Positions 1-64,000 of a stretch of 64,000 nucleotides of DNA are shown one piece after another. Every line of letters begins with the position of its first letter. The stretch's first letter is position 1. The stretch is from the NCBI GenBank assembly GCA_017309275.1, contig JAFKLT010000041.1, positions 1 to 64,000 of the forward strand. Direction: 5' to 3'. The DNA comes from Sphingomonadales bacterium. Lineage in GTDB: Bacteria; Pseudomonadota; Alphaproteobacteria; Sphingomonadales; Sphingomonadaceae. The notes under the pieces are model-generated. The model saw only the letters and a list, made by a program, of their open reading frames with translations. It had not been told where the DNA came from and made no database searches. The position numbers were made by a program, and so were the translations under genes.

Positions 1-628
1 TAGCGCCGAGCGACCAAATGTCGACTGAGGCGCCTGAGTGTTCACCCGGCTGCCTGAACATCATCTCTGGTGCCATATAAGGAAGAGCTCCGCGAATTGT
101 TCCAGATGTCGATCTGGTTATATCGCCTTCCCGCGCAGCTTCGTCAAAAACTTCTTCTGTTAGTGTAGCGATGCCGAAATCAGTTATTTTCAGTTCATGC
201 AAATTAATGCCATGTTCAACAATGATATTGCTTGGCTTCAAGTCACGATGAACAACTCCAGCATGATGTGAAGCGGCAACGCCTTTGGAAACGTGCAGAA
301 ATATACGAGCAGCGAGGTGCGGGTCGATAGCTCCAAAGGTCTTGAGCTTATTTTCAAGATTGTCGCCATCAACGAATTCTTCAATAAGAAAAAGCCGACC
401 ATTCTCCTCAATGTAGTCTAGAGTTTTAGCGACGTTATGATGATTAACTCTAGCGGAAATCTTCGCACTGCTTTTGAATCTCTTATCGGGCTGTCCGGGT
501 TGAGGTGTTTTTAGTGCAACGTTAGATTCCAACAATATGTCCTGCGCAAAATAGACGTCTTGCATACCGCCTCGACCGATATGGCGCTCTATGCGATAGC
601 GCCCGGAGACAATATCTTGCGCATTCAT
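1..628 (-). CDS. Ser/Thr protein kinase, C-terminus beyond window edge
   Basis: Eukaryotic-like (Hanks-type) Ser/Thr kinase; 209 codons are visible and the 3' end lies left of the window. Reading from ATG at 628 shows a glycine-rich loop (IGRGGMQDVY, about residue 18), the invariant Lys in VALK, the catalytic loop HRDLKPSN, a DFG motif (DFGIA) and the APE motif (PYMAPEM). All residues needed for phosphotransfer are present, so an active kinase is expected. The start overlaps the stop of the upstream frame in an ATGA arrangement, indicating translational coupling within a minus-strand operon PP2C - kinase - kinase. Its substrate is not evident; the neighbouring kinase, the PP2C and unknown partners to the left are candidates. 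Confidence 0.88.
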   Translation of the reverse strand, partial: MNAQDIVSGRYRIERHIGRGGMQDVYFAQDILLESNVALKTPQPGQPDKRFKSSAKISARVNHHNVAKTLDYIEENGRLFLIEEFVDGDNLENKLKTFGAIDPHLAARIFLHVSKGVAASHHAGVVHRDLKPSNIIVEHGINLHELKITDFGIATLTEEVFDEAAREGDITRSTSGTIRGALPYMAPEMMFRQPGEHSGASVDIWSLGA

Positions 629-1672
629 GGCATTACCTCCGGGTTTGAAACATCAAAAGTCACGAACTTTCTGCCACTGCCGTTGCCGAAGGTTAGAACG
701 CAACAGCCTGGCACTATCGCCCCTACAGTGACGGATGTGTTATTTATATAAACGGCACCAGCGACCTGAGTGACAGTGAAGGCTAAGCCGTCATATTCAA
801 TCGTGAGACTTCCCACGGTTGCATTCAGAGATATTCTTCTATTCTTGTGGTCTAGTGTGTTTGCTACGCCGTTTAAAACAACCGTGGCACGATGCCTGTC
901 CCTCAGAAGATGTTTCTCCAACAAATTCTTGATGGCTTGCATGGATGGTCTATCCTGCCTGCTTGTCGCAAGACATTGGAACAGGGCATTTGTAATTTTC
1001 AGCGGGCATCCCAGCGAACGGAGTAGAAAAATCTGCTAGTGTTGGCTGGCTTGGAGGCCTATGACGCAAACTAAGGGGCGGCTCGTTGGTCAGCAAGGCC
1101 AGACATGTCACACCAAACGCATAGACATCAATGGAAGAGTCAAACGCGATTGTTTGGTCACCCCATAGTTCCGGCGCCATAAATATAGGAGTTCCTATTA
1201 TGCTCCTAGTCTCTGCATCGGCAGTATTTCTAGACAAACCGAAATCAAGAATCTTAACGACACCCTCGCCATCTATTTTTATGTTTCCGGGTTTAATATC
1301 TCGATGGATGATTCTGTGCGAATGAATGTCAGCAAGTCCGCATGAAATCTGCCATATCAGGTTTAGATAATCCGCATTGGCAGAAAGAGATCCAACTTGG
1401 AGTGTCTCTCCATCAATAAACTCAAGGACAATAGCGGGCTGTTGCGTGACTGCTCCTTGAATATTTACGATGTCATAAAGTTGAACGACGTGTTTCGACC
1501 TAACTTTTGACAATGCCTTTTGCTCATCGAGCAATCTACGAGCTTCGACGCCAGCCTGCAGATGCTTTAGCACAACTTGACGTTGTAGATGTAGATCTTC
1601 GCAAAAAATTACCTCCCCCATTCCGCCCCTGTCGGAGTTGTCGAGAGTTTTATATCTATTTGCTATCAACAC
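625..1672 (-). pseudogene. Ser/Thr protein kinase with C-terminal beta-rich domain, frameshifted
   Basis: One kinase gene broken by a single-base frameshift. The first frame, from about 1672 to a stop at 950, carries GGMGEV, the Lys in VVLKHL, HRDIKPGN, DFGLS and APELW. It then loses sense just where the last kinase helices should follow. Shifting frame at the A4 run (996-999) restores a typical subdomain XI, with CLAT...DRPSM and a following helix, and reads on to a stop at 625. The C-terminal ~85 residues are beta-rich and vaguely FHA-like; I do not recognise them. I prefer GTG at 1672 (AGGGAG six bases upstream) over TTG at 1702. The frameshift may be real or a homopolymer sequencing error. 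Confidence 0.8.
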
Positions 1673-2744
1673 CGACGTCTCCCTGTTCGGCAGAACTGCC
1701 AATTTCTATATCCAGTTGAACTTCTTCTGGGTAATTCTCGTTTTTCTTTTTTCGAGATTTGCGAACGGGTGGCTTTGACTTCTTCGGCGCCCCCTCATTC
1801 GTCGGCGGCGTACTGGGTATCAGTTGGGATGAAAAATTATTTTTTGCTTCATTCGTCTCGTTTGGAACTTGAGCGTTTTTTGCATTAAAGGCCTGGTCTT
1901 CCTCTCGCAGCCAAAGCGTGGTTAGATCTCCAGCTGCATCCCATAAACGGATTCCGCTTCCTTCATATCGTGCAAGCGATGGAGGCATTCCGGCAATGTC
2001 AAATATGGCCGATGTTGAGTTGTCATTCCCCCCGCACCACATCGCGACAGAATTCAGACGCTCGGAGGCATCATTAAGGCTTGATGAATTTTCTAGAATC
2101 CTGCTGAGGGTCTTTTCTTCTATGCCGTGTATGCCATCAGTGGTAATGGCGCAAAAACCTTCCTGACAAAAAAAATCAGTTATCTTGGGCTGCATCGAAT
2201 CGCCCATTCCAACAAATTGGAGTAGTTCTCGACCGCTTCCACCAACAGCTTCGACGAGAGAGTCGTCCGTTGTGTGCCGCTCAACCTTTTTCCCAGCCCC
2301 GAAAGTGTAGACACGCGTATCGCCAAGATGAACAATTATCTTGGTGCCTTGAGAGTCAAGCAAAACGGCAGTCAGCGTAGAGCCGCCATCGCCTTGATAT
2401 GTGTCGAACACCTGTTTGTTTGACGCTTTTACAGCTTCATAGGCCCGTTCCTTGATACCTAAATTACGGTGCTGTATCAAAGAGTAGAAGAAGCTCGATA
2501 TTGCCAATGAAGAGCATTTCCCTCCATCGCGCATGCCTCCCATGCCATCAGCAACTGCTATCGCAAACAGGGGATTTATCGACTTCTTTCCAGTATAGAG
2601 AGCGGCCACTCGATCCTGATTCTCCTTTCGAACCAGTCCTATATCACTGGATAGCACAAAAGGAATCTCAAGGGATTGACTGGACGTGCGGTCTGCAAGA
2701 CGCCTAGAAATCCAAGCTTGTATGTTTTCTTGGAATGGGTGCAT
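1656..2744 (-). CDS. PP2C-family protein phosphatase
   Basis: Metal-dependent Ser/Thr phosphatase of the PPM/PP2C family, 362 aa. The family motifs appear in order: SSDIGLVRKENQD (residues 32-44), the metal-binding VADGMGG (64-70), LGDTRVY (140-146), TTDGI (201-205) and the terminal metal site GGNDNST (238-244). The last ~90 residues are a poorly conserved tail with a strongly basic patch (about 320-335), possibly for nucleic-acid or partner binding. ATG at 2744 has AGGAG about 12 bases upstream. It is the first gene of a minus-strand operon; its end overlaps the start of the frameshifted kinase. It presumably reverses phosphorylation by the two kinases downstream. Confidence 0.92.
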   Translation of the reverse strand: MHPFQENIQAWISRRLADRTSSQSLEIPFVLSSDIGLVRKENQDRVAALYTGKKSINPLFAIAVADGMGGMRDGGKCSSLAISSFFYSLIQHRNLGIKERAYEAVKASNKQVFDTYQGDGGSTLTAVLLDSQGTKIIVHLGDTRVYTFGAGKKVERHTTDDSLVEAVGGSGRELLQFVGMGDSMQPKITDFFCQEGFCAITTDGIHGIEEKTLSRILENSSSLNDASERLNSVAMWCGGNDNSTSAIFDIAGMPPSLARYEGSGIRLWDAAGDLTTLWLREEDQAFNAKNAQVPNETNEAKNNFSSQLIPSTPPTNEGAPKKSKPPVRKSRKKKNENYPEEVQLDIEIGSSAEQGDVGVDSK

Positions 2745-3246
2745 TGTGTTTTCGTAACTCCTATATTGAAAGCAGTCTATTTGCGTCTTCTTTCGGACTT
2801 ACGTCACTTTGATTTTGAAATGCTGTGCGATAGTTACATTTTAGCTGAGGCACTTCAAAGCGTCACGCTCATAGTGGCTCACGTCGCCGACGCTTCCGAC
2901 CGTCTCGGGCGGGGCCGCTTGCAGGCTGAGCAGCACGAGTAGCCCAAGCAGCAATTCGTGCGCCCCGCGCCTCGTGCCGAATCGTGGCCATTCGGCTTTG
3001 ACCCCTGACATCTTCGGCCCTGACGGGCCTGCGCGCTTCGCTTGCCATGAAAACCTACTGTGCGCTGTGGGTGGGAGTGGGCGGTCTTGCTGTTCCCTTC
3101 ACCGTATCACGGCGTTCTCGCCGTCAATGGCTGCACGCGCCATGCGCGCTTGCGGCCCATTGGCCGTCTGCGACCCCTGACTGCTTGCGCTGCGCCGTGC
3201 TGGCCACGGTTCCGGGCAATTCCGCCCGTGCAACCGGAGCACGATC
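2745..3246. other. Intergenic region: cassette/ICE junction and radC leader
   Basis: No convincing gene. The left third is A+T-rich and should hold the promoter of the minus-strand PP2C operon. From about 2880 the base composition becomes G+C-rich like the ICE backbone, so the junction between the phosphorylation cassette and the ICE probably lies at 2850-2900. The remainder leads into radC. No obvious integrase remnant or attachment site was found. Confidence 0.5.
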
Positions 3247-3756
3247 ATGTCGCAACTTTCTCTTTCTTCCTTCGATTCCGTTCTGATGGTTCGTAGCGCG
3301 CGTGGGCGCTACCAGCCAGCTTCTGCCGATCAGATCCTCGAAGCCGCACGCCTGGTCATCGACCAGAAAATGCCGCGCGGCGAATCCTTTACATCACCGA
3401 TGGCGGTAAAGGAGTATCTGAGCACCAAGCTGGCGTGCCTGGAGCATGAAGTCTTCGCAGTGTTGTTCCTCGATACGCAACATAGGCTGATCGAGTACAG
3501 CGAGCTTTTCCGGGGCACCATCGACAGTGCATCGGTGTACCCGCGTGAAGTTCTCAAGGAGGCACTGCGGCTCAATGCAGCGGCAGTCATCATTTCTCAT
3601 AACCACCCGAGCGGGAATCCCGAGCCTAGCGCAGCCGATAAGTTGCTGACGAAGCGACTTCGGGAGGCGCTGGCGATGGTGGACGTGTGCGTGCTGGATC
3701 ACATCGTTGTGGGTGGCACGAAAACGACGTCGTTTGCGGAATACGGCCTTATTTGA
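3247..3756 (+). CDS. radC: RadC-family JAB/MPN domain protein
   Basis: RadC-like (DUF2466) protein, 169 aa. The C-terminal JAB1/MPN metalloprotease-like fold is shown by the signature HNHPSGNPEPSAAD (about residues 117-130) and an upstream Glu in the HEVFAVLFLD strand. Mobile-element RadC proteins of this length lack the N-terminal helix-hairpin-helix domain of chromosomal RadC. Their biochemical role is unproven; a function in element DNA processing or anti-restriction has been suggested. It sits at the maintenance end of Tn4371-like ICEs, as here. Directly downstream lie IS remnants. Confidence 0.9.
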   Translation: MSQLSLSSFDSVLMVRSARGRYQPASADQILEAARLVIDQKMPRGESFTSPMAVKEYLSTKLACLEHEVFAVLFLDTQHRLIEYSELFRGTIDSASVYPREVLKEALRLNAAAVIISHNHPSGNPEPSAADKLLTKRLREALAMVDVCVLDHIVVGGTKTTSFAEYGLI

Positions 3757-3764
3757 TCCTAGCA

Positions 3765-4744
3765 GCCTGTTGAAATTCGCTGTGATGACTGCGAGCACTG
3801 CGTTGTAGCGGCAGTGCTCGCGGCCACGCGCTCTTGCTCAGGGCGTCGAGCAGGTGAAGTAGCCCGATTTCACAGGTGCCGGGCGCACCTTCCCCGTCAA
3901 CGCGCTCATGCCATTGAGCCTGTAGCCAGCAGCTTCGGCAGGCGCACCAGGTTGCTTGCCGCCATGGCCAGCTGGAACAGCGCGTCGACACGCTCAAGTC
4001 CGCGTTGCTTCACCTGGCGCAGCCCGGCCGCCGCCTTGAGCCAGCCGAAGTGGGTTTCGATCCAGGCGCGAATCTTCAGGCTCAGACCATAGCCGGCGTG
4101 GCGCGTGGTACGGCCATCGATGGCGCTGCGCCGACCATTGGTGTTCTGCGCAACATGGGGTGTCACGCCGAGGGCACGACAGGCGGCCACGAAGTCTGCC
4201 GTGTCGTAAGCCTTGTCCGCGGCCAGGGTGCGTCGACGGCGACCACCCAGCTTGCTCAGCATCGCCAGCGCGGCTTCGCGTTCGCCATGGCCACCGGCCA
4301 GAGTCACATGAGCACTGCGCACCAGGCCACTGCGGTGTTCCATCAGCACATGCCCCATGTAACTCAGCTGCGCGCCGGTGTTGTGGCTCTTGCGGTACAG
4401 CCGGGCATCCGGATCGCTGGTCGAGGCGTGGGTGTCGTTGCTGCGCTTGTGCCCCTTGAAGTCCGGCTGGGCATTGCGCGGGCCGGGGCCCGGGTCGTCT
4501 GGCGTATCGTCCTTGGGACGGAAACTCCTCTGAGAGGCCCAGGCTTGCAGCAATGTGCCGTCAACCGAGAAGTGCTCATCCGAGATCAGCCCCTGCTTCT
4601 CCGCCAGGCGCACCACCTCGTTCAGAAACTCGGCGGCCACTGCCTGGGCATTGAGGCGGTCACGATTCTTCGAGAAGACCGAGTGATCCCACACCGGATC
4701 ATCAATGGCCAGGCCGACGAACCAGCGGAACAGCAGGTTGTAGC
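3765..4744 (-). pseudogene. IS5-family transposase, 5' end lost
   Basis: C-terminal ~280 residues of an IS5-superfamily DDE transposase. Recognisable stretches include VWDHSVFSKNRDRL, the first catalytic region HFSVDGTLLQAW, a DPDARLYRKS segment, the second Asp in TLAADKAYDT and a C-terminal ETHFGWLK helix with the catalytic Glu. The open part runs from 4744 to a stop at 3906; the region to about 3765 looks like the IS end. Reading upstream, the frame continues (YNLLFRWFVGL) into the IS3-family element at 4745 and is not resumed on the far side. The 5' portion and one IS end were therefore deleted. Confidence 0.85.
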
Positions 4745-5943
4745 GTAAGCTCCCCCGTCAAGCAGACATTTCAAAAGTAGAACTTTCGGCGTGTCGGATG
4801 CGGTACTCGGCGGGCGTCAGCCCACCAAGGGAGTCGTGGGGTCTTTCTTCGTTGTAGTCCATCATCCACCAGTGCGCCGCCTCGCGGACGTCGTCCAGGC
4901 GGGCGAACAGGTGTCGGTCAAGCACTTCTTCCCGGAAGGTACGGTTGAAGCGCTCGATGTAGGCATTCTGGTTCGGCTTGCCGGGCTGGATGTACTGGAT
5001 GGCCACACCACTGCCCTTGGCCCAGGCAGTGAACGCCTCGCCCAGGAATTCCGGGCCGTTATCCGTACGCACCACCTGCGGCAAGCCGTGGTCGCGCTTG
5101 AGTTGCTCGAACACGCGCACCAGACGATCGGAATTGATCGAGGTGTCGATCTCGATGTGCAGGACCTCCCGGTTGAAGTCGTCGACCACGTTGAAGGTGC
5201 GGAACCGCCGTCCGCAGGACAGCGCGTCGCTCATGAAGTCGACCGACCAGACGCTGTCAGGCAACCGCGGTACGTACAGCGGCACCCGTTCACGCTTGGG
5301 CAGGCGCCGCTTGGCGGCCCGTCGCAGGTTGAGCTTCATCGCCTTGTACACCCGATAGATCCGCTTGGGGTTCCAGTCCGGTCGCGCCTTGCGCAGCTGG
5401 TCGCAGTACTTCCAGAAGCCGCGGCTGGGATGTTCCTCAACCCGCCCGGCCAACGCAGCGATCAGCTCTGCATCGCGCACCGTCCAGTCCAGCGGCGGCA
5501 CATACCAGGCCGCCCGCGACAGCCCCACGCAACGACAGGACCGGCTCAGCGGCCGCGCATGCACTTCGGTCAGGAATCGCACGGCCTCGCGCTTCTGCGC
5601 CGGTCCTACAGTTTTTTTGCGATCAGGTCCTTCATGGCCGCGTTGTCCAACGCCAGCTCGGCATACATCCGCTTGAGCCTGGCGTTCTCCGCTTCCAGGT
5701 CCTTCACCCGGCGCAGCTCGGAGGCTTCCAGCCCCCCGTACTTGCTCTTCCACTGGTAGTACGTGGCCACGCTGATGCCGGCCTGGCGACACAGATCCTT
5801 CACCGGAACTCCGGCGTCGGCCTGCTTGAGGATCGAAACGATCTGCGTCTCGGTGAAACGGGACTTCTTCATGGAACCTCCTGGCGGGGAAACCTTGCCA
5901 GAAAGTTCTACTTAGCGGGTGTCTGTCAGATGGGGGAGCTTAC
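4745..5943 (-). mobile_element. IS3-family insertion sequence
   Basis: About 1.2 kb element bounded by imperfect terminal inverted repeats. Both outer ends read GTAAGCTCCCCC inward, and AAGTAGAACTTTC recurs about 30 bases inside each end. It carries the overlapping orfA/orfB of an IS3-type transposase. It interrupts the IS5-family transposase on its left; the right flank is ICE backbone leading into the DUF932 gene. No target-site duplication can be identified, consistent with a deletion after insertion. Confidence 0.85.
4758..5872 (-). CDS. IS3-family transposase OrfAB (programmed -1 frameshift)
   Basis: Two-frame transposase. OrfA (5872 to 5606, 88 aa) has an HTH_Tnp_1 domain (KKSRFTETQIVSILKQ) and a Leu/Glu-rich coiled coil, and ends at a TAG just after an A7 run (minus strand, 5612-5618). 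OrfB (from about 5618 to 4758) continues in the -1 frame. It contains an HTH_21 segment and an rve integrase core: VWSVDFMSDAL (first Asp), VVRTDNGPEF (second Asp), NQNAYIERFNRTFREEV (Glu), then the typical HDSLGGLTPAEYR tail. The A7 slip site is the expected frameshift signal. All DDE residues are present, so the element looks functional. Confidence 0.9.
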
Positions 5944-6067
5944 GGTGGCAACAGGGCCAACCGGGTTCCTCGTGCCAACCGCACCGAACAGCCGAAAGGC
6001 TGGGCTCCGAATCTAGGAATCCGGTGTGCGGCTTGAACAGCAAACCATTTTCGTCAGGAGAAAGACC

Positions 6068-6895
6068 ATGCTTGCATCCCGTTTCGCTTCCCGTTCCCCG
6101 GTACTGCGCAGCGATTCCCCGCTGTCCGATGACCAGATCCACCGCGTGGCCCCGTCCATCTTTGCGGAAGCACCCCACGAAAGCCGCTCCCAGCGTTACG
6201 CCTATATCCCCACCGCCACGGTGCTGACCGAACTGCGCAAGGAAGGGTTTCAGCCCTTCATGGTGACGCAGACCCGCACCCGCCACGAAGACCGGCGCGA
6301 CTACACCAAGCACATGATCCGGCTGCGCCATGCCAGCCAGATCAACGCCCGAGGCGAAGCCAACGAAATCATCCTGCTGAACTCGCACGATGGCACCAGC
6401 AGTTACCAGATGCTGGCCGGCATGTTCCGTTTCGTGTGCAGCAATGGCCTTGTTTGCGGCGACACCGTGGCCGATGTGCGCGTGCCGCATAAGGGCGATG
6501 TGGCTGGGCAAGTGATCGAAGGTGCCTATCAGGTACTGCACGGTTTTGACCGTGCGCTGGAATCCCGCGAATCCATGCAGGCCATCACGTTGGACGAAGG
6601 CGAAGCCGAAGTGTTCGCCCGCGCCGCGCTGTCGCTCAAGTACGACGACCCGGACAAGCCCGCACCGATCACCGAATCGCAAATCCTGATGCCGCGCCGT
6701 TTCGACGACCGCCGCCCGGACTTGTGGAGCGTGTTCAACCGCACCCAAGAGAACCTGACCAAAGGCGGTTTGCACGGACGCAGCGCCAACGGACGCCGCC
6801 AGCAGACCCGCCCGGTGCAGGGCATTGATTCCGATATTCGCCTCAATCGCGCCCTGTGGCTGCTGGCTGACGGCCTGCGCCAGTTGAAAGCCTGA
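6068..6895 (+). CDS. DUF932 domain-containing protein
   Basis: 275 aa member of the DUF932 (phage/plasmid-like, LGT_TIGR03299) family, conserved in Tn4371-type ICEs and some plasmids with no assigned biochemical function. It shows the characteristic GMFRFVCSNGLVCGD block near residues 117-131. ATG at 6068 is preceded by AGGAGAAAG at the proper distance, so I favour it over upstream in-frame possibilities. It lies just downstream of the IS3 element, and its leader resembles undisturbed ICE sequence, so the IS probably did not remove its ribosome binding site. It is probably co-expressed with the ParB-like gene 80 bases downstream. Confidence 0.88.
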   Translation: MLASRFASRSPVLRSDSPLSDDQIHRVAPSIFAEAPHESRSQRYAYIPTATVLTELRKEGFQPFMVTQTRTRHEDRRDYTKHMIRLRHASQINARGEANEIILLNSHDGTSSYQMLAGMFRFVCSNGLVCGDTVADVRVPHKGDVAGQVIEGAYQVLHGFDRALESRESMQAITLDEGEAEVFARAALSLKYDDPDKPAPITESQILMPRRFDDRRPDLWSVFNRTQENLTKGGLHGRSANGRRQQTRPVQGIDSDIRLNRALWLLADGLRQLKA

Positions 6896-6976
6896 TTTCC
6901 CTGCGCGGCAGGGGCAGGCAGCAACCCTTGCCGCGTCATTCGCTGCTGCATTCCATCATCGCAAGGAGTCTTCACC

Positions 6977-9061
6977 ATGAACGCCATCAACCACACCGAA
7001 GCCCAAGCCATCCACGCCACGGCCATCGCCGCCCCTGCCGTGCTGCTGGAAGCCGCCGACCCGAGCAAGAATCTGATTCTGGTGCCGCTGTCGCGGCTGG
7101 TATCGCGCCCCACGGGCCGCAACGTGCGCAAGACCCCGCGCATGTCGATTCCCGAACTCGCCGCCAGCATCCAGCGTGTCGGCCTGCTGCAAAACCTGAT
7201 CGTCACCGCGACCGCTGACGGCGAGCGTTACGAAGTCGTGGCCGGAGGCCGTCGCCTTGCCGCCCTCAAGCTGCTGGCGAAAAAGCACCGCATCAGCAAG
7301 GAATGGGAGGTGCCTTGCCTGCTGGTGGCCGATGGCACCGCCCGCACCGCCAGCCTGACCGAGAACGTGCAGCGCGAAGCCATGCACCCCGCCGACCAGT
7401 TCGAGGCATTTGCCGCGCTGGTGGCCGAAGGCCGCCCCATCGAGGACATTGCCGCAGATTTCAGCGTCACGCCGCTGGTGGTGCAGCGACGCCTGAAACT
7501 CGCCAACGTGTCGCCGCGCCTGCTGGCCGACTACCGGGCCGAGGCCGTGAGCCTTGACCAGTTGATGGCCCTTGCCATCACCGACGACCACGCCGCGCAG
7601 GAAGCCGCGTTCTACGATGCGCCCACATGGCAGCGCAGCCCGCACAACCTGCGCGACCGCCTGACCGAGCGCGAGATTGATGCCCACCGGCATCCGCTGG
7701 CGCGCTTCGTTGGACTGATTGCTTACGAGGCCGCAGGCGGTGGCACCCGCCGCGATCTGTTCGCGGAAGCCGATAGCGGCGTGTATCTGACCGATGCCAC
7801 GCTGTTGGAACGGCTGGCGCAGGACAAGCTGGCCAGCCTTGCCGCCGAGGTGAAGGCCGAAGGCTGGGTATGGGTGGATGCCACCCCCGGCACGACCCAT
7901 GCCGACCTGCAAGCCTTCCAGCGCGCCCCGAGACAGCGCCGCAGCCCGAACAAGCGCGAAGCCCAACGCATCGAGAAGCTGCAAACCAAGATGCAGGCGC
8001 TGGCCGAGGCCGTGGATGCCGCCCTGGACGCCGACGATGAAGAAAAGGCCGACGCCTTGCAGGAGGAAGGCGAACACCTGGGCGAACAGTTGCAGGCGCT
8101 GGAAAATGGCTTGCAGGACTACGGGGAAGCCGTCAAAGCTGCCGCCGGTGCCATCGTCACCATCGACCGCAACGGCGAGGCCGTGATTCATCGTGGCCTG
8201 CTGCGCGAAGCCGAGGCCAAGGCACTGCGCACGCTTGAACGGCTGCGGCAAGGTTTCGGCAGCGAGGGCGAAGCCGGGAACGACGAAACCGGCGAGGAAG
8301 CCGACGACGCCCCCAAGCCCGCCGCCATGTCCGACCGGCTGGCGCAACGCTTGAGCGCCCACCGTACCGCCGCGCTGCAAATCGAAGTGGCCCGGCATCC
8401 GCAGGTGGCGCTGGCCGCACTGGTGCATGGCATGGTGCAGACTGTCTTGCAAGGCAGCCACTACGGCCACGATCTGCCGCTGGGTGTGAAACTGACCCAG
8501 CAAGATCGGCTGGAAGGCATGGCCCCGGACTGGCCGGAATCGCCCGCCGCCGTGGCACTGCGCGAACTGCAACAGGTAGCGGGTGAAGCCTTGCCGGGGG
8601 ACAGCGCCGAACTGTTCGCCGCGCTGCTGGCGAAGCCGCAGGATGAACTGGTGCGCCTGCTGGCCGTATGCATGGCATCCACGGTCGATGTGGTGACGCC
8701 CCGCGCCACGCAGCACCAGCCGGGTGCCGAACTGGCGCAGGCGGTGGGGCTGGACATGGCGGTATGGTGGCAACCCACCGCAGATGGCTATTTCCAGCAT
8801 GTGCCGAAGGCCGCGATTCTGGACGCCGTGGAGCATTACGCCCCGGAGCACGTCACCCGGCTGGCGAAGTTGAAGAAAGGCGACATTGCCAGCGAAGCCG
8901 AACGGCTGGCCGATGGCACCGGCTGGATGCCCGCCATCTTCGCCGCCAAAGCCACGCAGCAGGCCGCGCAGGACGTGAAGGCAGACGAGGAAGCCGAAGC
9001 ACAGGAGGAAGTCGCCGCCGTGGCGGATGAGCAGACGCAAGCCGAGGCACTGGCCGCTTGA
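6977..9061 (+). CDS. ParB/RepB/Spo0J-family partition-like protein
   Basis: Large (694 aa) ParB-like protein. The N-terminal ParB/Srx nuclease-like domain (about residues 35-130) shows VPLSRLVSRPTGRNVRK, a GLLQNLIV segment, EVVAGGRRLAAL and the TENVQREAMHPADQFEAF motif. A central HTH follows (VTPLVVQRRLKLANVSP). The rest is a long helical, Glu/Ala-rich tail with a coiled coil around 320-380 and an acidic C-terminus. This is much longer than chromosomal ParB (~300 aa) but usual for ICE and plasmid ParB-like proteins such as KorB-like regulators. Start ATG has AAGGAG upstream. It could assist segregation or regulation of the circular ICE. A strong hairpin follows the gene. Confidence 0.9.
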   Translation: MNAINHTEAQAIHATAIAAPAVLLEAADPSKNLILVPLSRLVSRPTGRNVRKTPRMSIPELAASIQRVGLLQNLIVTATADGERYEVVAGGRRLAALKLLAKKHRISKEWEVPCLLVADGTARTASLTENVQREAMHPADQFEAFAALVAEGRPIEDIAADFSVTPLVVQRRLKLANVSPRLLADYRAEAVSLDQLMALAITDDHAAQEAAFYDAPTWQRSPHNLRDRLTEREIDAHRHPLARFVGLIAYEAAGGGTRRDLFAEADSGVYLTDATLLERLAQDKLASLAAEVKAEGWVWVDATPGTTHADLQAFQRAPRQRRSPNKREAQRIEKLQTKMQALAEAVDAALDADDEEKADALQEEGEHLGEQLQALENGLQDYGEAVKAAAGAIVTIDRNGEAVIHRGLLREAEAKALRTLERLRQGFGSEGEAGNDETGEEADDAPKPAAMSDRLAQRLSAHRTAALQIEVARHPQVALAALVHGMVQTVLQGSHYGHDLPLGVKLTQQDRLEGMAPDWPESPAAVALRELQQVAGEALPGDSAELFAALLAKPQDELVRLLAVCMASTVDVVTPRATQHQPGAELAQAVGLDMAVWWQPTADGYFQHVPKAAILDAVEHYAPEHVTRLAKLKKGDIASEAERLADGTGWMPAIFAAKATQQAAQDVKADEEAEAQEEVAAVADEQTQAEALAA

Positions 9062-9077
9062 CCCCGCACCACAGATA

Positions 9078-9104
9078 GCGCCCCGGTTCCGGCCGGGGCG
9101 CTTT
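9078..9104 (+). terminator. Rho-independent-like terminator after parB-like gene
   Basis: Perfect 9-bp G+C stem (GCGCCCCGG / CCGGGGCGC) with a six-base loop, followed by CTTTC, 17 bases after the ParB-like stop. The T tract is weak, so termination may be partial. Confidence 0.6.
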
Positions 9105-9122
9105 CATGCCGGGGATTCCCCC

Positions 9123-9329
9123 ATGAGCCACGACACCACGAACCGCCCGCGCATGGCCGCTTACGCCCCCGGCACGATACGCGCCCGCCGCTGGCATGGC
9201 GATGGCGACGTGCGCGGCTATCGTCCGCCTCGCGGCTGGACAGCCCGTGCCGACCTGACCGACCTACACCCCATCACGGGCCGCGCCTTGCCGCGTGCCG
9301 TTTGGCGGATCATCGAAACCAAAGAATAG
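9123..9329 (+). CDS. Small conserved ICE protein, function unknown
   Basis: 68 aa, basic. ATG at 9123 follows GGGGATTCCCCC with no ideal ribosome binding site. The residues are Arg- and Trp-rich (RWHGDGDVRGYRPPRGW), suggestive of nucleic-acid binding, but no named domain is recognised. It is kept because it is followed directly by a strong hairpin, lies in the ParB-DUF736 interval, and has codon use like its neighbours. Moderate doubt remains. Confidence 0.5.
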   Translation: MSHDTTNRPRMAAYAPGTIRARRWHGDGDVRGYRPPRGWTARADLTDLHPITGRALPRAVWRIIETKE

Positions 9330-9334
9330 GAAGC

Positions 9335-9590
9335 CCCGCGCCCAAGCCGTTCCGTCTTGGGCGCGGGAAATGCCAAAACTCCGCGCGAGGCAGTGGCCGC
9401 ACCCGGTTTCAAGGCTCAAAGCCAAAACGCCCCTTTGCCGCCTTCGGTCAGGCGGCAAAGGGGCCGCGCACAAGTCGTCTTGTGCGCAAAAGCCATTGAA
9501 GCCATGCAAGTGCAGCGGCGGACGCGCCGCCGACATCCCGACAGCACCTCGCCGCAATGGGCGGCGCTTGTGGGGCTACGCCCCGGCTTG
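9335..9590. other. Hairpin-dense non-coding region
   Basis: Six inverted repeats in about 250 bases: 9335-9367 (12-bp perfect stem), 9429-9464 (14-bp perfect stem, loop TTCGGTCA), 9466-9487 (9-bp perfect stem, TCGT loop), 9516-9532 (6 bp), 9550-9566 (6 bp) and 9571-9584 (about 5 bp). The first probably terminates the preceding gene. The cluster is denser than terminators need. A structured RNA, an oriT or an origin-like element are all possible; the sequence alone does not decide. The stretch 9590-9958 shows no clear gene and leads to the DUF736 promoter. Confidence 0.55.
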
Positions 9591-9958
9591 CTGCGGCAGG
9601 TTGCACGAAAGCGTGCCGTGCTCGACGCTGGCGCGTTCGTTGCCTGTACGTCACGAAGGACGGTTCACCGACACACCACCTGGCCTCGATGTGGAGCTTC
9701 CACGCCACGCATCAAGCATGTGGCCGCAAGTTGTGGCAGGAGCGCTCGTACCTTGTTGCTGGGGCATTGACCTGGCCGCGTAAGGGAACAAGCCGGTGAA
9801 GTTGTCATGCGAGGATGCCGAGTCGGCCATGTTTCCATTCGGGAGCGGGCGGCCCGTGCGTCCTTGTCTTGTTGCGAATCCTGGCGGTGGCGCGGCTGCG
9901 CCTTTGGCTTTATGACCGCACTGGCGCGACCTTGTTCAACCCGAAAGGAGAAATCATC

Positions 9959-10273
9959 ATGACTAACATCGGCACCTTCGCCGCAGAGAAAGACGGCTTC
10001 ACCGGCACGCTTCGCACCCTGACGCTCAACGTCAAGGTCAAGCTGGTTCCCAATGACAAGGGTGACAACGAAAGCGCACCCGACTACCGCCTGCAAGCGG
10101 CTGGCCACGACATCGGCGCAGCGTGGAAAAAGACCAGCGAGGCAGGACGCCCCTATGTGTCCGTGACCCTGGACGATCCTTCGTTCCCTGCAATGGTCTA
10201 TGCCCGCCTGATCGAAAACGAGGATGGCACGCATGACCTGATCTGGTCACGCAGCAAGCCCAAGGCGGCGTAA
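9959..10273 (+). CDS. DUF736 domain-containing protein
   Basis: 104 aa DUF736 protein: the start TNIGTFAAEKDGFTGTLRTL, the central DYRLQAAGHDIGAAWKKTSE and the LDDPSFPAMVYARLIE block are typical. The family is common on plasmids and ICEs of proteobacteria and has no assigned function. ATG at 9959 is chosen because AAAGGAGAAATC precedes it; upstream in-frame codons lack family similarity. It is monocistronic, with a strong hairpin immediately downstream. Confidence 0.92.
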   Translation: MTNIGTFAAEKDGFTGTLRTLTLNVKVKLVPNDKGDNESAPDYRLQAAGHDIGAAWKKTSEAGRPYVSVTLDDPSFPAMVYARLIENEDGTHDLIWSRSKPKAA

Positions 10274-10280
10274 CCACATC

Positions 10281-10308
10281 AGCGCCTCGCCCACTATGGC
10301 GAGGCGCT
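10281..10308. terminator. Bidirectional hairpin terminator
   Basis: Perfect 11-bp stem (AGCGCCTCGCC / GGCGAGGCGCT), six-base loop, followed by TTGGCTT. It sits between the plus-strand DUF736 gene and the end of a minus-strand operon, so it can serve both. Confidence 0.65.
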
Positions 10309-10312
10309 TGGC

Positions 10313-10738
10313 TTACCTGCTCACTTCATTGGGGTGAGCGGATTCACTAAACACCTGCAAGACAGGGGCCAGCACCAACTGCCCCACGGCATAAAGGCCT
10401 GGGCCTCTGCCCATGAGTTCCGCAATGCGTTCCTCGTGGAGTACGCCTGCTGCGCAGTCTTGCTCCATCTGTGCAACTAATGCGGCTTTGGCCAGGGCTA
10501 ACGTGGCCTCGGCCTGCTGCGATAGACCGCTTGCTGATTGAGCGTCATACGCAATCAGGTTATCGAGCACTGGGGCAATGTTTTCCATGCCGCCTTTGAC
10601 CATTTCCGCCCGTAAGCCTTCAACGACAGCAGTGACCAAACGCCAAATTTGCTGTGGTTGTTGGTCAAGTTCCTTTTCGATCAGTGTTCGCGCTTCAAAT
10701 AGCGACAACGTGGAACATGGCGCGAGCGCCGTACTCAT
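10313..10738 (-). CDS. Hypothetical protein in XRE-HNH operon
   Basis: 141 aa, not recognised. It is mostly alpha-helical, with long Leu/Ala/Glu-rich segments (residues 10-50 and 70-110) and no catalytic motif, signal peptide or membrane helix. ATG at 10738 is the first start after the upstream stop. It lies 30 bases after the HNH-type gene on the same strand, so it is likely the last gene of an operon XRE regulator - HNH protein - this gene. In this position it could be an accessory or immunity-like partner, but nothing in its sequence proves that. Confidence 0.65.
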   Translation of the reverse strand: MSTALAPCSTLSLFEARTLIEKELDQQPQQIWRLVTAVVEGLRAEMVKGGMENIAPVLDNLIAYDAQSASGLSQQAEATLALAKAALVAQMEQDCAAGVLHEERIAELMGRGPGLYAVGQLVLAPVLQVFSESAHPNEVSR

Positions 10739-10768
10739 GGTGCGCGCCAGCTTGAGGAGTTGATGTTC

Positions 10769-11824
10769 TTACAAGCGTTCCAGCAGGTTTGCGAACGCAC
10801 GCTGTTGCGTGCCGTCGGCGAGCGCATTCGCAAGCCCTTCGGTAGCGTGTTCCGGCACTTGAACGCGGCCTGGCGCTGAGAGCACCTGATGTTTGTCGAT
10901 ATCGTGTGGTGGATGCTCCGCGAGAGGATCAATGTCCACGGTCACTTCTCGCGTGGCGGAACCCTGCGGTGCCGTGCCCAGGTGTACGGCAAAGGTTAAA
11001 GTGGAGAACAGCGCGACACGGCCGTAGATTTGGCCGTCAAAGCCATCAATACCAACCGTCACTCGATGCCCAAATTCAAACTTGTTGGCGCGCGCTCCGG
11101 CGGGCGGGCTGAAATCCCACCAGATCGGTGCCGTGCCTCCAAAGGGCTCCAGCGCAACCGTCACCGCCGCGCGTGCCTCGATCAATTCCTCGCGCTCTTC
11201 CGGCTGCTGTTCGCAGCCGCCCAGCGCTGCGACCTTGGCGATGGCTTGCGTGTAGTTGAGGAAGTTGGAAAGCGTCCCTGATCGCGCGAGCTCTGGGAAT
11301 TCCTGCGCGAAGAATGTCTGCGTCATGTACGCGATGGCGCCCAGACCACAGGCACCGCCAAATTTGCGCTTATGGTGAATGGAACCGGTGATATACGGCC
11401 GAGCGGAGGGCTTCGACAAGGGTGTCCACTCGTGTCCATCGTCCTCCATCTTTTTTGCGAACTGTTTGACGGACTGCTGGTTGGGAAATGCCAGATGCAA
11501 CTCTTCACCTTCGCCAACTGCGGTGCGGGATATGACGCGGGGCTTCGTGAATTTGATCTCCTTGGCAGAGATCGAAACGGTCTCTCCCGTCAGCGTGTGC
11601 TCGCCATAGGCAGTTTTGGGGTGCTTGGAGTGATCCGGCCGAACGCCCAAGTATGCATTGAGGAAGTCGAGCTGCTCGGCAATCTCATTGACGAGACCCG
11701 AATAGCTGTTGTCGTGCTTGGGGCAATAGATGCCGGAGTTGACCCGCCGGCCTCCAAGAGACGCCGGAAAAACGTGCTCCCCAGAGCCTGCGGCCTGTCC
11801 GCACACGATGCATGTCTTCGCCAT
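10769..11824 (-). CDS. HNH-like zinc-binding endonuclease-type protein
   Basis: 351 aa. The first 45 residues look like an HNH_5-type fold: CIVCGQ (Cys-x2-Cys), GEHVFPASLGGRR (with the His of the beta-beta-alpha metal site) and YCPKHDN (second metal/zinc pair). The remainder is a ~300-residue domain with no family I recognise, containing FEFGHRVTVGIDGFDGQIYGRVALFS-like beta strands. ATG at 11824 is preferred over an upstream TTG because AAAGGA lies at the right spacing. It sits downstream of an XRE regulator inside an otherwise conserved ICE backbone, so it is probably acquired. Nuclease activity is inferred from the motif only; the C-terminal domain may set specificity. Confidence 0.65.
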   Translation of the reverse strand: MAKTCIVCGQAAGSGEHVFPASLGGRRVNSGIYCPKHDNSYSGLVNEIAEQLDFLNAYLGVRPDHSKHPKTAYGEHTLTGETVSISAKEIKFTKPRVISRTAVGEGEELHLAFPNQQSVKQFAKKMEDDGHEWTPLSKPSARPYITGSIHHKRKFGGACGLGAIAYMTQTFFAQEFPELARSGTLSNFLNYTQAIAKVAALGGCEQQPEEREELIEARAAVTVALEPFGGTAPIWWDFSPPAGARANKFEFGHRVTVGIDGFDGQIYGRVALFSTLTFAVHLGTAPQGSATREVTVDIDPLAEHPPHDIDKHQVLSAPGRVQVPEHATEGLANALADGTQQRAFANLLERL

Positions 11825-11876
11825 TGAGTTCCTTTCCAAAGTTGCACCACGCCAAGCGAAGCTATGCGATGCAGAG

Positions 11877-12167
11877 TCAATTAGCCATTTCGCCCAGGAC
11901 TTCTTCAGCGGCCCCCATCAAGTGGGCGACGCTGAGCCCCAGCGCACGCGCGATCTTGAAAATAATCGCCAGCGTGGGCATGTGTTCGCCGCGCTCAATC
12001 TTGCCCATGTGAGAACGTTCGATACCGGCTTGATGTGCCAAGGTCTCCTGCGCCACGCCTTGCTCGACCCGCAGTGCGCGCACCGCCGCGCCGAAGGCCT
12101 GGGCCAGCTCGGCGTCGAAGGTGGTGGAGCCGGCCGGTCGGCCGCGCTGGACGGTTCGCTTCTGCAT
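11877..12167 (-). CDS. XRE-family transcriptional regulator
   Basis: 96 aa. A single HTH_3 (Cro/C1-type) domain covers most of the protein: FGAAVRALRVEQGVAQETLA, then HQAGIERSHMGKIERGEHMP (recognition helix) and LAIIFKIARALGLSVAHLM. ATG at 12167 is chosen; an upstream TTG would only add poorly conserved residues. It is the promoter-proximal gene of the XRE-HNH-hypothetical operon and probably controls its own A+T-rich promoter at about 12190-12230. Confidence 0.85.
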   Translation of the reverse strand: MQKRTVQRGRPAGSTTFDAELAQAFGAAVRALRVEQGVAQETLAHQAGIERSHMGKIERGEHMPTLAIIFKIARALGLSVAHLMGAAEEVLGEMAN

Positions 12168-12432
12168 AGACAGAAGCGTCGATTCGCAGCACAATTAAAA
12201 CCACGTTATATTTAACTCATTCATCCAATCTCACCTGTTTTTGTGCCTTTACTGAAATCCGCATCGGCGGCTTTCTTCAAAAGCGGAGAGCCTGATCCGT
12301 GTCTTTCCTGACATACGTGCATGTGCCTTCGTGCCTCTACGTCTCTGCGGATACGTGGGATTGCACATTGGTGCTTTCGTTGGAATGCGTGAAAGCGCCT
12401 CTGCTGCTCCGCAAGTCCGTGGACGTACAGCC

Positions 12433-12780
12433 ATGACCACGCTCATCACCACCGACGAGCGCATGTGCCTGCTGGCCAACGGCCACGCCCGCGCCGCCGG
12501 GCAGGACACCGATCCGATGCCTGTGGTGCGCCTGTTTACGCCAGATGCGCATGCCACTTGGCTGCTGGCTTCGCTCGACCCCGCCGATGGCGATACTGCC
12601 CACGGCTTGATCGACTTGGGGATTGGCATGCCTGCACTGGGAACGGTGAAGCTGTCCGACCTGGCCGCCATCGTCGGGCCGCGCCAGCAGCCCGTGATGC
12701 GGGATCGCTACTTCCAGCCGCTGCGGCGGTTGTCGGAATACCTGCGACTGGCCGAAGACAACGGCTCGATCACCGATTGA
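12433..12780 (+). CDS. DUF2958 domain-containing protein
   Basis: 115 aa DUF2958 protein, shown by LITTDERMCLLANG near the N-terminus, FTPDAHATWLLASLDPADGD and the terminal RDRYFQPLRRLSEYLRLA segment. It is found next to repA/parA modules of Tn4371-like ICEs and IncP-like plasmids, function unknown. ATG at 12433 matches the family start; the ~34 upstream in-frame codons look non-coding. The 265 bases before it (from the divergent XRE gene) carry both promoters. Confidence 0.9.
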   Translation: MTTLITTDERMCLLANGHARAAGQDTDPMPVVRLFTPDAHATWLLASLDPADGDTAHGLIDLGIGMPALGTVKLSDLAAIVGPRQQPVMRDRYFQPLRRLSEYLRLAEDNGSITD

Positions 12781-13101
12781 GCGCCACCGCCAAGCGGGGC
12801 GCACTGTGTCTATTTCGGTCTGGTCTGTGACCCGTTCGGTCTGAATCGGCAGTGTTGCACCGAAGCGGTGCGTGCCAGATCGAAACGGTCATGATGCCTG
12901 GCGCGGGCTGCGGCAAGCTGACCGACGCGGCATGCCATTGGAGAGCGTTGCCGCCGTCGCACTCGGACGATTTCAGCAACGCATCGGAGTTCATCGGTCT
13001 TGACACTGCCAGTTTACGCTTCACCCATGACGTTTTGACGATGACCTCGTAGCACGCCGTTTCGCCGTGGCGACGCACCCCCAGCACAGGGAGGTTGCCG
13101 T
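12781..13101. other. Intergenic region before DUF2285 gene
   Basis: 321 bases with no convincing gene. It holds a tract with repeated CGGTCTG and GAAACGGTC-like words (about 12812-12892) that could be regulatory, then the leader of the DUF2285 gene with AGGGAGG at 13089. Nothing else is recognised. Confidence 0.4.
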
Positions 13102-13908
13102 ATGGCTGATCGCAGTGCCGAGCCGTGGTATGCCACGGCGGCCTATCTCTACGTTCTGCACCTGGATGGCCCGGCGCTGGCCTGGGAGTACCTGCGCCGT
13201 CATCCAGACTATCGGCACGACTGGTTGCGCCGTTGTCGCCAACCGGATGCCGCCGGGCATTGGGGGCTGCGCCTGCTGGAAGATCCCGCCCTGGATGCGC
13301 GGGACGCGCACCCGGCCTGGTTCCCCGATCACGATGCCGTGGTGCAGCTCTACCCGGATGCCGATCCACCGCCCGATGCCCTGTGCTTTGAGTTCTGGAA
13401 GCTGCCGGGCCACAAACACCTGATCCATGACGGCAAGCGCCTGGTGCTGGTGGCGCGCTGGCCCGGTTGCTGCCTGCGCTTCGTGCTCGCGCCAGGCTTG
13501 GCCGATGGCATGGCTTACGCCTATGCCATCCGGGCCTGCGCCGCGCCTTGCGAACGCTATGCGGCCCTGGCGAGCGAATTGAACAAAATCGCCGTAGCCG
13601 CCGGTGCCGTACCTGCGGCGACCGTCCGGCCACGTCCGCCGCTGTCCGCATTGCTGGAACTGCACACGCTTCAGGCGCTGGACGCGACCCTGGCGGGTGC
13701 GTCCTTGCGGGAGGTGGCCGAAGGGCTGTTTGGTGTGGATGCCGTTACCGCCGACTGGCACGCCGACAGCGCTCTGCGCGCGCGCGTGCGACGGCTGGTG
13801 CGCCGGGGCGATGGGCTGATGCGCGGCGGTTATCGCCGTCTGGCACAGCTTCCGGTTGTCACTTCGCATGAGGGGGGACGTTTCGCAACCCCTGCAGAAC
13901 GTCCCTGA
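13102..13908 (+). CDS. DUF2285 domain-containing regulator-like protein
   Basis: 268 aa. The N-terminal part (EPWYATAAYLYVLHLDGPALAWEYLRRHPDYR) matches the transcriptional-regulator-like domain, and the C-terminal ~100 residues match DUF2285 (LHTLQALDATLAGASLREVAEGLFG, RRGDGLMRGGYRRLA). These proteins lie upstream of the AlpA-like HTH and repA in Tn4371-like ICEs and are thought to regulate the element. ATG 13102 follows AGGGAGG at good spacing. The next gene begins 75 bases downstream, so co-transcription is likely. Confidence 0.88.
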   Translation: MADRSAEPWYATAAYLYVLHLDGPALAWEYLRRHPDYRHDWLRRCRQPDAAGHWGLRLLEDPALDARDAHPAWFPDHDAVVQLYPDADPPPDALCFEFWKLPGHKHLIHDGKRLVLVARWPGCCLRFVLAPGLADGMAYAYAIRACAAPCERYAALASELNKIAVAAGAVPAATVRPRPPLSALLELHTLQALDATLAGASLREVAEGLFGVDAVTADWHADSALRARVRRLVRRGDGLMRGGYRRLAQLPVVTSHEGGRFATPAERP

Positions 13909-13983
13909 GCAAGAGCCCCAAGTTTCTTGAGACTGCCTCCATCCGGCTGCGCTGTGTGGCCGGGCTTGATGGAGGTACATCCC

Positions 13984-14265
13984 ATGCGACCCGCTCCCTT
14001 GCGGCCTGCCGCCGCTCCCGTTGCCACACCTGCACAACCCCAACGCTATCTCACCAACGATGAGGCTGCCGACTACCTGCGCCTGTCACCGCGCACGCTG
14101 GAGAAACAGCGCGTCATCGGTGGTGGCCCGAAGTTTCGCAAGTTCGGTCGCCGCGTCATGTACGCCGTGGCCGACCTCGATGCCTGGGTGGAAACGCGCA
14201 GCTTCGAGACCACGTCCGACCCCGAATATGCCGAGCACCACTCGGCTGACAGCCGTGCGCGCTGA
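13984..14265 (+). CDS. AlpA/excisionase-like helix-turn-helix protein
   Basis: 93 aa small DNA-binding protein with a MerR-like winged HTH (HTH_17 / AlpA type): YLTNDEAADYLRLSPRTLEK, then GPKFRKFGRRVMYAVADLDAWV, the classical beta-wing. This type is shared by excision/recombination directionality factors and small regulators. ATG at 13984 gives the family start. It lies between the DUF2285 gene and repA. Without an integrase nearby it is more likely a repA regulator than an excisionase. Confidence 0.87.
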   Translation: MRPAPLRPAAAPVATPAQPQRYLTNDEAADYLRLSPRTLEKQRVIGGGPKFRKFGRRVMYAVADLDAWVETRSFETTSDPEYAEHHSADSRAR

Positions 14266-14291
14266 TCGGCGCATCGCCGGTGGCCATCGCC

Positions 14292-15140
14292 ATGTCCCGC
14301 CCACCAGGGCACGCCTTGCAGCAGGGCGAACAGCTCGACCTGTTCCGCGCACTGCCGGGCGAGGACATGGCACCGCGCGATGCCCAGGACTTGATGGCCT
14401 ATCCGTTTTTCTCGCTGGCGAAGTCGCGGCGCACCGCGCCGATCGACTTCCGCAGCGGCAACATCACCATTCGCGTGGAAGGCACGCAGGAGCATGGCAT
14501 CGCCACCATCTGGGATGCCGACATCCTGATCTGGGCGGCCAGCCAGATCGTCGAAGCCAAGGATGCGGGCATCCAGCCGTCCCGGCGGATGCAGGCTACG
14601 CCCTACGAGATCCTGCGCTTCATCGGGCGCGGCAAGTCGCTGCGCGACTACCAGCGTCTCAAGGCCGCGCTGGATCGGCTGCAATCGACCACAGTGGCCA
14701 CGTCCATCCGCGAAACCACGGGAAGGCGCTTGCACCGCTTTTCGTGGATCAACGAATGGAAGGAACTGGCCGATGCCAGAGGCACGCCGCTGGGCATCGA
14801 GCTGATCCTGCCGGACTGGTTCTATGCGGGCGTGCTGGACGCCGCCCTGGTGCTGACCATCGACCCGACGTATTTCCGACTCACGGGCGGCATCGAGCGC
14901 TGGCTGTACCGCCTGGTGCGCAAGCATGGCGGCCGGCAGGAATACGGCTGGCAGTTCGACTTCCGGCATCTGCACCGCAAGTCGGGCAGCAGCACGCGGT
15001 TTTCGGATTTCGCCTACGACCTGCGGGCGCTGGTCGCCCGGCAATCACTGCCGGGATACGAGCTGGGCATCGTGCGGATTCCCGAGGACGACATGGAATT
15101 GCTGACCTTCCGGCCCGTGCCGCAGACGGCACGGGGATAA
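14292..15140 (+). CDS. repA: Replication initiator protein RepA
   Basis: 282 aa RepA-type initiator (replication initiator protein A family), recognised from GEQLDLFRALPG, LMAYPFFSLAKSRRTAPIDF, WDADILIWAASQ, the TPYEILRFIGRGKSLRDYQRL winged-helix block and FRLTGGIERWLYRLVRKHGG. It should bind the iterons immediately downstream and start replication of the excised ICE circle. ATG at 14292 is preferred; GTG at 14280 in the same frame is possible. It is followed by the iterons, a palindrome and parA, as in Tn4371-like elements. Confidence 0.9.
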   Translation: MSRPPGHALQQGEQLDLFRALPGEDMAPRDAQDLMAYPFFSLAKSRRTAPIDFRSGNITIRVEGTQEHGIATIWDADILIWAASQIVEAKDAGIQPSRRMQATPYEILRFIGRGKSLRDYQRLKAALDRLQSTTVATSIRETTGRRLHRFSWINEWKELADARGTPLGIELILPDWFYAGVLDAALVLTIDPTYFRLTGGIERWLYRLVRKHGGRQEYGWQFDFRHLHRKSGSSTRFSDFAYDLRALVARQSLPGYELGIVRIPEDDMELLTFRPVPQTARG

Positions 15141-15164
15141 CAGCGGGACAAGCTGTGGATGGGG

Positions 15165-15228
15165 TCGTGCTATCAGGAGTAAGAGGTGTCGTGCTATCAG
15201 GAGTACGCCTATCGTGCTATCAGGAGTA
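15165..15228 (+). repeat. Three direct iterons downstream of repA
   Basis: Three exact copies of the 17-mer TCGTGCTATCAGGAGTA at 15165-15181, 15189-15205 and 15212-15228, with start-to-start spacing 24 and 23 bases (about two helical turns). Position right after repA and regular phasing indicate RepA-binding iterons of a replication origin. Confidence 0.85.
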
Positions 15229-15239
15229 CGAAAACGCCG

Positions 15240-15429
15240 GAAAGCCAGTAACGGCGCGGGTTTGCGATCCCTCTAACATTACTAACTTAAATTCTCTAAC
15301 TATTAGTAGAGAAGCAGCATCGCGGTGGACAACTGCCGCAGGCCGAAAAAACAGCCAGCAAGAACTGCAAAAAACACCCCGTTCGACGCGGCAAAAACAG
15401 TCCGGTCTTCCAAGCTGGAGGGCCGCGCC
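15240..15429. promoter_or_regulatory. A+T-rich segment and palindrome between iterons and parA
   Basis: After the iterons the sequence turns A+T-rich (15272-15310), with an imperfect palindrome TTCTCT-ACT-ATT-AGT-AGAGAA at 15292-15313. It fits either the unwinding element of the origin or an autoregulatory operator for parA. The parA start lies 117 bases downstream. Confidence 0.5.
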
Positions 15430-16068
15430 ATGATCGTCGCCTTGCTCAACCAGAAAGGCGGTGTCGGCAAGACCACGCTCGCCACGCACATCGCTGGCGA
15501 ACTGGCGCTGCGCGGCCTGCACGTCGTCCTGCTGGATGCCGACCCGCAGGGTTCCTCGCTCGACTGGACGCAGCGCAGAAGCCAGCAAGGCTTGCCACGG
15601 CTGTTCAGCGCCGTGGGCCTGGCACGCGAGACACTGCACCAGGAAGCCCCAGAACTCGCCAGGCGGGCCGATCACGTCATCATCGACGGGCCACCCCGGA
15701 TCGCCGCCTTGGCGCGCTCTGCGCTGCTGGCGGCCGAACGGGTGCTGATTCCGGTACAGCCCAGCCCCTATGACCTGTGGGCCAGCGCCGAGATGGTGGC
15801 GCTGATCCGTGAGGCCCAGGTGTTCCGGCCGCAGCTAGCGGCGGCTTTTGTCATCAACCGGCGCGTCAGCACCACGGTGATCGGGCGCGAAGCACGGCAA
15901 GCCTTGGCCGAACAGCCGTTGCCAGCGCTGCGCAGCGAGGTGCGCCAGCGCATCGTCTTTGCCGACAGCGTGGCTGCGGGTCGATTGGCGCGGGAGACAG
16001 CCCCCGATAGCGCAGCGGCGCAGGAAATCACCGCGCTGGTCGATGAGCTGCTGCGGTGGCCGTCATGA
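15430..16068 (+). CDS. parA: ParA-family partition ATPase
   Basis: 212 aa ParA/MinD-type ATPase. The deviant Walker A motif KGGVGKTT (residues 9-16), LLDADPQGSSLDW (A'), and the Walker B region VIIDGPPR are all present. It is a short, HTH-less ParA (type Ib-like) typical of plasmids and ICEs. ATG at 15430 is the only start preserving the MIVALLNQKGG family N-terminus. The stop overlaps the start of the next gene (ATGA), so the two are translationally coupled and should form the segregation module with the iteron/origin region. Confidence 0.93.
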   Translation: MIVALLNQKGGVGKTTLATHIAGELALRGLHVVLLDADPQGSSLDWTQRRSQQGLPRLFSAVGLARETLHQEAPELARRADHVIIDGPPRIAALARSALLAAERVLIPVQPSPYDLWASAEMVALIREAQVFRPQLAAAFVINRRVSTTVIGREARQALAEQPLPALRSEVRQRIVFADSVAAGRLARETAPDSAAAQEITALVDELLRWPS

Positions 16069-16352
16069 GCGACAACAGCAACCCACCCAACAGCAAACGC
16101 CCGGCCAAGCGGGTCGGCATCGGCGCGCGTCCGCCCGCCAATCCACACGCTGAGGCGTGGATTCGCCAGGGCGACGCGGATGCGCTCAACAAAGGCGACC
16201 TCTACACCGCACGCCTGACCCTCGACATCACGCCCGCCATGCGGGCGCGCATCAAGGTGTCGGCCTTCACGCAAGGCGTGACCGTGGCCGACTTGCTGCG
16301 CGGTTTGCTGGAGCGCGAGTTTCCAGAACACCGCAGGGAGAACACGCCATGA
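16065..16352 (+). CDS. Small ParA-partner protein (ribbon-helix-helix-like)
   Basis: 95 aa. The N-terminal ~35 residues are basic and disordered; the C-terminal part (LYTARLTLDITPAMRARIKV then GVTVADLLRGLLEREF) looks like a ribbon-helix-helix DNA-binding domain. ATGA overlap with parA upstream and with the DUF2840 gene downstream shows tight coupling. Such proteins take the place of ParB as centromere binders in type Ib-like systems; that role is inferred from position and fold. Confidence 0.8.
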   Translation: MSDNSNPPNSKRPAKRVGIGARPPANPHAEAWIRQGDADALNKGDLYTARLTLDITPAMRARIKVSAFTQGVTVADLLRGLLEREFPEHRRENTP

Positions 16353-16894
16353 CCACATCCGCATTGTCTGCTGTCGTGCCTGCCGCCATCGCGGCCACGG
16401 CTACCCATGAAGCCTCTTCCAGCCAGCCTGTCAGCACGCCACTGACGCGCGTGGCGCTGGCTTACATCGAACCGCGCTTCAAGCTCTACTTGCGCTTCGG
16501 CGAACCAGCGCGCACGCTCCAGCTCGATCGCTGGCGGCGCTGCGCCATGTTCATGCCGGGTGCAATGCTCTGCCGCGTTCGCTGGCAGGCCAACGACTAC
16601 GGCACGATCCGCTGGCAGCTCATGGTGATGCAGGCTGCTACACCGCTTGATGCCACGCAGCGCATCCCCGGCGTGCAGCCAGGCGCGTGCCTGCTGCTGC
16701 ATGCAGAAGGTGACGCCAATGTGCGCGCCGTGCTGGAACGCATCGACAGCATCGAGGCGCTGGGCATCGCTGCCATTGACGTGTCGCCCGCCTACTGGCG
16801 CACGCTCGCCAACCGGCTCGCCGCGCATTTGCCGCTGCCCGGATACACCGCCGACCGGCACGCCGCCTGGCTGGCCGGGAGGGCGCTGCCATGA
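16349..16894 (+). CDS. DUF2840 domain-containing protein
   Basis: 181 aa DUF2840 protein: PLTRVALAYIEPRFKLYLRFGE, RRCAMFMPGAMLCRVRWQANDYGT and IPGVQPGACLLLHAEG are recognisable blocks. The family is restricted largely to Tn4371-like ICEs and lies between parA and traF; its function is unknown. ATG at 16349 overlaps the previous stop, and its own end overlaps traF (ATGA), placing it in one operon parA to traI. Confidence 0.88.
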   Translation: MTTSALSAVVPAAIAATATHEASSSQPVSTPLTRVALAYIEPRFKLYLRFGEPARTLQLDRWRRCAMFMPGAMLCRVRWQANDYGTIRWQLMVMQAATPLDATQRIPGVQPGACLLLHAEGDANVRAVLERIDSIEALGIAAIDVSPAYWRTLANRLAAHLPLPGYTADRHAAWLAGRALP

Positions 16895-17490
16895 CGGCCC
16901 ATCCCACCGCCGCACGCACACCCAAAGCCGCGCCGCTTCCTCGCTCGCGCCTGCGCGCTCGCCTCGTGCTGGCGGGCTTCGCCGCCGTCGGCCTCGCTGC
17001 GCTAGCCTGGGCAGCTTTCGTACAGCCGTTGCCGCGCCTGATCTACAACCCGTCTGACAGCGTTCCGGTCGGCTGGTATCGCGTCGATCCGCAGCTCCAT
17101 GGCGCCGACTCGCTGCCACGTCCCTTGTCCGTGGGCAACATCGTCCTGACCACATTGCCGCCAGATGTTGCCGCGCTCGCTGCGCAGCGCCGCTACCTGC
17201 CGGTACACGTTCCGCTGCTCAAACGTGTGGGCGCGGTCGCGCCGCAACACGTTTGCATCGTCGCCGGGCGGGTACGCATCGACGGCGTGCCTTCGGCCGC
17301 CGTGCTGCCTGCCGACCGGCTGGGCCGACCGCTGCCATCCTTGCAGCTTTGCCGCCGCCTTGAACCGGGCGAACTGTTCCTGTTGAGCGTGACCAATCCT
17401 GCATCGTTCGACAGCCGGTATTTCGGCCCGGTCAGCGCATCCGCCGTGATCGGCGTTGCGCATCCGGTCTGGCTGGAGACACGCCCATGA
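16891..17490 (+). CDS. traF: TraF, S26-family conjugal pilin peptidase
   Basis: 199 aa membrane-bound serine peptidase of the TraF/signal peptidase I-like S26 family. One N-terminal membrane helix (about residues 25-45) precedes the catalytic Ser in YNPSDSVPVGWYRV and the catalytic Lys in VPLLKRVGA; the C-terminal FDSRYFGPV motif is typical. In RP4, TraF processes and cyclises the TrbC pilin, and trbC lies in the transfer half of this ICE. It is coupled by ATGA overlaps on both sides. Confidence 0.9.
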   Translation: MTAHPTAARTPKAAPLPRSRLRARLVLAGFAAVGLAALAWAAFVQPLPRLIYNPSDSVPVGWYRVDPQLHGADSLPRPLSVGNIVLTTLPPDVAALAAQRRYLPVHVPLLKRVGAVAPQHVCIVAGRVRIDGVPSAAVLPADRLGRPLPSLQLCRRLEPGELFLLSVTNPASFDSRYFGPVSASAVIGVAHPVWLETRP

Positions 17491-17930
17491 TGGTCGCCAA
17501 TTCGCTGCGCTCCGGCGTGCCATCGGGCATGTCGTTCTCGCTGCTGTTGCCGTGTCGTCGCGCCTGCCGTGCTGGTGCATTCGCACCGCACGTCGCGCTG
17601 CCTTCGGCGAAGCCGTCCAACGTGCAGGCGTCTTGCCTCGATCGCGCCCGGCCAGCGGCCATTGGCGCGCTCATCGGCGGGCTGGCTGCGGGTGCAACAG
17701 CGCCGCCGGGCCGCCGACGCCCGGAGCGGGAGCGAAGGGCAAAGGCGGAAGGCAAGACAAAAGGACGCGGCACCAGGCCGCGTAGAAAGCCTGTCTGCAC
17801 ATGGGGGTGGCGCGGCACGGAGCGGCTTCGCCACCGTGCCGCTTGGGGCGCGAGGCCCGCGCCAATGCAGGCATGTCCCCGTGCTTCGCACGACAGGACA
17901 CGCCAGAGCTTGCAGGGAGCGCAGCCATGA
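17487..17930 (+). CDS. Hypothetical basic protein between traF and traI
   Basis: 147 aa, Arg/Ala-rich (pI very high), with one short hydrophobic Gly/Ala stretch near residue 58 (AAIGALIGGLAAGA). I do not recognise a domain. It is retained because both its start and its stop form ATGA overlaps with traF and traI, which is unlikely by chance and suggests a coupled reading frame. It could also be a spacer between traF and the relaxase gene that happens to stay open; oriT may lie in this interval. Confidence 0.4.
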   Translation: MMVANSLRSGVPSGMSFSLLLPCRRACRAGAFAPHVALPSAKPSNVQASCLDRARPAAIGALIGGLAAGATAPPGRRRPERERRAKAEGKTKGRGTRPRRKPVCTWGWRGTERLRHRAAWGARPAPMQACPRASHDRTRQSLQGAQP

Positions 17931-19921
17931 CCGCCCGCCGCGACGACGATTTCCGGGTGCGTCCGAGCGCCCCGAAGAACCGGGGCAAAGGCCAGGGCCA
18001 GAGCTTCGTTTCCAAGGTACTCAAGCAGGCGGGCAAGGCCAGCGGCGGCAAGTCCTCGATGCGCCATTCCGCAGCCGGCGGCAGCGGCGCACGCGCCGGC
18101 CAGCGGCCCGGCTCGCGCCTGGGGCGCGGCCATACGGCGGCGCGCTTCGCCCGGGCGAAGCTGACGTCCCTGTCGCGGCGCGCGACCATCAAGACCCTAC
18201 TGGTCAATCAACGCAACGCCAGCCCGCAGTCGCTCGCCAAGCACCTGCGCTACATCGAGCGCGACGGCGCCGGCCGCGATGGCGAACCGGGCCGGGCCTA
18301 CGGGCCGCAGATTGACGATGCCGACCTCGATGCCTTCAAGGAGCGGGCCAACGACGACCGGCACCATTTCCGCTTCATCGTCTCGCCCGAGGACGGGGCC
18401 GAGCTGGACGACCTGCGCACCTACACCCGGCATCTTGTGAACCGCATGGAAGCCGATCTGGGGACGCGGCTGGATTGGGTGGCAGTCGATCACTGGAACA
18501 CCGACAACCCGCACACCCACCTGATCGTGCGCGGGCGCGACGACACCGGCAAAGACCTCATCATCGCGGGCGACTACATCGCCCACGGCTTCCGCCATCG
18601 CGCCGCCGAACTGGCGACGGAATGGCTGGGGCCGCGCACCGAACTGGAGATCCAGCAGACCTTGCAGCGCGAGGTGGAACAGGAGCGGTGGACGAGCCTC
18701 GACCGCACATTGCAGCGTGAGGCCGGCGAGGATGGCCGGGTGCAGATCGAGCGCTTCAATGAGCCCCGCCTGCAACGCCAGCGGCTGCTGCTGATCGGCC
18801 GACTCCAACGCTTGCAGCGCCTGGGCCTGGCTGACGAGACGCAGCCCGGCACCTGGGCCGTGCATGCCGACGCGGAGAAGACCTTGCGCGCCTTGGGCGA
18901 GCGTGGTGACATCATCCGCACCATGCAGCGCGCCATGAGCGGCCAGCCGCGCGAGCAGGCGGTGTTTGAGCCCGGCGACGACGGCCGCACCATCGTCGGC
19001 CGCGTGGCCGGCAAGGGGCTGGCCGACGAGCTGCACGACCGCGGCTATCTGGTCATCGACGGCGTGGACGGCAAGGCCCACTACGTCGCTTTGAACGCCC
19101 GCGACGAGCTGGCGAACTATCCCACCGGAGCCGTGGTGGAGGTACGCGGTTCCAACGAGGTGCGGGCGGCCGACAAGAACATCGCCGCGCTGGCGAGCGA
19201 TGGCCTGTACCGCGCCGATCATCACCTGGCGATCGAGCAAGGCCGAGCCAAGCCCGGCCGCGACCCGCAGGAGGTCGTCGCGGCCCATGTCCGCCGACTG
19301 GAAGCCCTGCGCCGGGCCGGCATCGTGGAACGTGTGGCTGATGGACTATGGAAGGTGCCGGACGACCTGGCCGAACGTGGCCGCCAGAACGACGCACAGC
19401 GCCTGGGCGGCGTGGCGGTGGAGCTGAAATCGCACTTGCCCATCGAGCGGCAGGCCCGCGTGATCGGCGCGACCTGGCTGGACCAGCAGTTGATCGGTGG
19501 CGGCAAGGGGCTGGGCGATCTGGGCTTTGGCGGCGAGACGAAGGAAGCCTTGCAGCAGCGCGCCGACTTCCTTGAAGAACAGGGGCTGGCCCAGCGGCGT
19601 GGGCAGCGGGTGATCCTCGCCCGGAACTTGCTGGGGACGCTGCGGAATCGGGAACTGGCAAAGGCCGCCAAGGATATTGCCGCCGAAATCGGCCTAGCGC
19701 ATCGGCCCGTCACCGACGGGCAGCGCGTGGCTGGCATCTACCGGCGCAGCCTCATGCTCGCCAGCGGGCGCTACGCGATGCTAGACGACGGCATGGGGTT
19801 CAGTCTGGTGCCGTGGAAGCCGGTGATTGAACAGCGACTGGGGCAGCAACTTGCCGCGACGGTGAGCGGTGGCGGCGTGGCGTGGGAAATCGGACGGCAG
19901 CGGGGAATGGGCATTGGCTAA
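17927..19921 (+). CDS. traI: Relaxase TraI (VirD2/DUF3363 type)
   Basis: 664 aa mobilisation nuclease. The N-terminal relaxase domain includes FRFIVSPEDGAELDDL (about 148-163), VNRMEADLG and the metal-binding His cluster WVAVDHWNTDNPHTHLIVRG (184-203). The C-terminal two thirds are the DUF3363 region of Tn4371-type relaxases. It nicks at oriT and pilots the strand into the recipient, working with TraG and the Trb pore. ATG at 17927 overlaps the preceding stop. The first ~80 residues are basic and low-complexity. This is the last gene of the parA-traI operon; cargo follows, as is usual in this ICE family. Confidence 0.92.
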   Translation: MTARRDDDFRVRPSAPKNRGKGQGQSFVSKVLKQAGKASGGKSSMRHSAAGGSGARAGQRPGSRLGRGHTAARFARAKLTSLSRRATIKTLLVNQRNASPQSLAKHLRYIERDGAGRDGEPGRAYGPQIDDADLDAFKERANDDRHHFRFIVSPEDGAELDDLRTYTRHLVNRMEADLGTRLDWVAVDHWNTDNPHTHLIVRGRDDTGKDLIIAGDYIAHGFRHRAAELATEWLGPRTELEIQQTLQREVEQERWTSLDRTLQREAGEDGRVQIERFNEPRLQRQRLLLIGRLQRLQRLGLADETQPGTWAVHADAEKTLRALGERGDIIRTMQRAMSGQPREQAVFEPGDDGRTIVGRVAGKGLADELHDRGYLVIDGVDGKAHYVALNARDELANYPTGAVVEVRGSNEVRAADKNIAALASDGLYRADHHLAIEQGRAKPGRDPQEVVAAHVRRLEALRRAGIVERVADGLWKVPDDLAERGRQNDAQRLGGVAVELKSHLPIERQARVIGATWLDQQLIGGGKGLGDLGFGGETKEALQQRADFLEEQGLAQRRGQRVILARNLLGTLRNRELAKAAKDIAAEIGLAHRPVTDGQRVAGIYRRSLMLASGRYAMLDDGMGFSLVPWKPVIEQRLGQQLAATVSGGGVAWEIGRQRGMGIG

Positions 19922-20004
19922 TGCTCGAAGAGTCTCAGCCACATAACCCGGCAGGCTGTCTAGAGATATGCCGAGGCAGTTGTGAAATTCTTCGCTGCAT
20001 ATCT

Positions 20005-20523
20005 TCAACGGGTTGGATCTATGGCCCGGAAGCGGCCATCCAGATAGACGAGTGGATCGGCATATGCAGATGTGAGCACACGCTCGACACTGGCCAGCAT
20101 TACCGAGTGGGTGCCGACTGCATGGTGTTCAATCAGCTCACAGAACAGCGAAGCCTGCGCCCCTTGCAGATAGGGCAACCCATTGACTTCATCAAATCGC
20201 CAGGCTTCATGATCGAAACGGTCGGTCCCCGTGGCGCTACGGCAGTGCACCGCAAGTACCTCCTGTTCTGCGCGGAGTACATTGATGCAGAATCGTCGAG
20301 CAGCCAGCAGCGGCCCATGGATACGGGTTTGCTGACCAATGCACACTAGAACCGTGGGCGGCTCCAGTGAGACTGATGTGAATGAACTGGCGATCATTAC
20401 GTGTCCGTGGCCATCGGGAGCGATCGACGTGATTAGCGTCACCGTGGAGGCCACGCCGCGCATCGCCTGCCTCAATTGGGCAGCAATCAAAGGGTGTTGG
20501 GACATGTAGGTGTGCTCAATCAT
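20005..20523 (-). CDS. Flavin reductase-like (FMN-binding split barrel) protein
   Basis: 172 aa flavin reductase domain protein: LRQAMRGVASTVTLITSIAPDGHGHVMIASSFTSVSLEPPTV is the typical start, followed by RRFCINVLRAEQEVLAVHCRS and the C-terminal HHAVGTHSVMLASVE. Such enzymes use NAD(P)H to give free reduced flavin to two-component monooxygenases. Here it is the last gene of a minus-strand set with a luciferase-like monooxygenase, so it most likely supplies FMNH2 to that partner. ATG at 20523; an internal ATG at 20505 is possible. Confidence 0.87.
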   Translation of the reverse strand: MIEHTYMSQHPLIAAQLRQAMRGVASTVTLITSIAPDGHGHVMIASSFTSVSLEPPTVLVCIGQQTRIHGPLLAARRFCINVLRAEQEVLAVHCRSATGTDRFDHEAWRFDEVNGLPYLQGAQASLFCELIEHHAVGTHSVMLASVERVLTSAYADPLVYLDGRFRAIDPTR

Positions 20524-20526
20524 AGG

Positions 20527-21414
20527 TTACGGGTGCGTTTCACGCTTGGCCCAACCAGGGTGCTTTGTCAGCAAACCCAACATCTCGTCCATCGCGTCAT
20601 AGGAGCGTTTGAGCGTGCTGTATGGATTCCCCCCGACCAATGTGCCGTCATAGCCGACGGGGCCGGTATAACCGAACGACTTGGCAAGTCCAAGAAGTGC
20701 GAAGTTGTCGAGTTCTCCTGCATCGAGCGCCTCGAAAGTGGCAATACGACTCCAGCCAAGTGGGCTGCGGGTTGCGCCGCTGAGAGTCAATTCCCGCATG
20801 AAGGGTGTTGACGCCATTAACGCTGGCGTCGGGTCTACTGCCTGATAGCCCTCCGTCGGGCTGCCTGCATTGGTTTCGTAGCCATACCAGTGATAGCTTG
20901 GAAACACGATGCCGAGATTCGGATGGTTCACGACCGAGCAGATCTGTGCCGCAATGGAGTAATGATCCATCCAGAAGCCCAGATGAAAATACAGCAGGAT
21001 GTCAATTCCGCGCCGTGCGCAAATCTCAAGTGCCCGACCAAGGAAGTCCTGCAATACCTTGTCGTCCGGTGCCTTTCGATGATTTGAACCGTGGCCTGCC
21101 GTCCTGATTCCAAGATTGACAGCCTTCACGCCTTCCATCTCCTCAAGCATCCGCAAGAGTCCTGCGTTGATGGGATGCTGTGGGCCCTGATCCAGGTCGA
21201 TCACCACATACACGCTAAAGACCTCCAAACCGAAACGATCTTTCACGGTGGATAGACGCTTTGCGGTTTCCCATCGGCTCCCTGACCAGACGGCATAGGT
21301 CAGGCCGTCATAACCGATGTCAGCCAGCATTTCGCATTGGACATCGAAGGCATAGGTACCAGCCGAAGAAGTAAAAGCGAGATCCCAGGCAAAAATTTTA
21401 TGACCGTGCAGCAT
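20527..21414 (-). CDS. Sugar phosphate isomerase/epimerase-type TIM-barrel protein
   Basis: 295 aa AP_endonuc_2/xylose isomerase-like TIM barrel: MLADIGYDGLTYAVW, FSVYVVIDLDQ, a GILLYFHLGFWMDHY-like strand (IDILLYFHLG), and LGIVFPSYHWYG with metal-ligand-type His residues. ATG at 21414 overlaps the end of the monooxygenase gene by 17 bases and is preferred to upstream starts. In FMN-monooxygenase catabolic clusters such proteins often act on a released sugar- or keto-intermediate; the substrate here is unknown. Confidence 0.78.
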   Translation of the reverse strand: MLHGHKIFAWDLAFTSSAGTYAFDVQCEMLADIGYDGLTYAVWSGSRWETAKRLSTVKDRFGLEVFSVYVVIDLDQGPQHPINAGLLRMLEEMEGVKAVNLGIRTAGHGSNHRKAPDDKVLQDFLGRALEICARRGIDILLYFHLGFWMDHYSIAAQICSVVNHPNLGIVFPSYHWYGYETNAGSPTEGYQAVDPTPALMASTPFMRELTLSGATRSPLGWSRIATFEALDAGELDNFALLGLAKSFGYTGPVGYDGTLVGGNPYSTLKRSYDAMDEMLGLLTKHPGWAKRETHP

Positions 21415-22196
21415 CCTGCGCCTCCTCCAAATGGGCAGTAGCGTGCGCCGGAAAGTGCGGTACGACATGCTCGCCAAGTTCCTGAACAATCTCATGCGCC
21501 GGACGTGTCGCGTATTTCAGGTTGAGGCCAATATGATTAACCCCAATATCGCGCAAGCGGCTGAAGTAGTCAGTAAAGAATCGGTGACCAGCCCGAAACC
21601 CGAGGAAGATGGGCGACGGGGGTTCATCGGGATTCTCCGACAGGTCAATATAGAAGGATTGCGTGAAGGGTTTGAATCTTGGTGTCAGCGACCGCCAATT
21701 CTTGATTGTCATGGCTTGCTGCGCGATATTTTGGGGATAGTAAAGCCAGCCATCCCCATGCTCGGCAATCCATTCGACCGACTGGCGTGAATGACCAGTC
21801 ACCATCACGGGAATGTCTCTCAACGCCGGTTTCGGCAGCGTATCTGCACCCGACAAGTTCACTCGGGGCGTGGAGATTTCCGGGAAGTCCTCACGCCAGG
21901 CTTGACGCAACACAGTCAATGCTTCTTGGAACAACGTGGCTCGCGCATCCATTGTCTGACCGAAGGCCGGGAACTCTGTTGGCCGATCACCCGTGGCGAT
22001 ACCTAGCACCAGGCGCTGATTTGACAAGCGGTCGATCGAGGCTGCTGCTTTGGCCACAAGCAAGGGATGACGCAGAGTGGTGATGACGCTGCCAGTTGCG
22101 AGCGCGATGCGCGACGTCTGTGCCGTGACGTAGCCCATGAATGGCCACAGGTCATGGATGTGACCCACGTCGCCAAAAAACGGGACATTGAGAAAT
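21398..22196 (-). pseudogene. Luciferase-like (LLM) flavin monooxygenase, 5'-truncated
   Basis: FMN-dependent LLM-class oxidoreductase missing its N-terminus. Retained features: TSRIALATGSVITTLRHPLLVAKAAASIDRLSNQRLVLGIATGD (the core barrel signature, across two strands) and the RDIPVMVTGHSRQSVEWIAEHGDGWLYYP segment. An internal ATG at 22168 exists, but the frame continues upstream with family-like residues (VFLNVPFFGDVGHIHDLWPF) until it meets the ISL3 end at 22199. The insertion has therefore removed the true start. About 265 of an expected ~330 residues remain; activity is doubtful. Confidence 0.8.
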
Positions 22197-22198
22197 AC

Positions 22199-22242
22199 GG
22201 GTATACGGATTTAATGGTTGGGGTATACGGATTTAATGGTTG
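22199..22242 (+). repeat. Tandem 22-bp ISL3 end-like repeat
   Basis: The 22-mer GGGTATACGGATTTAATGGTTG occurs twice with no spacer (22199-22220, 22221-22242). It lies exactly where the LLM gene is cut and 37 bases outside the ISL3 transposase stop. This is most simply an IS terminal repeat duplicated by insertion of one copy next to another end. Confidence 0.75.
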
Positions 22243-22278
22243 ATGGGGCACCTTCACCCCATCAATCTGATACCACCC

Positions 22279-23556
22279 TCAGATGGTTGATAGATCGACT
22301 CCGTAGTTGAGTTCCTCTGCGAAGTCCGGCAGTCCGTAACCGATGGTTTTCTTGTAGAAAGGAGAGACCTTCGCAGTCGGTGCCTTCTTCTTGTGCTTCG
22401 TGGTGTAGAGCATTCGTGCCCGCATCACCTCGAAGGAGTAACCGCGCCCTTCACGGTTCTTGTCCTTGGCCAGTCGGTTGATGGACTCCGTGTAAGCGTT
22501 GGTGACGGGCATGTCCGTCTCGAAGTAGGTCATGGTCTCTTCGCGCCAGTTTCCCACTGCCCTGACCAGATCGCTCCAGACTTCCTTTTGGCCCTTCGGG
22601 ATGGTGGCTATCCACTCGTCCAGGGCGGCTTCTGCCTGGAGCCGTGTGGTGGCGTCCCAGATGCCGTAGAAGCGCTCCTTGTGCTCGTAGGCGGCCAGCA
22701 GTTGCGGGAACGCGCCTGTCCAGGTCTCCATGATGAGGCGCTCCCGGTCTGAGACTTCGTGAGCGCGTTTCAGCAGGATTTTCCGGTCTCCCTTGAGAGT
22801 CCGGCTCTGGGACGGTTTCGGCTCCTTTCTGAGGCCCTTGCGCACTCTCTCTAGGGCATCGTTGGCCATGCGCACCACATGGAACTTATCGACCACGATA
22901 CGGGCCTGGGGCAGCACAGCCTTGACCGCTGCCCGGTAGGGGTTCCACATGTCCATGCTGACGATCGCGACCTTCTGCCGGGCTTTCAGCTTCAGCAGGT
23001 AGTTGGTCACCACGTCCTGGCGGCGGGTGGCCAGCAGGTCGAGCAGGGTTCGCTCCTCAATGTTGGTCAGAATGCAGCGGTAGCGCTTGTTCAGGTATAG
23101 CTCGTCAATGCCCAGGATGCGGGGCGTCTCGAAGCGGTGCCAGCGCCCCAGGAACTCGGCGCGGGCGTTGAAGATGTCGCGCACCGTCTTCTCGTCCAGG
23201 CCGGTCTGTGCCGCCACAAAGGTGTAGGGGTGGTTGAAGGATTCCTTCTCCACGTACTCATGCAGCCGCAGTGTCATACGGAATCCGTCCACCATCTCCG
23301 GTAGCTGGGGCCTGAATGTTGTCTTGCAGGCCCGGCAGGTGTATCGGCGGCGGACCACCCAGAGAGTGACCCGCTTGCCGTGGATGGGCAGATCACGATA
23401 GGGAACGTCACGCTTGCCGAACCGCACGAACTCACCCTGCACGCCGCACCCCTCGCAGGCTACTGGTGTAGGTGCTTCAAGCCGAAAATGTATGTCTTCA
23501 TTCTGCTCATCAGAATCCACCAACTGGTACCCAGGAAGGCTTAACGAATTAATCAT
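22279..23556 (-). CDS. ISL3-family transposase
   Basis: 425 aa ISL3-type transposase. N-terminal zinc-binding region: CEGCGVQGEFVRFGKRDVPYRDLPIHG and CRACKTTFRPQLPEM (CxxC pairs), a helical HTH, then the DDE core: ILGIDELYLNKR (first Asp), VAIVSMDMWNPYRAAVKA (second Asp), KFHVVRMANDAL, and the C-terminal TNAYTESINRLAKDKNREGRGYSFE with the Glu. It is full length and intact, so it could still mobilise ends that carry its terminal repeat. Confidence 0.92.
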   Translation of the reverse strand: MINSLSLPGYQLVDSDEQNEDIHFRLEAPTPVACEGCGVQGEFVRFGKRDVPYRDLPIHGKRVTLWVVRRRYTCRACKTTFRPQLPEMVDGFRMTLRLHEYVEKESFNHPYTFVAAQTGLDEKTVRDIFNARAEFLGRWHRFETPRILGIDELYLNKRYRCILTNIEERTLLDLLATRRQDVVTNYLLKLKARQKVAIVSMDMWNPYRAAVKAVLPQARIVVDKFHVVRMANDALERVRKGLRKEPKPSQSRTLKGDRKILLKRAHEVSDRERLIMETWTGAFPQLLAAYEHKERFYGIWDATTRLQAEAALDEWIATIPKGQKEVWSDLVRAVGNWREETMTYFETDMPVTNAYTESINRLAKDKNREGRGYSFEVMRARMLYTTKHKKKAPTAKVSPFYKKTIGYGLPDFAEELNYGVDLSTI

Positions 23557-23568
23557 CTCCCGCCTTGA

Positions 23569-24603
23569 TCAGAAAAACAGGTAGGTGGCGTAACCGGCAA
23601 TCATCGCCATAGCAAAAATGACTGCTAAAAACGCCGCTAAAAGCTTCAGCGTGAACAAAGAGCGCAACAGAATGAGCTCAGTCAGGCTGGCTCCGGCACT
23701 GCCGATGATAAACGCTAGCACCGTCCCGGCACCCACGCCTTTGGCCATCAGAGCCGCTGCCAGAGGTATGACGGCTTCAGCGCGAATATACAACGGCACG
23801 CCGATGACAGCGGCAACTGGAATGGCAAAGGGATTATCTGGGCCTGCATACTGCTCCAATAAGTCAGTGGGCATGAAACCATAGATCACGCTGCCAATCG
23901 CAATACCGATGAGCAGGTAAGGCAACACATCGATAAAGTCCGACCAAGCTTCCCGCCACACACCACTGTACTTCCCTTCTTTCTTAACCGTGACAGTGGG
24001 TTGACTGTCACAGCATTCGCTAGACGTAGAGACTGTTGTCTTCCTATCAGCCCCGCAAGAAGCCGTCTTCGGAGTGGTGTCGCAGCTGTTGGTGCCGCAA
24101 CTCGATGCGGTCGATGTAGCACTGCACGGGCTTGCTGATGAACTACATCCACTGCTCTCTTGTGTCGCCGTCCGGCGCACATAACGCTCGAAGCCAAGCG
24201 TGTGAAGCAGCCATCCGGCACCTACCGCGACCACCAAAGCGGCGAGCACATAGATAGCAGTAAGTGTCCATCCAAACGTGGCAACCAGCAGGCCGACGAC
24301 GATAGGATTCAGCAACGGAGATGAGAAAAGAAACACCATCATCGGCCCAAAACCGGCCCGTGCCCGAATCAACCCTTTCAACATGGGGATAGTCGAGCAA
24401 CTACAGAAGGGCGTTATAGCTCCTAAACCAGCAGCAAGAAAATAGCCTCGCTTCCCACTGGAAGTCAGTAACGCTTCCACCTTGGATGGTGGGATGTGAC
24501 GTTGAAGAACTCCGACCAGCAAGCTAATGCCAATGAATAAAACCGATAGCTCGATAGCGAGAAAGGCGAACATGCCTAGAGCGTCTTGGAGTTGAGATGA
24601 CAT
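23569..24603 (-). CDS. DUF318/YraQ-family permease with Cys-rich loop
   Basis: 344 aa, about eight membrane helices in two halves, each with the family motif: ITPFCSCSTIPML (about 63-75) and GVPLYIRAEAVIPLAAALMAKG in the second half. DUF318 permeases are often linked with arsenic or other metal/thiol resistance, but transport activity is not defined. Between the halves lies a cytoplasmic-type loop (residues 150-200) with seven Cys (153, 160, 169, 174, 183, 197, 198), ending with a CC pair, suitable for metal or metalloid binding. ATG at 24603 has ATAGGAG upstream. It is closely linked to the ISL3 transposase. Confidence 0.8.
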   Translation of the reverse strand: MSSQLQDALGMFAFLAIELSVLFIGISLLVGVLQRHIPPSKVEALLTSSGKRGYFLAAGLGAITPFCSCSTIPMLKGLIRARAGFGPMMVFLFSSPLLNPIVVGLLVATFGWTLTAIYVLAALVVAVGAGWLLHTLGFERYVRRTATQESSGCSSSASPCSATSTASSCGTNSCDTTPKTASCGADRKTTVSTSSECCDSQPTVTVKKEGKYSGVWREAWSDFIDVLPYLLIGIAIGSVIYGFMPTDLLEQYAGPDNPFAIPVAAVIGVPLYIRAEAVIPLAAALMAKGVGAGTVLAFIIGSAGASLTELILLRSLFTLKLLAAFLAVIFAMAMIAGYATYLFF

Positions 24604-24666
24604 TCAATATTACTCCTATATTTCTGGGTCAAAGAGTCCGGCCTGCCGGTCGGCACCTTTGGGTTG

Positions 24667-25272
24667 TTACGGCTGCGCGGGAGAGGTGTCCCGCCGCAAG
24701 CCCGCCACCAGTACAAGAAATCCCTGCACGGCTTTTTCGGAAGCGGCGCGTGGGTCGTCTGCGCTGGCGATCCACAGCGATGCGCCCAGCAGCGCCCCGT
24801 TTATCAGGCGGGCCGTCGCCAGGGGATCGACGGGGCGTATGACTGCCTCCTCGATCAACTTCTGGAGGCTGCGGCGCGTGTTCACGATGCACACGTTCTG
24901 GCAGAGCCACTGGGAGGGATCGCCCAGAACCGCTGGCCCGTCCAGCAGGACGATCCGCTGGACTTCGGGCTCGACGGCCATCTTGATGTAGCCAATGCAC
25001 TCCTGAACGAAGCCGTCCCAGGTGGACTCCGCCTCCTCGACGATGACGGCCAGTCGGCCAGATATCTCTGCATCAATCTGGGCGATGACCGCCTCCAGCA
25101 GCCCTTTCTTTCCACCGAAGTGGTGATAGAGCGCTCCGCGCGTCAGTCCGGCTTGGGCCGTCAGCTCATCCATTGAACTGTCCGCATATCCCACGGTTGC
25201 GAACGCAGCGCGGGCGGCACTGATGAGCTTGGCCCGCGTTTCCTCAATCATCTCTGCACGCTTTTGTGCCAT
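24667..25272 (-). CDS. TetR-family repressor of RND efflux operon
   Basis: 201 aa TetR regulator. The N-terminal HTH is clear: ARAAFATVGYADSSMDELTAQAGLTRGALYHHFGGKKGLL (about residues 17-57, quoted in part), with the family-typical YHHF recognition helix. The C-terminal domain resembles AcrR/TtgR-type ligand-binding domains. ATG at 25272 is chosen because AGGACGACC lies just upstream. The gene is divergent from the RND efflux operon, and two near-identical palindromes lie in the shared promoter, so it should repress both directions until a pump substrate binds. Confidence 0.9.
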   Translation of the reverse strand: MAQKRAEMIEETRAKLISAARAAFATVGYADSSMDELTAQAGLTRGALYHHFGGKKGLLEAVIAQIDAEISGRLAVIVEEAESTWDGFVQECIGYIKMAVEPEVQRIVLLDGPAVLGDPSQWLCQNVCIVNTRRSLQKLIEEAVIRPVDPLATARLINGALLGASLWIASADDPRAASEKAVQGFLVLVAGLRRDTSPAQP

Positions 25273-25316
25273 TAGGTCGTCCTCCGATTTTTCACATAAG
25301 AAGTGTATGTAAATGA

Positions 25317-25370
25317 TTGACATACGTTGCGTATGAGTGGATGATAAATGGCATACGTCACGTATGTCAA
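25317..25370. promoter_or_regulatory. Divergent tetR/efflux promoter with two operators
   Basis: Two 15-bp palindromes, CATACGTTGCGTATG (25321-25335) and CATACGTCACGTATG (25352-25366), lie 31 bases apart on the same helix face. A forward -35 TTGACA at 25317 pairs with a -10 near 25341 (ATGATA). A reverse -35 TTGACA (TGTCAA at 25365) with 17-base spacing pairs with TTATCA over 25342-25347. The two promoters interleave, and each operator overlaps promoter elements, so one repressor can shut both. Confidence 0.8.
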
Positions 25371-25413
25371 ATTTTATCAACCGGGTTTCGCCATCCCTTC
25401 GAGACTGAAAACA

Positions 25414-26616
25414 ATGAGCACATTGCCTTACCTTGCGGTCCTGCCTTCCTGGCGCCGCGCCTTGCCGTTAGCTGCGGCGAGCTTGCTGGCGCTGTCCCTA
25501 GCTGGCTGCAATAGCGACGCCGCCGACGCGGTCGCCGCCCCTCCACCCACGGTCAGCGTGGCACCTGTGTCGGTGCGCAAGATCGTCCTATGGGATGAGT
25601 TCAATGGCCGCGTCGAGGCGGTGGAAAGCGTTGCGCTGCGGCCACGTGTGAGTGGCTACATCGACAGGGTCAATTACGAAGAGGGCCAGATCGTCAAACG
25701 TGGCGACGTGCTGTTCGAGATTGACGCTCGCAGTTACCGTGCTGCTCTGGCTCGCGCGGAAGCAGACTTGGCCCGCGCCCGCACGCAGGCCGCACTGGCA
25801 CGTAGCGAAGCGGCCCGTGCTCAAAAGCTGGCTTCGTTGCAAGCAGCCTCCACCGAGGAGTTGGAGCAGCGCCACGCCGCCGCCGATCAGGCCCAAGCCA
25901 ACGTGCAGTTCGCCCAAGCCGCAGTCGAGACCGCCAAGTTGGATCTGTCGTTCACCCAGGTACGTTCGCCCATCACAGGCCGCGCCGGACGTGCACTGGT
26001 CACGGCAGGCAACTTGGTGAGTGCTGACGGCCAGGCCAGCATCCTGACCACCGTAGTCTCGCTGAACCCGGTGCACGTGCATTTTGATAGCGACGAGCGT
26101 ACCTATCTGCGCTACGCCCACATGGCTCGCAACGGAGAGCGCCCCGACCAGCGCAGCGAAAGTATCCCGGTGCAGGTGGGCCTGGTCGGCGAGAACGGCT
26201 ATCCACACGCCGGAAACGTGGACTTCGTGGACAACCGTGTCGATGCGGCCACCGGCACCATCCGCGCACGCGCCACCCTGGTCAATCCCGACGGACTGCT
26301 TACGCCGGGCCTCTATGCCCGAGTGCGCCTGCCGGGTAGCGGCAGTTTCGAGGCCATGCTGATCGACGACAAGGCCATCCTGACCGACCAGAGCCGCAAG
26401 TACGTGTATGTGATCGATGAGAACAACACCGCCCAGCGCCGCGACATCACGCTGGGACGCAAGGCCGAAGGCCTGCGCATCGTCGAGGAAGGTCTAAATC
26501 CCGGCGACCGCGTGATCGTCAACGGCATCCAGAAGGTTTCTGTCGGCATGCCAGTGACGGCCCAGGACATTGAAATGGCGCCTGCAGGCCGACAAATCGC
26601 CCAGGCGAGCGAATGA
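25414..26616 (+). CDS. RND efflux periplasmic adaptor (MexE/AcrA-like) lipoprotein
   Basis: 400 aa membrane fusion protein. Signal and lipobox LALSLAGC with acylated Cys32; barrel-sandwich hybrid domain around RPRVSGYIDRVNYEEGQIVK and the matching FTQVRSPITGRAGRALV; a long Ala-rich alpha-hairpin with LARARTQAALARSEAARAQ; and a C-terminal TLGRKAEGLRIVEEGLNPGD membrane-proximal domain. It links the inner-membrane pump and the outer-membrane channel encoded next. ATG at 25414 is used; the upstream in-frame ATG lies inside an operator. It is the first gene of the operon. Confidence 0.93.
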   Translation: MSTLPYLAVLPSWRRALPLAAASLLALSLAGCNSDAADAVAAPPPTVSVAPVSVRKIVLWDEFNGRVEAVESVALRPRVSGYIDRVNYEEGQIVKRGDVLFEIDARSYRAALARAEADLARARTQAALARSEAARAQKLASLQAASTEELEQRHAAADQAQANVQFAQAAVETAKLDLSFTQVRSPITGRAGRALVTAGNLVSADGQASILTTVVSLNPVHVHFDSDERTYLRYAHMARNGERPDQRSESIPVQVGLVGENGYPHAGNVDFVDNRVDAATGTIRARATLVNPDGLLTPGLYARVRLPGSGSFEAMLIDDKAILTDQSRKYVYVIDENNTAQRRDITLGRKAEGLRIVEEGLNPGDRVIVNGIQKVSVGMPVTAQDIEMAPAGRQIAQASE

Positions 26617-26635
26617 GCGCGGAGAGCCAGCCATC

Positions 26636-29600
26636 ATGAACTTTGCCCGCTTTTTCGTGGACAGGCCGATTTTTGCGGCCGTGCTGTCCATCATCATTTT
26701 CGTGGTTGGGTTGATCGCGATCCCGCTCTTGCCCGTCAGCGAGTACCCGGAAGTCGTGCCACCCAGCGTACAGGTTCGCGCCACGTATCCTGGCGCAAAT
26801 CCGCGCGAAATCGCCGACACGGTAGCCGCACCACTGGAGGCATCCATCACCGGCGTGGAAAACATGCTCTACATGAAGTCCGTGGCCGGTAGTGATGGCG
26901 TGTTGGTGCTGACCGTCACCTTCCGTCCTGGCACCGATCCCGACGACGCCCAGGTCAAGGTACAGAACCGTGTCGCCCAGGCAGAGCCGCGTCTTCCCGA
27001 AGCGGTGCGCCAGCAAGGTGTGGTGACCGTCAAACAGTCCCACAACGAAACGCTGGTCGTGCAGTTGCGCTCGCCGGGCGATCGCTATGACGCGCTGTAC
27101 CTGCGCAACTATGCCGTGCTCCATGTACGCGACGAGTTGGCACGCATCCAGGGGGTGGGCGATGCCAAGATCTACGGCTCTGGCGACTACGCCATGCGCT
27201 TATGGCTGGACCCCGACAAAATTGCGGCGCTGGGTATGACCGCCGGCGATGTGGTCGAAGCCGTGCGCGAACAGAACGTCCAGGTCTCGGCCGGTCAACT
27301 AGGTGCGCCGCCCAACCCCTCGGGAAGCGACTTCCTCCTGTCCATCAATGCGCAGGGCCGGCTGGTGACGGAAGAAGAGTTCGGCGACGTCATCGTCAAG
27401 ACCGGATCGCAGGGTCAGGTCACCCGGCTGCGAGATGTGGCGCGCGTGGAAATGGACGCATCCAGCTACTCGCTGATGTCGTTGCTCAACAACAAGCCTG
27501 CTGTCGCGATCTCTGTCCTTGAAGCCCCGGGCGCCAATGCCATCGAAATCTCGGATCAAGTCCGCGCGAAGATGGACGAGTTGGCCAAGCGCTTTCCCGA
27601 GGGAGTGGAATGGTCGGTGGAGTATGACTCAACTGTCTTCGTGCGTCAGTCGATCAAGGCGGTCGTCAACACTCTGCTGGAAGCCATCGGACTGGTGGTG
27701 CTGGTGGTGATCTTGTTCCTTCAGACTTGGCGTGCCTCCATCATCCCACTGCTAGCCGTGCCGGTGTCGGTGGTAGGCACCTTCGCCGTGCTGCTGATGC
27801 TGGGCTTTTCCATCAATACGCTCACGCTTTTTGGACTCGTGCTTGCCATCGGGATCGTGGTGGACGACGCGATCGTGGTGGTGGAAAACGTCGAGCGCAA
27901 CATCGCCGAAGGGCTGGCGCCGCTGGCTGCGGCCCATCAGGCCATGCGCGAAGTCAGTGGCCCCATCGTCGCCATCTCGCTGGTGCTGTGCTCGGTATTC
28001 GTGCCTATGGCATTCCTGTCCGGCGTGACAGGGCAGTTCTACAAACAGTTCGCCGTCACCATTGCGATCTCCACGGTAATTTCGGCCATCAACTCGCTGA
28101 CGCTGTCGCCTGCGCTGGCCGCGCGCCTGCTTCGCCCGCATGGTGCCGCGCCAGACCTGCCCACGCGGGTGCTGGATCGCAGTCTGGGCTGGATATTCCG
28201 GCCGTTCAACCGTTTCTTCCTGCGCAGCGCGGATGGCTATGGAAACAGCGTGTCGCGCATCCTCGGGCGGCGTGGTGCGGTGTTTCTCGTCTACATCGCG
28301 CTACTGGTGGCGACGGGAGCTGTGTTCAAGGCCGTCCCTGGCGGATTCATCCCCATGCAGGACAAGCTGTATCTCATCGGTGTCATCCAGCTACCCGAGG
28401 GTGCATCCCTGGAGCGCACGGAAGCGCTGGTCCGCCGTGTGAGCGACATCGCGCTCAAGACCGATGGCGTCTACAACGCCGTGCAGTTCCCGGGCATGAA
28501 CGGCTTGCAGTCGACCAACACGTCCAATAGCGGCCTAGTGTATTTCGTACTCAAGCCCATCAATGAGCGCAAGCACACTGCAACCGAGATTGCGGAACAG
28601 TTGAACGAGCGCTTCGCTCAGGAGCAGGACGGTCTGGCCTTTGCCATCATGCCGCCCCCTGTCATGGGGCTGGGCGCGGGTTCCGGGTTCTCTCTTTACG
28701 TGCAGGATCGCAACCGTGAGGGCTATGCCGCATTGCAGACGGCGACCACCGAGCTGGCGACGGCCATCTCGCAAGAACCGGGATTCCAATATCCGATCAG
28801 TTCCTATCAGGCCAATGTGCCGCAGCTTGACGCCGTAGTGGACCGCACCAAGGCGAAGGCACAGGGCGTGGCCGTGACCGATCTTTTCGATACGCTGCAA
28901 GTGTACCTGGGTTCGGCGTATGTCAACGACTTCACGCGCTTTGGCCGCACCTTCCGGGTGATGGCTCAGGCGGACGCACCGTTCCGCAGTTCTGTCGAGG
29001 ACGTGGTCAAACTGCGCACCCGCAACGCCAATGGCGACATGGTGCCCATCGGCAGCATGGTGGACGTGCGCAAGACATTCGGCCCCGATCCCGTCATCCG
29101 CTTCAACGGCTATCCATCTGCCGACCTGATTGGTGAGTCAGATCCGCGTCTGGTGTCGTCATCGCAGGCATTGCAGCAAGTGCAATCCATTGCAGACAAG
29201 GTGCTGCCGCCAGGCATGCAACTGGAGTGGACCGACCTCAGCTACCAGCAGGTCACGCAAAGCAATACCGCGCTGGTGGTGTTCCCGCTGGCGGTACTGT
29301 TGGTCTTCCTGGTGCTGGCGGCACTGTACGAAAGCTGGACGTTGCCGCTGGCCGTCATCCTGATCGTGCCCATGAGCCTGTTGTCGGCCATGACGGGCGT
29401 GTGGCTCGCGGGTGGTGACAGCAACATTTTCGTGCAGATTGGCTTGATAGTGCTGATTGGTCTGGCCTCCAAGAATGCCATTCTGATCGTGGAGTTCGCC
29501 CGTGAACTTGAGCGCAAGGGGCACAGCATCCTCGATGCCGCGCTGGAGGCATCACGCCTTCGTCTGCGCCCGATCATCATGACTTCCATCGCCTTCATCG

Positions 29601-29803
29601 CTGGCGTGGTGCCGCTGATGGTCGGTTCCGGCGCAGGCGCGGAGATTCGCCAGGTTATGGGAGTGACTGTGTTCGCCGGCATGCTCGGCGTGACCTTGTT
29701 CGGTTTATTCCTGACTCCTGTTTTCTACGTCGCGTTACGCAGGCTCGCGACGCGCAAGCCACGTCGCCAGGCAAATGTCGCCATGGAGGCCACCCATGTC
29801 TGA
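26636..29803 (+). CDS. RND efflux pump permease (HAE1, MexF/AcrB-like)
   Basis: 1055 aa proton-driven trimeric multidrug transporter. N-terminus NFARFFVDRPIFAAVLSIIIF, the first periplasmic loop, the TM4 region GLVLAIGIVVDDAIVVVENVER carrying the two conserved Asp of the proton relay, and the second-half GLASKNAILIVEFARELERKG with the conserved Lys/Asn. Twelve membrane helices and two large periplasmic loops are expected, and the length is normal. ATG at 26636 follows GGAGAGCC and fits the family start. Broad drug/solvent export is expected; the exact substrates cannot be read from sequence. Confidence 0.95.
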   Translation: MNFARFFVDRPIFAAVLSIIIFVVGLIAIPLLPVSEYPEVVPPSVQVRATYPGANPREIADTVAAPLEASITGVENMLYMKSVAGSDGVLVLTVTFRPGTDPDDAQVKVQNRVAQAEPRLPEAVRQQGVVTVKQSHNETLVVQLRSPGDRYDALYLRNYAVLHVRDELARIQGVGDAKIYGSGDYAMRLWLDPDKIAALGMTAGDVVEAVREQNVQVSAGQLGAPPNPSGSDFLLSINAQGRLVTEEEFGDVIVKTGSQGQVTRLRDVARVEMDASSYSLMSLLNNKPAVAISVLEAPGANAIEISDQVRAKMDELAKRFPEGVEWSVEYDSTVFVRQSIKAVVNTLLEAIGLVVLVVILFLQTWRASIIPLLAVPVSVVGTFAVLLMLGFSINTLTLFGLVLAIGIVVDDAIVVVENVERNIAEGLAPLAAAHQAMREVSGPIVAISLVLCSVFVPMAFLSGVTGQFYKQFAVTIAISTVISAINSLTLSPALAARLLRPHGAAPDLPTRVLDRSLGWIFRPFNRFFLRSADGYGNSVSRILGRRGAVFLVYIALLVATGAVFKAVPGGFIPMQDKLYLIGVIQLPEGASLERTEALVRRVSDIALKTDGVYNAVQFPGMNGLQSTNTSNSGLVYFVLKPINERKHTATEIAEQLNERFAQEQDGLAFAIMPPPVMGLGAGSGFSLYVQDRNREGYAALQTATTELATAISQEPGFQYPISSYQANVPQLDAVVDRTKAKAQGVAVTDLFDTLQVYLGSAYVNDFTRFGRTFRVMAQADAPFRSSVEDVVKLRTRNANGDMVPIGSMVDVRKTFGPDPVIRFNGYPSADLIGESDPRLVSSSQALQQVQSIADKVLPPGMQLEWTDLSYQQVTQSNTALVVFPLAVLLVFLVLAALYESWTLPLAVILIVPMSLLSAMTGVWLAGGDSNIFVQIGLIVLIGLASKNAILIVEFARELERKGHSILDAALEASRLRLRPIIMTSIAFIAGVVPLMVGSGAGAEIRQVMGVTVFAGMLGVTLFGLFLTPVFYVALRRLATRKPRRQANVAMEATHV

Positions 29804-31397
29804 CTCCACAAGGACTGATTCCGTCATGCTTCAAACGCCATCCCGCATCCGACCATGCCTACGTCGGATGCCACATCTGGTACTGCTCCCTTTGGTGGCG
29901 TTGACGCTGGCAGCTTGCGCAGTAGGGCCGAATTACAAGGCACCTGCCGCGCCCCAGGCAGTGACGTATGCCCGCCAAGACCCCGTTGCCGTGTCCCAGC
30001 TTGTACCGGAGGCCGATGCGCAATTCTGGCGGGAACTGGATGACCCGGTGCTGCACTCTTTGGTGGAGAATGCTCTTCACGCCAATCACGACATCCGCAT
30101 AGCACTGTCGCGCTACGAGCAAGCCAGCGCACTGTCGCGCGAACGTCGCCAAGACTACTATCCGACGCTGGGCGCGTCCGGTGAAATCAGTACCCAGCGC
30201 GCCAGTGCTGCACAAGCACCGGATGCGTCCCGCTCCGACCGGGATAACGATCTGCATTCGGCTGGCCTATCCGTGATCTGGGAATTGGACTTCTTTGGCC
30301 GAGTGCGGCGCAGCGTGGAATCGCAGCGCGCCGAGACCGAGGCCAGCGCAGCCGACCTGGCGGGCGTACAAGTGGCTATGGTGGCCGAGTTGACCGACGC
30401 CTATTTCCGCTTGCGCGGCTTGCAAGTGCAATTACAGGTCGCGCGGGACAACGAAATCAACCAAGCCGATACGCTGCGGCTGATCGAGGTCTTGTTCGAG
30501 AACGGCCGGGGCACGTCGTTCGATGCCGACCGCGCCCGCACGCAATTGGCGCTGACACGCTCGCGCATTCCGCCGCTTGAAGCTGAGGCTGCTGTGGCCG
30601 CCCACCGCATTGCCGTGCTCACTGGCCGCACGCCTGCGGCGATGGCCGAAGTGCTGGATCACCCCGCAGCCTTGCCTGAGCTGCCCGCCCAGATCAACGC
30701 CGGTGCACCGGGCGATCTACTGCGTCGCCGTCCCGATGTGGCTGCGGCAGAACGTAGGCTGGCTGCGGCCACTGCGCGTATCGGCGTAGCCATGGCAGAC
30801 CTGTTCCCTCGCTTTACGTTGGGAGGGCTGATCGGCACGCAGGCGTTGGGCTTTGGTTCGTTGTTCGAGCGTGATAGTGAAACGCGAATGATCTCGCTCG
30901 GTGTGGGTGGTTCCTTCCTAGACGTGGGCCGGGTGCGGTCGCGCATCGCGGCGGCCAATTCAGCCACTGCCGAAAACTTGGCGGTATACGAGCGCACGGT
31001 GCTGCGCGCCATGGAAGAAACCGAGAACGCGCTGGTACGCCTATCGCGCGCGCAGACCGAGTACGCCATGCTGGTACAGGCGACCGAGGCCAGCCGCCGG
31101 GCAGCCAAGACGGCTCGCCTGCAATTTGAGGGCGGCGCCATCCATGTTTTGGATGTGCTGGAGGCCGAACGTTCACGCTTGGAGTCCGAAGACTTGCTGG
31201 CACAAAGCGCCACCCGCAGGGCGACGGCGTTGGTGGCGGTCTACAAGACGCTGGCCGGCGGCTGGTCACACGCCTTGCCCGGACCGCAGGGCGAGGCAGT
31301 CGCGCAGCGCCACAAAAGCGGCGACAGGCCTGAACTGGATGAACTCGGTGAGATGAGCGGCTACAACGCTGCGACTCTCAAACGGCCTTTGTACTGA
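29796..31397 (+). CDS. RND outer-membrane channel lipoprotein (OprN/OprM-like)
   Basis: 533 aa outer membrane factor (NodT family). Signal with lipobox LALTLAAC, Cys41 and the hallmark VGPNYKAP directly after. The two repeated TolC-type segments are visible, with FWRELDDPVLHSLVENAL early and GDLLRRRPDVAAAERRLAAATARIGVA at the start of the second repeat. ATG at 29796 overlaps the pump stop. A longer than usual C-terminal tail (about 30 residues after the last helix) is unremarkable. It completes a three-gene tripartite efflux system. Confidence 0.93.
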   Translation: MSDSTRTDSVMLQTPSRIRPCLRRMPHLVLLPLVALTLAACAVGPNYKAPAAPQAVTYARQDPVAVSQLVPEADAQFWRELDDPVLHSLVENALHANHDIRIALSRYEQASALSRERRQDYYPTLGASGEISTQRASAAQAPDASRSDRDNDLHSAGLSVIWELDFFGRVRRSVESQRAETEASAADLAGVQVAMVAELTDAYFRLRGLQVQLQVARDNEINQADTLRLIEVLFENGRGTSFDADRARTQLALTRSRIPPLEAEAAVAAHRIAVLTGRTPAAMAEVLDHPAALPELPAQINAGAPGDLLRRRPDVAAAERRLAAATARIGVAMADLFPRFTLGGLIGTQALGFGSLFERDSETRMISLGVGGSFLDVGRVRSRIAAANSATAENLAVYERTVLRAMEETENALVRLSRAQTEYAMLVQATEASRRAAKTARLQFEGGAIHVLDVLEAERSRLESEDLLAQSATRRATALVAVYKTLAGGWSHALPGPQGEAVAQRHKSGDRPELDELGEMSGYNAATLKRPLY

Positions 31398-31411
31398 CAA
31401 CAGGAGGCGAA

Positions 31412-32356
31412 ATGGAGATTCGACACTTACGCTGCTTTCTCGCTGTCGCCGAAGAACTACATTTCGCCCGCGCGGCGGAGAGGCTGCACATCGAGCAGTC
31501 ACCGCTGTCGCGCACTATCAAGGAGCTGGAGGAGAGCCTGGGCGAACAGTTGTTCATTCGTACCAGCCGCAGCACGCGGCTGACACGGGCGGGCAAGCTG
31601 TTTCTGGAGCATGTGCCGCGCATCTTCACCGCCTTGCAGCAGGCGCGCGATAGCGTGAATGCAGCCACCAACGGCTTCCACGGTCAGTTGCGTATCGCAC
31701 TGTCCGACGGCATCACGCCCTCGCGCCTGCCGTCCTTGCTGGCGCTGTGTCGGCAGGAAGAACCCGAAGTCGAGATTCGCCTGTTCGAGGTACCCTTGTC
31801 GCAGCAGATCAAGGGACTGCATGACGACCTTTACGACGTGGGCTTTGCCCAGTCCGATGAAGTTGGAGAAGGCATCACTGCCGAAGCCGTTTGGAGCGAT
31901 GCGCTGATGGTGGCGGTTCCTGCACGTCATCCGCTTTTGAAGCACAAGCGCATCCCGCTGGAAGAAGTGCTGCGCTATCCGCTGGTGTTGTGCGATCCGC
32001 ACGTATGCGAAGGCCATGCTCGCCAAGTCGAGCGCGTACTGCGCCGGATAGATATGGAGCCGCTGATTGCCGAACGTGTGGCTTCGTGCGATTTGATGAT
32101 GGCGTTAGTGTCGGCGGGCTTTGCGCTGGGCCTAGCCGGAGCGCCGCATATCGCAGGCAGCCGTGAGCCTGGGATTGTGGCTCGGCCGCTGGCGGGTCGC
32201 TCACCCATGCTGACCACTTATGTGCTGCACCGGGAAGGTGGATCCTCGGACGTGCTGTCACGCTTTATCGAGCGTGTGCAGGCCATCGAATCGCCGGACG
32301 GCATCAGAGCCACGCCCCCCCTTGAACCCGATTCCCAAGAGGAAGTCGAGTCATGA
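31412..32356 (+). CDS. LysR-family transcriptional regulator
   Basis: 314 aa LysR regulator: N-terminal winged HTH MEIRHLRCFLAVAEELHFAR, AAERLHIEQSPLSRTIKELE, with a TRLTRAGKLFLEH tail; a C-terminal periplasmic-binding-like sensor follows. AGGAGG precedes ATG. It starts 14 bases after the efflux channel gene, and its stop overlaps the EexN lipoprotein start (ATGA). LysR genes at this position precede traG in related ICEs, so it may control transfer genes, the efflux cargo, or both. Its inducer is unknown. Confidence 0.92.
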   Translation: MEIRHLRCFLAVAEELHFARAAERLHIEQSPLSRTIKELEESLGEQLFIRTSRSTRLTRAGKLFLEHVPRIFTALQQARDSVNAATNGFHGQLRIALSDGITPSRLPSLLALCRQEEPEVEIRLFEVPLSQQIKGLHDDLYDVGFAQSDEVGEGITAEAVWSDALMVAVPARHPLLKHKRIPLEEVLRYPLVLCDPHVCEGHARQVERVLRRIDMEPLIAERVASCDLMMALVSAGFALGLAGAPHIAGSREPGIVARPLAGRSPMLTTYVLHREGGSSDVLSRFIERVQAIESPDGIRATPPLEPDSQEEVES

Positions 32357-32613
32357 CCATGAAGCAGATCGCCCCATTCCTGTTGGTCGCCGCGCTGTCC
32401 GCTTGCGGCCAGTCCGAAACACCGAAACAGGCAACCAATGTACCGACCGTGGAAGAGCTGGTCGCAGATCCTGCGCGCCTGAGGGAGCTGCGCCGCCAGT
32501 GCAAGACCGAACGCCCGACGATGGGAGACGTGCTGTGCAACCGGGTGGCCGAGGCGACGAACAAGCGCTTCTTTGGCTATGGAAACACGCCCTACACGCC
32601 GCCGAAGTTCTGA
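32353..32613 (+). CDS. eexN: EexN-family entry-exclusion lipoprotein
   Basis: 86 aa lipoprotein with signal peptide and lipobox LVAALSAC (Cys18). The mature protein has the EexN pattern VEELVADPARLRELRRQCK ... LCNRVAEATNKRFF. EexN proteins of IncN-type and related systems reduce uptake from donors with the same transfer system. The C-terminus ends RFFGYGNTPYTP, closely resembling the C-terminus of TrbJ encoded in this ICE. Start overlaps the LysR stop. A terminator-like hairpin follows. Confidence 0.85.
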   Translation: MTMKQIAPFLLVAALSACGQSETPKQATNVPTVEELVADPARLRELRRQCKTERPTMGDVLCNRVAEATNKRFFGYGNTPYTPPKF

Positions 32614-32655
32614 TTGTTGGCTTTCTGCCGCGAATCTTGATTTTTCTTTCTCGAC

Positions 32656-32688
32656 ACGCCGCCGCGCGCTCACGCCTGCGGCGTTTTT
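32656..32688 (+). terminator. Terminator between eexN and traG
   Basis: Stem ACGCCGC / GCGGCGT with a 15-base loop followed by TTTTT. A second hairpin (GCGGCAC / GTGCCGC, 32786-32805, then GTTTT) lies 97 bases downstream, just before traG. Both would damp read-through from the LysR-eexN unit into the transfer operon. Confidence 0.6.
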
Positions 32689-32849
32689 ACTGGTTTCGCC
32701 TCTGCATGACACCATGCTTTTTGCATCACCTTGCTGCCGATAACGGTCTTTGACCGGCACTGAACCGGCACCGATCCTGACGCCTGCGGCACGCCTTTGT
32801 GCCGCGTTTTCCACGGGGAATCAGCGCAGGAGAAATCGGAGGCCAGGGT

Positions 32850-34847
32850 ATGCAAGCTCAGGGCGTGTTGTTCGGGCAGATCGCCGCCGTCTTCGGCATC
32901 GTGATCGCCGGTGTGTGGGGTGCCACGCAATGGACCGCCGCCGCCTTGGGCTACCAGCTACGCCTGGGCGCGCCCTGGTTCGACTTCCACGGCACGCCGG
33001 TCTATTACCCGTGGAAGCTGTTCGAGTGGTGGTTCTTCTTCGACGCCTACGCGCCGCAGGTGTTCGACACCGGCGGCATGATCGCGGCGAGCAGCGGCCT
33101 GCTGGCCGTGGTGGTCGCCATCGCCATGTCGGTGTGGCGCTCGCGCCAGGCGCGCAAAGTGACGACCTATGGCTCGGCCCGCTGGGCCGATGTCGCCGAC
33201 ATTCGCAAGGCCGGGCTGACGCAGCCCGCCGGCGTCTTTCTCGGCCAGCATGACGGCCACTACCTGCGGCACGAAGGGCCGGAACACGTCCTGACCTTTG
33301 CGCCCACGCGCTCGGGCAAGGGTGTGGGCCTGGTGGTGCCGACGCTGCTGTCCTGGCCGGCATCCGCCGTCATCCACGACATCAAGGGCGAGAACTGGCA
33401 GATCACCGCTGGCTGGCGCAGTCGATTTAGCCACTGCCTGCTGTTCAACCCGACCGATGCCAGTTCGGCGGCCTACAACCCGTTGCTGGAAGTGAGGCGC
33501 GGCGCGCACGAGGTGCGCGACGTGCAGAACATCGCCGATATCCTGGTCGATCCCGAAGGGGCGCTGGAGAAGCGCAACCACTGGGAGAAGACCAGTCATG
33601 CGCTGCTGGTCGGCGCGATCCTGCATGTGCTCTACGCGGGAGAGGACAAGACGCTGCGCGGCGTGGCGAACTTCCTCAGTGACCCGGCTTGCCCGTTCGA
33701 GCTGACGCTGCATCGGATGATGACCACGCGGCATCTTGGAGATGTACCGCATCCCGTTGTCGCGTCCGCCGCCCGCGAAGTGCTCAACAAGTCGGACAAC
33801 GAGCGTTCCGGCGTGTTGAGCACCGCCATGTCGTTCCTCGGCCTGTACCGTGATCCGACCGTGGCCGCAGTCACGTCGCGCTGCGACTGGCGCATCGCCG
33901 ATCTGATCGCGTCTGCATCCCCTGTGTCGTTGTATCTGGTGGTGCCGCCTTCGGACATCAGCCGCACCAAGCCGCTGATCCGGTTGATCCTCAACCAGAT
34001 CGGGCGACGGCTCACCGAGTCGCTCGATGGCAGCGACGGCATTGAGCGCCGCCACAAGCTGTTGCTGATGCTCGACGAGTTCTCGGCTCTGGGGCGCCTG
34101 GACTTCTTCGAGACGGCGCTGGCCTTCATGGCCGGCTACGGCATCCGCAGTTTCCTGATCGCGCAGTCGCTCAACCAGATCGACAAGGCGTATGGGCAGA
34201 ACCATTCGATTCTGGACAACTGCCATGTGCGCGTGACCTTCGCCACGAATGACGAACGCACGGCGAAACGGATCTCCGAAACGCTGGGCACGGCTACCGA
34301 ACTGCGTGCGCAGCGGAACTACGCAGGCCATCGACTTGCGCCGTGGCTCGGCCACCTGATGGTGTCCCGCCAAGAGACGGCGCGGCCGCTACTGACGCCC
34401 GGCGAAGTCATGCAGCTTGCGCCAGACGAATCAGTGGTGATGGTGTCCAGCGTCGCGCCGATCAAGGCCAAGAAGTTGCGCTACTACGCTGATGCCAATT
34501 TCAAGCAGCGGGTACTGCCGCCGCCTGCGCTAACGGCAGGCCGCTATGCCGATGTGCCGCCTGCACGTCCCGATGACTGGAGCGGTTTGGCGATCCCGGC
34601 CGTGCCTGCGGCACAGGCCACGGCATCTGCCGATGACCTGGGTGGCTCCGACGACGGCGGCCCCCGCCGTCAGCCCGAGCTGTCCGAAACCGTCGCCTAC
34701 GACCCCGAACCCGATTACACGCCCAGCGACTTGGCGCTGCTCGATGACGACGACATGCCCCCGCTGCTTCCCGACCAGTTCGACCCCGCCCTGCAACGCA
34801 CGGCGCGGCTGGCATCTCTCGACCCCAACGACGGAATCGACATATGA
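32850..34847 (+). CDS. traG: Type IV coupling protein TraG (VirD4-like)
   Basis: 665 aa coupling ATPase. Two N-terminal membrane segments (about 8-28 and 76-96), Walker A TRSGKGVG (153-160), Walker B LLMLDEFSALG (about 405-415) and the AYGIRSFLIAQSLNQI-type segment common to VirD4/TraG proteins. It docks the TraI-DNA complex to the Trb secretion channel. ATG at 32850 is preceded by CGGAGG. The last ~120 residues are Pro/Asp-rich and probably disordered. The stop overlaps the next gene (ATGA). Confidence 0.95.
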   Translation: MQAQGVLFGQIAAVFGIVIAGVWGATQWTAAALGYQLRLGAPWFDFHGTPVYYPWKLFEWWFFFDAYAPQVFDTGGMIAASSGLLAVVVAIAMSVWRSRQARKVTTYGSARWADVADIRKAGLTQPAGVFLGQHDGHYLRHEGPEHVLTFAPTRSGKGVGLVVPTLLSWPASAVIHDIKGENWQITAGWRSRFSHCLLFNPTDASSAAYNPLLEVRRGAHEVRDVQNIADILVDPEGALEKRNHWEKTSHALLVGAILHVLYAGEDKTLRGVANFLSDPACPFELTLHRMMTTRHLGDVPHPVVASAAREVLNKSDNERSGVLSTAMSFLGLYRDPTVAAVTSRCDWRIADLIASASPVSLYLVVPPSDISRTKPLIRLILNQIGRRLTESLDGSDGIERRHKLLLMLDEFSALGRLDFFETALAFMAGYGIRSFLIAQSLNQIDKAYGQNHSILDNCHVRVTFATNDERTAKRISETLGTATELRAQRNYAGHRLAPWLGHLMVSRQETARPLLTPGEVMQLAPDESVVMVSSVAPIKAKKLRYYADANFKQRVLPPPALTAGRYADVPPARPDDWSGLAIPAVPAAQATASADDLGGSDDGGPRRQPELSETVAYDPEPDYTPSDLALLDDDDMPPLLPDQFDPALQRTARLASLDPNDGIDI

Positions 34848-35332
34848 GCCAATACCGATTGAACCTGTTCATCCAGCACGAGCACGCCAAGCGTCTGGAC
34901 GAGCTGGCCGCGAAGAAAGGCGTGTCAAAGTCCAGCATCGTCGCCGCTGCCTTGGCGTCCTGGCTGTCACCCGATGCCGGCGACCAGCGTGAGGCCGCCA
35001 TCGCCAAACGACTGGATCGCCTGTCGCGGCAGGCCGAGCGCCTGGAGCGTGACCAGAACATCCAGATCGAGACGCTGGCGCTATTCGTCCGCTACTACCT
35101 GACCGTCAGCACGCCGGTGCCGGAGGCCCATCAGGATGCGGCTCGCGCGCAGGGCAAGGCGCGCTTCGAGCAGTTCGTCGAACAGTTAGGCCGCCACCTG
35201 CTGCGTGGCCGCAGCCTGGTACGGGACGTGGTGGAAGAACTGCATCCCCAGGATCGTGAGTTCGAGATGCGCATGGATGACGCGGCCGCGATGGCCGCCG
35301 CCCATGAACGCACTGCGGAGCGTGCGTCATGA
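34844..35332 (+). CDS. CopG/RHH-like conjugal transfer regulator
   Basis: 162 aa. The first ~45 residues fit a ribbon-helix-helix fold (YRLNLFIQHEHAKRLDELAAKKGVSKSSIVAAALASWL); the rest is helical with a predicted coiled coil. It lies between traG and trbB, coupled to both by ATGA overlaps, as in Tn4371-like ICEs. It probably regulates the transfer operon; no target is identified. Confidence 0.82.
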   Translation: MSQYRLNLFIQHEHAKRLDELAAKKGVSKSSIVAAALASWLSPDAGDQREAAIAKRLDRLSRQAERLERDQNIQIETLALFVRYYLTVSTPVPEAHQDAARAQGKARFEQFVEQLGRHLLRGRSLVRDVVEELHPQDREFEMRMDDAAAMAAAHERTAERAS

Positions 35333-36399
35333 GTGCCGTTCCTCAAATCCCGCCCGAACCGCGCTCATCCGCTGCAGCATCCCAGGATCGCCGCATCCAG
35401 ATGCTGCGCACGGCGATGGGGCCGGTGATCGCCGCTGCGCTGGAAGACCCGGACGTGGTGGAAGTGATGCTCAACCCCGACCGGACATTGTGGGTGGATC
35501 GGCTGTCGTCTGGCCGTGCGCCGCTCGGCGTCGAACTGCCCGAAGCCGATGGCGAACGCATCATCCGCCTGGTCGCCGCCCATGTCGGTGCGGAGGTGCA
35601 TCGCGGCCAACCGCTCTTGACCGCCGAACTGCCTGAAACCGGCGAACGCTTCGAGGGCATCCTGCCGCCCGCCGCACCCGGCCCGGCCTTTGCGCTGCGC
35701 AAGCGTGCCGTGAGCATCATCGGTCTGGATCGCTATGTGGCTGATGGCATCCTGACCACTGGGCAGGCCGAGTTTCTGCGTCATGCCGTGCGCGAGCGGC
35801 ACAACATCCTGATCGCCGGAGGCACCAGCACCGGCAAGACCACGCTGGCCAATGCCTTGCTGGCCGAGATCGCCGCCACCGGCGACCGCGTGCTGGTGCT
35901 CGAAGACACCATCGAACTGCAATGCGCGGCCCGCGACCATGTGCCGCTGCGCACCCGCGCCGGCGTCGTGTCCATGACCGAGCTGGTGCGGGCCACGATG
36001 CGCCTGCGGCCCGACCGCGTGATCGTCGGCGAAGTGCGCGGCGGCGAAGCGCTGGATCTGGTGAAGGTCTGGGGCACCGGCCACCCCGGCGGCATCGCCA
36101 CCATTCATGCCGGCTCCGCGTTGGGCGCGCTGCTGCGCCTGGAGCAACTGATCCTCGAAGTGGCGGTGAATCCGCCCCGCGCCCTGATCGCCGAGGCGGT
36201 CAATGTCGTGATCCACATCGCAGGCCGCGGCCGCAAGCGCCACGTCGAAACCATTTCCCGCGTCGTCGGTTTCGACGGCGCGGGCTACCGCCTGGCGGAT
36301 GCGCTGGAAGCGACGCTTCCCGAGCTGCCGCCGGTTCCTCTTACAGCCGCTGCCGCTACGCCTTCCTCGATCCCTGAACAACCTGGAGAACTGCCATGA
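35329..36399 (+). CDS. trbB: TrbB, VirB11-type secretion ATPase
   Basis: 356 aa hexameric ATPase of conjugative type IV secretion. Walker A GGTSTGKTT (164-172), Asp box LVLEDTIEL, Walker B GEVRGGEALDL and the His box TGHPGGIATIHA are in order. It powers pilus/channel assembly with TrbE. ATGA overlaps link it to the CopG gene and to trbC. Length and motifs are normal. Confidence 0.95.
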   Translation: MSAVPQIPPEPRSSAAASQDRRIQMLRTAMGPVIAAALEDPDVVEVMLNPDRTLWVDRLSSGRAPLGVELPEADGERIIRLVAAHVGAEVHRGQPLLTAELPETGERFEGILPPAAPGPAFALRKRAVSIIGLDRYVADGILTTGQAEFLRHAVRERHNILIAGGTSTGKTTLANALLAEIAATGDRVLVLEDTIELQCAARDHVPLRTRAGVVSMTELVRATMRLRPDRVIVGEVRGGEALDLVKVWGTGHPGGIATIHAGSALGALLRLEQLILEVAVNPPRALIAEAVNVVIHIAGRGRKRHVETISRVVGFDGAGYRLADALEATLPELPPVPLTAAAATPSSIPEQPGELP

Positions 36400-36782
36400 C
36401 GCACGTTGATGCTTTCCGTCTTTCTGTAAACCCGCTTTCCCCGCTGCCCATGCTGGCGCGTTTGCATCGCCTGGCCCGACCCGCAGGACAAGGGTTGCTG
36501 CTCGCGGTGTTGATGCTGTTGCTGGCGGGCACGGCGCAGGCCGCCGGTTCCTCAATGCCGTGGGAAGGCCCGCTGCAATCCATTCTCGAATCCATCCAGG
36601 GGCCGGTAGCCCGCATCGTCGCGGTGATCATCATCATCGCCACCGGCCTGGCGTTGGCCTTCGGCGATACCAGTGGCGGCTTTCGCAAGCTGATCCAGAT
36701 CGTCTTCGGCCTGTCCATCGCCTTCGCGGCTTCGAGCTTCTTCCTGTCGTTCTTCAGCTTCTCCGGCGGGGCCGTCGTATGA
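36396..36782 (+). CDS. trbC: TrbC, conjugal pilin precursor
   Basis: 128 aa VirB2-like pilin. A long N-terminal leader with hydrophobic segment GLLLAVLMLLLAGTAQAAG (cleavage after AQA) and two further hydrophobic helices give a mature subunit of ~75 residues. It is probably processed by TraF. Coupled to trbB and trbD by ATGA overlaps. Confidence 0.92.
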   Translation: MTHVDAFRLSVNPLSPLPMLARLHRLARPAGQGLLLAVLMLLLAGTAQAAGSSMPWEGPLQSILESIQGPVARIVAVIIIIATGLALAFGDTSGGFRKLIQIVFGLSIAFAASSFFLSFFSFSGGAVV

Positions 36783-37048
36783 GCACGGCCACCGATCTTC
36801 CGGGCTTTGAAGTGCCGCTGCATCGCTCGCTGACCGAGCCGATCCTGCTGGGCGGTGCGCCGCGCACCGTGGCGATTGCCAACGGCACGCTGGCCGCCGC
36901 CGTCGGGCTGGGCCTGCAACTGTGGATTCCCGGCGTGGTGCTCTGGATCGCCGGCCATTCGCTGGCGGTCTGGGGCGCGCGCGTCGATCCGCAGTTCATG
37001 CAGGTCTTCGCCCGGCACATCAAGCACAAGCCGCTGCTGGACGCATAG
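36779..37048 (+). CDS. trbD: TrbD, VirB3-like inner-membrane protein
   Basis: 89 aa, with the family start GFEVPLHRSLTEPILLGGAPR and one or two membrane helices (about residues 30-62). ATG at 36779 overlaps the trbC stop; the longer open frame upstream is only the shadow of trbC. It anchors TrbE in the channel. Confidence 0.92.
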   Translation: MSTATDLPGFEVPLHRSLTEPILLGGAPRTVAIANGTLAAAVGLGLQLWIPGVVLWIAGHSLAVWGARVDPQFMQVFARHIKHKPLLDA

Positions 37049-37060
37049 GGGAGTGCCGAC

Positions 37061-39508
37061 ATGCTGAACCTTGCCGAATACCGCCAGCGGCCCGCACTGC
37101 TGGCCGACTGGCTGCCCTGGGCCGGGCTGATCGGGCCGGGCGTCGTCTTGAACAAGGATGGCTCGTTCCAGCGCACGGCACATTTTCGCGGGCCGGATCT
37201 GAACAGCGCCACGCAAGGCGAGCTGATCGCCACGTCGGCACGCTTGAACAACGCACTGCGCCGCCTGGGGTCGGGCTGGGCCTTGTTCATCGAAGCCGAG
37301 CGCTGCGCAGCGGCGGGCTATCCACGTTCCGATTTCCCCGAGCCGTTGTCCTGGCTGGTGGAGGAAGAACGCCGTGCAGCCTTCGAGGAATCCGGCCACC
37401 ACTACGAGAGCGCCTATCACCTGACGCTGGCCTACCTGCCACCAGAAGAATCCCGCGCCCGTGCCGCCAAGATGCTCTATGAGAATGCGCCGGGCGATGG
37501 CGTGGACTGGCAGGGTCGGCTGGAAGCCTTCGTGGCGGAAACGGATCGCGTGTTCGACCTGCTCGACGGCGTGATGCCGGAGATTGCCTGGCTCGATGAC
37601 AGCCAGACACTGACTTACCTGCACGCCACGGTGTCCACGCGGCGCTACCGCGTCGGCGTACCCGAGGTGCCATTCCACATCGACGCATTGCTGGCCGACT
37701 CCGCGCTGGTCGGTGGTCTGGCACCCATGCTGGGCGATCAGCACCTGCGCGTGGTGTCGGTGCGAGGCTTTCCGACCTCGACTTGGCCGGGGATTTTGGA
37801 CGACCTCAACCGCTTGGGCTTCGGCTATCGTTGGGCAACCCGGTTCCTTTGCCTCGACAAAGCCGAAGCGGAAAAAGAGCTTGGACGCCTGCGTCGCCAG
37901 TGGTTCGCCAAGCGCAAGAATGTCGTCGCGCTGTTGCGTGAAACGATCTTCCAGCAGGAAAGCCCGCTGGTCGATACCGACGCCAACAACAAGGCCGCCG
38001 ATGCAGACGCCGCCTTGCAAGAACTGGGCAGCGATCAGGTGGCCTTCGGCTACCTGACGGCTACCGTGACAGTGCTCGACACCGACCCTGCCGTGGCCGA
38101 CGAGAAGCTGCGCATGGTAGAGCGCGTCATTCAGGGGCGCGGCTTCGTCACCATCCCCGAAACCTTGAACGCGGTGGATGCCTGGCTGTCGTCCATTCCC
38201 GGTAACGCCTACGCGAATGTGCGCCAGCCCATCGTCTCGACGCTGAACCTGACGCACATGATGCCGCTGTCCGCCGTGTGGGCCGGGCCGGAGAAGAACG
38301 CGCATCTGGATGGCCCGCCGCTGATCGTCACCCGCACCGATGGCGCGACGCCGTTCCGGCTGGTGACGCACATCGGCGATGTGGGCCACACGCTGGTCGC
38401 CGGGCCAACCGGCATGGGCAAGTCGGTGCTGCTCGCCACGCTGGCAATGCAGTTTCGCCGCTATCCCGGCTCGCGCATCTTCGCCTTCGACATGGGCCGC
38501 TCGATGCGCGCCACCATCCTCGGGCTGGGCGGCGAGCATTACGACCTCGGCAATGACGGGGCGATTGCTTTTCAGCCATTGGCCCGCATCGACCAGGAGG
38601 GCTACCGCACCTGGGCCGCCGAATGGGTGGAAGGCCGCCTGTTGCATGAAGGTGTCGTCATTGGCCCGGACGAGAAGGCTGCGATCTGGTCGGCACTAGG
38701 CAGCTTGGCCGGTGCGCCAGCGGAGCAACGCACGCTGACGGGCCTGTCGGTACTGCTGCAATCGAACGCACTGCGCCAGGCGCTTGCGCCCTATGTGCTG
38801 GGCGGTGCCCACGGCAAGCTGCTGGATGCCGATGCCGACCGCCTGGGTTCCGGCGGCGTGCAGTGCTTCGAGATGGAAGAACTGATGCACAGCAAGGCGG
38901 CGGTGCTGGCCGTGCTGGGCTACCTGTTCGCCCGCTTCGATGAACGCTTCGACGGCGCGCCCACGCTGCTGATCCTCGATGAAGCCTGGCTGTTCCTCGA
39001 TGACCCTGTGTTCGCCGCCCGCATTCGCCAGTGGCTCAAGACGCTGCGCAAGAAGAATGTCAGCGTCATGTTCGCCACGCAGTCGCTGGCCGACATCAAG
39101 GATTCGAGCATTGCACCGGCGGTGATTGAAAGCTGCGCCAGTCGGATCTTTCTCCCTAATCCGCAGGCCACCGAGCCGCAGATTCGCACGATCTACGAAG
39201 GCTTTGGGCTGAACTCTCGCCAGATCGAGATCGTGGCGACCGCGCAGCCCAAGCGGGACTACTACTACCAATCGCGTCTGGGCAATCGCCTGTTCGACCT
39301 CGACCTGGGGCCAACCACGCTGGCCTTCGCCGGGGCATCCACCCCACAAGACCAACGCGACATGGATCGCATGCTGCTGGACGCAGGCACACCTGGCTTT
39401 GCCGGTGCCTGGCTACGTCATCGCGGCCTCGATTGGGCGGCCGACCTGTTGCCGTCCGCACCGGCGGCCACTTCCTTTCTTTCCCAACCACAGGAGAACT
39501 TGCCATGA
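37061..39508 (+). CDS. trbE: TrbE, VirB4-type secretion ATPase
   Basis: 815 aa. Walker A VAGPTGMGKSVLL (about 446-458), Walker B LLILDEAWLFLDDP (about 634-648) and the VMFATQSLADI / SRIFLPNPQA segments typical of VirB4/CagE ATPases. It energises the channel together with TrbB and TraG. Twelve bases separate it from trbD; its stop overlaps trbJ. Confidence 0.95.
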   Translation: MLNLAEYRQRPALLADWLPWAGLIGPGVVLNKDGSFQRTAHFRGPDLNSATQGELIATSARLNNALRRLGSGWALFIEAERCAAAGYPRSDFPEPLSWLVEEERRAAFEESGHHYESAYHLTLAYLPPEESRARAAKMLYENAPGDGVDWQGRLEAFVAETDRVFDLLDGVMPEIAWLDDSQTLTYLHATVSTRRYRVGVPEVPFHIDALLADSALVGGLAPMLGDQHLRVVSVRGFPTSTWPGILDDLNRLGFGYRWATRFLCLDKAEAEKELGRLRRQWFAKRKNVVALLRETIFQQESPLVDTDANNKAADADAALQELGSDQVAFGYLTATVTVLDTDPAVADEKLRMVERVIQGRGFVTIPETLNAVDAWLSSIPGNAYANVRQPIVSTLNLTHMMPLSAVWAGPEKNAHLDGPPLIVTRTDGATPFRLVTHIGDVGHTLVAGPTGMGKSVLLATLAMQFRRYPGSRIFAFDMGRSMRATILGLGGEHYDLGNDGAIAFQPLARIDQEGYRTWAAEWVEGRLLHEGVVIGPDEKAAIWSALGSLAGAPAEQRTLTGLSVLLQSNALRQALAPYVLGGAHGKLLDADADRLGSGGVQCFEMEELMHSKAAVLAVLGYLFARFDERFDGAPTLLILDEAWLFLDDPVFAARIRQWLKTLRKKNVSVMFATQSLADIKDSSIAPAVIESCASRIFLPNPQATEPQIRTIYEGFGLNSRQIEIVATAQPKRDYYYQSRLGNRLFDLDLGPTTLAFAGASTPQDQRDMDRMLLDAGTPGFAGAWLRHRGLDWAADLLPSAPAATSFLSQPQENLP

Positions 39509-40248
39509 AGACCAAGCCCCGTCTGCTGTCTGTCTCGCTTGCCGCCGTGCTGTCGGTGTCGCTGCTAATCGTTCAGCCCGCATCCGCGCTGACGGTGTTC
39601 GACCCGTCCAACTTCGTGCAGAACACGCTGACCGCCGTGCGCACGTTGGAGCAGATCAACAACCAGATCAACCAACTCCAGAACGAAGCACAGATGCTGA
39701 TGAACCAGGCGCGCAATCTGGCGAATCTGGACTTCAACATCGTCAATCGCCTGCGCTCGACGCTCGCCACGACCGAACGCCTGATCGCCGAGGCACGCGG
39801 CCTGGCCTACGACGTGCAGAGCATGGATGCGACCTTCGCCCGGCTGTACCCGGAGCAGTACGCCGCGACTGTCAGCGGCGACCAGATGGTGCGCGACGCG
39901 CAGGAGCGCTGGAAGAACACCTTGAATGGCCTGCATACCGCGATGCGGATGCAGGCGCAGGTGTCGCAGAACCTGGCAAAAGACGAAAGCGCACTGTCCG
40001 ATCTGGTCAGCCAAAGTCAGTCCGCCACCGGCGCGCTGCAAGCCATGCAGGCGACCAACCAGCTTCTGGCCTTGCAGGCCAAGCAGTCCATCCAGGCGCA
40101 GCAACTCCAGATCACGCAGGAACGCGCCGCCGCGCTGGAACTGGCACGCCAAGCAGCGGCTGTCGAGCGTGGCCGTGAAGTGACGCGCCGCTTCCTGGGT
40201 GATGGCACGCCGTACACGCCGCAGCGCGTGGATTTCTACGGCAACTGA
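39505..40248 (+). CDS. trbJ: TrbJ, VirB5-like pilus-tip/adhesion protein
   Basis: 247 aa secreted protein with signal peptide (cleavage after PASA, about residue 28), then long amphipathic helices: FVQNTLTAVRTLEQINNQIN, LQNEAQMLMNQARNL, typical of TrbJ. The C-terminus RRFLGDGTPYTPQRVDFYGN shares a motif with EexN of this ICE. Start overlaps the trbE stop (ATGA). Confidence 0.93.
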   Translation: MKTKPRLLSVSLAAVLSVSLLIVQPASALTVFDPSNFVQNTLTAVRTLEQINNQINQLQNEAQMLMNQARNLANLDFNIVNRLRSTLATTERLIAEARGLAYDVQSMDATFARLYPEQYAATVSGDQMVRDAQERWKNTLNGLHTAMRMQAQVSQNLAKDESALSDLVSQSQSATGALQAMQATNQLLALQAKQSIQAQQLQITQERAAALELARQAAAVERGREVTRRFLGDGTPYTPQRVDFYGN

Positions 40249-40260
40249 CGGGAGACGGCC

Positions 40261-40563
40261 ATGCGATGCGTTTCCTTGCTGCTTCCCGTGCTGCTGGTCG
40301 CTTGCAGCCAGCAGCCGACCGAAGACCTGGTCGCTGATCCCGTGCGGCTCAAGGCTTTGCGTGTGCAGTGTGCCGCCGACAGGACGGCCGCAGGCGAAGA
40401 CGCCTGCCTGCCCGCGGCCGACGCTTTCCGGCGGCGCTTCGTCGCCGGTGAAACCGGGCCTGACGAGTTCCGCACGTTGGCCGATCTGCCGCCGATCCCG
40501 CCGAGCTTCGACTCGCCCATCAGTGACCAGGGCGCCATGCCCTTCGAGGGGGACGTGCCATGA
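40261..40563 (+). CDS. trbK: TrbK-alt putative entry-exclusion lipoprotein
   Basis: 100 aa with a short signal and lipobox LLVAC (Cys15). The mature region EDLVADPVRLKALRVQC is strikingly like the EexN VEELVADPARLRELRRQC, so the two lipoproteins are paralogous. Located between trbJ and trbL exactly where TrbK sits in RP4. It probably excludes redundant entry; unlike RP4 TrbK the sequence belongs to the TrbK-alt family. Confidence 0.85.
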   Translation: MRCVSLLLPVLLVACSQQPTEDLVADPVRLKALRVQCAADRTAAGEDACLPAADAFRRRFVAGETGPDEFRTLADLPPIPPSFDSPISDQGAMPFEGDVP

Positions 40564-41954
40564 ATGACGTGACCGTGATCGACCGATTTCTCGCTACCTT
40601 CTCGCGCTACATCGACTCGGGCTTTGGGCTGCTGCAGGGCGAAGTCGCGTTCCTCACCGCCACGCTGATCGTCATCGACATGACGATTGCCGGGCTGTAC
40701 TGGGCGATGAGCCACGCCACCGATCAGGGCGATGATGTGATCGCCAAACTGCTGCGCAAGGTGCTTTACGTCGGTGCCTTCGCCTACATCATCAACAACT
40801 TCAACTGGCTGGCCAGCATTGTCTTCCGCTCGTTCGCGGGCCTCGGCCTGACGGCCAGCGGCTCGACGATGAGCATGGGCGAATTCCTGCAACCGGGACG
40901 CTTGGCCAAGACCGGCATCGACGCGGCGGCCCCCATTCTTGAGCAGATCAGCGACATGGCGGGCTTCCCCGAAGTGTTCGTGAACATGACGCCCATCGTG
41001 GTCATGTTCCTGGCCTGGGCGGTGGTGATCCTGTGTTTCTTCGTGCTGGCGATCCAGCTTTTCATCACGCTGATCGAGTTCAAACTGACCACGCTCGCGG
41101 GCTTCGTGCTGGTGCCGTTCGCGCTGTGGAACAAGACCAGCTTCCTCGCCGAGAAGGTGCTGGGCAACGTGGTGTCCTCGGGCATCAAGGTGCTGGTGCT
41201 GGCCGTCATCGTCGGCATCGGCTCGGGCCTGTTTGCCGAGTTCCAGGTGCATCCGGCCGAGCCGTCCATCGACCATGCAGTGGTCATCATGCTGGCCTCG
41301 CTCACGCTGCTGGCGTTGGGGATCTTCGGGCCGGGCATTGCCACCGGGCTGGTATCCGGTGCACCGCAGCTTGGCGCAGGCGCGATGGCCGGTGCTGCGA
41401 TTGGTGCCGCAGGCGCGGCGGTTGCCGTAGGTGCCGCCGCCACCGGCGTGGGCGGTGCCGTGATGGCCGGAGCGCGCATGGCACCGGCTGCCGCCAAGCT
41501 CGCCGGGGCTGGCGCGCGGGCCGCGACTTCGGCGGCTGGCAGCGCGAAGTCGGCTTTCCAGGCCGGTTCTGCCGCTGCGGGCGGCGGAGCCAAAGGCGCG
41601 ATGGCTGGACTGGGCAGTGTCGCCAAGGGCGGCGCACAGGCCGCTGGCCAGCGCGCCGGTGCAGGCATCAAAGCGGCGGCAGCCAAGGCGGCCGCGCCAT
41701 TCAAAGCAGGCTGGCAAGGCTCCGGCACCGATGGTGGCTCAGGCGGTGGCGCTGCCAGTTCCGGGCAGGCCACCGCAGGCGATGCCGCTGGCGACACGGC
41801 CAACGCGCAGAAGCAGGAAAAACCGGGCTGGGCCAAGCGCCTGCAACGCCGCCAACGACTCACCCAGGCCACCACCACGGCCGCGCACACGCTGCGCGGT
41901 GGCGACGGCGGCGGTTCGGGCCAAGGCCCGAGTCTGCGAGATTCCGATAGCTGA
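40560..41954 (+). CDS. trbL: TrbL, VirB6-like polytopic channel protein
   Basis: 464 aa. Five to six membrane helices in the first ~290 residues (for example LQGEVAFLTATLIVIDMTIAG and MTPIVVMFLAWAVVILCFFV), followed by a long Ala/Gly-rich, low-complexity tail (about 260-440), the usual TrbL architecture. It forms the inner-membrane conduit. ATGA overlap with trbK-alt. Confidence 0.94.
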   Translation: MNDVTVIDRFLATFSRYIDSGFGLLQGEVAFLTATLIVIDMTIAGLYWAMSHATDQGDDVIAKLLRKVLYVGAFAYIINNFNWLASIVFRSFAGLGLTASGSTMSMGEFLQPGRLAKTGIDAAAPILEQISDMAGFPEVFVNMTPIVVMFLAWAVVILCFFVLAIQLFITLIEFKLTTLAGFVLVPFALWNKTSFLAEKVLGNVVSSGIKVLVLAVIVGIGSGLFAEFQVHPAEPSIDHAVVIMLASLTLLALGIFGPGIATGLVSGAPQLGAGAMAGAAIGAAGAAVAVGAAATGVGGAVMAGARMAPAAAKLAGAGARAATSAAGSAKSAFQAGSAAAGGGAKGAMAGLGSVAKGGAQAAGQRAGAGIKAAAAKAAAPFKAGWQGSGTDGGSGGGAASSGQATAGDAAGDTANAQKQEKPGWAKRLQRRQRLTQATTTAAHTLRGGDGGGSGQGPSLRDSDS

Positions 41955-41971
41955 CTTTCAAGGAGAACGCC

Positions 41972-42676
41972 ATGCGATTCAAACGACCGCAGGTGCGCTA
42001 TGCCGATACGCCGCAGCCTGCCACCCCGTATCAAGCCGCTGCCCAGGTGTGGGACGAGCGCATCGGCTCGGCCCGCGTGCAGGCCAAGAACTGGCGATTG
42101 ATGGCCTTCGGCTGCCTGGTGCTCGCGCTGCTGATGGCCGGTGGCCTGGTGTGGCGCTCGGCCCAATCCATCGTCACGCCCTATGTCATCGAAGTCGATC
42201 AGTCCGGCCAGGTGCGCACCGTGGGCGAAGCGGCCACGCCGTACCGGCCCACCGATGCGCAGACGGCACACCATATCGCGCGGTTCGTGACGCTGGTGCG
42301 CTCACTGTCCATCGACCCCATCGTCGTGCGCCAGAACTGGCTCGATGCCTACGACTACACCACCGACCGAGGCGCGGCGGTGCTTAACGACTATGCGCGG
42401 GTGAATGACCCGTTCGCCCGCATCGGCAAAGAGTCGGTAACGGTACAGATCACCAGCGTGGTTCGCGCCAGCGATGCGTCGTTCAACGTGCGCTGGATGG
42501 AACGCCGCTACGTCAATGGCGCGGCGGCCGGGCTGGAGCGATGGACGGCGGTGGTGTCCATCGTGCAGCAGACCCCGCGCACCGAAGAACGCCTGCGCCG
42601 CAACCCGCTGGGCATCTACGTCAATGGCCTGTCGTGGAGCCGTGAACTGGATTCGTCTGAAGGAGTGAAGCCATGA
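41972..42676 (+). CDS. trbF: TrbF, VirB8-like assembly protein
   Basis: 234 aa bitopic protein: short cytoplasmic N-terminus, one membrane helix (about residues 48-66) and a periplasmic NTF2-like domain (RTVGEAATPYRPTDAQTAHH, VNDPFARIGKESVTVQI). AAGGAG precedes the ATG. Coupled to trbG by ATGA overlap. Confidence 0.94.
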   Translation: MRFKRPQVRYADTPQPATPYQAAAQVWDERIGSARVQAKNWRLMAFGCLVLALLMAGGLVWRSAQSIVTPYVIEVDQSGQVRTVGEAATPYRPTDAQTAHHIARFVTLVRSLSIDPIVVRQNWLDAYDYTTDRGAAVLNDYARVNDPFARIGKESVTVQITSVVRASDASFNVRWMERRYVNGAAAGLERWTAVVSIVQQTPRTEERLRRNPLGIYVNGLSWSRELDSSEGVKP

Positions 42677-43665
42677 ATGTGCCTTTCCGTTTTTACGCTT
42701 TGCCGCTTGTCGTGCTGGCCTTGGCCGGCTGCGCCACGCAGGGCAAACCCCCGCCAGTGATTTCCTTGGATGAGCCGGTACAGGCGGAGCCTTTGCCGGA
42801 AATGCCTGTGCCGATCGAGGTGGTCACTATTGCAGAGCCACTGCCATTGCCTGAGCAGTTGAAGCCAGTGCCGGAGGAAAAGGATGCGAAGCCTGCGCCT
42901 GAACCGGCTGATGAGACGGTACGTGTCTCGAAAGCCAATGCCGAGGCACGGGTGGCTCCGACGCGCGAAGGCTATGTCAATGCGATCCAGGTCTGGCCGT
43001 ATAGCGATGGCGCGCTGTACCAGGTCTATGCGTCAGTAGGTCGCGTGACGGTGATCGCGCTCCAGCCTGGCGAGGAACTGGTGACGGTCGCTGCGGGCGA
43101 TACCGTGCGCTGGATCGTCGGTGACACCTCCAGCGGCAGCGGGGCCGATCTGCGCGTCAATGTGCTGGTCAAGCCTATCCGTTCCAGCTTGAAGACCAAT
43201 CTGGTCATTACCACCAGCCGCAGGACGTACCTGCTGGAACTGACTTCGACCGACAAGGCATGGATGGCGTCGGTGTCCTGGGACTACCCGAAAGACCGAA
43301 TGCTGGCCTTGCGGCGCCAAGCCCAAGCCGCCAACGCTGCCGCGCCGGTCGATGCAGGCTTGTCGCTGGATAACATCCGCTTTCGCTATGCAATCAGCGG
43401 CAGCAATCCATCGTGGAAACCGCTGCGCGCTTTTGATGATGGCGAGAAGGTCTATATCCAGTTCCCGGCAGGCATCGCCCAGGGCGAGCTGCCGCCGCTG
43501 TTCGTCATCGGCGCACAGGGCGACGGGCAACTGGTGAACTATCGCTTCCGCTCGCCGTACTACATCGTGGATCGCCTGTTCGGTGCAGCAGAACTGCGCC
43601 TGGGGGCCGACAAGGGCGATATGGTGCGCATCGAGCGCGCGGATGGCATCGTCGGGAGGAACTGA
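42673..43665 (+). CDS. trbG: TrbG, VirB9-like outer-membrane complex protein
   Basis: 330 aa with signal peptide and a possible lipobox VLALAGC (Cys20). A Pro/Glu-rich linker (about 25-85) precedes the VirB9 domain: GYVNAIQVWPYSDGALYQVY, VLVKPIRSSLKTNLVITTSR, and a C-terminal NYRFRSPYYIVDRLFG. It forms the outer ring with TrbI. Confidence 0.94.
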   Translation: MNVPFRFYALPLVVLALAGCATQGKPPPVISLDEPVQAEPLPEMPVPIEVVTIAEPLPLPEQLKPVPEEKDAKPAPEPADETVRVSKANAEARVAPTREGYVNAIQVWPYSDGALYQVYASVGRVTVIALQPGEELVTVAAGDTVRWIVGDTSSGSGADLRVNVLVKPIRSSLKTNLVITTSRRTYLLELTSTDKAWMASVSWDYPKDRMLALRRQAQAANAAAPVDAGLSLDNIRFRYAISGSNPSWKPLRAFDDGEKVYIQFPAGIAQGELPPLFVIGAQGDGQLVNYRFRSPYYIVDRLFGAAELRLGADKGDMVRIERADGIVGRN

Positions 43666-43667
43666 GC

Positions 43668-44945
43668 ATGAGCCAGGACGACACTCCCGACCTTGCCACG
43701 CCGCAGGCGGACAAGATGGCACCCGAGGCGGTGGCGCTGCGCGCCCAACCGCGCCCGGTCACGCGTCTGAACCGACGCACGCTGGCCATCCTCGCTGGCG
43801 GCCTGTCGGTTGGCGTGATGGGCGCGCTGATCTGGTCACTGCAACCGCAGCAACGCGGCGCGGGCGAATCCACCGAACTGTACAACGTGGATCGTGTATC
43901 GCGCTCGGAAGGCCTCGACCAACTTCCTGCCGACTATTCCAAGTTGCCAGCGCTGCCGCCCGACGTGCCGGAGCTGGGGCCACCGCTACCGGGTGATCTG
44001 GGGCCGGCCATCGTCAATTCGCAGCAGCCGGTCGCCGCCACCTATGCCGCGCCCGGCTACGACCCCAACGATGCGCTGCACAAGGAAGCAGAAGCGGCGG
44101 CAGCTTCAACGGTGTTCTTCCGCACCGGCTCCCCGCAGGCCGCGCCCGTGGCGCAGTCGCAAGTCGCTGCCGCGCCGGGCTTCGCCGCCAATGCCGCTTT
44201 CGATCCACTGGCCGCTGGCCCGGCCTCGACGGCGGCCCAGCCTGCTGATCCGACTGCCGTGCAGAACCGGCAAGACCAGAAAGAGGCGTTCCTGACAGGC
44301 GGTTCTACGGAAACCCGTAACTCCGGCAACCTGCAAATGCCCACCTCGCCGTATCAGGTGATGGCCGGAACGGTCATTGCCGGGGCACTGGTCACGGGCA
44401 TCAAGTCCGACTTGCCGGGCGACGTGATCGCCACGGTGACGGAACCGATCTACGACACGGCCACTGGCAAGTTCCTGCTGATCCCGCAGGGATCTCGCAT
44501 ACTGGGCAAGTACAACAGCCAGGTCAGCTACGGCCAGAGCCGCGTGCAGGTGGTGTGGAATCGCATCATCCTGCCCGACACGTCATCACTCACGCTCGAC
44601 AACCTGATCGGCACCGACCCGGCAGGCTATGCCGGTCTGGAGGACAACGTGGACTGGCATTGGGATCGGATCTTTGCAGGTGCCGTGCTGACCACGCTGC
44701 TGGGTGTCGGTGCCGAACTGGCTGCACCTGAGAACCGCCAGGACGGCGATCGCGTCATCATCGCCGGGCGCGACAGCCTGCAGGACACCGTGAACCAGGT
44801 CGGCCAGGAAGTGACCCGGCGCAATCTCAACATCCAACCCACGCTGACCAGCCGCCCCGGCTTGCCGGTGCGCATCATCGTCAACCGCGATCTGGTGCTA
44901 CGGCCTTATCAGCCGCTGTTCTTCAACAAGGGGACTTCTCGATGA
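43668..44945 (+). CDS. trbI: TrbI, VirB10-like channel scaffold
   Basis: 425 aa. One membrane helix at about 38-56 (TLAILAGGLSVGVMGALIW), a long Pro/Ala-rich periplasmic spacer, then the C-terminal VirB10 beta-barrel with antenna (YQVMAGTVIAGALVTGIKSD, FLLIPQGSRILGKYNSQVSY). It spans both membranes as energy sensor/scaffold. Stop overlaps the DUF2274 gene. Confidence 0.95.
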   Translation: MSQDDTPDLATPQADKMAPEAVALRAQPRPVTRLNRRTLAILAGGLSVGVMGALIWSLQPQQRGAGESTELYNVDRVSRSEGLDQLPADYSKLPALPPDVPELGPPLPGDLGPAIVNSQQPVAATYAAPGYDPNDALHKEAEAAAASTVFFRTGSPQAAPVAQSQVAAAPGFAANAAFDPLAAGPASTAAQPADPTAVQNRQDQKEAFLTGGSTETRNSGNLQMPTSPYQVMAGTVIAGALVTGIKSDLPGDVIATVTEPIYDTATGKFLLIPQGSRILGKYNSQVSYGQSRVQVVWNRIILPDTSSLTLDNLIGTDPAGYAGLEDNVDWHWDRIFAGAVLTTLLGVGAELAAPENRQDGDRVIIAGRDSLQDTVNQVGQEVTRRNLNIQPTLTSRPGLPVRIIVNRDLVLRPYQPLFFNKGTSR

Positions 44946-45187
44946 GCACGACCAAGAAACTGCGGCTGGGGCCGCTACCCAAGACCGAAAGCGTCAAGCT
45001 GACCTTCGCTTGCCCGGCCAGCTTGAAAGCCGATCTCGACCGCTACGCCGCGCTGCATGCGCAGGCGTATGGCGAGGCGGTCGATGCCTCGACGCTGATC
45101 CCGCACATGCTGGAGGCGTTCATGGCGGGGGATCGGGGATTCAGGAAAGGAAACGGCAGCAAGGCCGTGCCACCGAAGCCAAGCTGA
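44942..45187 (+). CDS. DUF2274 domain-containing protein, last gene of transfer operon
   Basis: 81 aa DUF2274 protein (LRLGPLPKTESVKLTFACPASLKADLDRYAALH), a small family that follows trbI in Tn4371-like ICEs; function unknown, possibly RHH-like DNA binding. ATGA overlap with trbI. Followed within 35 bases by the operon terminator. Confidence 0.9.
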   Translation: MSTTKKLRLGPLPKTESVKLTFACPASLKADLDRYAALHAQAYGEAVDASTLIPHMLEAFMAGDRGFRKGNGSKAVPPKPS

Positions 45188-45219
45188 AGATGCACTGGAA
45201 CCAGACTGACCATCCCTCG

Positions 45220-45249
45220 AACGCGCAGCCCAACGCTGCGCGTTCTTCG
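45220..45249 (+). terminator. Terminator of the trb operon
   Basis: Perfect 10-bp stem AACGCGCAGC / GCTGCGCGTT around the loop CCAAC, followed by CTTCGTT. It ends the traG-trb operon and marks the last recognisable ICE feature; the ICE boundary should lie shortly to the right. Confidence 0.75.
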
Positions 45250-45434
45250 TTCTGGATAGGCTGCGAGGGAATCGGCTAAGATGACTGAACAAGCCTGCCA
45301 GCCATTGGCAATCTCCATCGCTGCAACGCGACTCGACTCTCTTTCTCCAGGCTCTTATGTGGCTCCCAGCCCACAATGCCGCATCCTCTGCGAACGGCAT
45401 GAAACAGAGCTAACCTATTGCCCCGTATATGGTT

Positions 45435-45965
45435 TCAAGCTTCGCGTGATTTCAACAAAATGCTTGACGCCAGCAATTTTTTAGCGGGCTGAGACCGGTC
45501 ACGAGCCATGAGATGAATAACTGACCGTCCCGCGTGAAGCAGATAATCGGCAATAATCCGACGGTGGCAGCGCCACCACACCGCCTCCGCACACATTATC
45601 GCGCTGCTCTTGCCATCGCTGCGCGTGAGGAGGCCTTGCAGCCCAGCTTGGAACGGCGCCGTGGTGGCGTAATCGGCATAATTGTGAAAACTTTGATTTT
45701 GCCAAAAGTCGTTGGTTCGCGGGTCGAGTGCAGCCTGCCGCGGACGCCGACCGCCTAGCTCCTTCAAAAAAATATGGTTGATCTGATATTCTGCGAGCGT
45801 GACGGGCAGGGTGTCTAGATTAAATTGAGGATTGGTTCGAGACCGTGGAATGGAGCGGACGTCGATTAATTGAGTGACGCCGGCATTTCGCAAAATCTCG
45901 ACAAATTCCTCGATCGATCGCGTCGAGTGACCGATTGTGAAAATCGTTCCGTCAATTCCTGCCAT
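45435..45965 (-). CDS. DUF488 family protein
   Basis: 176 aa DUF488 protein: TIFTIGHSTRSIEEFVEIL and LIDVRSIPRSRTNPQFN at the N-terminus, YADYATTAPFQAGLQGLL, then AIMCAEAVWWRCHRRIIADYLL with the conserved Cys-x-E and the CHR-like triad. The family is suspected to act in nucleic-acid or nucleotide repair but has no proven activity. Its ATG overlaps the upstream stop by one base (TAATG), so it is coupled to the uracil-glycosylase-like gene. It is the first gene right of the ICE. Confidence 0.88.
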   Translation of the reverse strand: MAGIDGTIFTIGHSTRSIEEFVEILRNAGVTQLIDVRSIPRSRTNPQFNLDTLPVTLAEYQINHIFLKELGGRRPRQAALDPRTNDFWQNQSFHNYADYATTAPFQAGLQGLLTRSDGKSSAIMCAEAVWWRCHRRIIADYLLHAGRSVIHLMARDRSQPAKKLLASSILLKSREA

Positions 45966-46549
45966 TAGCTTTCGCTCGCTAGCAGGGCCTGGTTGACAAC
46001 AGAGCGCAGTTCCGGGAGCACGTCAATTTCGAACCATGGGTTATTCTGCATCCAGATCTGCGATCGCCATGATGGATGAGGCAATGGAAAATATCGGGGG
46101 AGATAGTTGCGGAAGTCGCGCACACGATCTTCCACCCGACCGCTACCGAGCGCAGCCGCCTGCGCATAACTGCCAACTAGAAGAGTGACACTTATTATGG
46201 GCATTTCGGAAAGGATGCGAGTTCGCCACAATGGCGCACATTCGCTTCGCGGCGGCATGTCGCCGCCTGCGCTCCGGCCCGGATAGCAAAATGCCATAGG
46301 CACGATCGCAACTTTTTCCGGATCATAAAATATGGATGGTGGCAGTCCTGTCCAATGCCGCAGCCGGTCTCCGGATCGGTCCGCAAAAGGGATGCCCGAA
46401 TTGTGAACTTTTGAACCAGGAGCTTGGCTCGCTATCAGGATACGTGCGGCTTTGGATGCCTGCAAGACCGGGCGGGCTCCTAGCGGCAACATGGGGGCGC
46501 ACATTCGGCATCCGCGCACCTCATCCAGCATCGTTTCGAACGAAATCAT
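45965..46549 (-). CDS. Uracil-DNA glycosylase-family protein
   Basis: 194 aa UDG-superfamily protein. RILIASQAPGSKVHNSGIPF is the motif 1 water-activating loop (here lacking the usual Asp/Glu pattern of family 4), and YFPLPHPSWRSQIW is the C-terminal HPS DNA-intercalation motif. N-terminal Cys (CRMC) could be part of a cluster, but a full Fe-S set is not evident. Base-excision repair or a related function is expected. It is transcribed just before the DUF488 gene and translationally coupled to it. Confidence 0.82.
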   Translation of the reverse strand: MISFETMLDEVRGCRMCAPMLPLGARPVLQASKAARILIASQAPGSKVHNSGIPFADRSGDRLRHWTGLPPSIFYDPEKVAIVPMAFCYPGRSAGGDMPPRSECAPLWRTRILSEMPIISVTLLVGSYAQAAALGSGRVEDRVRDFRNYLPRYFPLPHPSWRSQIWMQNNPWFEIDVLPELRSVVNQALLASES

Positions 46550-46897
46550 CTACTCGACCTAAGCATCCTGTTTCGTGCTCGCCTAAAGTTCAACGTCACG
46601 CTCGGAAGACAGTTGCGCCAGAAGGCGGAATGCCGACCGGCCCGTTGTATTCGAGCGCGGATTAAACGCGGCGCGACGCGGGTTTCCTCGGCACAGAGAA
46701 TAGAGGGCCAAAAGGCTCGCGGACGGATTTAATATCCCCGACCTGCCCGTGTAGAGCAGCAACAATGGCACCCGTGCTGAAATTCTCCAAATCCCACAAG
46801 GAATTTGCAGCTAGGTTATATCGTTCGCGCTCAAGCCATCAAATGCCGACGATCCTGCGGAAGCATGACCGCTCCAATAAGCGTCCGGGCCAAGCCA
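46550..46897. other. Intergenic region, no gene recognised
   Basis: 348 bases between the UDG-like start and the end of the secreted-protein gene. It should contain the promoter of the minus-strand UDG/DUF488 operon. A CGGATTTAAT word at 46733 resembles part of the ISL3 end repeat but is too short to interpret. Short open frames here lack coding character. Confidence 0.45.
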
Positions 46898-47797
46898 TTA
46901 TCGGAGGCTGTTACCGAGCATTTGGTCAAGCTCACCATATCGCCGCGTCAGATAGGTCCGCTCGTCGGCATTATAGCCTCCCATCGCATAGGCGGCATCG
47001 AGCCGCACCAGGTCGCTGAGCTGCGCCCGCACCTGCACCGCATCGTTACGGCTAATCCGGCCATTGCGTTCGGATGTCGCCAAACGCGTTTCCAGCTGGC
47101 TCCACCTGGCGCTGTTGCCGTCATGGCCAAAGCTTCCGCCAAGGCGGCTGTCGATCGCATTGAACCGCGACCACAGATCGGCCTGCTCGCGTGCATCGAA
47201 CCCGCCTCGCCGATAGTTGGCTTCGAGCTGCGCCAACGACCGCCAATCGCTGCGAAGCCGCCTCGCCTCCGCCTGTGTCAGGCTCCGATTCCGCAGCCCC
47301 GTCGATATCCGCTGTTCAAAGTCGGCGTTCCGCGTGGACAGCATCTGCCATCGACCATTATCTTGATAACCCCCCTGATCGATTGGCTGACCGTTATTCT
47401 GACCGCCGATCCGCTGGTTCAAGGCGCGATACCGCATCCGCAAATCACTGCGCTGCTGCTGCGACATATTGCCGTTCGCGGAATATTGAGCCTCGAGACG
47501 GACGATCTCTTCATACTCTCGGCGCATCTGATCGGCCTCGCGTCGGTCTAGTGAGCCATCGCGCACTGCGGTGTCTATGCGTTGCTCCAGCGCCGCCCGA
47601 CGCTGAGCGAATGGCCGCCGCCCCTGGTTCCAGTCGGTTTCCAGCGTTTGCTCGCTCGCTTGTTGGTTCGTGCCGAACACTGAACCCAGTAGCTGCTCGA
47701 GGATATTGCCCTGCTGCTGACGCTGCTCCTGCGCCATTGCCGTTGTAGAGAGCAGGACTGCACCAGCAGCGGCGCCTAGGATGAAAAAGCTTTTCAT
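46898..47797 (-). CDS. Secreted protein with internal repeats, function unknown
   Basis: 299 aa. Clear Sec signal peptide (MKSFFILGAAAGAVLLSTTAMA, shown here as the hydrophobic stretch after MKSFF, cleavage after AMA at about residue 22). The mature part contains three related ~70-residue units, each built around L-x(2)RI, A-x2-R-x2-G, LxxxEAxxxR and LxxLxAxYxxxGxxxxE/Q patterns (about 75-120, 160-210 and 235-290). No enzymatic motif. Such helical repeat proteins are common in sphingomonads; an envelope role is inferred only from the signal peptide. Confidence 0.8.
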   Translation of the reverse strand: MKSFFILGAAAGAVLLSTTAMAQEQRQQQGNILEQLLGSVFGTNQQASEQTLETDWNQGRRPFAQRRAALEQRIDTAVRDGSLDRREADQMRREYEEIVRLEAQYSANGNMSQQQRSDLRMRYRALNQRIGGQNNGQPIDQGGYQDNGRWQMLSTRNADFEQRISTGLRNRSLTQAEARRLRSDWRSLAQLEANYRRGGFDAREQADLWSRFNAIDSRLGGSFGHDGNSARWSQLETRLATSERNGRISRNDAVQVRAQLSDLVRLDAAYAMGGYNADERTYLTRRYGELDQMLGNSLR

Positions 47798-47965
47798 GGG
47801 ACTGGACCTCTATCGAAAAAGCGGGTGGCTCTTGAGCCGGAGATTTGGCGGGCAAATCCGCCGTTATCGCTCAGGGAAGTTCATTCTTCGCAAGCGGTGC
47901 GGATATCCCGGCTCACCATTTAACGCTCGGGGGGTGCCTCGGTTGCTAAGATCGCATGAAATAGG

Positions 47966-47983
47966 GGGTATTCGGATTTAATG
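47966..47983 (+). repeat. Solo ISL3 end-like sequence
   Basis: GGGTATTCGGATTTAATG differs by one base from the 18-base core of the tandem ISL3 end repeat at 22199, about 25.7 kb away. No ISL3 transposase is next to it. It may be a relic end or a site usable by the intact transposase. Confidence 0.5.
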
Positions 47984-48059
47984 TGGAAATATATCCCGCA
48001 CGAAACATCTTGGTGCACTCGTCCGGCGGCGGTTAGGCTGCAAGCCACGACAAGCTTTG

Positions 48060-48175
48060 CGAGGCGCCTCGCCGCATCGAGCGCGACAAGGCCGTGTTTC
48101 CGCATGTTGATCGCGGCATTGTGATCCGGGCGCCGAGCAGCGGCATGCCGGCATGATGACTGCTCAATGCAAAGA
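48060..48175 (-). pseudogene. tnpB: TnpB (IS200/IS605) C-terminal remnant
   Basis: On the minus strand this scrap reads SSCRHAAARRPDHNAAINMR, close to the zinc-finger/RuvC-III end of TnpB proteins (CxHAA...D-x-NAAIN-x-R-x-GL). The upstream portion and a proper start are missing. It lies in a 390-base stretch between the secreted-protein gene and mgtC that otherwise shows no gene. Confidence 0.4.
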
Positions 48176-48190
48176 AGCGTTGATCGTCCA

Positions 48191-48877
48191 TCAGGCCTGT
48201 TGAGGGCGAAGTTCAAAGCTGGTGACGTTTGGGTCACCCGACAGGCTGGCGGCGAGGTGCTCGGCGCGGCTTTCGCTATAGCCTTGCGCGATGGCGCCAT
48301 ATTCTACGACATCGTCGTTCATCGACTGGTCGATGGTGATGGATCGGAGCTTGTGGTCGGCGAGCAGCGTGCCGAAATCGCTCAGCGCGATCGCCGTTGA
48401 CCGGCGATAGCGGGCCTTCAGATGCACGATGCGCTGCTGCGGTGCGCGCCGGTCGGTGATCGTGATGGCGGCGAGCACCAACACTGTTGCGGTCGCCGCA
48501 AAGATCGCCAGCTCGTAAAAGCCGATGCCGAACAATATGCCCAGCGTCGCCGTCATCCACAGCGAAGCGGCGGTCGTGAGCCCGTGGACGTTGAACCCTT
48601 CGCGAAAGATCGCCCCGCCGCACAGAAAGCCGATGCCGGTCAAGATACCATGCGCCATGCGCACCGGGTCGATGCGGACGACCTCGACCGGGGCGTCGTT
48701 GAGCCACGCCATCTGATGCACCGCCGACAGCATCAATAGGCAGCAGGAAAGGCCCACCAGGATATGTGTGCGCAGTCCAGCGGGGCTGGCCCGATATTCG
48801 CGTTCGGCGCCGACAATCGCGCTCGCCACAATCGCGCCGATGATCGGCCAGAACAAGTCGGCGTCGAGCAGCTCCAA
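48191..48877 (-). CDS. MgtC/SapB-family membrane protein
   Basis: 228 aa. Four N-terminal membrane helices with the MgtC motif IVGAEREYRASPAGLRTHILVGLSCCLLM and GILTGIGFLCGGAIFREG; the C-terminal ~80 residues form a soluble ACT-like domain. MgtC-type proteins modulate F-ATPase or survive Mg limitation in some bacteria. The only start compatible with the family N-terminus is TTG at 48877, directly after an in-frame stop, with CAGGAC about 10 bases upstream. Confidence 0.87.
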   Translation of the reverse strand: MELLDADLFWPIIGAIVASAIVGAEREYRASPAGLRTHILVGLSCCLLMLSAVHQMAWLNDAPVEVVRIDPVRMAHGILTGIGFLCGGAIFREGFNVHGLTTAASLWMTATLGILFGIGFYELAIFAATATVLVLAAITITDRRAPQQRIVHLKARYRRSTAIALSDFGTLLADHKLRSITIDQSMNDDVVEYGAIAQGYSESRAEHLAASLSGDPNVTSFELRPQQA

Positions 48878-49280
48878 TTATTTTGTCCTGATGATGGCGC
48901 CGACGAGACAGCGGATACGGAATGCTACGCAGCGGGATGGCAAGGAAGTTGGCACAAATTTGCAACGCGCGCTGGCTGCGGCGGTTGCAATGCGCGTTAT
49001 CGCCGCCGCTTTTGTCGCAAATCTTTGAATCATGGAGAAACGGCGCTGCCGAGACAAGCGGTTGGAAACAGGAAGACCGACGGGAGGATTTTTGGCGATG
49101 CCATGTGTCGTCGAGCCACAGATTGAACCAGCGCAGCCTAGAATTTTTGCTTTTGGCGCGACTGCTGGGGACAATAAATCGTTTTATAATTTCGCGAATT
49201 GTTGTAGGTTAATGCCTCTTAACGATAGAGAGTGAATTTCTGACGCTTGTTGGAGCTGCGCTTTCGTTTGAGGAGGCGGA
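48878..49280. other. Intergenic region between mgtC-type gene and arsR
   Basis: 403 bases, no convincing gene; divergent promoters are expected. The A+T-rich part at 49140-49240 (AATAAATCGTTTTATAATTTC) is the likely arsR promoter, with TATAAT at 49184. Confidence 0.45.
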
Positions 49281-49553
49281 ATGGAAAAGAAAAAGGCCCG
49301 GATGGTGATGAGCGCTCTGAGCCAGGAAACGCGGCTCGCGGTGTTCAAGCTGCTTGTCGATTCAGGCGACGAGGGAATGCCGGCAGGCGCGATATCGGAG
49401 ACGACAAAAACATCGCCCACGTCAATGAGCGCACATCTTGCCATATTGTCGCAAGCGGGGCTGGTGAAATCCAAAAAGATCGGCCGTCAGGTGATTTATC
49501 GGGCGGTGCCTCGAGTCATCGATGAGTTGGCGGAATTTCTGAAAAGCATTTAG
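49281..49553 (+). CDS. ArsR-family transcriptional regulator
   Basis: 90 aa ArsR/SmtB winged-helix regulator: MSALSQETRLAVFKLLVDSG, then the recognition helix region KTSPTSMSAHLAILSQAGLVKSKKIG and the wing RQVIYRAV. There is no Cys in the usual ELCVCDL site, so it is not a classical As/Cd sensor. GAGGAGG lies upstream of the ATG. No metal-resistance gene follows, so its former target may be lost; autoregulation is likely. A small hairpin (CACGTG-TTCG-CACGTG, 49571-49586) lies just beyond the stop. Confidence 0.9.
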   Translation: MEKKKARMVMSALSQETRLAVFKLLVDSGDEGMPAGAISETTKTSPTSMSAHLAILSQAGLVKSKKIGRQVIYRAVPRVIDELAEFLKSI

Positions 49554-49754
49554 AGACACCTATAACTGATCACGTGTTCGCACGTGTCGGATGTGGGATC
49601 GACGGCTACAACGGATATCCACTCCAACGAAAAGATCGCGCCATCGAGCCGTGAAACCAAAACACCCCATCTTCAGTGGGTAAAAAAGCGGGCGCCAGGT
49701 CAGGCATGCCAATTTTGCCTGTTCCCACAAAAATGAAATGCTATCTGTCCGCTC

Positions 49755-52340
49755 ATGAAATCAGGAATTGAATCAGGCAAGCCGCCGGTAGTGGCAGCAG
49801 GGTGGTCCGAAACCGATCGCGTCGCCGCACTAGCGAGTTATGCTATCCTCGATACCCCGATCGAATCCGAGTTTGATGACGTCGTTCGGCTTGCGGCCGA
49901 AACATTCGCAGCCCCGATTGCGGTCATAAATCTGGTTTCAGATAACCGGCAGTGGTTCAAAGCTGAAGTCGGCATCGGAGCGCGTGAGCTACCGCTCGAC
50001 GTATCGATCTGCGCACACGCCATCTTGCAGAATGATTTCCTGGTGGTGCCCGATACACGTCTGGACCAACGGTTCGATTGCAATCCTTTGGTTCACGTGG
50101 AGGATGGCCTTCGCTTCTATGCTGGGGCGATCCTGCGCAGCGCCGTCGGGTTGCCCATCGGCACGGTCTGCGTGCTCGACCGCGAAGCGCGGCCCGAAGG
50201 GGTCACAGCCCACCAGCGCCTCGTGCTGGAAGTCCTGGCACGCCAGGTGATGACCCAGCTTGAGCTGCGCAAGGCACTCGTCGATCAGACTCTGCGCAGC
50301 AAGGAACTGGCGGTCGAGGTCCGGCAGCGCGCTGACGCCGAAGATGCGCTGCGCGGAATAGAAGAACGCTATCGTCTCGTAAGCCGCGCTACCAACGATG
50401 CGATCTGGGATTGGGATTTGGCTACCAATCACGTCGTCTGGAATGAGGCACTCGAAGCGGCCCATGGGCATAAACCGCATGATGTCGAGCCCAGCGGAGC
50501 TTGGTGGATTGATCATATTCATCCCGATGATCGGGCGCGAATTGATGCCAGCATACATGCGGCAATCGAAGGCGATGCGGACAGTTGGTCCGATGAATAT
50601 CGTTTTTGTCGCGCTGACGGTAGCTACGCCGCCATACTGGATCGCGGCCATATTATCCGCCGCGGTGATGGGACCGCGGTGCGGATGATCGGGGCCATGC
50701 TGGATCTTACCGAACGCCAGCGCACCAGAGCGGTTTTGGCCATGAACGAGGAGCGGCTACGACTTGCAACGGAAGCGGCGGAGGTAGGCTTCTGGGATGT
50801 CGACACCGTCAATGACGTCCTCATATGGCCGCCAATCGTGAAATGCATGTTCGGGATTTCGCCCCAAGTGGCAGTGTCGATGGACGATTTTTACGAAGGC
50901 ATTCACCCAGATGATCGAAGCGCAACAGAAACGGCGTTTGCCGACGCCTGTGATCCTCTCCAGCGCGCGCTCTATGACGTCGAATATCGCACGGTTGGCA
51001 AGGAGGATGGTCAGTTGCGCTGGGAGGCCGCGAAAGGACGCGGTTTGTTCGATGACGAAGGTCGCTGCGTTCGCGTTGTCGGAACCGCGATCGATGTCAC
51101 CGCGCGCAAGTTCGCCGAGGCCGAACTTTTGGACCTGAACAATCATCTGGAACGACGAGTGGCGGAGGCAATTGGTGAGCGCGAAAAGGTCGAGGAAGCT
51201 TTGCGCCAGTCTCAGAAGATGGAGGCAGTGGGCCAATTAACTGGAGGCATCGCTCACGATTTTAATAATATGCTGGCGGTAATCATTGGCTCGCTCGATC
51301 TACTGGGCCGACGCCTTGGGAACGACGACGCTCGCGCGCGACGATATGTCGATGCAGCGGCAGATGCATCGCAGCGTGCAGCCATGCTTACCCAGCGGCT
51401 CCTTGCCTTCTCGCGCCAGCAACCCCTCAATCCGGAAATTCTCGATGCCAATAAACTGGTGCCGGCAATGTCTGACCTGCTCGCGCATACGCTTGGCACC
51501 GGAATTCGTCAGGAAACGGTGCTTGCAGCCGGCCTTTGGTGCACCCACGCCGACCGGAACCAGCTCGAGAGCGCGATCCTCAACCTTGCCGTCAACGCGC
51601 GCGATGCCATGTCCGATAGCGGAAGATTGACCATCGAAACGCATAACACCTTTATCGACGAGCGCTACGCTGCCGCAAATATCGGCGTTCCGCACGGGCA
51701 GTATGTCATGATTGCGATCTCAGACACAGGTGCCGGGATGGAGCCCGAAGTCATCGCAAAAGCATTTGATCCCTTCTTTACGACCAAGAGCGTTGGCAAG
51801 GGAACCGGCCTTGGCTTGAGCCAGGTTTACGGCTTTGTAAAACAGTCAGAAGGCCACATCAAAATCTATTCCGAGCCGGGCCACGGAACGACCGTCAAAA
51901 TTTATCTGCCGCGTTTCGTGGGAGAGGTCGTTGAGCACGAAGTGCAAAAGTATGGCGATCTGCCCCGCGGCGAGCAAAATGAAGTGATCCTCGTCGTCGA
52001 GGATGAGCCTGCAGTGCGCCAGTTCAGTATCGATGCGCTTACGGAGCTTGGGTATCGCGTAATAGAGGCCGACGGCGGGCTGGCGGCTTTGCGCCTTCTC
52101 GACGCTCATCCCGAAATTTCTCTGCTGTTCACCGATATCGTGATGCCAGATATCAATGGGCGTAAGCTGGCCGATGAGGCGGCGCGGCGTCGTCCAAATC
52201 TCAAGATTCTTTATACGACCGGTTATACGCGCAACGCGGTTGTCCACAATGGAGTGGTCGATGCGGGCGTGGAACTGATTGGTAAGCCGTTCACTGTCGA
52301 GCAGCTCGCTGCAAAAATCCGCGCCGTTCTTGAAAGCTGA
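49755..52340 (+). CDS. GAF-PAS-PAS hybrid sensor histidine kinase
   Basis: 861 aa soluble hybrid kinase. N-terminal GAF (about 30-175; RVAALASYAILDTPIESEFDDVVRLAA), two PAS/PAC units (about 210-325 and 335-450), HisKA with phospho-His in GGIAHDFNNMLAVIIGSLDLL (about 499), HATPase_c (NLAVNARDAM, GxG in GKGTGLGLSQVYGFVKQ) and a C-terminal receiver with phospho-Asp about 794 in LLFTDIVMPDINGR. No membrane helices, so the signal is cytoplasmic. The single-domain response regulator gene lies convergent 45 bases downstream and is the obvious phosphorelay candidate. Confidence 0.93.
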   Translation: MKSGIESGKPPVVAAGWSETDRVAALASYAILDTPIESEFDDVVRLAAETFAAPIAVINLVSDNRQWFKAEVGIGARELPLDVSICAHAILQNDFLVVPDTRLDQRFDCNPLVHVEDGLRFYAGAILRSAVGLPIGTVCVLDREARPEGVTAHQRLVLEVLARQVMTQLELRKALVDQTLRSKELAVEVRQRADAEDALRGIEERYRLVSRATNDAIWDWDLATNHVVWNEALEAAHGHKPHDVEPSGAWWIDHIHPDDRARIDASIHAAIEGDADSWSDEYRFCRADGSYAAILDRGHIIRRGDGTAVRMIGAMLDLTERQRTRAVLAMNEERLRLATEAAEVGFWDVDTVNDVLIWPPIVKCMFGISPQVAVSMDDFYEGIHPDDRSATETAFADACDPLQRALYDVEYRTVGKEDGQLRWEAAKGRGLFDDEGRCVRVVGTAIDVTARKFAEAELLDLNNHLERRVAEAIGEREKVEEALRQSQKMEAVGQLTGGIAHDFNNMLAVIIGSLDLLGRRLGNDDARARRYVDAAADASQRAAMLTQRLLAFSRQQPLNPEILDANKLVPAMSDLLAHTLGTGIRQETVLAAGLWCTHADRNQLESAILNLAVNARDAMSDSGRLTIETHNTFIDERYAAANIGVPHGQYVMIAISDTGAGMEPEVIAKAFDPFFTTKSVGKGTGLGLSQVYGFVKQSEGHIKIYSEPGHGTTVKIYLPRFVGEVVEHEVQKYGDLPRGEQNEVILVVEDEPAVRQFSIDALTELGYRVIEADGGLAALRLLDAHPEISLLFTDIVMPDINGRKLADEAARRRPNLKILYTTGYTRNAVVHNGVVDAGVELIGKPFTVEQLAAKIRAVLES

Positions 52341-52385
52341 TCGGCCGAGAGGATGATTTCCCCCCAGTCCGGTCGATTAATGGCT

Positions 52386-52748
52386 CTAGCGTTTTTGAGC
52401 TCTATCGATTTCATCCAGCACCTTTTCCAGACTGGAAATGGTGAACGGTTTGTGAAGGATGGGATGGTTCGCATACGCTGAGCCCGGTGGCGCGATAAAT
52501 CCACCAGTGGTGATGACAAACGCAACGCCACGCTCGTTAAGCCTTTCGACGATGGCCTCGGACGTTTCACCATTTGCGAGATGGACATCGACAATCGCTG
52601 CGTCGACGTTGCCCTCTTCTATCTTCGCAAGCGCTGCAGTTACATTGTCGAAAGGGCCAACTGGTTCTCGTCCAAGCGCCGCGAGACAGTCTTCAAGCAT
52701 CATGGAAACGAGCGGGTCATCCTCAACGATCAAAATTCTGCTTTGCAT
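52386..52748 (-). CDS. Single-domain response regulator
   Basis: 120 aa CheY-like receiver without output domain: RILIVEDDPLVSMMLEDCLA (acidic pocket at 10-12), phospho-Asp54 in DAAIVDVHLANG, Thr in FVITTGGF and the Lys in ILHKPFTISSLEKVL. ATG at 52748 gives the family start. It is convergent with the hybrid histidine kinase and may act as an intermediate in its phosphorelay. Confidence 0.9.
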   Translation of the reverse strand: MQSRILIVEDDPLVSMMLEDCLAALGREPVGPFDNVTAALAKIEEGNVDAAIVDVHLANGETSEAIVERLNERGVAFVITTGGFIAPPGSAYANHPILHKPFTISSLEKVLDEIDRAQKR

Positions 52749-52980
52749 ATTTTGTTCAAACGCAGTTGAGCGCAAACGTCAAGAAGTGAGTAAATGCAGT
52801 AGATTGAGCTTGGGAAAATGGCCCCGTCGATTATCCAGATCGGTCACCCCCCCCAAAAAGTGGTTCCGACCAGGAAAATGAAGCTCCTAACTTGGGCCGT
52901 CATGTCTGCCATTTGGCCACCTCTGCATCCCTTGATGCACCGAAATTGAGATAGATCAAGGAAACCAAAGAAGCGGAGCT

Positions 52981-53815
52981 TAGGCTCAGGACCCATTGAT
53001 TTGCGTGGGTGATTATGATTCAGGCTGACGCAAGGAGCCTGAATGATGAGCGATCTATACTGGCTGACGGATGAGCAGATGGCTCGGCTTCAGCCTTTCT
53101 TCCCCAAGAGCCATGGCCGCCCTCGCGTGGATGATCGGCGGGTGCTGAGCGGTATCATCTTCGTCAATCGCAACGGGCTCAGGTGGCGGGACGCACCGCG
53201 GGAGTATGGCCCGGCCAAGACGCTTTACAACCGCTGGAAGCGGTGGAGTGACAAAGGTGTCTTCATTGCGATGATGGATGGCCTCTCGGCCAAGGGCACC
53301 GAGCGCAAAACGATCATGATCGACGCCACCTATCTCAAAGCGCACCGCACGGCATCGAGCCTGGGGGTAAAAAGGGGGGTCCGGGCCGCCTGATCGGACG
53401 CACGAAAGGTGGCATGAACACGAAGCTGCATGCCGTCACCGATGCCGATGGCCGTCCGATCAGCTTCTTCATGACGGCGGGTCAGGTGAGCGATTACACC
53501 GGAGCGGCAGCCTTGCTGGACGGCTTGCCCAAAGCACAATGGCTGCTGGGTGATCGGGGCTATGATGCCGACTGGTTCCGCGATGCCTTGCAGGAAAATG
53601 GCATTACCCCCTGCATCCCGGGACGGAAATCCCGCACGAAACCGGTGAAATACGACAAGCGCAGATACAGAAGCCGGAACCGGATCGAGATCATGTTCGG
53701 CCGCCTCAAGGACTGGAGGCGTGTCGCAACACGCTACGACAGGTGCTCAAAAACCTTCCTCTCGGCCGTCGCTCTCGCCGCTACCGTCCTGTTCTGGCTA
53801 TGAGTCCTGAGCCTA
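52981..53815 (+). mobile_element. IS5-family (IS427-type) insertion sequence
   Basis: About 835 bp, bounded by inverted repeats TAGGCTCAGGAC (left, 52981) and GTCCTGAGCCTA (right, ending 53815). It contains one transposase in two overlapping frames. A short 2-3 bp TA-type target duplication is possible but not certain. Confidence 0.85.
53043..53803 (+). CDS. IS5-family transposase (IS427 group, frameshifted orfA/orfB)
   Basis: OrfA (53043-53393) carries the DUF4096-like N-terminus LTDEQMARLQPFFPKSHGRPRVDDRRVLSGI and the first catalytic Asp in MIDATYLKAHRTAS. OrfB continues in the -1 frame after the A5G6 run (53369-53379) and contains LGDRGYDADWFRDAL (second Asp) and SRNRIEIMFGRLKDWRRVATRYD (Glu). 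The A/G run is the usual programmed frameshift site in this group, so the element appears functional. Confidence 0.9.
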
Positions 53816-53821
53816 GCGACG

Positions 53822-54052
53822 TTGAGCCTGATAGCCGGCATATGGCTTGTGCTGCACCTTCGCGATCTAGCCAGCCTTTTCTCGGCTGACGCTTCGAATG
53901 ATATCGTTCGCGGTCCAGGCAGACGGAGAGCATTCCGTGCGCGAGTTTGGCTGGCCCTGATAATCTTTAACACTGGCTGGATCGCATCAATTTTAATCTG
54001 GATCTTCGTGATCGAGGGTTATGCGAACGCAGTTACCGACGCCGCAGGCTAA
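53822..54052 (+). CDS. Small two-helix membrane protein, possibly truncated
   Basis: 76 aa with hydrophobic segments at about 2-20 and 40-66. The frame is open back into the IS right end (53815), so the IS may have cut its N-terminus; the ATG at 53822 would then be fortuitous. No family recognised. The codon usage fits the neighbours. Confidence 0.4.
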   Translation: MSLIAGIWLVLHLRDLASLFSADASNDIVRGPGRRRAFRARVWLALIIFNTGWIASILIWIFVIEGYANAVTDAAG

Positions 54053-54199
54053 TCTGGCACCGTTAAGACACGGCGACGCTGCCGTAGGGTTTAAGCGACT
54101 AAAGATCAGATGACCCGACCAACAGACACTCCTTGTCTTTCTGACGAGCGAGGCGGGTCAATATTGGCCGAATTCCTGTAATTTTAAGTCGATCTCACG

Positions 54200-54640
54200 C
54201 CTGCGTCTGAAATTCCGCAGCATGGTTCACCGAACGCTCGCACGTTGAGCGTGGTCGGCTGCGCGAGGCATTAGCAACCGGCACGGCGTGCGCCGATCTG
54301 ATCCTCAACATCCTGTCGCGGCGCCGCGAACCGCCTCGACCGCTCACCATCATCATCTCCGAGGAAAGCGCCTCGCGCCATCCGCCGATCGCCGACTGCG
54401 CCCGTTACGACCAGCTGAGGACCTTCGATGCAGCGGCAAAACATGATGGAAGCGATGCGCGGGCTCAAGGCATGGCGGGCGCGTTCGACGATGCGATCAC
54501 CACCGGCCTTCAGCGCCAGCGCACCACGATGGAGAAACTGACCGACCCTCTCCGCGCGTAAGCAACATCGCCATGCTGCCTCGCTCTGATACCGGATGGC
54601 GGCCGCCCGGCTGCCAGTCGGAAGGATGGAGGGTGTGTCC
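54200..54640 (+). pseudogene. IS21-family istA/istB remnant
   Basis: Eroded piece. The first part reads RHPPIADCARYDQLR, like the C-terminus of IS21 IstA proteins. It is followed by GMAGAFDDAITTGLQRQRTTMEKLTDPLRA and, after a one-base shift, QHRHAASL-stop-YRMAAARLPV, like the N-terminus of IstB ATPases. Stops and frameshifts show it is dead. It occupies most of the 750 bases between the small membrane protein and the next gene; the last 160 bases hold the latter's leader. Confidence 0.65.
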
Positions 54641-54806
54641 CTCATCTTGAGCCTTATCTTAGCTGACCATTCGGCCGCGACACAGCTGCTGGAGCGAGCG
54701 AGTCCAAACTCGCGCTCCATCACAGAACTGAAGATGTCCAAAGTCGTGAAGGCTTCACAATCCTAAACAGCTGAATTTTGTTATCTTTCATCAAGGGGAA
54801 AAAGCT

Positions 54807-55814
54807 ATGTCCCACGACCTCATGTTCGTGGCACCCGAGCAGCGCGACGAGGTGCGTCGCAGGATCGCAGCCGTGGAACAATTCATTGCCGCGCCCGGGC
54901 GCAGGGCCGCCGAGGCGGCCGCTGCGAGACTAGGCCTCAGCACGGCCCAGTTCTACAACCTCGTCCGCGCTTGGCGGGCGAAGCAAAGACCGGAAATAAT
55001 GATGGGTCGCCATTCGCCGCGCGAGATGCAATCCCGGATCGACCCATTAGTGCTCGATCTCATTGACGAGGTGATCAGCGCGGATCGCCGAGCTGCCGCC
55101 AGCGTCCTTGTCGAGCGAGTCCGTTCGTTGGCGGCGATCCGCGGTATTGAACTTCCGGACCCGAGCACTGTGGCGCGCTCCGTTCGACGCAAACGGCCGA
55201 TGCTACTGACCGAAGAGCATAGGCGGGATGTCGATCTCATCATCGACCATACCGTCGTTGATCTGCCTGTCGACTTCGGTGATGGTCAAGCCCGACGCCC
55301 TCTCGTGACTGTCGTCATCGACGTCGCCTCCGAGGCTCCCGTCGCGTTGTCTATCTCCCGCTCGGTGCCGAGCCAGGCGGCCACCGCCGAAGCAATATTC
55401 GATGCGCTCCGCGGCGGCATCCGACACGCCAACGGTAGGGCAGCGAAGAGACGCATGAGCATCGTGGCGATGTCGGAGAAAGAGGGTGCCAATGTGGTCG
55501 CCACCCTGCGGCAGGCGGGTATCGATGCGGGCCTCATAATGACGGGCGCCCACGGTGGCGGGCTGGTCGTGGAATCGCTACTCGGACCGGAACCTGTCGG
55601 ACTGCGGCTTAAGCAACGGCTCGTATGGCATCACGGCGAAAAGAGGTTGGCTGCAGTGCGTTCAGGTGCCCCGCCGCTGACAATCGCCGAAGCCGAGACG
55701 CTCATCAGGGGACGCCTACTTCACGGTCGTCCCACCACGGCGTTCAGCTCTTTAAGCAACCGCGACCAGGCATATCTGGCCAGGAGCTTGGCGAAGATCG
55801 CTCAAGCCGACTGA
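54807..55814 (+). CDS. Degenerate TniA/TnsB-like DDE protein (A)
   Basis: 335 aa. N-terminal helical DNA-binding-like region with AQFYNLVRAWR (about 47-57), a linker, then an RNase H-like core as in TniA/TnsB: LIIDHTVVDLPV (first Asp147) and RPLVTVVIDVASEAPVALSI (strands 2-3). The strand that should carry the second catalytic Asp reads SIVAMSEKEG (218-227), with Ser/Glu instead of the DNG motif. GAHGGGLVVESLLG matches the Glu helix (Glu256). It is shorter than TniA (~560 aa) and lacks the C-terminal beta-barrel and tail. Probably not catalytic. ATG has AAGGGG upstream. It is convergent with protein B (13-base overlap). Confidence 0.7.
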   Translation: MSHDLMFVAPEQRDEVRRRIAAVEQFIAAPGRRAAEAAAARLGLSTAQFYNLVRAWRAKQRPEIMMGRHSPREMQSRIDPLVLDLIDEVISADRRAAASVLVERVRSLAAIRGIELPDPSTVARSVRRKRPMLLTEEHRRDVDLIIDHTVVDLPVDFGDGQARRPLVTVVIDVASEAPVALSISRSVPSQAATAEAIFDALRGGIRHANGRAAKRRMSIVAMSEKEGANVVATLRQAGIDAGLIMTGAHGGGLVVESLLGPEPVGLRLKQRLVWHHGEKRLAAVRSGAPPLTIAEAETLIRGRLLHGRPTTAFSSLSNRDQAYLARSLAKIAQAD

Positions 55815-56956
55815 AGCGCGACCAGCGAGGCACGGATCACGGCGGCTAGACGTCCGTCGGTTACGCCACCACCAATGATGTTGGCTCGGGTCAGAGCGAC
55901 AATGCGATCGACGTTGTGACGTTCAACCTCCCGCATCCAGATTCCACGTGCTTCTTCTAGCGCCACAATGGGGGCAACTCGACTCTTGAGGTATTCGTCG
56001 ATGTCCATATCTGCCAGCAAGGTGCGCCGGGAATTCAACGGTATCCTGCCAATCCGCGGACCAGTCACCTGCTGGACTTGCTGACCAAAGGAAAACCCGC
56101 CAGCCCGGCCCATCACCAGTTCGCTGACATGCGGCTCCAGCGTCTGGATCAACGACTCAGCGTGTATGTCCGGTGGCAACATCCAGCCCAAACTCGGCAT
56201 CGTATCGGGCTGGGGCGGCAGATCGGCCCTGTTAAGCTGAAGAAACGAAAGGCCGGCGGATAAGGCTTCGCGCTGGAGCGCACGGCCGTTATCTTTTCTG
56301 CCGAGCGCCGAGCCTAGAACGAGGCCACTAGCTGTTTCCATCAAGATGGCCGCTACCGCGAGGGCACGCTCTGTTCCGTCGAGAACAATCTGGACAGCGG
56401 TAAGGTCCAAGACCATTTCGCCACCAAATGCAGCGCGGACAAATTTGGGATCCCCAGTAAGCCGCCGACGTTCATCGCCGACTAGCCGCTGAAGGCGCTG
56501 GAGGACGGTGAGTGCGTGGTTGGCACCCGCGTCGGTCCGGACGAGATCCGGGTTCGCCTCCATGATACGCCTCGCCACATCAACGTTACGCGAGAGCGGG
56601 TTCGAGCGTAACAGGGTCTCGGCTTCTTTCCGAAGCGGACTCTCATCGCTGGCATCTACGCGCCTGCCGCTACGAGTGTCGTGCGGGACCAGACCGGCGA
56701 GCGAGTGGGTGCGCCACGCAACGCGCAAGTTGTAGAAGGCTGCGCGCTTAAGGCGAGCCAGATCGGCGAGCGGCCCGAGTGGCTCGCCCCGTTCTGCGCG
56801 CCAGACGGCTTCGAGCCGATCCAGAAGATTCTTGCGATTCGAAGCAGGAACGGCGTCCAGCACCACCCGATCCCGTTCAGAGATACCATCGGGCCACACC
56901 AAGGCGATCAGTTGCTGCTGTCGCCGCTCGATATCATCCTGAGCCTCTAAATCCAT
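55802..56956 (-). CDS. Degenerate TniA/TnsB-like DDE protein (B)
   Basis: 384 aa, distantly related to protein A. It has the same AAFYNLRVAWR motif (about 72-82) after an N-terminal acidic/Gln-rich segment. The core starts MVLDLTAVQIVLDGTERAL (Asp184 in place) and AAILMETASGLVLGSALG, but the second Asp strand (LGWMLPPDIHAES) is unconvincing, and the Glu position reads GGFSFGQQ without Glu. Catalysis is therefore very unlikely; a structural, DNA-binding or regulatory role is inferred. ATG at 56956 lacks a clear ribosome binding site. It is divergent from the small-ORF/TnsA unit, sharing a 130-base promoter region. Confidence 0.65.
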   Translation of the reverse strand: MDLEAQDDIERRQQQLIALVWPDGISERDRVVLDAVPASNRKNLLDRLEAVWRAERGEPLGPLADLARLKRAAFYNLRVAWRTHSLAGLVPHDTRSGRRVDASDESPLRKEAETLLRSNPLSRNVDVARRIMEANPDLVRTDAGANHALTVLQRLQRLVGDERRRLTGDPKFVRAAFGGEMVLDLTAVQIVLDGTERALAVAAILMETASGLVLGSALGRKDNGRALQREALSAGLSFLQLNRADLPPQPDTMPSLGWMLPPDIHAESLIQTLEPHVSELVMGRAGGFSFGQQVQQVTGPRIGRIPLNSRRTLLADMDIDEYLKSRVAPIVALEEARGIWMREVERHNVDRIVALTRANIIGGGVTDGRLAAVIRASLVALQSA

Positions 56957-57086
56957 GCGGTTTGGTTAACCATGCAACTGATTAATGTCTAGTGGTATAT
57001 GCCTGCTTGACGAAAGATCCCGCACCACCTACTTATCCGATGTCTAGTGCAGTTCGCCTAGAAATGATTCGGATTGGAGGTGGCGG
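56957..57086. promoter_or_regulatory. Divergent intergenic region with ATGTCTAGTG repeats
   Basis: Separates degenerate DDE gene B from the tns-side genes. The 10-mer ATGTCTAGTG occurs at 56985-56994 and 57040-57049 (55-base spacing, about five turns). Both could be binding sites for a regulator or for one of the DDE-like proteins. GGAGGTGG at 57076 is the ribosome binding site for the next ORF. Confidence 0.5.
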
Positions 57087-57248
57087 ATGCCAAAAGATCA
57101 CAGCGAAGCAACAGGTGCAGACGAGACCTTCGAGCGGCCGCCAATACTGCCGCTGCCTACCGAGGCCGCCGCGCGCCTCTCGACGTGGCGTCGGCGCAAG
57201 TCTCAACGGCAGCGTCGGCCGGTGCCTATCTCGGGATTGTCCCGATGA
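57087..57248 (+). CDS. Small ORF 1 upstream of tnsA
   Basis: 53 aa, basic C-terminus (TWRRRKSQRQRR), no recognised domain. Supported by a strong GGAGGTGGCGG-ATG start and by an ATGA overlap with the next ORF. It could be a leader peptide or small DNA-binding protein of the Tn7-like unit. Confidence 0.4.
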   Translation: MPKDHSEATGADETFERPPILPLPTEAAARLSTWRRRKSQRQRRPVPISGLSR

Positions 57249-57451
57249 CGATCTTTGGCGGACAGGCGAGCCCCACCGCTTGGCGCATCGTCGTCGTAAC
57301 ATTGCGCGGCGACGGATTGCGGTCCGGCACCGTCGACGCGGTGAATCCGTCGACAGGGAATAAAGCGTCACTCCTGTTCGAGGGGCACGACGACCTGTCG
57401 GTTGACGGTCGCGAATATTGCCGCGCGGTGATGCAGGGCCAAAACCGATGA
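57245..57451 (+). CDS. Small ORF 2 upstream of tnsA
   Basis: 68 aa, beta-rich (AWRIVVVTLRGDGLRSGTVDAV), no recognised domain. Its start overlaps ORF 1 (ATGA) and its stop overlaps an ATG at 57448 that is in frame with tnsA, so the three frames form a coupled chain. Moderately supported. Confidence 0.4.
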   Translation: MTIFGGQASPTAWRIVVVTLRGDGLRSGTVDAVNPSTGNKASLLFEGHDDLSVDGREYCRAVMQGQNR

Positions 57452-57711
57452 CCCGCGTCAAAGCTCTGAGCAGGACGATCGAATGCGGTCTGATGGGCGA
57501 AGATCCGTCGTCGCCCGCCTGCACTGCCCAAGCAGTGAACTCGGGTGATCCCGTTCCCAAGTGGATTCTGCCCCATCCACACAGTCTCATTCCCCGAAGG
57601 CCACCGCGGTGGGTGAGCCGCGCCCCCCGTCGTGACGCGCCGCACGCGCTCCGTTCGAGAAGTGAAGGCTGGCGTAGTCCTCGCCTACGCACTGATCCTG
57701 CCGGTGGGCCC

Positions 57712-58374
57712 ATGCGCATCAACATGACCTATAGAAATTCGTGCACGACTTCGGCCGACTTCTGCCCGACGATCGGCCACGACGTTTTCACGGAAGGCGC
57801 TTTCGAGGGGATCTATCGGGCGATCCTAACCACAGACGAAGATACCTGCGAGTTTCAGTTTCAGGTCGCGACCATCACCTGGACCACCAAGGACGGGCAG
57901 GACCGCCACTACACCTTTGACGGCGGGCGGATCACTGTGGATGGCGTCGAGCGGTGGTTCGAGATCAAGGCTCACGCCAGCTACTTCAAACTGCCCGACG
58001 TGGCCGACGTGCTGGACCAAGCGGAACGCGCACTTGCCGCACACGACATCGCTTTGGACCGAATAGATGGATCGGCGTTGCTCGATCACGTGCGGCTCCG
58101 CGCGGTAAACGGCGTTCTGCGCCATCGGAATGTTCCCTACAGCCGCCGCGATGTGGCTGCTGCGCACGATGCGATTCACCGCGCTGGTGGCGTCGCTCCG
58201 CACGGCGCTGTCGCCGCTGCCATCGGGAGGGGACAGCGCAACGCCGAGGCGATGATGTCGGCAATGCTGATCCGCCGCGAGATTGGCTTTCCGGTCAACG
58301 GCCCCGTGACGGTCGACACGCCAGTCACTCTCTTGCGCCGACCCAACCGACGCCTTTCCCGCTTCGGCACCTAG
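57712..58374 (+). CDS. tnsA: TnsA-like endonuclease of Tn7-like transposon
   Basis: 220 aa. The restriction-endonuclease-like core is visible: Glu in EGAFEGIYRAIL (E29/E32), Asp70 in HYTFDGGRI and the E-x-K pair in RWFEIKAHAS (E84, K86), matching TnsA's E-D-ExK site. The middle and C-terminus (residues 95-220) are helical as in the TnsA C-terminal domain that binds TnsC. I start at ATG 57712; the frame is open to ATG 57448, where the added 88 residues look unstructured. The stop is two bases before the tnsB GTG, so they are coupled. It cleaves the 5' strand at transposon ends, giving cut-and-paste movement. Confidence 0.72.
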   Translation: MRINMTYRNSCTTSADFCPTIGHDVFTEGAFEGIYRAILTTDEDTCEFQFQVATITWTTKDGQDRHYTFDGGRITVDGVERWFEIKAHASYFKLPDVADVLDQAERALAAHDIALDRIDGSALLDHVRLRAVNGVLRHRNVPYSRRDVAAAHDAIHRAGGVAPHGAVAAAIGRGQRNAEAMMSAMLIRREIGFPVNGPVTVDTPVTLLRRPNRRLSRFGT

Positions 58375-58376
58375 TC

Positions 58377-60611
58377 GTGTCTCTCCCGTGCACCATCGCC
58401 ATCGGCGACATCATCCACCTCGGCGAGCGCCGGATCCGTTTCGAGGCGGATTTGGGAGACGGGGATTTGCATTTCACCGACGTGCGCACCGGCGCGCGCG
58501 TCCGCGTCGAGGATCCTGACACTGGCGATCCGTCCAGCACGACCATCGAGTGGCTATTGAGATCTTTGAAAGCAGGGCAGATTTATTATCAACGCGCTAG
58601 CGAGCCCCGGCCCGATGATCGTCGCGGAGACCTGACGCAAGTGGACGAGGACGCCGCCGACACAATCGATCCACTTACGTCTTGGCGCAGAACATGGGTG
58701 CGAGAGGCACGCGCGAATAAGGTGAAGTGCGAGGCGGCCTGCAAGGCTTTCATCGCTCATAGTTACGAGCGAATCTCTAGCGAATACCGCGAGCGGAAGG
58801 GACGGACATACAAACGTCCGGGAGCCAGCACGCTCAAACGGTGGATCATCAGAACCCCACAAGATTTCGCGCCGGGCGCCCACGTATCAAAGGCTGGTCG
58901 CCAGAAGGGGCAGTCTCAACTGACAAACGCAGAAGATGCTCTTGTCCACGAAGCCGCGCTCTACTTCTGGGCGGACAAAGGCGCGTCGATCGTCGACGCC
59001 GAGGCTGTCATGGCGCGAGGATGGAACTCATTGAAACTTAAGGGCGATATTGACCTTGGAGAGAAGAGACCTTCCTATGAGGCGGTCCGCCTCCGCGTCT
59101 GGAGCATTGCCACCTTCGCGACCGTCTTTGAAAAGTTCGGACGAGAGCGGGCCGAAAAGATGTTTGGAGCGGTCGGCGAACCGATCGAAGTTCATCGCGC
59201 ATTCCAGCGGATATTCGTCGACGGAACCGAACTCGAGCAGGTGTGCCTCTTCGGTGAAGACTGGCAGCTGCCTGGAGGCAAGATGAAGTGCGTAGGCGCG
59301 ATGGACGCCTTCTCGACCTTTGTCTTCGATCCGACAATTTTTGCCGGTCCCTACCGCGAGGAGATGTCGATCGAGGCGCTGTGCCGAGTAATGACGCCAC
59401 CGGATCATCTCACGGAGGAACAACTGGCGTTTCATCCATACGTTGGATGGACGTTCGGAATTCCCGAAGCATGGACGCCTGACAATGATCGGACGCTGAT
59501 AGGACCCGCCTATATTCCCGCGCTGCTGGACTTGGGTTCGCGGTTAGAGCTGCCCGCAACTTACCATTCGGACGCAAAAGCACCTCTGGAGTGGTGGTTC
59601 GGGTGGCTAAAGTCACGCCTCAAGGGATTGCCCGGCACCGTTCTTTCGCCACGCCACAGCCGCGATATCAAGCAGGATCCGGTCAATGGCGCGGAAATGG
59701 TATCGAGCCAGCTTGTCTACGCCGTCCGGGCCTTAACCTGGGAATACAACACCACTCCCGTGGAGCGGCTCAACTGGCGTTCGCCGTTCGACGTGCTGAT
59801 CGCCAGTATGATCGCCAACGGTTCTGCAACCCTAAGCAACCCCCAGCGTATCCGGGCCGAAATGGAGAAAACGGTCAACGACCGCGTCCTAGCCGACGAT
59901 GGACTTGAATACGACGGAATCCAGTATCGCGGGCCCGAGGTGGAGGACATCCTTCGTCGGAACTACCACGCCGTTGCATCTTCTCGTGACGGTCATGAAC
60001 CCGTCCGACTAAAGGTGTCGATCCGAACCAATGAGGCAAACATCGATTACATCCGTGTTTGGCACGACGACGCGAGGCAGTTCGTGAAACTGTGGTCCAC
60101 GCAACCGACCTACACAAATCTGCTTAGCCGATGGGAGCACGACGAATATCGCCGGATGGCCAAGGCGCGTAAGGAAAGATTCGATTCGGAGGGACAGCGA
60201 GTGCGGTCTCGGACTCGCAGTCTTGAGCAGATCGACGAACAAGCGCCGAAGATGGCGTTCCGTCGGCGTTCAAAGATGTTTACACTTTCGCAGTGCGAGG
60301 AGGTCCGCCAGCGCTCGGGCGCGCGCGCGCGCCGCCCTGGATTTCTAACATTTCCAGAGCATTTTGTCATTGTCGAGACGTCCACCGTTATGCGCGGCGA
60401 TCCCGGAAAGCCGCCGCCCGGTCCGAAGAAGGAAACTGGCGGAGGCCCGCCCGGCAAGCAGTTCGCAGCCCCCAAGCGTGACGGCCGTCGCGGCATCTCG
60501 CCGGAGCGGCGGCACCCAGAAGACGACATGCAAGACGCCGCAAGCAACAGCATTGACTGGGATGCGCTGAGCCACGTGGCACCCGACGACGAATATGACG
60601 AAGAGGACTGA
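58377..60611 (+). CDS. tnsB: TnsB-like DDE transposase
   Basis: 744 aa Mu/TnsB-type transposase. HTH-bearing N-terminal region, rve core with Asp282 in RIFVDGTELEQ, Asp369 in AWTPDNDRTLIG and Glu405 in APLEWWFGWLKSRLKG (the PLEWWF motif), then beta-barrel domain (SSQLVYAVRALTWEYNTTPVERL) and a long charged tail with a Pro/Gly-rich C-terminus likely to contact TnsC. GTG at 58377 is the only start after the tnsA stop. It contacts ends and joins 3' strands to the target. Together with TnsA it forms the Tn7-like heteromeric transposase. Confidence 0.85.
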   Translation: MSLPCTIAIGDIIHLGERRIRFEADLGDGDLHFTDVRTGARVRVEDPDTGDPSSTTIEWLLRSLKAGQIYYQRASEPRPDDRRGDLTQVDEDAADTIDPLTSWRRTWVREARANKVKCEAACKAFIAHSYERISSEYRERKGRTYKRPGASTLKRWIIRTPQDFAPGAHVSKAGRQKGQSQLTNAEDALVHEAALYFWADKGASIVDAEAVMARGWNSLKLKGDIDLGEKRPSYEAVRLRVWSIATFATVFEKFGRERAEKMFGAVGEPIEVHRAFQRIFVDGTELEQVCLFGEDWQLPGGKMKCVGAMDAFSTFVFDPTIFAGPYREEMSIEALCRVMTPPDHLTEEQLAFHPYVGWTFGIPEAWTPDNDRTLIGPAYIPALLDLGSRLELPATYHSDAKAPLEWWFGWLKSRLKGLPGTVLSPRHSRDIKQDPVNGAEMVSSQLVYAVRALTWEYNTTPVERLNWRSPFDVLIASMIANGSATLSNPQRIRAEMEKTVNDRVLADDGLEYDGIQYRGPEVEDILRRNYHAVASSRDGHEPVRLKVSIRTNEANIDYIRVWHDDARQFVKLWSTQPTYTNLLSRWEHDEYRRMAKARKERFDSEGQRVRSRTRSLEQIDEQAPKMAFRRRSKMFTLSQCEEVRQRSGARARRPGFLTFPEHFVIVETSTVMRGDPGKPPPGPKKETGGGPPGKQFAAPKRDGRRGISPERRHPEDDMQDAASNSIDWDALSHVAPDDEYDEED

Positions 60612-60613
60612 GT

Positions 60614-61600
60614 ATGGCCAAAGATCCACTCGGAAAGCGGCCCCGCCCGCTCACTGGCAGACGCTTCGCCGACTATGCCGATCAGGAAACACAGTTACGA
60701 GAGGCGAAGATGCGAAAAGTTGTGAAGAATATATGGGTCGAGCACCCGCCGCAGGCAAACGTGATCGGCCGTATCCTCGCATACCGCTTCGCCACCCTTG
60801 AGGGTGCGGAAATTGGCGGGCAAGACGGACTATGCTTCAGCCAGGACAGTCAGATCGGCAAAACGGCCACTGTCACGCGCGTGAAGCACATTCTCGCCGA
60901 GGAACGCGCCGCGAGGGGTGAGTTGCCGAATCCTTATCAGATCATCGTCGTGGGCCTCGATCAGAAGACGTCACTCAAGAGTGTTCTGCAGGACGTCCTG
61001 ATACAGATGGAGGACCCAGATTGGGATTATGGCACCGAGAAGCAGCTCAGGCAACGGATCCGTAAGTTCGTCAAACGTCTCGGCGTTGAACTGATAATTA
61101 TCGACGAATGCCAGCACTTACAGAAGGGCGGGAATGACGTTGCCGACGTGACGGACGCCTTTAAACGCTTCCTCGACATGGGCATCGCACCGTTGGTGTT
61201 AGTGGGAAACCTCGATGCTAAGCGAGTGTTCGATCGCAATCCGCAATTCCGCGCCCGTCTTGGGCTCCCGCTGACACTGCCCGCGCTCGATGTTAAGAAG
61301 CGCACCGCGGACGCCGTGCACTTCCGCAACTTCGTCATGGGTTTCGATGCGGCACTCGCGCAATTGGAGGCCTTCGGTAAAACCTCAGATCTTTCCGCCC
61401 CCGCCATGCTCGACGCCTTGCAGGAGGCATCGGGCGGATATTTTGGCCGCGTGGCACGGATAATCCAAAACGCGGCGATTCATGCAGCGGCCAGGGGAGC
61501 GCAGTTCATCGAGGCCTACGACCTCAGCTGTGTTGTTCGCGACTACGCCATCCCCGCAGGTTGGGTCGGCGACGATCCTTTTTCGACGCCTAATGTCTGA
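60614..61600 (+). CDS. tnsC: TnsC/TniB-like AAA+ regulator
   Basis: 328 aa AAA+ ATPase. Walker A region FSQDSQIGKTATV (about 75-87; first Gly of the loop replaced), Walker B LIIIDECQHLQKG (about 160-172), sensor-1 APLVLVGNLDAKRVFDRN. The length equals TniB/short TnsC. It connects the target selector (TniQ) to TnsA/TnsB. It starts two bases after the tnsB stop, and GAGGA serves as ribosome binding site. Confidence 0.87.
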   Translation: MAKDPLGKRPRPLTGRRFADYADQETQLREAKMRKVVKNIWVEHPPQANVIGRILAYRFATLEGAEIGGQDGLCFSQDSQIGKTATVTRVKHILAEERAARGELPNPYQIIVVGLDQKTSLKSVLQDVLIQMEDPDWDYGTEKQLRQRIRKFVKRLGVELIIIDECQHLQKGGNDVADVTDAFKRFLDMGIAPLVLVGNLDAKRVFDRNPQFRARLGLPLTLPALDVKKRTADAVHFRNFVMGFDAALAQLEAFGKTSDLSAPAMLDALQEASGGYFGRVARIIQNAAIHAAARGAQFIEAYDLSCVVRDYAIPAGWVGDDPFSTPNV

Positions 61601-63737
61601 TCATCTCGTTAGGAAACCCGACAGCAGCCTGGTGTCTTCCACGACGGACGTAGCGTTTGATTGTGGATCGGGCTTTGACACCAAGAAGCGTGGGCCGAGG
61701 GGCGTGCGCAACCGCAATGCTTTGCCACCTGGGCGGCGAATCCTTCGCCGCAACGTAAAGCGTCCGCACCTACACGCGTCGGGATGGAGCGTCCCCGAAC
61801 GCAAGATGAAGATCGGCCAACCGCTTCGCTTTCCGACGATTCCGGAAGAATACGAAAGCCTAATCGGGCTCGTGGCGCGGGCTACTGCAGACCATGTGCT
61901 GCTCGACCTGAACAGGGTGCTTCGTCGGGCAGGCATAAGCATGGACCGGCCCGGATACCTTACTCGACTCGATTCAGCCACGTTGGAACGCCTCGCTCCC
62001 ATCATCGGCTGCCCGGTCGAAGAGGTATTGTCTCGAACGATGTGGACCATGTTGCCTCATGCGAAAGCCAGGCGCGCTAGGCTGCGGGCCAACCACCTCA
62101 GCGTGTGGGACATAGAGACCGAGCACCGCAGGATTTCTCCGCTCGCGATTCTCGCTGGCTCCCGCCACCGCGAGTCATGGCTTCTCCGGATACTGCCATA
62201 TTGCTCTGTCAGTTTCGAACTCCTTCGATCGGACTGCTCAGAATGCAGTGCGCCTTTGCGATGGAAGAAGTCCGTTGGGATAGATGTCTGCGAGACATGC
62301 GAACAGGTGGTCGGACCCACCGACGCCGCGTTGCTAGACGAGGAAATGAGGTCAGATTATGCGCTGTTCGCACGCCTCATTTCTGGTCGAGTCGAAGTGC
62401 GCAAGAAGGCTTTTAGCGAACTGAGCCCTGCCGTCCAAGACTTGGATGTTGAAACCCTGATCCGAATGGTCATAGGCATAGGGGCCTGCTTCCACTTAAA
62501 GGACCGCTTCGTAAATCGAAAGTCGATCCACAGACTTCCGCCCGCCCAGCAGGCTGCCATTATATCGACCGGCACCGAAATTCTGAGGGAATGGCCCGGC
62601 GCGCTGCAGCTCCGGTCACAAGAGGAGGCCACCCGGCTAATTGCGGGTGGCAGCGATTACCGAAAGCTGCGGGCCAGATTGCAAAAGCTGGGCCATCGGT
62701 GGTTCGTAAGCCAAAAACAAGCAGACCTCATACGTGACGCGCTCCCCGACATATTTTGCAACGTGCAACGCAGCTTCAAGCCTCTTTCGGACACGCTTCT
62801 GCGCCGTGAAGCGGGCAAACTCCTTGGCTTGGCCGTCAGGCATGTCGATTTGGTTGATGCCGGGCTTCTTGCGGCGGAGGAACTGGGAGGAGGCGCAAAT
62901 CGAAGGTTTCGTTTCGATCGTTCGGTCGTGGAGGCGCTACGCAGGCGTATAGACGGATCAATTTCAATGGCCCTGTTTGCGCGGCAGACCTATCTTCCGA
63001 CCTACGCGATCGAGAATCTTTGTGACCATGGGATACTCGAGCGCGAAAGTGACCCAGCACTGTTTCACCTTCGCCATGGCTCCAGCATCACCCGGACGTC
63101 CATCGAGTCGCTTCGCGCGGCGATATTCGAATTGGAACGCGGCACAGCCCCGAGCGATGCCGTCCCGCTCGGGACCGCCACGCGGCGGATTGGAGGCCGC
63201 TTAAAGCCATGGGCCGATATCGTAGTCGCATTGCGAGACCGGTCGCTTACGTGCTGGATAGCTCCCAACGCGACTTCGGAGACACCCTGGCTACGCAGCA
63301 TCCTGATTGCGCCTCCCCAATTCGCTCAGTTCGACAATATCGCGATGACCGAGCCACCCGGACAAAGCCCACGATCGCTCGCCGACTGTTCGTTGTCCGA
63401 TGCAAAGGAAATTCTCAACCTTCGAGGCACACCATCAGTTGATCTTCAGGACGTCTTCGCAAAAGAAATCGCGGCATGCGATCAACGGGGCCCGCGCAAG
63501 GCAGTTCCGATGGCGAAGGTCCTCGAGAAGGCTGAACAAGAAATCGGCATCGGCGAGATCTGTGCACGTGCTAATTGGAACGCGCGTCAGGCAAAATGGG
63601 CGCTGGCACTCTTCGCGAATGATCGCACGGCATGCGGGTGGAACCGCGCCGCAATCGAGAAATCGGGGGTTTTGGAGACGCAAATTAACTGGAGCGTCAG
63701 AGCGCATCGCCGCGATCCAAGGACGTTGGGGTCGTGA
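61593..63737 (+). CDS. tniQ: TniQ/TnsD-like target-selection protein
   Basis: 714 aa. TniQ domain at the start of the conserved part: PTIPEEYESLIGLVARATADH, LWDIETEHRRISPLAIL-like region, then a four-Cys zinc site CSECSAPLRW...CETCEQV (about 215-235). The long helical C-terminus (to 714) resembles TnsD rather than the short TniQ of CAST systems, so it may bind a specific attachment site. ATG 61593 overlaps the tnsC stop by eight bases; a later ATG (about 61806) is possible and would remove a Lys/Arg-rich leader. Last gene of the tnsABC-tniQ operon. Confidence 0.85.
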   Translation: MSDHLVRKPDSSLVSSTTDVAFDCGSGFDTKKRGPRGVRNRNALPPGRRILRRNVKRPHLHASGWSVPERKMKIGQPLRFPTIPEEYESLIGLVARATADHVLLDLNRVLRRAGISMDRPGYLTRLDSATLERLAPIIGCPVEEVLSRTMWTMLPHAKARRARLRANHLSVWDIETEHRRISPLAILAGSRHRESWLLRILPYCSVSFELLRSDCSECSAPLRWKKSVGIDVCETCEQVVGPTDAALLDEEMRSDYALFARLISGRVEVRKKAFSELSPAVQDLDVETLIRMVIGIGACFHLKDRFVNRKSIHRLPPAQQAAIISTGTEILREWPGALQLRSQEEATRLIAGGSDYRKLRARLQKLGHRWFVSQKQADLIRDALPDIFCNVQRSFKPLSDTLLRREAGKLLGLAVRHVDLVDAGLLAAEELGGGANRRFRFDRSVVEALRRRIDGSISMALFARQTYLPTYAIENLCDHGILERESDPALFHLRHGSSITRTSIESLRAAIFELERGTAPSDAVPLGTATRRIGGRLKPWADIVVALRDRSLTCWIAPNATSETPWLRSILIAPPQFAQFDNIAMTEPPGQSPRSLADCSLSDAKEILNLRGTPSVDLQDVFAKEIAACDQRGPRKAVPMAKVLEKAEQEIGIGEICARANWNARQAKWALALFANDRTACGWNRAAIEKSGVLETQINWSVRAHRRDPRTLGS

Positions 63738-63791
63738 TAGCTTGTAACCGGTCGTATTAGGTCAAATTAGCTTGTAGCCTGTCAGCTTGTT
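63738..63791 (+). repeat. Direct repeats after tniQ, putative transposase-binding sites
   Basis: TAGCTTGTAACCGGTC (63738-63753) and TAGCTTGTAGCCTGTC (63768-63783) match at 14 of 16 bases and are exactly 30 bases apart (about three turns); a partial AGCTTGTT follows at 63784. Tandem, phased repeats next to tniQ are what a TnsB-bound right end would look like. Confidence 0.6.
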
Positions 63792-63940
63792 CTACCCAAG
63801 GAACGTGGGTCGTTTCAAGATTGGGCGAAGGGGCCGGATGAACATGACGGGTCGCCCACTTTGGCTTCGCTCGGGGAAAGACCTATAAGGCCGTGCGCGT
63901 CGTCACAGACGCGGCGGCCGGAATGCTGTGAGGGGACCAC

Positions 63941-64000
63941 ATGGCAAAACGTGACTATCTCGACACATTGATGCGCGATCTGGAATCGCACACCGAGGTG
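63941..64000 (+). CDS. Unknown CDS, truncated by window end
   Basis: Twenty codons from ATG 63941 (AKRDYLDTLMRDLESHTEV), preceded by GAGGGGAC. It looks like a genuine start, but too little is visible to name it. The 150 bases before it contain only the repeats at the end of the Tn7-like operon and a leader. Confidence 0.5.
   Translation, partial: MAKRDYLDTLMRDLESHTEV

Follow-up and report, generated by a model that had tools for sequence, protein, structure and literature searches.

Where and when Tn7-like transposons move is set by accessory proteins, and TnsD, TnsE, TnsF and the CRISPR effectors have each brought a form of control to light. Elements can also be governed by a DNA-binding protein that they encode themselves, as by truncated-transposase inhibitors and in phage immunity regions. 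According to the sections of Faure et al. (2023, PMC10293859) drawn upon here, TnsF, a Tn7 target selector in Tn6022, has a tyrosine recombinase domain that is inactive, more selectors were sought among genes in operon with tniQ/tnsD, and long TniQ size is linked with direct target choice; CvkR is reported (PMC9938897) to be the MerR-type repressor of a V-K CAST. We conclude that two genes, here called A and B, which stand beside the tns genes of a Tn7-like element, form an accessory module of Tn7-like transposons not described before. Its description as a dead, TniA-derived, paired and co-varying module that adjoins tnsA and is swapped independently of the transposase core is well supported.

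The stretch analysed (the window) covers bases 1 to 64,000 of a contig of 90,085 bases. The order A(+), B(-), tnsA-tnsB-tnsC-tniQ(+) given in an earlier note on this DNA was recovered, with open reading frames where that note had placed them. Gene A (54807..55814, + strand, 335 aa), encoding a dead TniA/TnsB-like protein, and its paralogue B (55802..56956, - strand, 384 aa) are convergent, with overlapping 3′ ends. B and the divergent tnsA gene are separated by a gap (56957..57711) that may serve as a control region. The core genes, all on the + strand, are tnsA (about 57712..58374, start codon uncertain), tnsB (about 58377..60611, from an uncertain GTG start), encoding a DDE transposase with conserved D, D and E, tnsC (60614..61600), encoding an AAA+ ATPase with Pfam matches to TniB and AAA_22, and tniQ (61806..63737), whose 643 aa product is long, of TnsD-like size. 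TnsB matched Mu-transpos_C in Pfam under the cut-off only, and Pfam gave no convincing match for the products of tnsA and tniQ, which were named by position and by profiles made from relatives. Thus tnsA, tnsB, tnsC and tniQ/tnsD occur all together in the element. Their active sites had been called intact throughout; this holds for TnsB, with D270, D357 and E393 invariant in all 22 aligned TnsBs, while the acidic and ExK residues of TnsA were judged by eye only, and the term does not apply to TniQ, which is no enzyme.

The element exceeds the limits first assigned to it (54807..63737) on both sides. Just downstream of tniQ lie two repeats on the + strand, AGCTTGTAACCGGTC (63739..63753) and AGCTTGTAGCCTGTC (63769..63783), which are probable right-end TnsB sites, and the right end was placed within 63784..63831 by comparison with a 99% identical element in genome G069, the exact base, near 63831, being an estimate. 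The left arm continues leftwards, and a left end looked for on the contig was not found. DNA past the right end reads as the end of ligA, and the window and G069 elements have a common right neighbour, an FA_hydroxylase-family gene present in 46 of 60 genus genomes. When 14 of 30 returned loci were read for an empty site, four (L118, L119, L121 and L125) showed a junction of ligA with the FA_hydroxylase-family gene; nine lay in the other orientation, with that side not displayed, and L126 gave intergenic DNA only. Ligase domains were found in L121 (Pfam). The G069 element, about 40 kb long, starts at the ligA stop codon and is flanked on both sides by GCGGG, a candidate 5-bp target duplication, and its removal in silico restores a ligA end as in L121. 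We infer that the right junction in the window is likewise the end of ligA. The left end in G069 bears, in inverted form and with 2 mismatches, a partner of the right-end repeats of the window. The ends of the G069 element read CCCTCGG and CCTTCGCC; the terminal TGT...ACA that is a feature of Tn7 is absent from them, for which reason we call the element, with its four core genes and its fixed site beside a conserved gene, Tn7-like and not Tn7.

Another element of G069, L012, follows rnhA directly; it is 8,844 bp long and contains the six genes A, B, tnsA, tnsB, tnsC and tniQ. Its inverted ends, found by eye and then by script, agree at 22 of 25 bases, compared with 15-18 in 15 shuffles, and it shows no clean target duplication. 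No recognised cargo was found in it, the other listed ORFs of at least 150 aa overlapping the six genes on the opposite strand. An automatic search with 18-base windows upstream of A, in 29 loci with three shuffles each, left most loci at shuffle level; a few were one to three bases above (17/18 in L010 and L099, 16/18 in L085 and L100, among others). The match between the window and L010 from this search lies inside a coding gene. Of the elements searched for inverted ends, the rnhA element alone yielded both, and for most elements no left end came to light.

Proteins A and B share the motif FYNL-x2-AWR, just as had been claimed. Domain databases say little about them: Pfam gave weak helix-turn-helix (HTH) matches under the cut-off for both, NCBIfam a weak IS481 match in A, and PHROGs a transposase family match in A (1.1e-10) and nothing useful for B. 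AlphaFold2 predicts a confident RNase H-like core in A (mean pLDDT 87.8) and in B (91.4), and in a fold comparison both model cores came closest to TnsB/MuA. An RNase H-like fold is thus predicted for both, in agreement with the structural check that the earlier note had proposed; the model of A comprises two N-terminal helical (HTH) regions and the RNase H-like core, without the Mu C-terminal region. Alignment confirmed the residues first read from the two proteins, in that A, from which the second Asp is missing, retains the first Asp and the Glu, and B retains the first Asp, D184, as its sole triad residue. The loss extends to their relatives. In an alignment of 30 A and 29 B proteins with eight active TniA proteins (leaving out the near-duplicates L010 and L080, the over-long B frame of L084, and L083), the first Asp is present in 13/30 A and 28/29 B, the second in 0/30 and 1/29, and the Glu in 2/30 and 0/29. 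None of the 59 A/B relatives has the full catalytic triad, which is complete in all eight active TniA proteins. Lacking this triad, A and B are not classed as transposases.

The active relatives (L104-L111), which we take to be TniA of Tn5053/Tn402-type elements, were chosen as outgroup for a tree of 70 proteins. In this tree the B group has a support of 0.99 and the A group of 0.17, the branching inside the two groups is similar by eye, and three single dead proteins fall beside A/B with a placement support of 0.02. Tree and predicted fold support a derivation of A and B from a TniA-type DDE transposase by duplication and by loss of the active site and the C-terminal part. Homology to TniA and the missing triad and C-terminus would also suit decaying remnants of a nested TniA-type element. 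Against this stand full-length frames whose arrangement is kept at 16-38% identity, confidently predicted folds, and low dN/dS in diverged pairs. Between loci L078 and L081 dN/dS is 0.12 for A and 0.08 for B, and between L012 and L091 it is 0.20 for A, 0.15 for B and 0.09 for TnsB; all these values are rough, as dS is above 1. Between the window and G069 it is 0.15 for A and 0.88 for B, the latter on seven changes (2 synonymous, 5 non-synonymous), too few to speak to constraint; between L080 and L081 it is 0.30 for A, with one change in B. Judged from these substitutions, A and B are under purifying selection where it can be measured. Conserved layout and low dN/dS largely refute the idea of remnants, which we consider barely credible.

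The company of the pair was followed in genome samples of increasing breadth. A search of genome contigs with protein A returned no relative; a separate genome search did find relatives. A profile of A matched 53 of 397 genomes of the window's family. A and B stand beside tns genes in 19 of these, the window's included; 11 further genomes, when fetched, had a single dead A/B-like gene (L101-L103) or active TniA (L104-L111), to which the iterated profile had drifted; and the remaining 23 are weak matches, three of which (G150, G164, G217) were fetched later by way of TnsB. The B profile matched 21 of 296 genomes of the order, all in the window's family, 18 with pairs and the other 3 as weak matches. 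The relatives of A named in the plasmid collection are from Novosphingobium and Sphingomonas, which suggests Sphingomonadaceae as the window's family. Beyond the family, a sample of the class (385 genomes) gave 2 matches, both in the window's family, and one of the phylum (398 genomes) gave 10, of which 6 lie outside it; the triad looked intact by eye in all five of these six that were read.

In total, 33 loci carry the pair beside tns genes, including three from two genus genomes, two plasmid loci and the near-identical G069 copy (L010). As the earlier note had suggested asking of homologues, the close ones that were fetched as pairs lie beside tns genes in all 33. A, B, TnsA and TnsB occur in every locus and TnsC and TniQ in 32, these two missing at a contig start in L088, and the order and strands A(+) B(-) tnsA(+) are kept in 32, the exception being L083, in which A and B are both directed away from tnsA. 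Identities to the window proteins are mostly 16-38%. In L077 a second A and a B fragment precede the pair. Approached from the transposase, a TnsB profile matched 28 of 199 family genomes and gave 13 strong places (E below 1e-160), of which 9 have A and B. Of the other four, L180 has a scrambled remnant of A, L178 an IS-like gene next to a short tnsA and no A/B, L179 a serine recombinase and ParB-like genes where the pair would sit, and L177 stops at the contig edge. The fixed company with tns genes that the earlier note had raised is borne out by 33 loci as a usual arrangement, and not as a universal one.

The pair and the core have separate histories. Identity matrices were made for 28 loci (dropping L010, L014, L088, L091 and L083, and using only the best piece where tnsB is split in two frames). 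A and B identities correlate with each other (r 0.86), as do those of TnsA, TnsB, TnsC and TniQ among themselves (r 0.86-0.92), with values of 0.30-0.37 for A/B versus the core proteins. With the near-duplicate L081 removed (27 loci), the correlation is 0.76 for A with B (permutation p 0.0002), 0.81-0.89 within the core, and 0.06-0.16 for A/B versus core (permutation p 0.01-0.16). Individual loci display the exchange. In L096 and L097, from one genome, TnsA is 78, TnsB 71, TnsC 62 and TniQ 64% alike, with A and B at 26 and 25% identity; in L078 and L080, A is 75 and B 81% alike, with cores at 17-24%. In L078/L081, L096/L097 and L098/L099 DNA identity shifts at or near the tnsA start, which places the exchange point at the B/tnsA junction; in L092/L081 the shift is more gradual.

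This independence bears on two alternatives. If A and B served the transpososome as structural subunits that bind one end in place of some TnsB protomers, their TnsB-like predicted fold with HTH regions and their retention in the rnhA element, which has no recognised cargo, would be accounted for. Correlations of 0.06-0.37 with all core proteins, TnsB included, do not fit such a role, and right ends stay alike by eye where cores are alike and A/B unlike (L080/L092, L096/L097); such a role may still be played at the left end, which was not located in most elements. An end-binding cofactor is disfavoured because the pair is exchanged independently of TnsB, and we regard it as quite improbable. 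Alternatively, A and B could be cargo, a host-benefit pair or one for defence against mobile elements, that adjoins the core by chance: cargo sits on the A side of the element, and upstream DNA was exchanged along with A/B between L078 and L081. Given that position and strands stay fixed in 32 of 33 loci although the elements are highly diverged, and that the rnhA element keeps the pair while containing no other recognised genes, this too is improbable.

The main rival to a role in control is target selection, in which A/B would be a selector taken up by a Tn7-like core that binds the target and hands it to TniQ/TnsC. TnsF is a precedent (in the portions of PMC10293859 considered here), modular exchange is expected of a selector, and insertion sites do vary. 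Some elements occupy a fixed site beside a conserved gene, the ligA stop in G069 (and, by its right junction, in the window) and rnhA in L012 and in L091, the latter from another genus. Among the 29 loci scanned for right neighbours, tRNA-Thr(CGT) occurs in three and tRNA-Gly in one, and further neighbours are genes with Mfd (TRCF), mannitol dehydrogenase, amino acid kinase (ProB-like) and HisF-type domains. Against a selector, L078, L080 and L081 have A/B 75-81% alike, yet three different right neighbours, and at the constant rnhA target (L012/L091) A and B, with 60% and 53% identity, drift faster than TnsB with 84%. L080 and L081, themselves 98% identical, depart from the fixed site; since their neighbours differ with TniQ 97% alike, neither A/B nor TniQ alone predicts the site. 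Further, TniQ is long (643 aa), a size tied to direct target choice in those same portions of PMC10293859, and the models of A and B, with their RNase H-like cores, do not have the tyrosine-recombinase-type fold of a TnsF-like selector. The data speak moderately against target selection, which we hold to be unlikely.

The role that fits best is control of transposition or exclusion of sister elements, and we put it forward as a possibility that falls somewhat short of an even chance. From co-variation and predicted fold, A and B probably form a heterodimeric DNA-binding pair. As two halves of one exchangeable module in this sphingomonad Tn7-like group, they would contact DNA through their N-terminal HTH regions and bind sites specific to their element, which might lie, for instance, between B and the divergently oriented tnsA. 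The pair may thereby restrain the transposase genes or the transpososome, and may exclude sister elements in the manner of an exchangeable phage immunity region; the insertion site would probably be chosen by the long TniQ. Control is preferred to target selection because of this TniQ, the drift of A/B at the constant rnhA target, and the presence of like A/B at different sites, and to a structural role because A/B hardly co-vary with TnsB. Also in its favour are the conserved six-gene layout, the rnhA element with no recognised cargo, the joint variation of A and B apart from the core, exchange at the B/tnsA junction, triad loss throughout, low dN/dS in two diverged pairs, the additional A and B fragment in L077, and two co-resident cases with unlike cassettes. 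The genomes found to have two intact cassettes are G069 and G573, the cassettes of G069 being 27-29% alike. On the other side, four of the 13 strong TnsB places have no verifiable pair, and shared operator-like words were not found: when the sequence upstream of A, the gap between B and tnsA and the right end were compared in 29 loci, exact words of 10, 12 and 14 bases recurred at much the same frequency between loci as within them, some within-locus values being slightly higher at 10 and 12 bases and none at 14. With this negative result and only two double-cassette genomes, our estimate for control stays where it is. The earlier note, which spoke of an accessory pair, had listed end-binding, target immunity, target selection and antagonism without choosing; a conserved module is what was found, end-binding is disfavoured and target selection moderately so, and control, antagonism or exclusion appear to fit best.

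It is tempting to speculate further, if doubtfully, that A/B are a heteroimmunity system, in which a dead-transposase heterodimer with swappable DNA specificity would sort elements into exclusion groups. Related transposons would then co-reside only with differing A/B cassettes, and such a cassette would, to our knowledge, be the first for bacterial transposons. Whatever its role, a conserved two-protein module built from a transposase fold is swapped as a unit between transposase cores, and its deletion or swap offers a direct route to transposon self-regulation and sister-element recognition. Accessory modules at the far end of the core can escape searches confined to genes in the tniQ operon.

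The pair was not found described in the open-licence literature, and the sections of Benler et al. (PMC8649781) at hand mention no such pair. A and B resemble TniA in being homologous to it by profile and tree and in their predicted HTH regions and RNase H-like core, and differ from it in having neither triad nor C-terminal region and in forming a pair next to a TnsB that is separate and active. With TnsB (of Tn7 and the V-K CAST) and MuA they share the predicted core fold; unlike these, they have no catalytic triad and no Mu C-terminal region. Like TnsF, as far as the portions of PMC10293859 considered here describe it, they are dead recombination enzymes serving as Tn7-like accessories. TnsF, however, is a single tyrosine-recombinase-type protein in the tniQ operon, whereas A and B are two convergent DDE/RNase H-type paralogues that lie at the other end of the core and do not co-vary with TniQ. 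If they act in control, they would be comparable to truncated-transposase inhibitors, phage immunity regions and CvkR as element-encoded DNA-binding regulators, and would differ from all of these in consisting of two diverged, co-varying dead transposases.

At one of the 33 loci carrying the catalytically dead paralogues A and B (L083:10180-12775), the two genes lie on the same strand and are both directed away from tnsA, an arrangement unique in this set. Another such locus (L077:5668-9879) features two A genes together with one B fragment and one intact B, as if one A/B cassette had come to lie beside another. The tnsB gene itself is broken up into two overlapping or adjoining frames at four loci (L080, L081, L092 and L093), possibly through damage, frameshifting or a genuine division of the gene. 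Separate small ORFs of 173-257 aa matching the N-terminal part of TnsB are found at four loci; those of L009 (16211-16732), L095 (11771-12400) and L100 (4455-5228) are encoded on the tnsB strand near the gap between the divergent B and tnsA genes, and the fourth is located at L083:9054-9722. A further accessory protein or an inhibitor is a possible role for these products.

The otherwise near-identical element of genome G069 lacks an insertion present in the window (52984-53808), which contains two IS4/5-type transposase frames (53043-53393 and 53414-53803). Conjugation-like genes (window 42673-44945), judged by eye to be of VirB9/VirB10 type, immediately border on its left side the region that the window and G069 have in common, so the two genomes differ either in the element's left arm or in what lies next to it.

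On the right-hand side, a tRNA-Thr(CGT) gene is located just past the right end of three elements (L074, L092 and L097). As their TniQ proteins are only 21-31% alike, this site may have been selected repeatedly. Past tniQ in the Sphingomonas plasmid locus L009 (23279-27897), there is what resembles a defence cluster, made up of genes annotated as encoding TIR-domain, S8 peptidase and caspase-family proteins.

The usual position of A and B is taken by a serine recombinase gene and two ParB-like genes at L179 (3809-7157), a locus with a close TnsB relative and no A/B; both of the latter are ParB-like by appearance, and one of the two was confirmed by Pfam. Other Tn7-like cores harbour a single dead A/B-like gene divergent from tnsB (L101:1671-2909, L102:996-2660 and L103:12337-13686). 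The second Asp and the Glu are gone in all three encoded proteins, which possibly represent the state preceding the duplication.
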